A DNA stretch of 35,476 nt from Methylococcales bacterium (GTDB lineage: Bacteria; Pseudomonadota; Gammaproteobacteria; Methylococcales; Methylomonadaceae), in NCBI GenBank assembly GCA_028707085.1, contig JAQTUW010000028.1:1-35476 (forward strand), in the 5' to 3' direction. Both the position numbers and the translations under genes were made by a program. The notes below the pieces were generated by a model. The model was not told the origin of the DNA. It was given only the letters and a program-made list of their open reading frames with translations, and did no database searches. Positions 1 through 35,476 of this stretch are shown piece after piece (within the stretch, counting starts at the first letter, position 1; each line of letters starts with the position of its first letter).

Positions 1-87
1 CAAGCAGTAAACCTTAACCCTGATAAGGCCGAAACAGGCAAAGAAGATAACAAGGAGGGTACTATCCAGAGCAAAATGGCCGCGTAA
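1..87 (+). CDS. possible C-terminal end of an unidentified protein (partial)
   Basis: An open frame enters from the window edge and ends at a TAA at 85-87, giving 28 residues rich in charged and polar amino acids (Asp, Lys, Glu, Asn). It could be the tail of a gene that starts outside the window. No domain can be recognised in so short a piece. It may equally be chance reading frame within the degraded region that follows. Confidence 0.2.
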   Translation, partial: QAVNLNPDKAETGKEDNKEGTIQSKMAA

Positions 88-148
88 GTTTTAACCATTG
101 AGGCGACAACTACATTGACAAACACCGTCAGCTCCATACGCAGATCAA

Positions 149-481
149 ATGGATGTCGTTTCAGCCACATCATTAGTATTCGTATTCAACGATAGAGTCG
201 CTGTTTTAAAAGAGTTGCTCTCTTGCTTGAAAGAAAGCGGTACGCTGCTAGTCGTAGAAACCACACCTAATATGCGTATGAGCGCCGCGTGGCGCTGGCT
301 ACTGAATGCTGGGTATAGCAAACGGTGCTGGCTCCTATTGCTATGGGCTTTTATGCGAAACGGTCATGCTGTAGATCAGGAAATGTTCAATATAGAGGGC
401 TATAGTACCGAATGCATTGAGCTAATGGGCGGGCTGGTTGCTGCGAGGATAATCAACAAAACAAGAGAGGTAAAGCCATGA
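149..481 (+). pseudogene. C-terminal half of a class I methyltransferase-like protein
   Basis: The 110-residue frame begins with a stretch (DVVSATSLVFVFNDR, then LKELLSCLKESGTLLVVE) that resembles the middle of a class I SAM-dependent methyltransferase: the acidic 'DVV' strand followed by a helix and the 'LK-x-G-T-L-L' strand. The glycine-rich SAM-binding motif I that should precede it is missing. The frame is closed by a TGA at 116-118 just upstream, so the N-terminal half has been lost or lies in another frame. The methyltransferase assignment rests on pattern only. A functional short protein is unlikely. Base composition is AT-richer than in the core genes that begin at 825. Confidence 0.35.
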
Positions 482-559
482 TGAGTTTCAACTGTTCCCG
501 GTGATTTTACTAGGCGGCGTTATTTGTTTGTCGTCCGGCCGGTGCACGGCATCCACTAC

Positions 560-772
560 CTAGTCCCGGTAAGCCTGCTCGCGGAACATCGTGTAACCCG
601 GTGGCGTGTCCAGTGTCAGGCCGCCCGATGCAACGACCATTTTCTGGAAGTCCAGGGATTCGCTGACCTTGTTTTGCGCCAGCGTCGGCTTGTTCTGCCC
701 TTCTGGATCGCGGGCAATGACGGTCAGATAAGCCCGCGCAGGCTGAGCCTTACCAATACTGATATGCTGAAT
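560..772 (-). pseudogene. unidentified C-terminal coding remnant
   Basis: Read on the minus strand, this stretch gives about 70 residues of protein-like composition ending at a TAG (560-562). It includes RAYLTVIARDPEGQNKP and a tail reading GLTLDTPPGYTMFREQAYRD. It is closed upstream by a stop at 773-775 and has no convincing start codon. This suggests the 3' end of a gene whose beginning is lost. The family is not recognised. The plus-strand frame over the same bases (524-778) looks like its shadow. Confidence 0.3.
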
Positions 773-782
773 TCATGATTAT

Positions 783-819
783 GTACCGCTTATATGAATC
801 ACCTTGATTCCAATGGTAC
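783..819 (-). terminator. nested inverted repeats downstream of the VOC gene
   Basis: GAATC (796-800) pairs with GATTC (806-810) across a 5-base loop. Outside that, GTACC (783-787) pairs with GGTAC (815-819). The structure lies 6 bases beyond the stop of the last gene of the minus-strand locus. It has no clear T-tract, so a role in ending transcription is only a suggestion from position. Confidence 0.22.
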
Positions 820-824
820 TTTAC

Positions 825-2048
825 CTACTCCACCCGCGCTTTTACATCCTCGTCCTGCCCGGCGGCAAAGGTCAGTTGCGCAACGTTATCTCTGGCGAAA
901 AAGCCTTGAAAATCGCCGAAGCGTTGCACGTATTCGATAATCAGCGAGGAAAAATCCGAAGCCGATGAAAAAATCTGCTTCAGGCCCTCTTCGCGGGAGC
1001 CTACGGTTTCCAGCAGAAAACCCTTGCCCTGGGCGGTGATGGCGTCCACCACGATGTCGATGTTCTCCCGGCCGCCGCTTTGCCCGTCCTTTACTTCCAC
1101 GGCCATATGATGCAGGCGAGGGCCGAAGTTGCGGACGAAGGTTTCGGTGGGGCTGGGCAGATTGTCCAGATGATTGACGCAATAGGGGTGATTATTGGCG
1201 GTGAACACCTTGGCCGGGCTACAGGATTCCGGGGCCAGGCGGATGTTTTTGGTGACATTGGTGGACGAGTTCTGATCCTTGATGTCGTAACTGCCCCAGT
1301 AGTAATAGCTGGACAGGGCCAGATACTCCAGTATCGCCGCTTCGCGGTTCTGGCTGTAGACCCGGGTCGCCAGATGGTCGATGGGTAGGATTAGATCCTT
1401 GATGCCCAGCCTGTCCTGCATTTCCTTGCCGCGGTCGTTGGCGGCCTGGGCGCTGGACAGAATCACGCACTGGCCGTGGTGATAGACGCGAATGCCGTCC
1501 ACCGGTCGCTCCGTATAGCCGATCAGGTTCTGGGTATAGGGCGATGGCTTGGAGATGCTAACGTTCAGCGGCAAATCCAGATCGGCCAGTTGGCCGACCG
1601 GAAAGAAACGGAATTCACGCTGCTGTTGCAGCGCCACCACCTGATGCCGGTCAGCGCTGAGCAGGATTTCGCCCAGATAACGGCTGTGCGGTCGTCGTGC
1701 GCCCACCGGATACAGATCGTTCAGGCTGCGGAAAATATCGCTATGCTCAGGCTGTTTGACTTCGCGCAGCAGTATATCCGGGGAGTTCATGTCGATGCGC
1801 AGCACATGGGTCTGATGTTTTTCGCTATCCAGCGTCACCAGATAGTGATAAGGCGTCATCAGCGCCAGTTCGGCGATGTATTCCACCGAATTGCCCGGCT
1901 CCACGCTGATCATCAGCGCCTCGATGCCGCCTATCATCTCGGTCAGGCCGCTACGGTCGCGTTCCTCCAGCAGCCTGAGCAGATAGTCTTCAAAAAAATC
2001 CGAATTCTGCTTGTCGCCGAACCGGGGTTGCGTGGTTGAAATAAGCAT
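825..2048 (-). CDS. HPPD-like VOC-superfamily (probable iron) enzyme
   Basis: This 407-residue protein has a C-terminal half resembling 4-hydroxyphenylpyruvate dioxygenase. The likely metal ligands are His225 (LPIDHLATRV), His314 (RLHHMAVEV) and Glu372 (SLIIEYVQRFG). They sit in the order and context of the HPPD His-His-Glu iron triad, and the LKQIF and GDFQGFFA stretches near the end match the HPPD tail. The N-terminal 200 residues are divergent and not recognised. From family knowledge such enzymes use a keto acid and O2, but the substrate here is unknown and true HPPD activity is doubtful. The gene starts 16 bases after the large transglutaminase/DUF2126 gene on the same strand, so it is probably co-transcribed as the last gene of the operon. 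The fold and ligands are fairly certain; the function is not. Confidence 0.75.
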   Translation of the reverse strand: MLISTTQPRFGDKQNSDFFEDYLLRLLEERDRSGLTEMIGGIEALMISVEPGNSVEYIAELALMTPYHYLVTLDSEKHQTHVLRIDMNSPDILLREVKQPEHSDIFRSLNDLYPVGARRPHSRYLGEILLSADRHQVVALQQQREFRFFPVGQLADLDLPLNVSISKPSPYTQNLIGYTERPVDGIRVYHHGQCVILSSAQAANDRGKEMQDRLGIKDLILPIDHLATRVYSQNREAAILEYLALSSYYYWGSYDIKDQNSSTNVTKNIRLAPESCSPAKVFTANNHPYCVNHLDNLPSPTETFVRNFGPRLHHMAVEVKDGQSGGRENIDIVVDAITAQGKGFLLETVGSREEGLKQIFSSASDFSSLIIEYVQRFGDFQGFFARDNVAQLTFAAGQDEDVKARVE

Positions 2049-2064
2049 AAAACTCCTTTATAAA

Positions 2065-5000
2065 TCAGGCTTGCCAGCGCAAGTCCAGCGTCATCGGGAA
2101 GCGCGGATTAATTGATTCGGCCTGCACCTGCATCGGCCCCTGGCTATGGCCGTGATCCCAGAAGCGGGCGCGGCGGCGGGCTTCGGCCTCGTTGGCGTTG
2201 ACCGGAAAAGTATCGTAATTGCGTCCGCCGGGATGGCTGACATGATAGGTGCAGCCGCCGATGGAACGGCCGTTCCAGGTGTCCAGCACGTCGAAAACCA
2301 GTGGCGCGTGCACACCTATGCTGGGATGCAGCGCAGACGGCGGCGCCCAGGCCTTGAAACGCACCCCGGCCACGAATTCGCCCGGCACCCCGGTCGGGTG
2401 CAGCGGTAGTTGCCGACCGTTACAGATCAGTTGATGGCGGCTGTCGGTCATGCCGCCGACCTTGATTTGCAGGCGTTCGACTGATGAATCCACATAGCGG
2501 GCGGTACCGGAGCCGCTGACTTCTTCGCCCAGAACATGCCAGGGTTCGATGGCCTGCCTAAGCTCCAGTTGCACGCCTTCGTAGACCACGCTGCCGTATC
2601 GCGGAAATCGGAATTCCAGAAACGGTGCGAACCAGGCCAGATCGAACGGATAGCCGGCGTCTTGCAGATCCCGGCAGATGTCGCGCATGTCCTGTTCGAT
2701 GAAATGCGGCAGCATGAAGCGGTCGTGCAGCGCGGTATCCCAGTACACCAGCTTGCCGTGGTAGGGCTGGTTCCAGAATCGGGCCAGCAGGGTTCGCAGC
2801 AGCAGCGATTGCAGCAGGCTCATCCGGTAATGCGGCGGCATCTCGAAGGCCCGCAACTCCAGCAGCCCCAGCCGGCCGGTAGCGGAATCCGGCGAATACA
2901 GCTTGTCGATGCAAAATTCGGCGCGGTGGGTGTTGCCGGTCAAATCCACCAGCAGGTTGCGCAACAGCCGGTCAACCAGCCAGGGTTGCAGGCTTTCCTC
3001 GCCGGGAGTCTGTTTTTGCGCCATTTGCTGAAAGGCGATTTCAAGTTCGTACAGATTGTCGTCGCGAGCCTCGTCAACCCGTGGGGCCTGGCTGGTCGGG
3101 CCGATGAACTGGCCGGAAAACAGATAGGATAGGGCAGGGTGTTGCTGCCAATAGCCGATCAGGCTTTTCAGCAGGTCGGGGCGGCGCAGAAACGGGCTGT
3201 CGGCGGGTGTGGCTCCGCCCAGGGTGATGTGATTGCCGCCGCCGGTGCCGGTATGCCGACCGTCCAGCATGAATTTTTCCGTCGCCAGCCGGGTTAGCCG
3301 CGCCTGTTCGTAAAGCGTCTGTGTCCTGTGTTCCAGTTCATTCCAGCTTGCCGACGGATGAATGTTGACTTCGATTACCCCGGGATCGGGGGTGATGGAC
3401 ATTGACGACAGCCTGGGATCGTAAGGCGGCGGGTAACCCTCCAGCCGCAGCGGCTGCCGGCATTGCCCGGCGCTGTCCTCAATGGCCGTCAGCAGTTCCA
3501 GCCAGGCTTCCAGGCTGGTGACCGGCGGCATGAAGACATAAAGCACGCCGTCGCGTACTTCCAGGGCCAGTGCGGTATGAATCACGTCTCTTGCCGCCGG
3601 CGCTTCCTCGACTTCCTGAGGCGCAAGCACGGCGGTTGTGAGTGGATATTCGCCCAGACCGCCGTGCGCCGCGAACGGGTCGGCGGGCAGTTCCACCTCA
3701 AAATCCTCGGGGGCCACCCAGGGCAGGCTGCTTAACGGCAGCCGCAAACCCAGCGGCGAGTCGCCCGGCAGCAGATACAGCCGCTCGTGGCGCAGCGGCC
3801 AGCGGCTGGATTGCCAGCGCAGGCCGTCAGCGGCTGCGCCGGCTTTCAAAGGCAGCACATAACCGGCCACGGCCCCCAGGCCGGCCCGCAACTGCCGGGA
3901 CAGGGCCCGGCGTACGCCGGGCTGTTGCAAATCCGCCTGATGCGGATCGATATTGTCGGGCAGGCGGCTTTCCTCATCCATCGCCAGCCACGGATCTTCG
4001 TAAGCCGGAATCGGATAGCCGGCGTTCAGGCCCAGGCGTTTGCACAACTGTTCCGCAAAACCCTGCAAATCCACGTCGCCGCCGGCGCCGGTAGCCAGCA
4101 GGTTTTGATCGCGCCAGACGGCAACCCCGTCCTTGCGCCAGAAAATATTCAGCGCCCAGCGCGGCAGAGGTTCGCCCGGATACCATTTGCCCTGGCCGAA
4201 ATGCACCACTCCGCCCGGTGAAAACAGCGCATGCAGCCGTTTCAGCAGTTCGTTGGCCAGTTGCCACTTTTCCGGGCCGAGCGCGGCGATATTCCATTCC
4301 GCGCCGTCCATATTGTCCACCGACACGAAGGTCGGTTCGCCGCCCTGGGTCAGCCGCACGTCCCCGGCCTCGAGTTCCGCGTCGATTTGCAGCCCCAGTT
4401 CACGAATGGCCTGCCACTGCGCTTCGGTATAGGGTTTGGTGACTCGCGGGTCTTCGTGGATACGGGTCACCGTCATTTCCACGTTCAGGCTGGACTGGCA
4501 AATACCGGTCATGCCGCTGACCGGCGCGGCCGAGGCCGGAATCGCCGTCACCGCCAGCGGAATATGGCCCTCGCCGGCCAGCAGGCCGGAGGTGGCGTCC
4601 AGCCCCACCCAGCCGGCGCCGGGGATATAGGCTTCGCACCAGGCATGCAGGTCGGTAAAATCGCTGGATGGCCCGGCCGGGCCGTCCAGCGGAATTTCGT
4701 CGGCGGCCAGTTGAATCAGATAGCCGGACACAAACCGCGAAGCAATGCCCAGATGCCGCAGAATCTGCACCAGCAGCCAAGCGCTGTCGCGGCAGGAGCC
4801 GGAGCCTTTTTCCAGCGTTTCTTCCGGCGTCTGCACCCCGGCTTCCATGCGGATCAGATAGGACACCATGCCATGCACTTTGCGGTTGAGCAGCACCAGA
4901 AAGTTGGTGATATTGATTTGCTGCGGAATTTCGGCGCGGAAGCTTTGCAGCCAGGCCCGCAATAAAGGCCCGGCCGGCTCGGCCTCCAGAAAGGCCGCCA

Positions 5001-5340
5001 GTTCGGTCTGTAGACTGGCGGGATAAGCGAACGGATAATGTTCGGCCCAGTCCTCGACGAAAAAATCGAACGGATTGATGACCGTCATGTCGGCCAGCAA
5101 GTCTACGGTGACATCGATTTCGACGGTCGGCTCCGGAAAAGTGATCCGCGCCACAAAATTGCCGTAGGCGTCCTGCTGCCAGTGGATGAAATGTTTTTCC
5201 GGCCTGATTTTCAGCGAATAGCCGGACACCGGAGTGCGGCTATGGGCGGCGGGCCGCAGGCGGATTTCATGTGGCGAAGCCACCACCGCGCGGTCGAAAA
5301 CATAATGTGATTTATGATGCAGGGCAACGCGAATAGTCAT
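2065..5340 (-). CDS. transglutaminase-like protein with DUF2126 domain
   Basis: This 1091-residue two-part protein begins with a bacterial transglutaminase N-terminal beta region (about 1-100). A transglutaminase-like cysteine protease core follows, with the catalytic triad Cys183 (GSGSCRDSA), His232 (DLHAWCEAY) and Asp248 (GLDATSG). From about residue 330 to the end is a DUF2126 region (starting near TQGGEPTFVSVDN and including GGNHITLGG). From memory of comparative-genomics work on amidoligases, DUF2126 has been related to glutamine-synthetase-like COOH-NH2 ligases. The protein may therefore both form and rearrange or hydrolyse amide bonds on a peptide. It lies 99 bases after the Anbu gene and 16 bases before the VOC gene. 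The length is typical of the family. No signal peptide is seen, so it is probably cytoplasmic. The substrate is unknown. Confidence 0.92.
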   Translation of the reverse strand: MTIRVALHHKSHYVFDRAVVASPHEIRLRPAAHSRTPVSGYSLKIRPEKHFIHWQQDAYGNFVARITFPEPTVEIDVTVDLLADMTVINPFDFFVEDWAEHYPFAYPASLQTELAAFLEAEPAGPLLRAWLQSFRAEIPQQINITNFLVLLNRKVHGMVSYLIRMEAGVQTPEETLEKGSGSCRDSAWLLVQILRHLGIASRFVSGYLIQLAADEIPLDGPAGPSSDFTDLHAWCEAYIPGAGWVGLDATSGLLAGEGHIPLAVTAIPASAAPVSGMTGICQSSLNVEMTVTRIHEDPRVTKPYTEAQWQAIRELGLQIDAELEAGDVRLTQGGEPTFVSVDNMDGAEWNIAALGPEKWQLANELLKRLHALFSPGGVVHFGQGKWYPGEPLPRWALNIFWRKDGVAVWRDQNLLATGAGGDVDLQGFAEQLCKRLGLNAGYPIPAYEDPWLAMDEESRLPDNIDPHQADLQQPGVRRALSRQLRAGLGAVAGYVLPLKAGAAADGLRWQSSRWPLRHERLYLLPGDSPLGLRLPLSSLPWVAPEDFEVELPADPFAAHGGLGEYPLTTAVLAPQEVEEAPAARDVIHTALALEVRDGVLYVFMPPVTSLEAWLELLTAIEDSAGQCRQPLRLEGYPPPYDPRLSSMSITPDPGVIEVNIHPSASWNELEHRTQTLYEQARLTRLATEKFMLDGRHTGTGGGNHITLGGATPADSPFLRRPDLLKSLIGYWQQHPALSYLFSGQFIGPTSQAPRVDEARDDNLYELEIAFQQMAQKQTPGEESLQPWLVDRLLRNLLVDLTGNTHRAEFCIDKLYSPDSATGRLGLLELRAFEMPPHYRMSLLQSLLLRTLLARFWNQPYHGKLVYWDTALHDRFMLPHFIEQDMRDICRDLQDAGYPFDLAWFAPFLEFRFPRYGSVVYEGVQLELRQAIEPWHVLGEEVSGSGTARYVDSSVERLQIKVGGMTDSRHQLICNGRQLPLHPTGVPGEFVAGVRFKAWAPPSALHPSIGVHAPLVFDVLDTWNGRSIGGCTYHVSHPGGRNYDTFPVNANEAEARRRARFWDHGHSQGPMQVQAESINPRFPMTLDLRWQA

Positions 5341-5439
5341 GGCTGCAAGCTCTGAAATAATGGTGCGATTAGGGATAAATCAATGACCAATGCCATCAGG
5401 TCAAGCGTTAAACGGCTTTCTCGCCCGTCGGCGCAGGTT

Positions 5440-6204
5440 TTAGCCACAGGGCGGCTGCCGGCCGGTGTCGATATCCGTCAGCCAGTCCGGGTCGGGCAGC
5501 GAGGCGAACACCCCGCGCAGGCCCTCGCTCCAGCGGCGGCTGATCTGGGAAAAATACGGATCGTCTTCGGTAATGTGTTGCTGCAAATCCAGACGGAAAC
5601 CGGACTGGTTGTAACAGGCCAGGTCGATGGGCAAACCCACGGACAGATTGCTGCGCATGGTGGAATCGAAGGACACTAGCACGCATTTCACAGCATCGTT
5701 CAGCGGCGTATCGGGTTTGATGACGCGGTCGATGATGGGTTTGCCGTATTTGGTTTCGCCGATCTGAAAAAAAGGCGCTTCATCGCTGGCTTCGATAAAA
5801 TTGCCTTCCGCATACACCAGAAACAGCCGCATCTGCTCGCCCTGCACCTGGCCGCCGACAATGAAGTTGGCTCCGGAATCGACATTGCTCTGTTTCAGGT
5901 ACACGCCATCCTGCTCGCGCACTTCGCGCAGCGCTTCGCCCAGCAATTGCGCGACTTCGAACATGGAGTCGGCGTTCCACAGATTGCGCCGGTCGTGATG
6001 GCGACCATGCTGTTCCAGTTGATTGACAGCGTTCTGGGTGATGGACAGGTTTCCCGAGCTTAAAATCACGATGGCGCGCTCGCCCTCGCGGACGAAGCTG
6101 CGCATTTTCCTGAAACTGGAAATTTGATCGATGCCGGCATTGGTTCTGGAGTCGGAGGCGAACACCATGCCGGCGTTCAGCTTCAGGGCGACACAATAAG
6201 TCAT
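5440..6204 (-). CDS. Anbu proteasome-type peptidase, copy 1
   Basis: This 254-residue Ntn-hydrolase is of the Anbu family (predicted proteasome-type protease, COG3484). The start MTYCVALKL exposes Thr2 as the nucleophile after Met removal. The conserved SDSRTNAGID segment (Asp18) and Lys33 in FRKM complete the usual Thr-Asp-Lys set. Further family landmarks are ILSSGNLS, GETKYGKP and DSTMRSNLSVG. Anbu proteins assemble into open ring or helical particles. Their natural substrate is not established. The gene starts 7 bases after the alpha-E gene with no strong ribosome site, which suggests translational coupling. A second, diverged Anbu gene lies at 8976-9731; both keep the active-site residues. 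The C-terminal end is short and Pro/Cys-containing. Confidence 0.93.
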   Translation of the reverse strand: MTYCVALKLNAGMVFASDSRTNAGIDQISSFRKMRSFVREGERAIVILSSGNLSITQNAVNQLEQHGRHHDRRNLWNADSMFEVAQLLGEALREVREQDGVYLKQSNVDSGANFIVGGQVQGEQMRLFLVYAEGNFIEASDEAPFFQIGETKYGKPIIDRVIKPDTPLNDAVKCVLVSFDSTMRSNLSVGLPIDLACYNQSGFRLDLQQHITEDDPYFSQISRRWSEGLRGVFASLPDPDWLTDIDTGRQPPCG

Positions 6205-6211
6205 GATGGAT

Positions 6212-7216
6212 TCAAGTAGTGGCTAAAACCTGTTGCATTTGCGCCTGTTTGCGTACCGGAACAGGGGTGAACTGGTCGCGACGCGCCAGATAGGCGTCGC
6301 GGATTTCCTGGCCCAGCAGACTGGTATGCCGCAGAAAATCGGTCAGATATTCGTGCAGCCCCTGGCCAAACACGTCCTCGATGCGGCCGAAATGCAGGGC
6401 GGCGTGCCGTTCGCCCGCCAGTCGCCGCGCCTCGCGGCCGGATGTGCCGTTAATCACGATCAGCTCCGCCTCCACCTCGTTCATGCAGGCGTGCAGCGAG
6501 CGGGGCATATCGTCGCGCAATATCAGCAGTTCTGCAACCCGCAACGGCGAGATGACGTCGCGGTATATTTTCCGGTAGGCTTCAAAGGCGCTGACCGACT
6601 TCAGTAGCGAACCCCATTGGTAATAATCGGCGGCCCCGCCCACATCGTGGACATTGGGCAGCAGGATATGGTATTTCACGTCCAGAATCCGCGCGGTGTT
6701 GTCGGCGCGTTCCAGAAAGGTGCCCAGCTTGATGAAACTCAGGGCGATGTCCTTCATGATGGTGCCCAGCGTCACCCCGCGAAACAGATGCGACCTGTCC
6801 TTGACCCAGTCGAAAAAGTCCGGGAATTTTTCATGGTCGAGCTGCCGGGACTGGCGGTTGAACTCCAACCAGGTGGCGTTGATGATCTCCCACATTTCCG
6901 AGGTGATGGCTCCGCGCACCGCGCGGGCGTTCTCGCGGGCCAGCCGCAGGCAGGTGTATATGCTGGCCGGGTTGTCCGGATCCAGGGACATATAGCGGGT
7001 CACGGCGTCGGCGCGGGCCAGGCCGTATTTAAGCCCGTAACCGCCGGCGCAGCCGGTGATGTTCAGCGGCGCATACCACAGATAGGCTTCCGTGCCCTCG
7101 ATGTCCAGCGGCAGCAGCGAGGTGCGGTGAGCCACGTCCAGCACCCTGGCCGTATTTTCGGCGCGTTCGATATGGCGCGCCATCCAGAACAGATTATCCG
7201 CAGTACGTGATAGCAT
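6212..7216 (-). CDS. alpha-E domain-containing protein
   Basis: This 334-residue all-alpha protein has the hallmark N-terminus MLSRTADNLFWMARHIERAENTAR shortened here to its key residues: Arg4, Asn8, Trp11, Arg14, Glu17 and Arg18. A second similar helix (FLERADNTARILDVKYH) lies near the middle, so the domain shows internal duplication. The alpha-E family (DUF403, COG2307) nearly always neighbours circularly permuted ATP-grasp ligases and transglutaminases, and is thought to act with them in peptide modification. Its start lies 3 bases beyond the ATP-grasp stop, and its stop is 7 bases before the Anbu start. This makes a tight ATP-grasp/alpha-E/Anbu unit. The biochemical role is unknown. Confidence 0.93.
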   Translation of the reverse strand: MLSRTADNLFWMARHIERAENTARVLDVAHRTSLLPLDIEGTEAYLWYAPLNITGCAGGYGLKYGLARADAVTRYMSLDPDNPASIYTCLRLARENARAVRGAITSEMWEIINATWLEFNRQSRQLDHEKFPDFFDWVKDRSHLFRGVTLGTIMKDIALSFIKLGTFLERADNTARILDVKYHILLPNVHDVGGAADYYQWGSLLKSVSAFEAYRKIYRDVISPLRVAELLILRDDMPRSLHACMNEVEAELIVINGTSGREARRLAGERHAALHFGRIEDVFGQGLHEYLTDFLRHTSLLGQEIRDAYLARRDQFTPVPVRKQAQMQQVLATT

Positions 7217-7219
7217 GGC

Positions 7220-8647
7220 TTAGTCCTCCAGAACCCAAGTGTCTTTGGTGCCGCCGCCCTGCGACGAATTGACCACCAGCGAGCCTTCGCCCAGCGCTAC
7301 CCGGGTCAGGCCGCCGGGCGCCAGCCTGACATCCTTGCCGGACAATACGAATGGCCGCAAATCCACATGCCGGGGGGCGACGCCGGATTCGACCAGGGTC
7401 GGGCAGGTCGATAGGGCCAGCGTCGGCTGGGCGATGAAATTGGCCGGTTCCGAGAGTATTCTCAGCTTGTAGGCCTCGATCTGGGCTTTGGAGCTGGTCG
7501 GGCCGATCAGCATCCCGTATCCGCCCGAACCCTGTACCTCTTTTACCACCAGTTCCGGCAGATGCGCCAGCACATATTTTAAATCTTCGCTTTCGCTCAG
7601 CCGCCAAGTCGGCACGTTGGACAACAGCGGCTTCTCGCCCAGGTAAAAACTGATCATGTCCGGCACATGCAGATAAGTCGATTTGTCGTCCGCCACCCCG
7701 GTGCCGATGCCGTTGGCCAGAATCACATTGCCGCTGCAATAGGCGTCCAGCAGGCCGGGTACGCCCAGCGTGGAATCCGGGCGGAAGGCCAGCGGATCCA
7801 GAAAATCGTCGTCTACCCGCCGGTAAATTACATGCACCTGTTGCGGCCCTTCCGTGGTATGCATGTACACCCGCTGCTGGTGGACAAACAGATCCTGGCC
7901 CTCCACCAGCTCCACGCCCATCTGGCTGGCCAGAAAGGCGTGTTCGAAATAGGCGCTGTTGTAGGAGCCGGGCGTCATCACCACGATTACCGGATCGGCC
8001 ACGAATTGCGGCGCGGCTTCGCGCAGGGTGTCCAGCAGCATTTGCGGGTAATGCTCCACCGGTTCCACGGCATGGCTGGCGAACAGCTCCGGAAACAGCC
8101 GCATCATGGTCTTGCGGTTTTCCAGCATGTAGGAAACCCCGGACGGGGTGCGCAGATTGTCTTCCAGCACGAAGAATTCGTTTTCCGCGACCCGCACCAG
8201 ATCGATGCCGGCGATATGCGCATACACCTGATTGGGCAGATCCAGCCCGCGCATCTCCGGCCGGTACAAGACATTGTCCAGTACCTGATGGGCGCTGATC
8301 ACCCCGGCCTTGATAATCTCCTGGTCATGATAAATATCGTGCAGAAAAGCGTTCAGCGCTTTGACCCGCTGTTTGATCCCCTGTTCCAGTCGTCGCCATT
8401 CCGCCGCGCCGAAAATGCGCGGCACGATGTCGAACGGAATCAGTCGCTCCGCGCCGTCGGCCTCGCCGTAAACGGCGAAAGTGATTCCCATTCGCCTGAA
8501 CAGCAGCTCCGCTTCGGCGCTTTTGCGTTCCAGCAGGCCGTCCGGCAAATCCTGTCGCCAGTGGGCGTAGCGCTGGTAGATTTCACGGACAGCACCGGTA
8601 GCGGTGAGCATTTCGTTAAAGTAGGATGTAGTAGGCTTTGTATTCAT
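7220..8647 (-). CDS. circularly permuted ATP-grasp ligase (type 2)
   Basis: This 475-residue protein has the circularly permuted ATP-grasp fold (old names DUF404/DUF407, COG2308). Recognisable blocks are VLEDNLRTPSGVSYMLENR, the YRRVDDDFLDP block, ANGIGTGVADDKS and the nucleotide-binding loop VVKEVQGSGGYGM. Late in the protein HVDLRPFV and NSSQGGGTKDTW are also typical. Enzymes of this type are predicted to use ATP to join a carboxylate to an amine, probably on a peptide or amino acid. The gene is followed at once by alpha-E. The start chosen is the first ATG; it has only a weak ribosome site (CTGGAATG), and an internal ATG at codon 13 is possible. Upstream are 328 bases without a gene, so this is probably the promoter-proximal gene of the operon running to 825. 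Confidence 0.93.
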   Translation of the reverse strand: MNTKPTTSYFNEMLTATGAVREIYQRYAHWRQDLPDGLLERKSAEAELLFRRMGITFAVYGEADGAERLIPFDIVPRIFGAAEWRRLEQGIKQRVKALNAFLHDIYHDQEIIKAGVISAHQVLDNVLYRPEMRGLDLPNQVYAHIAGIDLVRVAENEFFVLEDNLRTPSGVSYMLENRKTMMRLFPELFASHAVEPVEHYPQMLLDTLREAAPQFVADPVIVVMTPGSYNSAYFEHAFLASQMGVELVEGQDLFVHQQRVYMHTTEGPQQVHVIYRRVDDDFLDPLAFRPDSTLGVPGLLDAYCSGNVILANGIGTGVADDKSTYLHVPDMISFYLGEKPLLSNVPTWRLSESEDLKYVLAHLPELVVKEVQGSGGYGMLIGPTSSKAQIEAYKLRILSEPANFIAQPTLALSTCPTLVESGVAPRHVDLRPFVLSGKDVRLAPGGLTRVALGEGSLVVNSSQGGGTKDTWVLED

Positions 8648-8975
8648 GATTACATTCCAGCAAAAAGCATACCAGCGAAAAAATAACAGATGAGGGCAAC
8701 ATTAACGGTCGGATACGCACGGCTTGCACCAAGCCGGCGTAAAGCCCGGTGCGCAAGCACCATAATGGTGCGCTGAGCAGTCTGCCCGTTATGATCATAC
8801 CGTAAAGTTACGGCCGGACGGGTTAAATTAAACAATGGGGAAAAACCGGCCGGGCAGGGCGTACGCCGCCGCGGTTAATGCTGACAGGGCGAAGCCAAGG
8901 CAATGGGCTATTCTGCTACCGGCAGGCCGCCGGCTTGCGGGAATTTTCAGACTCGGCTGGGGGCCAGGAACGGTT
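8648..8975. promoter_or_regulatory. intergenic region upstream of the ATP-grasp operon, with a palindrome
   Basis: These 328 bases between the second Anbu gene and the ATP-grasp gene hold no credible coding sequence. A short perfect inverted repeat, GCACCAT (8757-8763), a single A, then ATGGTGC (8765-8771), lies about 110 bases before the ATP-grasp start. It could be an operator or part of a terminator for the Anbu gene. No clear -10/-35 pair was found by eye. Confidence 0.3.
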
Positions 8976-9731
8976 TCAGTCTTTATGATAGGGCAAAGGC
9001 GTGGCGTCGCCGCGGCCGATTTGCGGCAGGGTGGCGAAACCCTCTTTCAGTTTCTCGTGCCAGATACGGCGTAGCAGAATCAGATATTCGTCGTCTTCCT
9101 GAAAACTGTAATATTCGTCCAGCGCAAAACTGTCTTTGGTGTAAAACAGCAGATCGACCGGCGGGCCGACGCTGACATTGCTGCGCATGGTGGAATCCAT
9201 GGAAATCAGGCAGCAGCGCCCGGCCTCATGCAGCGAGGTATCCTGTTTCAGAAAACGATCCAGCACCGGCTTGCCGTATTTGATCTCGCCTATCTGTAGA
9301 TAGGGGGTATGGCTGGAGGTGGTGATGTAATTGCCTTCCGGATAAATCAGATAAGCGCCGTGCGCGGTGTCGCCGATCTGCCCGGCCAGAATGAAGGTCG
9401 CGGCCGGATTAAAGCCGTTCTGTCCGGCATTGACATGCCGAAACTGCTTTTTCACGCTCACCTGACCCAGATACTCGGCCGCTTCCGACAGAAACTGCAC
9501 GTTATTCAGATTAATCTCGGCATTCTCCTGAATATCCCGATCCAGATGATCCAGCACCGCCTGGGTGGTGGCCAGATTACCGGCGCTGAGCAATACGATG
9601 GTTCTATCCGTCGCCGTACAGAGGGAATGCATTTTTCTGTGAACGCTCACATTATCAATGCCGGCATTGGTTCTGGAGTCCGAAGTCAGAACCAGACCCT
9701 CCTTCACGGAAACAACAATACAATAAGTCAT
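8976..9731 (-). CDS. Anbu proteasome-type peptidase, copy 2
   Basis: This is a second 251-residue Anbu-family protein, clearly homologous to that at 5440-6204 but well diverged (roughly half the positions match by eye in conserved stretches). It keeps Thr2 (MTYCIVVSV), Asp18 in SDSRTNAGID and Lys33 in HRKM. It also keeps GEIKYGKP and DSTMRSNVSVG, so it should be catalytically competent. Ribosome site: TAGGTAG about 10 bases before the ATG on the minus strand. It stands apart from the ATP-grasp operon by 328 bases and from the small transglutaminase gene upstream by 409 bases, so it may have its own promoter. Most loci of this type that I know carry one Anbu. The pair could form mixed particles or serve different substrates; this is inference. 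Confidence 0.93.
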   Translation of the reverse strand: MTYCIVVSVKEGLVLTSDSRTNAGIDNVSVHRKMHSLCTATDRTIVLLSAGNLATTQAVLDHLDRDIQENAEINLNNVQFLSEAAEYLGQVSVKKQFRHVNAGQNGFNPAATFILAGQIGDTAHGAYLIYPEGNYITTSSHTPYLQIGEIKYGKPVLDRFLKQDTSLHEAGRCCLISMDSTMRSNVSVGPPVDLLFYTKDSFALDEYYSFQEDDEYLILLRRIWHEKLKEGFATLPQIGRGDATPLPYHKD

Positions 9732-10140
9732 GGATGCTTTCTACCTAGATCAGTCGTGCCTGCATGGGGCTGAAAACAAATTTCTCAGCGGCTTGCGCAG
9801 GATTCCGGCTGGCCCGAATTCTTATTAATATGACTGCATGATAACAACCTGCGGGCGCAGATACCTAAAGGTTTTAAATAAATTCGGGTGATTTTCGCCG
9901 CCGGGGTGTCTGAAAAAGCGCGGGCTATAAATATAAGCATATGATAAATATTGAAAAACATCATAACGCTACTGACGTTAGGTTTTTTCTGCAAAAATTT
10001 CGCAACCGCGACGCCGACCCGTAAAATAGGCAAATCCATCGCCCCGCAACGCTATAAACCGCCCATTTGCCGGCATGCCCCATGCAGATGGCTGCTTTTT
10101 ATGCGATAAGGGGTTTGTTTCATATCGTGTTCATCATTCG
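9732..10140. other. 409-base intergenic stretch, no gene recognised
   Basis: This AT-richer stretch lies between the small transglutaminase gene and the second Anbu gene. A minus-strand open frame of 84 codons (9785-10039) exists, but it has no recognisable family and no ribosome site, and its composition is not gene-like. The stretch probably carries the promoter for the downstream Anbu gene. No convincing hairpin or promoter pair was seen. Confidence 0.3.
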
Positions 10141-10938
10141 TTATGTCGGCCCATGCTCCAGCCTGTTTATCCGCACCGACATGTGTTGCGGGTACACGGC
10201 AGGGCCGAACTGGGTGAAAATCGCCACATCGGCGGCGTCCCGGCCATAAGCCACCGTTACTCTGCCGCCTTTGGGCTGTGTCTGGGTGGGATCGAAGCTG
10301 TGCCAGCGACCGCCGACGTACGCCTCGAACCAGGCGTGGAAATCCATGGGTTCCAGGCCATGCAGATAGCCCACCACCATCCTCGCCGGAATGCACAGGC
10401 CGCGACACAGGGCGATGCCCAGATGCGCCAGTTCCCGGCACACGCCTTCCCGTTGCTGGTTGACTTCGACTGCGGACAATTGAAAATGCAAGGAATCCGG
10501 GTTGAAACGCACATTCTCCCGTATCCAGCTTTCGATCCGGCTGACCTGATCGTAACCGGGCCGGGCGTCCTCGACGATGCCGCGCCCCATCTCCAGAAAG
10601 CGATCCGATTCGCAATAACGGGTCGGCAGCAGATAAGTCAAAACCTCGTTCGGCAAATCCTGCACTTCCACGAAAGGCGCGCCCGGGCAGACATCGACGG
10701 CGTCTACGGTCAGAATATCGGCCGAGGTGCGGATGGAAAACGCCCCGGGCGGGGCGATCAGCCTTTGGCACAGGTTGCCGTAACTATCGGTGTATTCGAT
10801 CACCGGCACGCTGGGGGTCAGCATGTACGACTCCCTCGCCACCCATTGTCGCGACCCGCTTCGCGGCCGCAACATCAGGATAAACGGCGTGGGCACGCCG
10901 ACTTCAAAATCGAGTTCACATCCGGTTCCGAGCCACAT
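10141..10938 (-). CDS. transglutaminase-like domain protein (short form)
   Basis: This 265-residue protein has an N-terminal beta region (about 1-110) and a transglutaminase-like core. The catalytic triad is Cys167 ([11 protein letters not shown]), His201 (DFHAWFEAY) and Asp216 (SFDPTQTQ). It belongs to the COG1305 group of bacterial transglutaminase-like cysteine peptidases. These usually act as peptidases or amide-exchanging enzymes rather than classical cross-linkers. It has no signal peptide. It is the second such protein in the locus; the other is fused to DUF2126 at 2065-5340. It starts 90 bases after purL on the same strand, but belongs by content with the peptide-modification locus downstream. 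The physiological substrate is unknown. Confidence 0.9.
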
Positions 10939-10967
10939 GGCTAAAGCTTCCTTTGATTAGTTTCGGT

Positions 10968-10985
10968 CATCAGGATTGCCTGATG
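10968..10985. repeat. 7-bp inverted repeat between purL and the transglutaminase gene
   Basis: CATCAGG and CCTGATG form a perfect stem with a 4-base loop, 30 bases before the transglutaminase start and 43 bases after the purL stop. There is no T-tract on either strand, so it could be a protein-binding site or a weak transcription stop. No decision is possible from sequence alone. Confidence 0.35.
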
Positions 10986-11028
10986 CGCCGATATTATATT
11001 AAGCAGCCGTTCGCCGCGCCGCATCGGG

Positions 11029-14000
11029 CTAACCGCCCACCCAGGCCCGGGCGTTTCTGAACATTCTCAGCCACGCGCCGTCTTCCGGCCACTCGGCCGG
11101 ACGCCAGGAATTCTGGATGCTGCGGAAACAGCGCTCCGGATGCGGCATCATGATGGTGATCCGGCCATCGGCCGTGGTCAGTCCGGTTACGCCCAGCGGC
11201 GAGCCGTTGGGATTGGCCGGAAACGTCGTGGCCGGCTGTCCGTAATGATCGACATAACTCAGCGCCGCAAGAGCCAGCGCCGGGTCGCCTGCAAACTCGG
11301 CGCGGCCTTCGCCGTGCGCCACCACCACCGGCAGCAGCGAATCTGCCATGTCCTTGAGGAAAATGGACGGCGAGTCGTGAATTTTGACCATCGCCACCCG
11401 CGCTTCGAACTGTTCGGAAAGATTGCGCTTGAATTGCGGCCAGTGCGCCGCGCCGGGAATGATGTCTTTCAGGCCGGACATCATCTGGCAACCATTGCAG
11501 ACCCCCAGCGCAAAGGTGTCCGGCCGGGCGAAGAACGCCTGGAATTCGGCCCGGGCCAGCGGGTTGAAGAGTATGGATTTGGCCCAGCCGCCGCCGGCGC
11601 CCAGCACGTCGCCGTAGGAAAAGCCGCCGCAGGCCGCCAGACCGGTAAAATCGGCCAGGCTGACCCGGCCGCCGATGATGTCGGTCATGTGCACGTCGAT
11701 GGCGGCAAAGCCGGCCCGGTCGAAAGCCGCCGCCATTTCCACATGGCCGTTGACGCCCTGTTCGCGCAAAATGGCGACTTTAGGCCGCGGTTTGTCGAGC
11801 AGATGCGCCACGATGTCTTCGCCGGGATCGAAACCAAGCCGTGCCGACAGGCCGGGATCCTGGTCGTCGGCGATGCGCTCGAACTGCTGGCGGGCGCAAT
11901 CGGGATTGTCGCGTAGCGCCTGCATTCGGTAACTGAGCTGCGACCAGATTTGCTGAAGTTCGGCGCGGCCGGCGCAATAAAGCTGCCGTCGGCCATGGAG
12001 GATGCGCAGTTGCTGGCCGCTTGCCAGTCGGCCTATGACGTGGCTGCACGCCGCCAGACCAGCCTGCTCGAGCAGGACTTGCACCGCAGCCAGATCAGCG
12101 GTTTTGACCTGGACGACAGCGCCCAGTTCCTCGTTGAACAGGCTGGCGAACGGATCGTCACCCAGGCCGTCCAAATTTAGATCGACGCCCAGTCGGCCGG
12201 CGAACAGCATTTCCGCCACCGTCGCCAGCAGGCCGCCGTCGGATCGGTCGTGATAGGCCAGCAGCAGGCCCTGTTCGTTCAAATGCTGGATGGCGTTGAA
12301 AAAAGCCCTGAACAGGGCGGGGTCGTCCAGATCGGGAGCCTGATCGCCAAGCTGGTTGTAAACCTGAGCCAGCACCGAAGCGCCGAGCCGGTTTTGGCCC
12401 AGGCCCAGATCGATCAGCAGCAGGACGCTGTCCGCAGCCTGTAATTGCGGGGTCAGGGTTTTGCGGATATCCGCGACCGGCGCAAAGGCGGTGATGATCA
12501 GCGACAGCGGCGCGGTCATGGTTTTTTCCGCCTCGCCGTCCTGCCAGACGCTTTTCATCGACAGCGAATCCTTGCCGACCGGGATGGCGACGCCCAGTTG
12601 CGGACACAGTTCCATGCCCACCGCCCGGACGGTGTCGTACAGCACAGCATCTTCGCCGGGGCTGCCCGCCGAAGCCATCCAGTTGGCGGACAGCTTGACG
12701 TCGCCGATGGCCGCGATGCGCGCCGCCGCCAGATTGGTCAGCGCCTCGCCGATCGCCATTCTGCCGGAGGCCGGCCCGTCGATCAACGCCAGCGGCGTAC
12801 GTTCGCCCAAAGCCATGGCCTCGCCGGTATGGGCGTAAAATCCGGATGCGGTGACGCCGACATCGGCTACCGGAACCTGCCAGGGGCCGACCATTTGGTC
12901 GCGGGCCACCAGGCCGGTCACCGATCTGTCGCCGATATGAATCAAAAAGCTTTTGTCGGCCACCGCCGGAAAGGACAGCACCCGGCCGATGGCCTCGGCA
13001 AGCTCAATCCCGCCGAATTGCAGGGCGGGAAGCTGTATGGCCAGACGCTGCGCGTTTCTATGCATTTTCGGCGGCTTGCCGAACAGCACCGACATCGGCA
13101 AGTCCACCGGCTTGCCGCCCAGCCAGGCGTCGCTGAGGGTCAGATGCTCGGCGTCGGTGGCGACGCCGATGACTGCATACAGGCAGTGTTCGCGTTCGCA
13201 ATAGGTCTGAAATTGTTGCAGGCTTTCCGATTTGATAGCCAGCACATAGCGTTCCTGGGCTTCGTTGCACCAGATTTGCATGGGCGACATGCCTGGGTCG
13301 GCATTCTGCACCTGACGCAGTTCGAAACTGCCGCCGCGCCGACAGTCGTGGATGATTTCCGGCACAGCATTGGACAGGCCGCCGGCGCCGATATCGTGAA
13401 TCGAGATGATGGGGGTGTCTTCGCCCAGCGAGTTGCAATGATTGATCACTTCCTGGCAGCGGCGCTCCATTTCCGGATTTTCACGCTGCACCGAGGCAAA
13501 ATCCAGTTCCGCCGCGCTTTCGCCGGAGGTCTGCGAAGAGGCCGCGCCGCCGCCCAGGCCGATCAGCATGGCAGGGCCGCCCAGAATCACAATCAGCGCC
13601 CCGGTCGGTATCGGTTGTTTTTGCACCAGCATCGGCCGGATATTGCCCATGCCGCCGGCCAGCATGATAGGCTTGTGATAGCCGCGAAACTGGTTGGCCG
13701 CGCCGGTTTCCGCCGGTTGCTCGAAACTGCGGAAATAGCCGGCGATATTGGGCCGGCCGAATTCGTTGTTAAAGGCTGCGCCGCCTATCGGCCCCTGCAA
13801 CATGATGTCCAGCGCCGAGGCGATGCGTTCCGGCTTGCCGTTTTCGGTTTCCCAGGGTTGGGGAAAACCGGGGATTTTAAGATGCGAGACGCTGAAGCCG
13901 GTCAGGCCGGCCTTGGTGGCCGAACCTCTGCCGGTTGCGCCTTCGTCGCGGATTTCGCCGCCGGAACCGGTGGCCGCGCCGGGATGCGGAGAAATCGCCG

Positions 14001-14901
14001 TCGGGTGGTTATGGGTTTCCACTTTCATCAGAATATGTGCCGGCTCTCGCACATAGCCGTAGCGACGGGTCTCGGCGTCGCGGATAAACACTTCGGCCGC
14101 CGGCCCGGCCATCACCGAGGCGTTATCACTGTAGGCGGAAAGAATATTGTGCGGATGACGGTCGTAGGTGTGACGGATCATGGCGAACAGCGAAGCGGCC
14201 TGCGCTACGCCGTCTATGCTCCAGTCGGCGTTGAAGATTTTATGCCGGCAGTGCTCGGAATTGGCCTGAGCGAACATCATTAGCTCGACGTCGGTCGGAT
14301 TACGGCCCAACTGGCTGAAACTTTGGTGCAGATAATCGATTTCATCGGCGGACAGCGCCAGTCCCAGCGTCGCATTGGCGGCCAGCAGCGCGTCCCGGCC
14401 CTGTTCGATGACCGCCACGCTCTGTAGCGGCCGGGGCTGGTGTTCGGCGAATAGCGCCGTCAGATCCGGCGCATCCAGCACTTGCTGGGTCATGCGGTCG
14501 TGCAGGCAGGCCGTCAGCCGCTGTTTTTGCTCGGCGCTGGGCGGGGCGTCTGCGGCGAGACGGTATTCGACGCCGCGTTCGATGCGCAGCACCGCCGTCA
14601 GTCCGCAACGCGCGGCGATTTCGCTGGCTTTGCTGCACCAGGGGCTGATGGAGCCGGCGCGCGGCGTTACCCAGAGCGAACAGCATGCGCCGTCGGCTTC
14701 GTCCACCGGGCCGGCGTCGCCGTAATCGAGCAGCCGTTCCAGCATGGCCCGTTGTTCATTGTTCAATGCGCCGCGCAATTGCACGAAATGCTGGAAGCGG
14801 GCGCTGACGGCGGTGATGCCGGGCTGTACGGCCTGCAGTTCATGCAGCAGTTTTTCAAGACGAAAGCGGGAGAGGGCGGCGGTTCCGGGTATGGTCAACA
14901 T
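11029..14901 (-). CDS. purL: phosphoribosylformylglycinamidine synthase (FGAM synthetase)
   Basis: This 1290-residue protein is the large, single-chain form of PurL found in gammaproteobacteria and eukaryotes. It converts formylglycinamide ribonucleotide, glutamine and ATP to the amidine in purine synthesis. The N-terminal PurS-like part is followed by two AIRS-like halves, with [21 protein letters not shown] and [21 protein letters not shown] reading as expected in the first (quoted by key residues: Glu, His, Cys and the HNHPT turn). The C-terminal glutaminase domain has the nucleophile Cys1135 in GVCNGCQ, the same residue number as in E. coli, and His1254/Glu1256 in PHPE. Its length is normal. 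It lies 54 bases after bamC on the same strand. Confidence 0.98.
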
Positions 14902-14955
14902 AAGCTCGTTTGAATTTGAATGGCCTTGATACGATTGAGAACTTGCGCGGCCGTT

Positions 14956-15699
14956 TCAGGGCGCGGGGTTTTCCGGCGCAGGGTTTTCCGGCGTAGCGGC
15001 CGGTAAATCCAGGGTTATGCCGTCTGTAATCAGTTTTAACAAATGGGTTGCAAGGTTATTGGACAGCGTCTGCCCTTCATCGTTCTGGATGGTCACCTCC
15101 GTGGTCTGCGGGGCTATCTCCAGCAGGCTGACCCGGTATTCTTGTTCGTGACTGGGGTCGCGGCCAAAAATGAAGTCCAGTTCATTCCAGAAGGTTTTGT
15201 CTTCAGTGGGGGTGGCATTGGGATCATATCGGACATAAAAATAGCCTTTATCCTGATTGCGCTCGACGATTTCCACCTTCTGCCGACTCAATGCTCTGGC
15301 CACCAGTCGCCAGGCCTGGCTTTTAGGCTGGTCGATCTGCAAACTGCTGACATCGGCCTTATTGGCGGCGGATTGCGGAGCCTGGGCGTCAACGGCGGCT
15401 TTTTCCTGTTCAGGCGCCACGTCGGCCCGGGCCGACGTGGCGGGATTGGCGGGCTGAGGGGCAAGGGACTCTGTAGCCGGTTGAATGGCCGGGCCGGACG
15501 AAGCGGCGGCGGCCTGTGTCGGCGCATATTGCGGCATGTTTTGCCCTTGCAGATCGTTCGGCACGATCAATTCCGGAATTTCGGTGCGAAACTGGTAGTC
15601 GCGCTCCTTGTCCGGAAAAAGACTCTTAAGATATGAACAACCGGTGGCGAAACGCAACACAAACAGCAGGCACAGCCAGTAGCCGATTTTTCCGGGCCG
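14956..15699 (-). CDS. bamC: outer membrane assembly lipoprotein BamC (NlpB)
   Basis: This 247-residue lipoprotein is of the outer-membrane beta-barrel assembly machine. The signal peptide ends in the lipobox FATGC with Cys22. The mature start SYLKSLFPDKERDYQF resembles the conserved BamC N-terminus that binds BamD. A long Ala/Pro/Gln-rich linker (about 60-125) then leads to the folded part (SSLQIDQPKSQAWRLVARAL and following), and the protein ends in a short Pro/Glu/Asn repeat. I chose the ATG just after the dapA stop (4-base gap), because it gives a normal n-region (MRPGK). An ATG 15 bases upstream would overlap dapA. The dapA-bamC order is the one seen in E. coli. A single folded domain seems likely, where E. 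coli BamC has two. Confidence 0.88.
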   Translation of the reverse strand, partial: RPGKIGYWLCLLFVLRFATGCSYLKSLFPDKERDYQFRTEIPELIVPNDLQGQNMPQYAPTQAAAASSGPAIQPATESLAPQPANPATSARADVAPEQEKAAVDAQAPQSAANKADVSSLQIDQPKSQAWRLVARALSRQKVEIVERNQDKGYFYVRYDPNATPTEDKTFWNELDFIFGRDPSHEQEYRVSLLEIAPQTTEVTIQNDEGQTLSNNLATHLLKLITDGITLDLPAATPENPAPENPAP

Positions 15700-15703
15700 C
15701 ATT

Positions 15704-16579
15704 TTACAGCACACCAGCCTGACGCATGGCGGCGCGCACGCTTTCGAAACAGTCTGCGCTTAGCCAGGTCAGCGGCAGGCGTATGCCTTTATGCATCATG
15801 CCCATCTCCACCATCGCCCATTTGACCGGAATGGGATTGGACTGGATGAACAGGCTGCTGTGCAGGCCGCTGAGTTTGGCGTCCAGTTCTTCGGCGGCGG
15901 CGCTGTCGCCCCGCAAGGCGGCGGCCAGCATGTCGTGCAGCAGTTTCGGCGCGACATTGCCGCTAACGGTGATGCTGCCGTTGCCGCCCAGCAGGCAGAA
16001 TTCGCGGCTGGTGGCGTCGTCGCCGGTATAGATGGCGAAATCGTCGCCGGTCAGATCGCGGATCTGCCGCAGGCGTTCCAGCTTGCCGGTCGCTTCCTTT
16101 ATGCCGACGATATTGGCGATGGCCGACAGCCGGCCCACGGTTTCCGGTAACATGTCGCAGGCGGTGCGGCCCGGCACGTTATAGAGTATCAGCGGAATGT
16201 CCACGGCCTCGGCGATGGCCCGGTAATGCCGATACAGGCCTTCCTGAGTCGGTTTGTTGTAATAGGGCGTCACCAGCAGGCAGGCGTCCACGCCGAGCAG
16301 TCTGGCCCGGGCGGTGAGATGGATGGCCTCGCGGGTGCAATTCGCGCCGGTTCCGGCGATGACCGGTATGCGTCCGGCTACGGCCTCGACCACGATGCTG
16401 ATCACATGGCAATGCTCGTTTTCATCCAGGGTGGCGGATTCGCCCGTAGTGCCCACCGCAACCAGCGCATCGCTGCCTTGTTCGATATGAAACTCCACCA
16501 GTTTTTTCAGGCTGCTTTCGTCGATCGCGCCGTCTTCGGTCATGGGCGTTACCAGTGCAACGATACTACCTTGAATCAT
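15704..16579 (-). CDS. dapA: 4-hydroxy-tetrahydrodipicolinate synthase
   Basis: This 291-residue TIM-barrel aldolase condenses pyruvate with aspartate semialdehyde, the first committed step to lysine and diaminopimelate. Residue numbers match E. coli DapA: Thr44-Thr45 (VGTTGE), Tyr107 (TPYYNKP), Tyr133 (LYNVPGRT), Arg138 and the Schiff-base Lys161 (VGIKEATG). I use the ATG giving MIQGSIVALVTPM, preceded by a GAGAGAG ribosome site. An in-frame ATG 48 bases upstream would overlap the promoter and gives an atypical N-terminus. It is followed directly by bamC. Confidence 0.97.
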   Translation of the reverse strand: MIQGSIVALVTPMTEDGAIDESSLKKLVEFHIEQGSDALVAVGTTGESATLDENEHCHVISIVVEAVAGRIPVIAGTGANCTREAIHLTARARLLGVDACLLVTPYYNKPTQEGLYRHYRAIAEAVDIPLILYNVPGRTACDMLPETVGRLSAIANIVGIKEATGKLERLRQIRDLTGDDFAIYTGDDATSREFCLLGGNGSITVSGNVAPKLLHDMLAAALRGDSAAAEELDAKLSGLHSSLFIQSNPIPVKWAMVEMGMMHKGIRLPLTWLSADCFESVRAAMRQAGVL

Positions 16580-16613
16580 GCAAATCTCTCTCAGGATGGT
16601 ACAAAAGACGCCA

Positions 16614-16622
16614 ATTATAGCA
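16614..16622 (-). promoter_or_regulatory. extended -10 promoter for dapA
   Basis: On the minus strand the bases read TGCTATAAT, a perfect TATAAT with the extended TG element. It lies 34 bases before the dapA start. No good -35 box is present at the usual distance, as expected for an extended -10 promoter. It would drive dapA-bamC and perhaps purL. Confidence 0.5.
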
Positions 16623-16676
16623 AGCAATGCCCGGAATCCGGCCTGTTAAATTTTTTCGGTCGGCCGAGGCGGCGGT

Positions 16677-17111
16677 TCAGGCGTAATTTTTCGCCCAGCG
16701 CACGATATCCTGGGCCGGCATCGCGCCGGATTGCCGAGCCAGTTCACGGCCGTTGCGGAACAATACCAGTGTCGGGATGCTGCGTATCCCGTAGCGGCCG
16801 CTGATGTCCGGCTCCTTTTCGGTGTCCAGCTTGCCCAGTCGGACTAGCGGCTCCAGCAGTTGCGCCGCCTGGACGAAAGCCGGAGCCATCATTTTGCAGG
16901 GCCCGCACCAGTCGGCCCAGAAATCCACCAATAGCGGAATGTCGTTGCGGATCAGGTTTTTTTCAAAGTTGCCGCTGTTCAGTTCTAGCGGATGCCCGGT
17001 AAACATTGCTCGATGGCACTGCCCGCATTTGGGACTCTGGCGGAGACGATCCGCAGGCAGACGATTGATGGCCGCGCAGTGAGGGCAGACCAGATGCAAA
17101 GATTCGTTCAT
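16677..17111 (-). CDS. trxC: thioredoxin 2 (zinc-binding TrxC)
   Basis: This 144-residue thioredoxin carries an N-terminal zinc ribbon (Cys9/Cys12 in VCPHC and Cys29/Cys32 in CGQC) followed by the thioredoxin fold with the active site WCGPC (Cys69/Cys72). The cis-proline loop reads RSIPTLVLF. TrxC reduces protein disulphides in the cytoplasm, and the zinc module is the mark of this type. The start chosen gives MNESLHLVCPHC, with AGGTTT as a weak ribosome site; a longer frame begins 66 bases upstream but looks unrelated. Length is close to that of E. coli TrxC (139). It lies alone between dapA and the sigma54 activator gene, all on the minus strand. Confidence 0.95.
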   Translation of the reverse strand: MNESLHLVCPHCAAINRLPADRLRQSPKCGQCHRAMFTGHPLELNSGNFEKNLIRNDIPLLVDFWADWCGPCKMMAPAFVQAAQLLEPLVRLGKLDTEKEPDISGRYGIRSIPTLVLFRNGRELARQSGAMPAQDIVRWAKNYA

Positions 17112-17201
17112 GACTAAACCTAGTTGCTGAGGGTGTTCCGGCCTAGCATAGCAGAAGGCCGAATTTTTGGTAAGCATCCGCGCCGCCGGTTTTCGCGGCG
17201 G

Positions 17202-18758
17202 CTAAGGTTTCTTATAATGACCGGCGCTGATGGCGTATTTTTTAAGTTTTCCATACACCGCTCGCGGCGTCAGGCTCATGGCGGCCGCCACCTGTCCGAC
17301 GTCGCCGCGACAGGCCTGCAGGCTCTGCTTCAGAAAGTGCTGCTCGGCGTCGTCCAGTATCCTTTGTTTATGTTTTCGCCAGTCGGTTTCGGCCCTGGCC
17401 AGTTGTTCCTGGTCGAGTTCAAGCTGAACCAGTTCGCCGCCTTTGCAAAACAGCACGCTTCGCTCCAGCGTATTTTCCAGTTCGCGCACATTGCCGGGCC
17501 AGGGATAGGCGCGGATCTGGCCCATGACTTCCCGGCTGACGGTCTGCACGTTACGGCCGTATTTTTCATTGAGGCGTTTGAGAATCAGTTGCACCAGATG
17601 CGGCAAATCCTCCGGGCGTTGCGCCAGCGGCGGGATCCACAGCCGCACCACGTTCAGGCGGTAATACAGATCCTGGCGGAACAGCCCCTGTTCGACGTGC
17701 TGTTCCAGTTGCCGGTTGCTTGCCGAGACGATGCGCACATCGACGCTTAAAGTATGCTTGCCGCCCACCCGTTCCATTTCGCCTTCCTGCAAGACCCGCA
17801 GCAGACGAGTCTGGGCGGCCGGCGACAGCGCGTCCACTTCGTCCAGAAACAGGGTGCCCTGTTCGGCGCGCTCGAAAAAGCCCTGATGGACTTCTACCGC
17901 CCCGGTGAAAGCGCCTTTTTCGTGGCCGAACAGGGCGCTTTCGATCAGGCTTTCCGGTATCGCGCCGCAATTGATGGCCACGAAGGGCCGGTGGCCGCGT
18001 TCGCTCATGGCGTGAACCGCCCGGGCGATGAGTTCCTTGCCGACGCCGGTAGCGCCGTTGATCAGCACCGTCGCCCGGGTCGGCGCAATGATTTCGACCT
18101 GCTGCAAAATCCTTTGCATGGCCGGCGAACGGGCGATGATGGCCGGGGCCGGCCGCACGGCATGCTGTGCGGGCTTGCTGCGCCAGACATTGCCCATCCG
18201 TTCTTCGATGCGGGAATGCAGTTCGTCCATTTCCGGTCTGGCTTCGCGCTGATCCTCGCGGCGGTATTCCAGTCCGGGCTTGCCGGCCGCGGCTTCGCTG
18301 CTGGTATGAATGCAGACTTCGCAGCCGCCGTCCCGCCTGGCGATGCTTTGGCGGATTTCGACCTTGGCGTAGCCGAAATTACGCGCCGCGATGCCGCCGA
18401 ACACGCTGGACGTCATCCTGCACAGTTCCGGAAACTCGATGACGCCTTCGCCGAATGGGCAGCGGCTGTTGACCACGCTGATGGAGTCGGCGTTCACCGA
18501 AGCCAGCGAAAAATTGCCGCCGATGCGGTTTTTTAGCCCCAGTATCAGGTCGATATAGTCTTCCCGGTTCAGTTCACCCTGTTTGCGGTACTCGCTACGG
18601 TAGCTTTGTTCGAAATAAACGCCGGTGCTGTCGGCGATGCGCTCGATCAGCGAGGCGTAATAGTTTCCGCCTTCCTGTTCGCAGGCATGCATCAGCTCCA
18701 GTATGAAGGTTTGCAGAAAGAACACCGGGGAAAGCCGGGAAAAATTATGTTCGTTCAT
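17202..18758 (-). CDS. sigma54-dependent activator with MetOD1/V4R-like sensor domain
   Basis: This 518-residue activator has three parts. Residues 1-155 form a sensor with Cys26, Cys100, Cys113, Cys146 and Cys149 (SRCPFG, PELCRMTSSVFGG, GGCEVCIH), resembling the 'methanogen output domain 1' family, related to the V4R/XylR-N sensors. A charged linker follows, then the AAA+ core with Walker A GATGVGKE (235-242), the sigma54-contact loop GAFTGA (282-287), Walker B TLFLDEVDA (302-310) and the arginine-finger region FRQDLYYRLN. The end (about 485-510) is a Fis-type helix-turn-helix. There is no receiver domain, so the ligand or redox signal is probably sensed directly. The clustered cysteines suggest a metal, iron-sulphur or thiol sensor. 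The gene is divergent from the DUF938 operon, whose -24/-12 promoter lies 111 bases away, so it is very likely its activator. Confidence 0.92.
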   Translation of the reverse strand: MNEHNFSRLSPVFFLQTFILELMHACEQEGGNYYASLIERIADSTGVYFEQSYRSEYRKQGELNREDYIDLILGLKNRIGGNFSLASVNADSISVVNSRCPFGEGVIEFPELCRMTSSVFGGIAARNFGYAKVEIRQSIARRDGGCEVCIHTSSEAAAGKPGLEYRREDQREARPEMDELHSRIEERMGNVWRSKPAQHAVRPAPAIIARSPAMQRILQQVEIIAPTRATVLINGATGVGKELIARAVHAMSERGHRPFVAINCGAIPESLIESALFGHEKGAFTGAVEVHQGFFERAEQGTLFLDEVDALSPAAQTRLLRVLQEGEMERVGGKHTLSVDVRIVSASNRQLEQHVEQGLFRQDLYYRLNVVRLWIPPLAQRPEDLPHLVQLILKRLNEKYGRNVQTVSREVMGQIRAYPWPGNVRELENTLERSVLFCKGGELVQLELDQEQLARAETDWRKHKQRILDDAEQHFLKQSLQACRGDVGQVAAAMSLTPRAVYGKLKKYAISAGHYKKP

Positions 18759-18803
18759 GGTTGTCCGCAGTGAAATTAATATTCATAAATTGAAGCACGG
18801 TTT

Positions 18804-18819
18804 CATGGATTCGGCCATG
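18804..18819. promoter_or_regulatory. possible upstream activator site
   Basis: CATGG and CCATG form an inverted repeat with a 6-base spacer, about 50 bases before the -24 element of the divergent promoter. A related TTTCATG (18801-18807) is echoed as CATGAAA (18845-18851) closer to the promoter. Fis-type activators bind such dyads, so this is a candidate site for the neighbouring activator. The arms are short and chance cannot be excluded. Confidence 0.35.
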
Positions 18820-18868
18820 CAATTTTAATAAGCAACTGTTAATGCATGAAATTCGCCAGTTAAAAATT

Positions 18869-18884
18869 TGGCCCGGGGATTGCA
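18869..18884 (+). promoter_or_regulatory. sigma54 (-24/-12) promoter
   Basis: The bases TGGCCCGGGGATTGCA match the sigma54 consensus, with GG at 18870-18871 and GC at 18882-18883 separated by the required 10 bases. The predicted transcript starts near 18895, some 65 bases before the DUF938 gene. It faces away from the gene for a sigma54-dependent activator. Site, orientation and neighbour agree, so this is a strong call. Confidence 0.88.
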
Positions 18885-18946
18885 ACAGTCATTGTGGAAA
18901 CTGCGGCGGCAGGTTTTTTCCAAAAACATAAAAAATAATAAATTAT

Positions 18947-18953
18947 AGAGGAG
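18947..18953 (+). promoter_or_regulatory. ribosome binding site of the DUF938 gene
   Basis: AGAGGAG lies 6 bases before the ATG at 18960 and fixes this start. It is much stronger than most ribosome sites in the window, which fits an inducible, highly expressed operon. Confidence 0.75.
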
Positions 18954-18959
18954 CACGCC

Positions 18960-19613
18960 ATGTATAAAGATAGACCACCAATCAACCCGCACCCGCTCAG
19001 CGACTATGTAGCCTGGGCCGGAAACCGCAACCGCGAGCCGATACTGCATGTATTGAAACAAAAACTGCCCAGAGAGTCCGGCAGGGTCATGGAAATGGCT
19101 ACCGGCAGCGGCATGCATATCAATTATTTCGCACCGCATTTCGAACACCTGCAGTTTCATCCGACAGACAAGGATCAGGAGGTGTTCGACAACATCAAAC
19201 AGTTGATCGCCGACCACGGCAACCGCAATATCGCCGACCCGGTGCATCTGGATCTGACCGAAGCCGAAACCTGGCTCAACCCTGGCGAAAAAAACAGCTT
19301 CGATGTGATTTTCTGCATCAACATTTTTCAGGTGGCACCGATTTCGATCGCCGACGGCATGATGGCCTGCGCGGCGAATCTGCTCAACGAAAACGGCATA
19401 TTGCTGATCTACGGCCCGTTTAAAGTCGAAGGCGGCTTCACCACCGAGTCCAACCAGGAATTTCACAACACCTTGTCTGCCTACGACGTGCCGGAATGGG
19501 GACTCAAGGACGTGGCGGATTTAAAGGCCGCCGCCGCAGAACATGGCCTGAGCTTAAAGGAAATCATCGACATGCCCGCCAATAACTTTTCGCTGATTTT
19601 CGGCCGCGACTGA
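18960..19613 (+). CDS. DUF938 family SAM-dependent methyltransferase-like protein
   Basis: This 217-residue protein of the DUF938 family has a class I methyltransferase fold. The SAM loop is EMATGSGMH, followed by an acidic turn (HPTDKDQE) and the NIADPVHLDLT and DVIFCINIFQVAPI segments. The family opens, as here, with a conserved Pro/Asn/Arg-rich region (WAGNRNREPIL) that probably lines the active site. No substrate is established for the family. It is the first gene of a four-gene operon behind a sigma54 promoter. Its stop is 1 base before the SDR start. The methyltransferase assignment comes from the fold and motif, not from any known reaction. Confidence 0.88.
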   Translation: MYKDRPPINPHPLSDYVAWAGNRNREPILHVLKQKLPRESGRVMEMATGSGMHINYFAPHFEHLQFHPTDKDQEVFDNIKQLIADHGNRNIADPVHLDLTEAETWLNPGEKNSFDVIFCINIFQVAPISIADGMMACAANLLNENGILLIYGPFKVEGGFTTESNQEFHNTLSAYDVPEWGLKDVADLKAAAAEHGLSLKEIIDMPANNFSLIFGRD

Positions 19614-19614
19614 T

Positions 19615-20349
19615 ATGCCGGCGAACAGAATGGCGCTGGTACTGGGCGTGGGGCCTGTGCAGGGGCTGGGGGCGGCGCTGGCCAGGCGTTTCGCCGCCGA
19701 AGGCCTGCCGGTTTTTATCGCCGGCCGCAGCCAGTCCAGACTGGCGGCCGTTGCCGCCGTCATCAACGCCGAGGGCGGCGTGGCGGAGCCTGTGGTTGCC
19801 GATGCGACTGTCGAAAACGACGTGCAGCGGCTGTTCCGGACGGTGACGGCCGGCGGCCGGACGCTGGAAATCGCCGCCTACAATGTTGACAGCAACATCG
19901 CCGCGCCGCTGCTGGACACCGACGCCGAAACCTTTACCACTCTGTGGCGGCAAAACAGTCTAGGCGCTTTTCTGTTCGGCCGCGAAGCCGTCCGACACAT
20001 GCTGCCGCAACAGCGCGGCACGCTTTTTTTCACCGGCGCAACCGGATCGCTACGCGCCAGGCCGCCATTCACGGCGTTTGCCGCTGCCAAGGCCGGGGTG
20101 CGGGCATTGGCGCAAGGCATGGCGCGGGAATTCGGGCCGCAAGGCATCCATGTGGCGCACGTCGTCATCGACGGCGTGATAGACGGCGAGCGGGCGCACA
20201 GCCGGTTCCCGCAATTTGTCGAAACCAAGGGCCGCGACGGCTTGCTGCAACCGGCGGCGATAGCCGAAACCTACTGGCAGTTACATCGCCAGCACCCCAG
20301 CGCCTGGAGCCACGAAATCGATCTGCGCCCCTACAAGGAACCCTTTTAA
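19615..20349 (+). CDS. SDR-family protein lacking the catalytic tyrosine
   Basis: This 244-residue Rossmann protein is of the short-chain dehydrogenase/reductase superfamily. The nucleotide loop is GVGPVQGLG (residues 11-19), and Arg38 in AGRSQ favours NADP. At the place of the usual Tyr-x-x-x-Lys, it has Phe155-x-x-x-Lys159 (FTAFAAAK), and the serine about 13 residues before is replaced by Ala/Thr (TGATGS). Normal SDR chemistry is therefore doubtful. It may bind the cofactor as a sensor or scaffold, or use another mechanism. I recall related SDR-like proteins with the same Phe, so it is probably a subfamily trait rather than a local mutation. The stop codon overlaps the next start by one base (TAATG). 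Confidence 0.87.
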   Translation: MPANRMALVLGVGPVQGLGAALARRFAAEGLPVFIAGRSQSRLAAVAAVINAEGGVAEPVVADATVENDVQRLFRTVTAGGRTLEIAAYNVDSNIAAPLLDTDAETFTTLWRQNSLGAFLFGREAVRHMLPQQRGTLFFTGATGSLRARPPFTAFAAAKAGVRALAQGMAREFGPQGIHVAHVVIDGVIDGERAHSRFPQFVETKGRDGLLQPAAIAETYWQLHRQHPSAWSHEIDLRPYKEPF

Positions 20350-20960
20350 TGCATAACAACCATCCCGACTGGCGGCTGCAAGGCCGCTATTTCGAAACCT
20401 GTAACTGCGAAGTCGCCTGTCCGTGCATCTGGCTCCAGCCGCCCAGCGAGGGCGAATGCAAACTGCTGGTTGCCTGGCATATCGACGACGGTTATCTGGA
20501 AAACGTCCGCCTGGACAATTTGAACGTGGCGCTGGCCTGCTTTGCGGTCGGTAACATGATAGCCGGCGGCTGGAGCGCGGCGCTCTACATCGACGACCGC
20601 GCCGACAGCGAACAGACCGAGGCGATCAGCCGGATTTTTAGCGGCCAGGCCGGCGGCCACCCGAGCGTATTGATGGGCTTCGTCGGCGAAGTCTGGGGCA
20701 TTCAACAAGCGGCCATGACCTATTACGAACAGGGCGACATTCGCAGACTGAGCATTCCAGGAATCGCCGAGGCGGAAATTCAAAGCATCGTCGGTTTGAA
20801 GGGCGGCGAGGCACTGATTGAAAACCCGCCGTTGTGCGTAGTGACCAGCCACCCGGCGACGGTCGCCCGCTCGATCCGTTACCGCTACCAGGATCACGAT
20901 CAGGACTGGACGTTTTCCGAGCGCAACGGCTTCCATTCGGCATTTGTCTATCAGCCCTGA
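20349..20960 (+). CDS. DUF1326 domain protein with paired Cys motif
   Basis: This 203-residue protein opens with the hallmark of DUF1326, ETCNCEVACPCIW, placing Cys18, Cys20, Cys24 and Cys26 in a tight CxC-x3-CxC cluster likely to bind metal. The remainder (GECKLLVAWHIDDG, LACFAVGNMIAGG, HPSVLMGFVGEVWG) follows the family pattern. There is no signal peptide, so it is probably cytoplasmic. DUF1326 genes often stand beside DUF2182 genes, as here. The biochemical role is unknown. It is translationally coupled to the SDR gene by a 1-base overlap, and the downstream DUF2182 gene begins within 5 bases of its stop. Confidence 0.9.
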   Translation: MHNNHPDWRLQGRYFETCNCEVACPCIWLQPPSEGECKLLVAWHIDDGYLENVRLDNLNVALACFAVGNMIAGGWSAALYIDDRADSEQTEAISRIFSGQAGGHPSVLMGFVGEVWGIQQAAMTYYEQGDIRRLSIPGIAEAEIQSIVGLKGGEALIENPPLCVVTSHPATVARSIRYRYQDHDQDWTFSERNGFHSAFVYQP

Positions 20961-20965
20961 ACGCC

Positions 20966-21712
20966 GTGGCGTCAAGACCATTCGCCGTGCTGGCGCTGGC
21001 GATTAGCGGAGCCTGGCTGTATTTGCTGTATCAAAGCTGGCAAATGAACCATCTGCCGATGTCGCAGATGTGGATGCCGCCCGGTCGGTTAACGGACTGG
21101 GGTTTGGGCGATTTTGGCTGGGTATGGGCCATGTGGGCGGTGATGATGGCGGCGATGATGCTGCCGTCGGCCCTGCCCATGCTGTCGGCCTATTCACGCT
21201 ATTGCCGGCGCGACGCCATTGGCCGCGATTGGCGAACGCTCTGGTTCGCCGGCGCTTATCTGGCGGTGTGGATCGCGTTCAGCGCGGTGCTGACCCTGAT
21301 GCAATGGCTGTTTCACGGCCTGGCTTGGCTGTCGCCGATGATGGAAAACCGCCAGCCGCTGCTTGCGGCGGCGATTTTGCTAACCGCCGGCGGCTATCAG
21401 TTCACCGCCTTCAAACACACCTGTCTGCGCCACTGCCGCACGCCGCTGAGCTTTCTGTTGCGCCATTGGTCGCCCGGCAGCCGGGGCGCGGCGCGGCTGG
21501 GCGTGCGCCACGGCCTGGAATGCCTGGGCTGCTGCTGGGCGCAAATGTTGGTCATGTTCGCGGTGGGAGTGATGAATCTGTACGGCATGCTGATGATCAC
21601 CCTGCTGGTGATAGCCGAAAAATGGTCGCCGGCCGAAGCGAAAACGCTCAGTTACGGCAGCGGCCTTGCCTTTGTGGCCTGGGGGCTTTACAGTCTGCCG
21701 GCGGCCATATAA
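20966..21712 (+). CDS. DUF2182 predicted metal-binding membrane protein
   Basis: This inner-membrane protein (248 residues from the GTG chosen) belongs to DUF2182/COG5486, described as predicted metal-binding integral membrane proteins. About six hydrophobic segments are visible, including a Met-rich one (WAVMMAAMMLPSALPM). Two Cys-bearing landmarks are typical: FKHTCLRHCRTP and LECLGCCWAQM, the latter followed by FAVGVMNLYGM. The GTG at 20966 sits 5 bases past the DUF1326 stop and gives a natural first transmembrane segment. The only upstream ATG in frame (20834) would overlap DUF1326 by over 120 bases and add a non-family N-terminus. Met and Cys richness suggests copper, but this is inference. 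Confidence 0.87.
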   Translation: MASRPFAVLALAISGAWLYLLYQSWQMNHLPMSQMWMPPGRLTDWGLGDFGWVWAMWAVMMAAMMLPSALPMLSAYSRYCRRDAIGRDWRTLWFAGAYLAVWIAFSAVLTLMQWLFHGLAWLSPMMENRQPLLAAAILLTAGGYQFTAFKHTCLRHCRTPLSFLLRHWSPGSRGAARLGVRHGLECLGCCWAQMLVMFAVGVMNLYGMLMITLLVIAEKWSPAEAKTLSYGSGLAFVAWGLYSLPAAI

Positions 21713-21726
21713 CGTCAAGAGCCCCA

Positions 21727-21769
21727 AGCCATACGGCGCAATAGCGACAGCGTATTGCGCCGTATGGCT
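21727..21769 (+). terminator. perfect 17-bp inverted repeat (probable operon terminator)
   Basis: Arms 21727-21743 and 21753-21769 pair perfectly over 17 bases around a 9-base loop, starting 15 bases after the DUF2182 stop. No T-tract follows (the next bases are GAGGCACAAC), so termination would not be by the classic mechanism. It could act as an mRNA-stabilising or end-forming hairpin, or be a small repeat element. Confidence 0.6.
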
Positions 21770-21907
21770 GAGGCACAACGCAATACTCAGGGTCTGTAAG
21801 AGCCGGTTCGATCGGTTGACCAGCCGAAGGCTCATGGCTCATCGGCAGGTAATGGATGTCTTTTGTCAGTAAAGATCAGACAATCCGGGCGTTTTTGTTC
21901 GCCAAGG

Positions 21908-22039
21908 CTACGGCGGTACGTTGACAAACCAATTCACTTCGAATCCGATGGCTGGCTTGCATATCTTGCTGGTAACCGTTTTAATGGCCACAAAACGCAT
22001 GTCAGGCCGTGATACGGCTTCGCAAATGGCTTCCGCATC
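21908..22039 (-). mobile_element. IS110-family transposase remnant
   Basis: On the minus strand a 43-codon frame reads DAEAICEAVSRPDMRFVAIK and then degenerates before a TAG. That segment is the conserved catalytic-domain stretch of IS110 transposases (normally NDA-x-DAEAICEAV-x-RP-x-MRFV). Both flanks of the expected protein are missing, so only a scrap of a former insertion remains between the sigma54 operon and the PepSY gene. Confidence 0.65.
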
Positions 22040-22060
22040 GCCGGATGAATGGCTGTGCAG

Positions 22061-22537
22061 TTAGTAAGGCGCTTTATTTTCAATCTGGCCTTTTTCGCTG
22101 ACCGAGACCTTCCAGTTGGCGCCGCCGGAGACCAGATAGACTTCGTATTCTTCGCCGTTGCCGTTAGGGTTGGCCACCATTTCGGCTTTTTTCAGCGTAT
22201 AGTTCGGGAAGTTGGTTTTCAGGCTTTCCCTGACCGCGTCAGGAGCTTCGGTCAGATCGACCAGTTGCAGTTCGTTGCCGAACAGATGACCGTCTTCCCT
22301 GAACAGCTCCATGATCGGTTCATCGCTGCCTTCTTCCTTGAAGCTCACTTCCAGCAGATGGCGCTGAAAATGGATTTCCGGGCTGGCCTGCAAATCCTGC
22401 GCCTTGGGATGGCGTTTGAGGATGCTGGCTTTTACTTTGTCGGGAATAACCGTCTGGCCGTAGGATTGGGCTTGGCAGTTAAAGGCCAGGCCGGCGAGCA
22501 GGGCTGAACCCAGGATGAGAATAATCTGATGACGCAT
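22061..22537 (-). CDS. periplasmic PepSY-like protein
   Basis: This 158-residue protein has a signal peptide (MRHQIILILGSALLAGLAF, cut near CQAQ). The mature part has two repeats of a PepSY/BLIP-like pattern: VIPDKVKASILKRHPKAQ...EVSFKEEGSDEP, and APDAVRESLKTNFPNYTL...YEVYLVSGGANWKVSVSEKGQI. The family is thought to bind or inhibit periplasmic proteins, but its function is not known here. It is the second of two minus-strand genes, 17 bases after the Sel1 gene, and probably co-transcribed with it. Confidence 0.78.
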   Translation of the reverse strand: MRHQIILILGSALLAGLAFNCQAQSYGQTVIPDKVKASILKRHPKAQDLQASPEIHFQRHLLEVSFKEEGSDEPIMELFREDGHLFGNELQLVDLTEAPDAVRESLKTNFPNYTLKKAEMVANPNGNGEEYEVYLVSGGANWKVSVSEKGQIENKAPY

Positions 22538-22554
22538 TGTATGTCCGTTGGTTA

Positions 22555-23331
22555 TTATTGTGGTGTGTTGTTTTTATCGATGGTCGCCTGCAATTGGGCG
22601 GCGCGTTTTTGCGCTTCGCTGACGCTGTCCGGACTTAACTCGGTTTCCAGCTTATTCAATGCTTCCAGCGAATTGATTTCGCCCTGCGCGGCGGCCAGCG
22701 ACAGCCAGACGTAAGCCTGCTGTTTGTCTTTGCCGATGCCCGTACCCTGGTCATAGCACATGCCAAGCTGGTATTCCGCAACCGGGTTGCCCTGATCAGC
22801 CGCCAGATGAAACCAGTTGAAGGCCGCTTCCGGGCTTTTGCTCTGGCCTTCGCCGTGCAGGGCCATCAGCCCCAGATTGAGTTGCGCCCCGGGGTGGCCG
22901 TGGTCGGCGGCCAGCCGGAACCATTTGCCAGCCTGTTCGTAATTCCGCGGCGCGCCGTCGCCTTCGACATAGATCACGCCCAGCAGGAATTCCGATTCGG
23001 CGTCGCCGTGTTCAGCGGCTTTTGCGAACCAGCTTATGGCTTCCCTGGGGTTGAACGCGACGCCTTCGCCGCGCAGCGACATCAGGCCCAGATTGTATTC
23101 CGCCAGGGTATTGTCCTGTTTTGCGGCGGACAGGAACCATTTGCGGGCGGCGCTGAAGTCCAGCGCCACGCCGTCGCCTTCGGCGTACCGGCTGCCGAGA
23201 TCGGTCTGGGCGGCGGGGTCGCCCTGTTCGGCGCGCTGCGTCAGATCGTCCATCGTTTCGGTGTCGGCTAAAGCGGCCGACGACATGCATAACCAGAGTA
23301 TCAGTACCTTGATTGACCGTTTTAAGCGCAT
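22555..23331 (-). CDS. secreted Sel1-repeat (TPR-like) protein
   Basis: This 258-residue protein has a signal peptide (MRLKRSIKVLILWLCMSSAALA). At least five Sel1 repeats of about 36 residues then run from about 33 to 225, each with the pattern A-x-x-G-x-x-x-A-x-x-x-L-G-x-x-Y/M-x-x-G-x-G. Clear examples are QTDLGSRYAEGDGVA, EYNLGLMSLRGEGVA and EYQLGMCYDQGTGIG. Sel1 proteins are scaffolds for protein-protein contacts; the partners here are unknown. The protein is periplasmic by prediction. It lies upstream of the PepSY-like gene. Confidence 0.88.
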   Translation of the reverse strand: MRLKRSIKVLILWLCMSSAALADTETMDDLTQRAEQGDPAAQTDLGSRYAEGDGVALDFSAARKWFLSAAKQDNTLAEYNLGLMSLRGEGVAFNPREAISWFAKAAEHGDAESEFLLGVIYVEGDGAPRNYEQAGKWFRLAADHGHPGAQLNLGLMALHGEGQSKSPEAAFNWFHLAADQGNPVAEYQLGMCYDQGTGIGKDKQQAYVWLSLAAAQGEINSLEALNKLETELSPDSVSEAQKRAAQLQATIDKNNTPQ

Positions 23332-23371
23332 AGTAGTTTACCTGTCGGAAGTTTGAGCTGTGAGGGTAATG

Positions 23372-23698
23372 TTAACGTTCATGTTCTTCGTGGCGGCGGT
23401 AGCCATTTCTTTCGCCGCCTCTTTCGCCGCCGCGGTTACCTTCGCCGCCCCGATAACCGCCATACCCGCCGCGGAAGGCCGGGCCTGCGCCTCTGCCGGC
23501 ATAGGGCATGATCACCGGGCCGGGAACGACATAGGGCGCGGAAACCACCGGCGAGGCGTAACTTCCATAACCTCCGCCATAACCCCCATAGCCTCCACCA
23601 TAACCTGGATAAGACGATGTCGCGTAGCCGCCATAACAACCGCTCAGGGACAGCAGGCAGGCTGCAACGGCAGCCCGAACAAGGGTACGAATATTCAT
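23372..23698 (-). CDS. small Gly/Tyr-rich lipoprotein
   Basis: The chosen ATG gives 108 residues with a lipoprotein signal (MNIRTLVRAAVAACLLSLSGC, lipobox LSGC, Cys21). The mature protein is low-complexity: YGGGYGGYGGGYG repeats, a Pro/Val stretch and a C-terminal region of Arg/Gly/Glu repeats ending in His/Glu/Arg. AGGAG lies about 11 bases upstream of the ATG, supporting this start over an in-frame ATG 99 bases earlier. No function can be assigned; such proteins are envelope-attached and often unordered. Confidence 0.72.
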   Translation of the reverse strand: MNIRTLVRAAVAACLLSLSGCYGGYATSSYPGYGGGYGGYGGGYGSYASPVVSAPYVVPGPVIMPYAGRGAGPAFRGGYGGYRGGEGNRGGERGGERNGYRRHEEHER

Positions 23699-24097
23699 AT
23701 CGATTTTGGCTCCTGGAATAATCTGATCGGTTTGCGGCCTTTTTCGGCTGCGTCGGGCGAAGACGGGTCGAAAACCGGTTTTTTCGGGGTTTTCCATGGT
23801 CTTGCTACAGAGCAGGGGAATGCCGGAAATTTGTCATGACTATAAATGATAACAGCAAATAAATGAAGAGGGTGGTAATACATTGTCAGGGGTCATGAAA
23901 AATTGTAAATTGCCTGGAAACGGCAAAGCCGCTGTTCTGCAAGGGAGTTTCCGGACGGCGCGGCTAATGGCCGCACAGACAGGATGTTCAAAACCGCTGC
24001 AACTGGTATAATTTCACTGTTTATTTAATACCCTTGCAGGCCCGCCGCCGGCGCTGCGATTCATTTAATGTTAGTCCGAAAATCGAGGATAGAAACG
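23699..24097. promoter_or_regulatory. divergent intergenic region with a TATAAT promoter at 24007
   Basis: These 399 bases separate the Gly-rich lipoprotein (minus) from the Gln-rich lipoprotein (plus), with no gene. A perfect TATAAT (24007-24012) lies 16 bases after TGTTCA (23985-23990), about 85 bases before the plus-strand gene at 24098. A promoter there is likely. A small GC-rich dyad (GCGGC...GCCGC, near 23960) is nearby. Confidence 0.45.
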
Positions 24098-24418
24098 ATG
24101 CGGAAATCAAACCGTCTGATATTGGCCGTCACCACTTTCAGCCTGCCGTTGCTGCTGGCCGGCTGCGCCTCCAAGCCTGTAGAAGCGCCGCCCGTCCCGG
24201 CCGCGCCTAAAATTGTCTCCGGCGACCAGATGTTCCGCGATAGCCAGGGCATCGCCCAGCTTGGCAGCCGCTGGCAGGAAGGCAAGCAGATGGTGGACAA
24301 GGGCCAGGCTCTGCAGCGTCAGGGTCAGGCTGAGATCGATCAGGGTCAGAGCCTGATCACCGAAGGCCAGAAAATCATGCAGGAAAGCGAAGAAGGTTAC
24401 AAAAACCTCAAGCAATAA
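24098..24418 (+). CDS. small Gln-rich lipoprotein
   Basis: This 106-residue lipoprotein has a signal peptide with lipobox LLAGC (Cys23). A short Pro/Ala linker follows, then a helical part with heptad-like repeats of Gln, Gly and Glu/Asp (KGQALQRQGQAEIDQGQSL, EGQKIMQESEEG), reminiscent of a coiled coil or Lpp-like rod. GAGGATAG sits about 6 bases before the ATG at 24098; an in-frame ATG 30 bases earlier is less well placed. The function is not known. A structural envelope role is plausible. Confidence 0.75.
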   Translation: MRKSNRLILAVTTFSLPLLLAGCASKPVEAPPVPAAPKIVSGDQMFRDSQGIAQLGSRWQEGKQMVDKGQALQRQGQAEIDQGQSLITEGQKIMQESEEGYKNLKQ

Positions 24419-24424
24419 CCGCCG

Positions 24425-24443
24425 CTGAAAAATTATTTTTCAG
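24425..24443 (+). terminator. 19-bp palindrome after the Gln-rich lipoprotein
   Basis: CTGAAAAAT, a central T, and ATTTTTCAG form a perfect palindrome beginning 7 bases after the stop codon. The second arm supplies a five-T run. The stem is AT-rich and so weak, but its position makes it a likely transcript end. It could act in both directions. Confidence 0.4.
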
Positions 24444-24470
24444 GACAGGATACGGACTGCCGATTTCGAT

Positions 24471-24509
24471 CCCTCTCTCCGGCCAGGGCTTCTGCCGGCG
24501 GGGGAGGGG
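24471..24509 (+). repeat. imperfect GC-rich hairpin
   Basis: CCCTCTCTCCGGC is followed after a 10-base loop by GCCGGCGGGGGAGGG, which pairs with it imperfectly. It lies in the gap between the lipoprotein and the small membrane protein gene and could be a second terminator or an intergenic repeat element. Confidence 0.35.
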
Positions 24510-24559
24510 GGTTTGCCGGCAGACAGGATAAACCCGAATGTTTAAGCAATTTTCCCGAT

Positions 24560-24718
24560 ATGACTCGATCCAAAACCACTGACGCCGCGCGGAATGTCAA
24601 AAACATCGCGGCTGTCGTCTACATGCTGGTGCTGATTTTTCTGGTGGGCGGCTCCTATATCAATCAGCATCGCAGCGAATCCGCCGCCAGCGCAGAACCC
24701 GCCGCCGCCAGACCCTGA
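24560..24718 (+). CDS. small single-pass membrane protein
   Basis: This 52-residue frame starts at the ATG at 24560. A charged N-terminus (MTRSKTTDAARNVKN) is followed by one transmembrane segment (IAAVVYMLVLIFLVGG) and a short hydrophilic tail rich in Ser, Ala and Pro. The clean topology and codon use suggest a real small protein, although no strong ribosome site is seen. No family is recognised. It lies 107 bases before the alaC start and could be a separate transcript. Confidence 0.5.
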   Translation: MTRSKTTDAARNVKNIAAVVYMLVLIFLVGGSYINQHRSESAASAEPAAARP

Positions 24719-24748
24719 ATCGGCAAAACCGGCGCCTGTTGCGCGGAA

Positions 24749-24777
24749 TTGACATTCCGCTTCAACACCAGTACCTT
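24749..24777 (+). promoter_or_regulatory. probable promoter of alaC-hom-thrC
   Basis: A perfect TTGACA (24749-24754) is followed after 17 bases by TACCTT (24772-24777), a weak -10. It would start transcription about 40 bases before the alaC ATG. Confidence 0.45.
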
Positions 24778-24824
24778 AGCGGGTTTTCCTAGAGTTACCA
24801 TCTACCTTTACACACGAGCCGTTA

Positions 24825-26009
24825 ATGGAAGAATTTCACCGCATCAGCCGACTCCCGCCTTATGTCTTTAATATAGTCAACGAGCTGAAAGCCAAAGCCC
24901 GAGCGGAGGGCGAGGATATTATCGATTTCGGCATGGGCAATCCCGATCAGCCGACGCCGCCGCACATCGTGCGGAAAATGATCGAAGTGGCGGAGCGTCC
25001 CGACACCCACCGCTATTCGGTTTCCAAAGGCATACCCCGCTTGCGCAAGGCGATTTGCACCTGGTACAAAAACCGTTTCGATGTCGATCTCGACCCCGAT
25101 AGCGAGGCGATCGTCACCATAGGCTCCAAGGAAGGTTTGTCGCATCTGGCGCTGGCCACGCTGGGCCCGGGCGACGTGGTGCTGGTGCCGAATCCGGCCT
25201 ATCCGATCCACCCTTACGGGGTGGTGATCGCCGGCGCGGATTTGCGGCATGTGCCGCTGACCCCGGGCAGCGATTTCTTTATGGAGCTGGACAAGGCCAT
25301 CGCCGAATGCTGGCCCAGGCCGAAAATGCTGATTCTGAACTTTCCCGGCAACCCTACCAGCCAGTGCGTGGAACTGGATTTCTTCGAAAAAGTGGTGGCG
25401 ATCTGCAAGGAACACAATATCTGGATCGTGCACGATATAGCCTATGCCGACATCGTTTTCGACGGCTATGTCGCGCCGTCCATCCTGCAGGTGCCCGGAG
25501 CCCGGGATATTGCCGTGGAGTTTTTCACGCTGTCCAAAAGCTACAACATGCCGGGCTGGCGGGTAGGCTTCATGTGCGGCAACGCCACCCTGGTTTCCGC
25601 ACTGACCAAGATCAAGGCCTATATGGATTACGGCACCTTCACGCCGATCCAGGTGGCGGCCATCGCCGCGCTGGAAGGCCCGCAGGATTGCGTCAGGGAA
25701 ATTTGCGAAATGTATCGCTCCCGGCGGGACGTGTTATGCGACGGCCTGAACGCCATGGGCTGGCGCGTGGAAAAACCCCGTGCCACCATGTTCGTCTGGG
25801 CGCCTATCCCGGAAGCCTACAAGGCCATGGGATCCATCGAATTCGCCAAAAAACTGATCATAGACGCCAAGGTTGCGGTGTCGCCGGGCATCGGTTTCGG
25901 ACAGCACGGCGACGACCATATCCGCTTCAGCCTGATCGAAAACGAACACCGCACCCGGCAGGCGTTGCGCAGCATCCGTAATATGCTGAAGAAAGACAAC
26001 GTAGTATAA
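24825..26009 (+). CDS. alaC: alanine transaminase (AlaC type)
   Basis: This 394-residue fold-type I PLP aminotransferase closely matches AlaC. The PLP lysine is Lys238 in FTLSKSYNM. Other conserved stretches are [12 protein letters not shown] near the start, [31 protein letters not shown] and [10 protein letters not shown]. It transfers the amino group of glutamate to pyruvate to make alanine. It is the first gene of the block with hom and thrC, 48 bases before hom. This aminotransferase/hom/thrC grouping is seen in other proteobacteria. Other 2-oxo acids could also be substrates. Confidence 0.92.
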
Positions 26010-26057
26010 TTTTTTGGAATAATGACAATAATTTTGGTTTAACGCTGGGAGTCGGGT

Positions 26058-27368
26058 TTGAAGCCGGTAAAAATAGGTATTCTGGGATTGGGAACCGTCG
26101 GTGGCGGCGCGGTTAACGTACTGAAAAGAAATGCCGGGGAAATCGCCCGCCGGGCGGGTCGGGAAATCATCGTCAGCCGTGCTTCCGCCCGGGATCTGAC
26201 CCGGACGCGGATATGCGACACCGCGCACATCGCCCTGAGCGCCGACCCGTTCGAAATCGTCAACGATCCGGACATCGACGTGGTGGTGGAGCTGATGGGC
26301 GGCTATGAACCGGCCAAGCAACTGGTGCTGACCGCAATCGCCAACGGCAAGCATGTGGTGACCGCCAACAAGGCGCTGATCGCCCTGCACGGCAACGAGA
26401 TTTTCGCCGAAGCCGGCAAAAAAGGCGTGATGGTGCTGTTCGAGGCGGCGGTGGCCGGCGGCATTCCCATCATCAAGGCCATCCGCGAAGGTCTGGCCGG
26501 CAACCGCATCGAATGGCTGGCCGGCATCATCAACGGCACCGGCAATTTCATTCTCAGCGAGATGCGCGACAAGGGCCGGGATTTTGCCGACGTGCTGGCC
26601 GAAGCCCAGGCCCTGGGTTACGCGGAAGCCGACCCGACCTTCGACATAGAAGGCATAGACGCCGGGCACAAGCTGACCATTCTGGCGTCAATCGCCTTCG
26701 GCATTCCGCTACAGTTCGACAAGGTGTATACCGAAGGCATTACCCGCATTACTCGCGCCGATGTGGAATACGCCGAGGCGCTGGGTTACCGCATCAAGCA
26801 TCTGGGCATGGCCCGCAAGACCACGCAAGGCATTGAACTGCGCGTGCATCCGACGCTGATTCCCAAGCGGCGGCTGATAGCCAATGTCGATGGGGTGATG
26901 AATGCGGTGCTGGTCTGCGGCGACGCCGTGGGGCCCACCCTGTACTATGGCGCGGGCGCCGGCGCGGAGCCGACCGCTTCCGCCGTGGTGGCCGATCTGG
27001 TGGATGTGGTGCGGGCCATGACCAGCGACCCGGAAAACCGGGTGCCGCATCTGGCCTTTCAGCCGGACGCTATCGTCGATATTCCGGTGCTGCCTGCCGA
27101 GGCCATCCGCACCGCCTATTATTTGCGGCTGACCGCCGAAGATCGGCCCGGGGTGCTGGCCGACATCTCGCGGATTCTGGCCGCGCACCATATCAGCATC
27201 GAAGCCCTGATCCAGAAGGAACCGCTGGCCGGCCAGTCTTCGGTTCCCATCATCATGCTCACCCAGTTGACCCTGGAAAAAGAAATGAATGCGGCCATCG
27301 CCGAAATCGAAGACCTGGCTACGGTCAGCGGCGCGGTCAACCGTATTCGCCTGGAAACCTTAGGATAA
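26058..27368 (+). CDS. hom: homoserine dehydrogenase
   Basis: This 436-residue enzyme reduces aspartate semialdehyde to homoserine on the way to threonine and methionine. The NAD(P) loop is GILGLGTVGGG (7-17). The active-site stretch ANKALIA and the substrate site NGTGNFILSEM, with EADPTFDIEGIDAGHK, are present. The C-terminal ~80 residues form an ACT domain (YYLRLTAEDRPGVLADIS), which normally gives threonine feedback control. The start is a TTG at 26058, giving MKPVKIGILG after initiation, with GGGAG six bases upstream. No ATG upstream is in frame with the family N-terminus. It is the monofunctional form, not fused to aspartokinase. Confidence 0.97.
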   Translation: MKPVKIGILGLGTVGGGAVNVLKRNAGEIARRAGREIIVSRASARDLTRTRICDTAHIALSADPFEIVNDPDIDVVVELMGGYEPAKQLVLTAIANGKHVVTANKALIALHGNEIFAEAGKKGVMVLFEAAVAGGIPIIKAIREGLAGNRIEWLAGIINGTGNFILSEMRDKGRDFADVLAEAQALGYAEADPTFDIEGIDAGHKLTILASIAFGIPLQFDKVYTEGITRITRADVEYAEALGYRIKHLGMARKTTQGIELRVHPTLIPKRRLIANVDGVMNAVLVCGDAVGPTLYYGAGAGAEPTASAVVADLVDVVRAMTSDPENRVPHLAFQPDAIVDIPVLPAEAIRTAYYLRLTAEDRPGVLADISRILAAHHISIEALIQKEPLAGQSSVPIIMLTQLTLEKEMNAAIAEIEDLATVSGAVNRIRLETLG

Positions 27369-27371
27369 ACA

Positions 27372-28466
27372 ATGGCAATCACAAAACGCTACACCGGATT
27401 AATCGAAAATTACCGGAGCCGGTTGCCGGTTTCGGCCGCCACCCGCATCATCAGCCTGGGCGAGGGCAATACCCCGCTGATCCAGTTGCTGAACATCCCG
27501 GCGCTGATCGGCAAAGAGGTGGAAATCTACGTCAAATACGAGGGCCTGAATCCGACCGGCTCCTTCAAGGATCGCGGCATGACCATGGCGGTGACCAAGG
27601 CCGTCGAGGACGGCAGCCGGGCCATCATTTGCGCCTCCACCGGCAACACTTCCGCTTCCGCCGCGGCCTATGCGGTGCGAGCCGGCATCAAGGCTTTCGT
27701 GCTGATTCCGGAAGGCAAGATCGCTTTGGGCAAACTGGCGCAAACCTTGATGTACGGCGCTAAAATTATCCAGATCAGAGGCAATTTCGACGACGGCATG
27801 GCGCTGGTCAAGCAGGTCGCCGAACACGCGCCAGTGACCATCGTCAACTCCATCAATCCGTTCCGGCTGGAAGGCCAGAAAACCGCCGCCTTCGAAATCG
27901 TCGATGAACTGGGTGCGGCCCCGGATTACCATTGCCTGCCGGTGGGCAATGCCGGCAACATTACCGCCTACTGGAAAGGCTATAGCGAATATGCCGCCGA
28001 CAGCGCCGGCCACCCGGCCGTCACAGACAAACGCCCGGTAATGTGCGGTTACCAGGCGCTGGGCGCGTCGCCGTTCGTGCAGGGCAAAATGGTGGACAAT
28101 CCGGAAACCGTCGCCACCGCCATCCGCATCGGCCACCCGCAATCCTGGGATCTGGCCTGGAATGTCCAGAAGGAATCCGGCGGCTGGTTCGACGCCTTGG
28201 GCGACGAACAAATTCTGCTCGCCCAGAAAATGCTGGCGCAGCACGAAGGCATTTTTTGCGAGCCGGCCTCGGCGGCGTCCCTGGCGGGTTTGCTGGTGGA
28301 TCTGGAAAGCGGCAAAATTCCGGCAGGCAGCCGCATCGTCTGCACCCTGACCGGCAACGGTTTAAAAGACCCCGATACCGCCATCGGCCAGTGCCGGGAC
28401 ACTCATCCGGTCAGCATCGAAGCCTCGCTGGACGCGGTAAAAAAAGCCATTCTGGACAGCATGTAG
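27372..28466 (+). CDS. thrC: threonine synthase
   Basis: This 364-residue PLP enzyme converts O-phosphohomoserine to threonine. The PLP lysine is Lys66 in PTGSFKDRGM. CASTGNTSASAAAYA, LPVGNAGNITAYWKGY and GNGLKDPD are typical of the shorter, single-domain class. It begins 3 bases after the hom stop and completes the alaC-hom-thrC block. Its length is normal. Confidence 0.97.
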   Translation: MAITKRYTGLIENYRSRLPVSAATRIISLGEGNTPLIQLLNIPALIGKEVEIYVKYEGLNPTGSFKDRGMTMAVTKAVEDGSRAIICASTGNTSASAAAYAVRAGIKAFVLIPEGKIALGKLAQTLMYGAKIIQIRGNFDDGMALVKQVAEHAPVTIVNSINPFRLEGQKTAAFEIVDELGAAPDYHCLPVGNAGNITAYWKGYSEYAADSAGHPAVTDKRPVMCGYQALGASPFVQGKMVDNPETVATAIRIGHPQSWDLAWNVQKESGGWFDALGDEQILLAQKMLAQHEGIFCEPASAASLAGLLVDLESGKIPAGSRIVCTLTGNGLKDPDTAIGQCRDTHPVSIEASLDAVKKAILDSM

Positions 28467-28487
28467 GCCAGACAGGGCGGACGCCGG

Positions 28488-28521
28488 TTTTTTTTTCGAA
28501 TCGCCGGATTCCGGCGGTTCG
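28488..28521. other. T-tract and inverted repeat after thrC
   Basis: A run of nine T (28488-28496) follows a GC-rich segment 21 bases past the thrC stop. Directly after it an 11-bp inverted repeat (28497-28507 and 28511-28521, one G:T wobble) has a 3-base loop. The T-run precedes rather than follows this hairpin on the plus strand, so it is not a classic terminator, although the pair probably marks the end of the thrC transcript. Confidence 0.35.
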
Positions 28522-28640
28522 ATCCGCGCGGCAGGCCTGGCGACATGCCGGGCCCGGCAGCCGAAATTCGCGCCTGCCGGCGTTTACGTCATCAATCTCC
28601 GCTCACTCAATACGCCAGTCCAGGATCGAATTTGCCCTCC

Positions 28641-30383
28641 ATGTATCTGCAAGGCGTCAAAAAAACCATTATTCAACGCCCGCAGGCCGGCGGCGGCTCG
28701 CTGGGCGACATGGACGCCATGCTACAGCGCATCTTCCGCAACCGTGGCGTCCACAGCCCGGAAGAGCTGGATTGCAGCCTGGGCAAACTGCCTTCGCCCT
28801 GGTTGCTGGGCGGCATGCAGACCATGGTCGGGCATCTGGCGGCGGCCATCAAGACCCAAAAACTTATCACTATCGTCGCCGATTTCGACGCCGACGGGGC
28901 CACCAGTTGCGCGCTGGCGATCAAAGGTTTAAGTTTGCTGGGGGCCAGGCCGCCCGCTTTCGTGGTGCCCAACCGGTTCGAATATGGTTATGGCCTGACT
29001 CCGGAAATTGTCGAGCTGGTCAAACGCGGCAATCCGGACATCATTCTCACCGTCGATAACGGCATTTCCAGTCTGGAGGGGGTAAAAGCCGCCAAGGCCG
29101 CTGGCATTCAGGTGCTGATTACCGACCATCACCTGCCCGGACAGACGCTGCCGGAGGCCGACGCCATCGTCAACCCTAACTTGGCGGACGATAAATTTCC
29201 CAGCCGCAACATTGCCGGGGTCGGGGTGATGTTTTATGTGCTGATGGCCTTGCGGATGCGTTTGCGGGAGCTGGGCTGGTTCGAAAAAAACCGGCTTGCC
29301 GAACCCAATCTGGCGCAACTGCTGGACTATGTGGCGCTGGGCACCGTGGCGGACGTGGTGGCCCTGGATCAGGTCAACCGGATACTGGTGCATCAGGGGC
29401 TGCTGCGCATCCGCGCCGGGCAGTGCCATGTCGGCATCTGCATGCTGGCCGAAATCGCCGGCCGCCGGCTGTCCGCCCTGCATGCCGCCGACCTGGGTTT
29501 CGCCATCGCCCCCAGGCTGAACGCCGCCGGGCGCATGGATGACATGACGCTGGGCATTCAGTGCCTGCTCAGCGAAGATGCCGCTATGGCGCGGCGCACC
29601 GCCGAACAGCTCGATAGCCTCAACCAGGATCGCAAGGAAGTGGAAGGCCAGATGAAAAACCAGGCCATGGCGCTGCTGGCGGAGATGAAGGAGCCGGATC
29701 AAAAACACGCGCCGGCCGGGGTTTGTCTGTACGATCCGGGCTGGCACCAGGGGGTGATCGGCATTCTGGCCGGGCGGATCAAGGACAGGCTGCATCGGCC
29801 GGTCATCGCCTTCGCGCCTGCCGAAAACGGTGAAATCAAAGGTTCAGCCCGTTCCATCAACGGTTTGCATATCCGCGACGTATTAAGCGAAATAGCCGCC
29901 GCCCATCCGCAACTGCTCAGCAAGTTCGGCGGCCATGCCCTGGCGGCCGGTCTGAGCATCAAAATGCATGATTATCCGCATTTTGCCTTGCTGTTCGCTG
30001 AAAACGTGGCGGACAAACTGCTGCGACTGGAGCTGGAGCAGAAAATCTGGTCGGACGGTGAGCTGAACGAACAGCAAATGACGCTCGAGTTCGCGCAAAT
30101 ACTGCAACAGGCGGCCGTTTGGGGGCAGGCGTTTCCGGAGCCGGTATTCAATGGGGTGTTCGAGGTGATTCAATGCCGCATTGTCGGCCATCAGCATCTG
30201 AAGTTCGTGCTGCGCCTGCCGTTCAGCAAACTGTTGCTGGACGGCATCGCCTTCTTCGCCGACCATCCGGAAAACTGGCTGGGCTGCCGGAAAATCAACG
30301 CCGCCTATAAGCTGGATGTAAACGAATACCGTGGACAGCGGGCTGTGCAGTTGCAATTGCAATATCTGGAAAAATGGGAATAA
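28641..30383 (+). CDS. recJ: single-stranded-DNA-specific exonuclease RecJ
   Basis: This 580-residue 5'-3' exonuclease of the DHH phosphoesterase family works in recombination and mismatch repair. The metal-binding motifs are DFDADG (81-86), VDNG (138-141) and TDHH (161-164). A later DHHA1 block has GWHQGVIGILAGRIKDR, then GSARSINGLHIRD and FGGHALAAG. A C-terminal OB-like region follows. I start at the ATG giving MYLQGVKKTIIQRP; the frame is open for another 32 codons upstream, but that stretch lacks family resemblance. It is followed 7 bases later by the glycosyltransferase gene. Confidence 0.95.
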   Translation: MYLQGVKKTIIQRPQAGGGSLGDMDAMLQRIFRNRGVHSPEELDCSLGKLPSPWLLGGMQTMVGHLAAAIKTQKLITIVADFDADGATSCALAIKGLSLLGARPPAFVVPNRFEYGYGLTPEIVELVKRGNPDIILTVDNGISSLEGVKAAKAAGIQVLITDHHLPGQTLPEADAIVNPNLADDKFPSRNIAGVGVMFYVLMALRMRLRELGWFEKNRLAEPNLAQLLDYVALGTVADVVALDQVNRILVHQGLLRIRAGQCHVGICMLAEIAGRRLSALHAADLGFAIAPRLNAAGRMDDMTLGIQCLLSEDAAMARRTAEQLDSLNQDRKEVEGQMKNQAMALLAEMKEPDQKHAPAGVCLYDPGWHQGVIGILAGRIKDRLHRPVIAFAPAENGEIKGSARSINGLHIRDVLSEIAAAHPQLLSKFGGHALAAGLSIKMHDYPHFALLFAENVADKLLRLELEQKIWSDGELNEQQMTLEFAQILQQAAVWGQAFPEPVFNGVFEVIQCRIVGHQHLKFVLRLPFSKLLLDGIAFFADHPENWLGCRKINAAYKLDVNEYRGQRAVQLQLQYLEKWE

Positions 30384-30390
30384 GCGATTT

Positions 30391-31896
30391 ATGATGGAAA
30401 AATTGTTGCGCTGGATAGACGCGCATCTCATCGCCCTGTTGCTGGCGCTGTTTGTATTGCGCAGCGGTTTTTTGCTGGTCGAGAATATCGGACTGATGGG
30501 CGACGAAAGCTATTATTGGGACTGGTCGCGGCATCCGGCCTGGTGTTATTACAGCAAGCCGCCGATGGTGGCCTGGCTGATAGGGGTTTTTACCTGGCTG
30601 CTGGGCGATTACACCGCCAGCCTGCGTTTGCCGGCAGTCATTGCCGGCACGGTTTTCTTATGGTTTTTTCACGCTACGGCCAAGGCGTTTTACGGACGAC
30701 GGGCGGCGGCGTTCGCGCTGCTGATGATTCTGGCCACCCCGGCCAATGTGCTGGCCAATCTGCTCATGACCATCGACGCGCCGCTCTACTGTTTCTGGAT
30801 GATGACGATTTTTTTCCTGCAAAGAGCCTTGTTCGATTTTGAGCCATGGGCCTGGCTATGGGCGGGATGCGCCACCGCCGCCGCGCTGCTCAGCAAGCAG
30901 GTGGCCATCGCCCTGCCGCTGATGCTGCTGGCCTTTATTCTGCTCGACCACCAGCGGTGGCGACGGCTAAGGTGCGGATTCGCGCTGTATCTGGCGCCGG
31001 TGCTGCTGGCGGGCCTGCCCATTCTGATCTGGAACGCCGGCCACCACTGGGTGATGTTTCAGCACAGCAAGGATCATTTTACCGCCCAGATATCCGCTTC
31101 GCTGGTCAACAGCCTGGATAATGTTGGCGAACTTTTGTTATACCAGCAGTTGCTGATTACACCTTTGATCTTCGTGCCGGTGACGATACTCAGCGTGCAG
31201 AGCGTGCGGCGGTTGCGGAATCTGGTGGCGCCACAGCAGTTTCTGGTGCTGATGGGGCCGCTGCTGTTGCTGGGCGTGTTGTTATTGAGCCTCGAGCAGA
31301 AAGTCCAGGGCAACTGGCCGATGCCGTTTTACTTTACCGGCCTGATCCTGCTGGCCGGAGCCTGGCAGGCCGGCCGCTGGCGGAAGTGGCTGCAATACGG
31401 CGTCAGCTTAGGCTATCTGATGGTGGCCCTGACCTATCTGTTGCCTAATGCGCTGAATGCGCTGCATCTGCAAGACAGCCGTTACGATCTGCTTAAACGC
31501 TTCAATCACTGGCCGGGGCTGGCCATACGCATCGAGGCCGAACGCCGGCTGGGCGTACCCGAACCCGACAGCTTCGTGGTGGCCCTGGGACACCGCAATC
31601 TTGCCAGCCAGCTAGCCTTTTACTTGCCGGATCATCCGGCGGTGTTTCGTTATGAAGCCAGCGGAGCCGTGAAATCGCAATATGAACTCTGGCCGGGGCC
31701 AGAGGCATTTACCGGTAAAAACGCGCTGGTGGTCAGCGACAGCCAGGATGTGCCCGATCAAATCAGCCGCGCGTTTCGAACCTTTACTTTTATCAAGGCA
31801 ATCGCCAATCCCATGCATAGCAATCAGCCGTTTTATCTATTTTCCGGACAGGATCTGATTGCCTGGCCCACTGCGGCGAACAAGGAGACAAAATGA
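30391..31896 (+). CDS. ArnT-like membrane glycosyltransferase (GT83/PMT family)
   Basis: This 501-residue inner-membrane protein has about ten to twelve hydrophobic segments. The first periplasmic loop carries the family's acidic pair in MGDESYYWDWSRHP (Asp38, Glu39), followed by YYSKPPMVAWLI, as in dolichyl-phosphate-mannose transferases and ArnT. It probably moves a sugar from a polyprenyl-phosphate carrier to a lipid or glycan at the outer face; lipid A is a possible acceptor. The ATG at 30391 lies 7 bases after the recJ stop; a second ATG follows at once. Its stop overlaps the PAP2 start (ATGA), so the two are coupled and may act on the same lipid. Confidence 0.88.
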   Translation: MMEKLLRWIDAHLIALLLALFVLRSGFLLVENIGLMGDESYYWDWSRHPAWCYYSKPPMVAWLIGVFTWLLGDYTASLRLPAVIAGTVFLWFFHATAKAFYGRRAAAFALLMILATPANVLANLLMTIDAPLYCFWMMTIFFLQRALFDFEPWAWLWAGCATAAALLSKQVAIALPLMLLAFILLDHQRWRRLRCGFALYLAPVLLAGLPILIWNAGHHWVMFQHSKDHFTAQISASLVNSLDNVGELLLYQQLLITPLIFVPVTILSVQSVRRLRNLVAPQQFLVLMGPLLLLGVLLLSLEQKVQGNWPMPFYFTGLILLAGAWQAGRWRKWLQYGVSLGYLMVALTYLLPNALNALHLQDSRYDLLKRFNHWPGLAIRIEAERRLGVPEPDSFVVALGHRNLASQLAFYLPDHPAVFRYEASGAVKSQYELWPGPEAFTGKNALVVSDSQDVPDQISRAFRTFTFIKAIANPMHSNQPFYLFSGQDLIAWPTAANKETK

Positions 31897-32570
31897 GATT
31901 AATGTTCCTGGATCGCTGCCGGCTGGAACTGATAGTCCTGCTGGCGCTGATGTTGTCCACCACTCTGCTGTTCTGGCTGACCGATCTGGATATCCGCGCC
32001 GCAGCGCTGTTCTACCATCCGGACAACGCCGGCGACGCCTGGCCGGAACGCCACTGGTGGTTGTGGAAGCTATTGTTCGACTACGCCTTTCCGTTTACCG
32101 TGGCCGGCGGCGCGGCGGCGCTGTTGACCTATCTGCTCAGTTATCTGTTCGCGCCGGCCCGGCGCTTTCGCCGTCAGGCTTTATATGTGCTGCTGGTTAT
32201 TCTGATCGGCCCCGGCCTGGTGGTGAACCTGATCGTCAAGGATCACTGGGGGCGACCAAGACCCATGCATGTCAGGGAGTTCGGCGGCGAACACCAGTAC
32301 ATTCCGCCGCTACAGATAGGTCACACCCCGGACAAGTCCTTCGTCTGCGGGCATTGCTCGGTGGGCTACAGTTTCTTCGCGCTGTATTTTCTGGCCAAAA
32401 ACTACCGGTTTTGGTATTTCGGCCTGACCCTGCTGCTAGCCTGGACCATGGGCTTTACCCGCATGACTTCCGGCGGCCACTTCCTGTCGGACATCCTCTG
32501 GTCGGGCTACCTGGTGTTTCTGGTGGCTTATTTGCTGTATTACGGCTGGTATCGGCGCACGGTAAAGTAG
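31893..32570 (+). CDS. PAP2-family membrane phosphatase
   Basis: This 225-residue membrane phosphatase has about five or six transmembrane segments. The three PAP2 motifs are present: KDHWGRPRP (116-124); FVCGHCSVG, with His154 where the usual PSGH is CGH; and FTRMTSGGHFLSD with Arg190, His196 and Asp200. Such enzymes remove phosphate from lipids, for instance undecaprenyl diphosphate, lipid A or phosphatidylglycerol phosphate. Translational coupling (ATGA overlap) to the ArnT-like gene suggests that the pair modifies an envelope lipid. The exact substrate is open. Confidence 0.88.
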   Translation: MRLMFLDRCRLELIVLLALMLSTTLLFWLTDLDIRAAALFYHPDNAGDAWPERHWWLWKLLFDYAFPFTVAGGAAALLTYLLSYLFAPARRFRRQALYVLLVILIGPGLVVNLIVKDHWGRPRPMHVREFGGEHQYIPPLQIGHTPDKSFVCGHCSVGYSFFALYFLAKNYRFWYFGLTLLLAWTMGFTRMTSGGHFLSDILWSGYLVFLVAYLLYYGWYRRTVK

Positions 32571-32728
32571 CTCGTATGCAGCAACGCGGAATATGTGGAC
32601 GACTTGAAAAGCAGTCAACAAGCCTTAATCTGGGCGGCGGACAGAATCGCAAACCTGTCCGGCGTCGAAAACGGGTGGCCAGTCGGTCATGAAAGTTGTC
32701 GGCGGCCGTTAGCGCGTCGGCTTCGATT

Positions 32729-32757
32729 CCCGGATTCCATTGCATTGCATCCAGGCT
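32729..32757. repeat. REP-like imperfect palindrome
   Basis: CCCGGAT and ATCCAGG face each other across a short AT-rich centre within the 270-base gap after the PAP2 gene. Similar CCGGATT...ATCC intergenic repeats are common in gammaproteobacterial genomes. No other copy is present in this window, so its repeat nature is unproven. The rest of the gap shows no gene. Confidence 0.3.
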
Positions 32758-32840
32758 ACGCTGGCTTAATATAGGTTGAATCGTTACAATCCGATTTGAT
32801 TTTAAAAAGACAACCGGTCTGAATTGCAAGGCGGAATAAT

Positions 32841-33323
32841 ATGATTGAAAGAGTTGAATCGAATCTTAATCCTGTTCCGCCGTATAATGGCATAGGCAAT
32901 ATGCATATTGAAGCGTTAACTCTGCAACACTTTCGGGGAATCCAAAGCTTGCATTTGCTTTTGCATGAGCGGATGGCTGAACCCGAAGCCTTTTCGGCTT
33001 GGAAAGCCCTGGCCAATGATAGCTGGCAACCTGCTTATGGTGATTTGAGTGGCGCTGTCAAAAAAGAGGTCAAAGATGCGTTGATGTTTGAGCAGGGTTA
33101 CCTGTGCTGCTACTGCAAACGTGAACTGAGCGAACAGGAGGCCCATATTGAACGTTTTCGGCCACAATCCGACCCGGCAGTGGATGCCCTGGATTTTGGC
33201 AACCTACTCTGTTCCTGTCAGAATTGGAAGTCATTCTGGCTGAAGACGAACCTAACGAAACCGGCATCTCGGTCGCAGATGAACTGTTGGAAAAAGTGTT
33301 CGTCTTTCCCCGGCAACTCGTAG
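32841..33323 (+). pseudogene. collapsed ATPase/HNH (PtuAB or retron-type) defence pair
   Basis: One open frame joins two unlike parts. MHIEALTLQHFRGIQSLHL (from Met21) is the typical start of a RecF/OLD-like ATPase of the PtuA or retron-ATPase kind. From AEPEAFSAWKALANDSWQ onwards it is an HNH nuclease of the TIGR02646 (PtuB/retron HNH) type: VKDALMFEQGYLCCYCKREL, then HIERFRPQS, then LDFGNLLCSC. These are normally two neighbouring genes, so nearly all of the ATPase seems deleted. After CSCQ the HNH frame is lost and a non-family tail follows. The system is therefore probably inactive. Both families are known from Septu and retron defence. Confidence 0.6.
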
Positions 33324-33415
33324 AGGGGGCGTATGTTGATCTAATTGCAAAATGGCCTAACAAACAGCCATTGGCTGTCGATGACTTCCAACATTCGGCG
33401 TTCTGTTCCCACTAA
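33200..33415 (+). pseudogene. unidentified coding remnant
   Basis: In another frame, overlapping the tail of the HNH remnant, a protein-like stretch reads SELEVILAEDEPNETGISVA and continues ELLEKVFVFPRQLVEGAYVD to a TAA. No proper start codon or family is recognised. It may be the end of a third gene joined to the HNH fragment by deletion. Confidence 0.3.
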
Positions 33416-33436
33416 CATGCCATCACTACTACGATC

Positions 33437-34120
33437 ATGATGAAATACAAAGGGCTTATCTTTGACTTCAACGGCGTGTTACTATGGGACGCACCGCTTC
33501 ATGTGCAGGCATGGCAAGTAACAGCCCTTCGGCTCAGAGGCGCAGAATTAAGTGACGATGAATTTTCAATCCATGTTCATGGCCGCACTAACGCCCACAT
33601 CTTGAGCTATCTCACAGGGCGTACACTTCACGGAAAAGAGCTCTTTGACCTCATTCAAGTCAAGGAATCAATGTACCGAGACTTGTGTTTAAAAAATCCT
33701 GATATGTTTGTCTTGTCTCCAGGTGCTGAGTCGCTACTCGACTTCGTATCTGCACAGGGTATACCACGAACAATCGCAACGGCCTCGGAAAGAACAAACC
33801 TCGACTTTTTTGTACATCATCTTGGGCTGGAGAAATGGTTCGATCTACAGCAGATTGTCTACGATGATGGCTTTCTTCCCGGTAAGCCCGCTCCCGACAT
33901 GTACGCAAAAGCAGCAACAAACATCCATCTGCCACCACACGAATGTATTGTTGTCGAAGATGCACTTTCCGGTTTCAAGTCTGCATATGCCGCAAGCATC
34001 GGATACATCGTGGGTCTTGGTCCACACGCAACACACAGCAAGCTTCTTGCCTGCGAAGGAGTATCCACCGTGATTGAGAGCTTTGAGCAGTTTCCTCGTG
34101 ATATGCTGCTAACTGCATAG
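33437..34120 (+). CDS. HAD-superfamily hydrolase with Asp-x-Asn motif I
   Basis: This 227-residue protein is of the beta-phosphoglucomutase-like HAD group. Motif I is DFNGVLL (Asp10 as nucleophile, Asn12 where most have the second Asp). Motif II is ATASER, the Lys motif is FLPGKPAPD, and motif IV is VVEDALSG. HAD proteins with DFNG are known; the Asn replaces the general acid/base, so catalysis may be altered. The cap region lies between about 15 and 85. The substrate is unknown. Codon use and lower GC differ from the core genes, and it lies among remnants, which points to transfer. Confidence 0.8.
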   Translation: MMKYKGLIFDFNGVLLWDAPLHVQAWQVTALRLRGAELSDDEFSIHVHGRTNAHILSYLTGRTLHGKELFDLIQVKESMYRDLCLKNPDMFVLSPGAESLLDFVSAQGIPRTIATASERTNLDFFVHHLGLEKWFDLQQIVYDDGFLPGKPAPDMYAKAATNIHLPPHECIVVEDALSGFKSAYAASIGYIVGLGPHATHSKLLACEGVSTVIESFEQFPRDMLLTA

Positions 34121-34127
34121 GGTATAA

Positions 34128-34403
34128 ATGAAAATCGAAATTCGCCATGCTACATTGCAGGACTTCGGTAACATCATGGAATTAGTCGCAAGATCGACTC
34201 GGGCATTGCAATCTGCATACGATACAAAGACAGTGATTGACACCGCTCTTGAACTCATTTGCGACCGCAGAAATGATCAATCGATTCAAGACATCGCGAA
34301 CGATGTGAACATCTGTTTACCAATCCTAAAAACATGGCTGAAAAAAGCCAAATTGAATAGCTCCCGTGATCGACAAACGAAATTGAAACGCCCTCAGGAT
34401 TGG
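34128..34403 (+). pseudogene. GNAT acetyltransferase fragment fused to a transposase fragment
   Basis: The first 43 or so residues (MKIEIRHATLQDFGNIMELV, then STRALQSAYDTKTV) are the opening of a GNAT N-acetyltransferase. The frame then changes character to DRRNDQSIQDIANDVNICLP and LKTWLKKAKLNSSRD...LKRPQDW, which resembles the N-terminal helix-turn-helix part of an IS transposase (OrfA type). The rest of both genes is missing. The chimera probably arose by insertion and later deletion. It starts 7 bases after the HAD gene. Confidence 0.55.
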
Positions 34404-34453
34404 CGTCTTTATTATTTTTCGTGCTTTCTGTGCTGCGCCCGGTTAGCGTTACG

Positions 34454-35155
34454 ATGAGCATCTCGATAAATGACCGTATCTGTGTCATCTTTGATTTGGA
34501 CGGCACCCTCGTAGATAGCGAGATACTTTGCAACCAAGCGATTCTTGATCTGCTTCCACAGATGAGTGAGACAGTCGATTCATTGATCCAGCGGTATCGA
34601 GGCAAAAAGTTGGCCTCAATTCTTGTTGACCTTGAGAACCGTCTTTGCCAGCGTCTGCCAGAAGCGTTTGAACACCTTTATCGCCAACGTGTTGCGGAAC
34701 TCTTCTCTTGTGAGTTGAAACCTATGCCCGGCGTTCTTGAAATGCTCGAAGTCACGAACTACCCTAAGTGCATTGCCTCAAGCGGGCCGCCTTTGAAAAT
34801 CCGTCAGGCGCTGCGAGTGAGTGGTCTCGCACCTTATTTTGGCGATAACATTTTCAGTTCGTATGAAGTTGGCTCTTGGAAGCCGGAGCCTGGTCTATTC
34901 CAATACGCAGCAGATGCAATGGGCTTTATACCCAGCCAATGCGTGGTTGTAGAAGATAGTGAAGTGGGAATTCAGGCAGCTGTAGCAGCAAGAATGAAAG
35001 CCTTCCAGTATGTGCCTAATGGTGAAACAGGGTCATGCCAAGGCGGAATACTATTTAACGATATGTCGCGACTCCCTCAGCTACTTGCTCACTTTGCCAG
35101 CAGTGTCCAACAAAGTGCAAAACAGCTTTCAGATTTTCCCGGTATTACCATTTGA
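34454..35155 (+). CDS. HAD-superfamily hydrolase
   Basis: This 233-residue HAD protein has a complete motif I, FDLDGTLVDSE (Asp14, Asp16), motif II ASSGPP, Lys in SWKPEPGLF and motif IV VVEDSEVG. It resembles small phosphoglycolate or sugar phosphatases with a helical cap. The start MSISINDR is chosen because the frame upstream continues into the transposase debris; the ribosome site there is weak. Lower GC and its place in the remnant-rich end point to acquired DNA. It is not closely similar to the HAD protein at 33437. Confidence 0.8.
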   Translation: MSISINDRICVIFDLDGTLVDSEILCNQAILDLLPQMSETVDSLIQRYRGKKLASILVDLENRLCQRLPEAFEHLYRQRVAELFSCELKPMPGVLEMLEVTNYPKCIASSGPPLKIRQALRVSGLAPYFGDNIFSSYEVGSWKPEPGLFQYAADAMGFIPSQCVVVEDSEVGIQAAVAARMKAFQYVPNGETGSCQGGILFNDMSRLPQLLAHFASSVQQSAKQLSDFPGITI

Positions 35156-35247
35156 ATATTGATGTATTAGAATTAGCAGCTATAGTTAATTACTGTGGTC
35201 TAGTTTTTTATATCTAAATGGGATTGTAAGCCCAAAGGGGTCAAGAG

Positions 35248-35367
35248 ATGAAATACATAGTGCTGATTCAGATTTTGTTGGTTTTTCTATACAGATCAAG
35301 CCAGGCGGCAGACTCGGCTAGTCCGGAAATTGTTCAGCCGAAGGATAGTAACCGTTCAGACCCCTAG
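35248..35367 (+). CDS. possible tiny secreted peptide
   Basis: This 39-residue frame has a signal-peptide-like start (MKYIVLIQILLVFLYRSSQA, likely cut near AADS) and a short polar tail. AAGGGG lies 7 bases before the ATG. It is flanked by AGGGGTC (35236-35242) and its reverse complement GACCCCT (35359-35365), so it may instead be part of a small mobile or repeat element. No family is recognised. Confidence 0.35.
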   Translation: MKYIVLIQILLVFLYRSSQAADSASPEIVQPKDSNRSDP

Positions 35368-35476
35368 CAAAGAAATAAGCTGAAAACACATTGACATAGC
35401 GCACATATTGATGATTAATTATGCAAACCATCACCTAAGTGCGTAGCCAAGGCATGATCCTCAAGGAACACGAACT
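35368..35476. other. window end, no feature seen
   Basis: This AT-rich stretch has stop codons in most frames. No hairpin or coding sequence is apparent. Confidence 0.3.

Follow-up and report, generated by a model that had tools for sequence, protein, structure and literature searches.

A sigma54-type activator with a predicted ligand-sensing domain faces a putative copper-handling operon in a methanotroph genome

The window analysed here, a stretch of 35,476 nucleotides from contig JAQTUW010000028.1 of a Methylococcales bacterium (GCA_028707085.1), contains a divergent module in which an activator gene faces an operon of four genes (Table 1). The ORF list and Pfam searches confirm the module and the families proposed for it in a first-pass annotation made from the sequence alone, namely the activator, DUF938, SDR, DUF1326 and DUF2182. 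The four operon genes are as tightly coupled as had been described, being separated by 1 base, a 1-base overlap and 5 bases; the DUF2182 coordinates follow from a GTG start that we selected, the longest open reading frame beginning at 20834. The activator matches MetOD1 (49 bits), sigma54 AAA+ and HTH_8 in Pfam, with no match to XylR_N, and thus combines a sigma54 interaction domain and an HTH_8 domain with a -24/-12 target promoter and putative upstream sites. Named NCBIfam regulators were rejected as its identity, each listed match scoring under its cut-off.

Table 1. Positions of genes and sequence elements of the module in the window
Feature	Position	Strand	Basis
MetOD1-type sigma54 activator (sensor, AAA+, Fis-type HTH)	17202..18758	-	Pfam
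MetOD1 sensor domain, residues 18-150	18309..18707	-	Pfam, alignments, model and fold search
Palindrome 1 of UAS-like pair, TGAAATTAATATTCA (putative activator site)	18771..18785		Conserved pair
Palindrome 2 of UAS-like pair, TGAAGCACGGTTTCA (putative activator site)	18791..18805		Conserved pair
-24/-12 sigma54-type promoter, TGGCCCGGGGATTGCA	18869..18884	+	Sequence, conservation scoring
Ribosome-site-like AGAGGAG	18947..18953	+	Sequence
DUF938 methyltransferase-like protein with GSG motif	18960..19613	+	Pfam, comparison
SDR, FAAAK replacing the YxxxK active site	19615..20349	+	Pfam, comparison
DUF1326, CNCEVACPC motif	20349..20960	+	Pfam, alignment
DUF2182 (PpoB2 copper chaperone family)	20966..21712	+	Pfam
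17-bp perfect hairpin without T run, arms 21727-21743 and 21753-21769	21727..21769		Sequence, folding

The promoter had been called perfect, and its GG-N10-GC spacing is indeed intact, but a single departure from the sigma54 consensus TGGCAC makes that description slightly too strong. None of 100 dinucleotide shuffles of its region reached the score of the element, and a scan of 18700-21900 gave no match of the sigma70 type. The tandem palindromes are likely binding sites for the activator, as judged from their conservation; the earlier annotation mentioned neither this pair nor the conservation in other genomes. When regions were scored at p≤0.05 (100 shuffles each for the promoter and 20 for the palindromes; L064, L073, L077, L099 and L129 of the 80 loci omitted), both features were significant in all 76, comprising the window and 75 loci, many of them closely related. 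In 24/25 near loci the start of the activator is separated by 106 to 201 bases from a GG-N10-GC element with a score of 9 or more, and among distant loci the promoter was found in 13/13 and the palindrome pair in 7/13, the other six failing the palindrome test. Among the matches listed for 61 relatives, 14 of the 21 that fit the palindrome-pair pattern with 0-1 mismatch sit at the module, as do six of the seven exact matches; two places fit the pattern in the window genome, and 19 do so at ≤2 mismatches in genome G009. The conserved promoter and palindromes thus support, at the level of sequence, the control by sigma54 that had been proposed, and we regard such control as almost certain. The perfect 17-bp hairpin after the operon is equally real, the 76-nt stretch around it folding at -40.4 kcal/mol (z -8.6); since no T run follows, it is at most a candidate terminator, and it was not among the results of a terminator scan.

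The analysis places four little-known families within a single regulated unit. DUF938 keeps its GSG motif in 53/56 proteins and has no match among PDB sequences at E≤0.01; the papers listed by a literature search, which was not a clean test of absence, do not mention it. The catalytic Tyr of the SDR is replaced by F in 45/51 proteins, the remaining six not fitting the pattern. DUF1326 has seven cysteines, every one invariant across 21 aligned proteins, and only weak TolQ matches (0.025) among PDB sequences; its fold matches were discarded, the predicted model being poor (pLDDT 60.5). Within the collection searched, no paper mentioned DUF1326 or DUF2182. The DUF2182 protein matches the Pfam family PpoB2 (PF09948) at 222.7 bits against a cut-off of 28.7, a family shared with PpoB2 (COG5486) of Marinomonas mediterranea, which is described in the excerpted report as transferring copper to tyrosinase (PMC2855505). 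Both points support the earlier suggestion that DUF2182 handles copper. DUF1326 adjoins PpoB2 in 28 of 30 PpoB2 loci, window included, and the two may form a copper-delivery pair, with PpoB2 in the membrane and DUF1326 as its cysteine-rich partner; copper handling by the pair is probable. PpoB2 is present in 40 of the 369 genomes of the class, and the pair is therefore a wider unit, found also in unrelated contexts. Of 11 plasmid regions carrying DUF1326 or DUF2182, one lies inside a copper-resistance cluster (Sulfitobacter), two stand beside DMSP demethylase (roseobacters) and eight have no clear theme.

All five cysteines previously noted in the sensor are present (C26, C100, C113, C146 and C149). 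Across 43 sensors, C100, C113 and C146 never vary and C149 is kept in at least 90%, whereas C26, which is a cysteine in 21/25 near loci, falls outside the conserved columns. Although the sensor alignment gave no match to PDB sequences at E≤1, the sensor model (pLDDT 77.7) has a TRAPP subunit as its best fold match (E 2.4e-06), with the PoxR sensory domain (5frx; TM 0.56, E 1.5e-03) and H-NOX lower in the results. The predicted fold thus appears to be TRAPP/V4R-like, a setting in which the cysteines could be structural. Metal sites occur in PoxR/DmpR sensors, and the cysteines here could form either a structural metal site or a metal sensor. The module might be a copper or redox switch, in which the sensor detects copper by binding it at its cysteines, or oxidants by their reaction with them, and expression of the operon follows copper status; the three invariant cysteines, the copper-chaperone family of PpoB2, the methanotroph host and the copper-resistance neighbours in one plasmid are all consistent with this. 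The predicted fold, however, appears to be of the ligand-pocket type, and DUF1326 and PpoB2 occur in just 26 and 24 of 77 loci (of the best 80 of 278, see below), so that copper genes are not a constant target; we consider such a switch unlikely.

One-component sigma54 activators of the PoxR/DmpR/MobR type, among which MobR and DmpR sense phenol, offer another comparison, insofar as the predicted fold of the window sensor may be similar to that of PoxR. The module could then respond to phenol-type compounds or to co-oxidation products of pMMO/AMO, with DUF938 and the SDR acting on them. In favour of this are the NCBIfam MobR match of the activator, although it is under cut-off and confined to residues 208-508, and the known client of PpoB2, which according to the same excerpted report is a tyrosinase (PMC2855505). 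The window activator differs in having MetOD1 in place of XylR_N and conserved neighbours other than phenol-degradation genes. In Marinomonas PpoB2 sits with the tyrosinase PpoB1, whereas the window protein is accompanied by DUF938, SDR and DUF1326; Pfam reveals no tyrosinase gene inside the operon, and no tyrosinase match was obtained across the window genome at E≤0.001, in a search whose control likewise gave no signal. An aromatic response, which would also leave the hydrolase-type linkage described below unexplained and would involve an SDR without its catalytic Tyr, is improbable in our judgement.

The gene order was also compared in relatives. A search of 61 genomes for the activator gave matches at E<1e-180 in 27, its own included, and 24 of these near loci were viewed widely (G000, G008 and G029 left out). 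Facing the activator are DUF938 in 23/24, SDR in 21/24 and DUF1326 together with PpoB2 in 9/24. By clustering, a carbonic-anhydrase (CA)-type gene is present in 12/24, counting a remnant (L035) and an opposite-strand copy (L037); no TrxC match was listed in these loci. For a wider set, named genomes were scanned with the sensor alignment and the best 80 of 278 relatives were kept, mostly titled Methylococcales or Nitrosomonadaceae, although a few carry MAG labels that are odd or vague. Some near relatives recur in this set, which also contains near-copies. Genes facing the activator within 4.5 kb were counted in the 77 of these best 80 where the sequence in front of it extends for 1 kb or more, CA-type meaning identity ≥55% and CS2-hydrolase (CS2H)-type <40% identity to the CA query. 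DUF938, SDR, or a CA-type or CS2H-type gene is present in 76/77 loci, the exception being L077, and the linkage suggested for the activator is thus conserved. The counts are 56 for DUF938, 53 for SDR, 29 for CA-type, 19 for CS2H-type and eight for YdhR, which never co-occurs with DUF1326. The module had been described as complete and self-contained; that description is weakened because relatives often carry a CA-type gene that is absent here, and because DUF1326-PpoB2 is optional. DUF938 of the module type (E≤1e-40) is restricted to three of the 369 genomes, namely the window genome, another genome from its order, and G382, in which the DUF938-SDR-DUF1326-PpoB2 operon lies away from the activator and no such promoter or palindromes were found. 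The closest plasmid DUF938 proteins, in Methylosinus trichosporium (58%) and Rhizobium (53%), have neighbours without a clear functional pointer.

Beyond what the first-pass annotation contained, the recurrent partner of the activator family is a gene of the beta-carbonic-anhydrase family, to which both CS2 hydrolase (3ten) and COS hydrolase (3vqj) belong. In ammonia oxidisers and distant lineages this partner resembles CS2 hydrolase: the L111 protein matches 3ten best (4.4e-52), followed by a CA (1.2e-23), and the CS2H-type genes are putative CS2 hydrolases, with HTQCG in place of the HTDCG of 3ten. The Methylomonas module CA is instead closest to carbonic anhydrases (5ztp, 1.7e-41), with COS hydrolase lower (3.8e-28). 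COS and CS2 hydrolases are assigned to clade D of the beta-CAs, and CO2 hydration by three such enzymes is negligible or nil, according to the portion of the report available (PMC8209446). Among the 369 genomes, the sensor profile matches 32, of which 14 hold proteins that qualify as full activators on score and frame length, the other matches listed being shorter proteins. A CS2H-like gene (E≤1e-35) occurs in 12/369, and ten of these 12 also have a full activator, within ~3 kb by coordinates; G181 and G295 have the gene with the activator absent, and in G309 a CA-type gene faces the activator. The window genome has, on another contig, a CA paralog 79% identical to the module CA of relatives, and nothing closer to CS2H than this paralog, a 33% match. 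Were the partner an ordinary carbonic anhydrase, the operon might answer CO2 or bicarbonate supply, as the affinities of the Methylomonas CA would allow. The CS2H-type partner is nevertheless far nearer CS2 hydrolase, at least one CA of the module kind exists in 36/37 genomes of the genus, probably Methylomonas (own included), while that of the window genome lies outside the module, and the copper genes would be left unexplained; this alternative appears quite unlikely.

We therefore favour, tentatively, a different account, in which the activator would be a one-component sensor whose TRAPP/V4R-like domain binds a small hydrophobic ligand, and the ligand-bound protein would act from the tandem palindromes to fire the promoter of the DUF938-SDR-DUF1326-PpoB2 operon. 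The most likely ligand would be a C1-sulfur compound, namely CS2, COS or a product, given that the recurrent partner resembles CS2 hydrolase or a clade-D-like CA; such a signal is possible, though short of probable. The module may then keep pMMO, and perhaps an SBP56-type methanethiol oxidase, supplied with copper while C1-sulfur compounds are present. The complete account, a C1-sulfur switch driving a protective copper-handling operon, is a possibility that we hold with less than even confidence. The methanotroph host suspected earlier is borne out by a gene of the ammonia/methane monooxygenase family (PF02461, 425.7 bits) in the 3.02 Mb assembly, which also encodes, on a contig other than that of the module, SBP56 followed by a SCO1/MauG protein. 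A C1-sulfur copper enzyme is encoded with a copper chaperone in the mtoX-SCO1/senC-mauG operon, as an excerpt reports (PMC5739008); the chaperone family of the window module is a different one. Methanethiol inhibits at least one methanotroph, according to another excerpt (PMC9003020). Several observations speak against the favoured account: the missing CA-type gene in the window module, the separated G382 operon, the HTQCG motif and the carbonic-anhydrase affinity of the module CA, the DUF1326-PpoB2 pairs in unrelated contexts, the CS2H-like genes of G181 and G295, and the palindrome results for the six distant loci and for G009.

In a tree of 87 activators (midpoint root; long branches meet; L175-L177 left out), ten distant CS2H-linked rows split from 77 others; the distant rows were labelled manually, and of five rows labelled 'other' L135 does have CS2H. 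Among the 77, the CS2H-linked Nitrosomonas rows lie within DUF938-linked methanotroph rows, which surround them and thereby suggest transfer from a methanotroph. L069, L072, L075, L081, L085 and L096 are DUF938-linked though titled Nitrosomonadales, Methylobacter KS41 (L130) has DUF938 and CS2H genes together, and G382 is placed among ammonia oxidisers. A bolder reading, which we regard as doubtful, is a dedicated CS2/COS-type switch that moved between methanotrophs and ammonia oxidisers and would couple hydrolysis (the window having the response only) to copper resupply of pMMO/AMO. Some ammonia-oxidiser loci add TauE, an MBL-fold protein, DsrE or a Pyr_redox_2 protein that looks SQR-like on inspection. 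Copper monooxygenases are essential to methane oxidisers and ammonia oxidisers alike. A sensor family that spans the two, and for which candidate sites, a promoter and partner genes are now defined, provides a testable handle on C1-sulfur sensing and the protection of copper enzymes.

C-terminal remnants of the β-carbonic-anhydrase-family gene carried by relatives' modules lie between the DUF938 and SDR genes in locus L035 and in genome G024, and these sequence traces suggest that the gene has been lost repeatedly. Across the whole of one searched genome (G009), the pattern of paired palindromes was matched at 19 places with ≤2 mismatches, compared to 0 for a control pattern.

In G382, the DUF938–SDR–DUF1326–PpoB2 operon is located apart from the activator, and the promoter/palindrome pattern was not found at this operon; a transposase-like ORF (by eye) separates the CS2-hydrolase-like (CS2H-type) gene from the activator. 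Three same-genus genomes (L184–L186) possess a second activator (45–49%) adjoining a CS2H-type gene. L184 and L186 contain FmdB; L184 has a ZIP transporter identified by Pfam, and L185 one recognised by eye. Among the matches listed, short MetOD1 proteins occur at L181–L183 and L187–L190, often with an ORF after them that by eye looks PAS-like or kinase-like.

On the activator's strand, the window's TrxC thioredoxin gene begins 24 bases past the activator stop; the matches listed for the 24 wide loci around close activator matches in relatives included none to TrxC. Elsewhere in the window genome, a gene for SBP56 (methanethiol-oxidase family) is followed by one for a SCO1/MauG protein.

Coordinates of features in the window and in fetched loci
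Feature	Location	Positions
TrxC	window	16677-17177
Carbonic anhydrase remnant	L035	923-1150
Carbonic anhydrase remnant	G024, contig C70	37331-37594
DUF938-SDR-DUF1326-PpoB2	G382, L248	6066-8943
Transposase-like ORF region	G382, L167	11113-12360
SBP56, SCO1/MauG	window genome, L307	5094-8373
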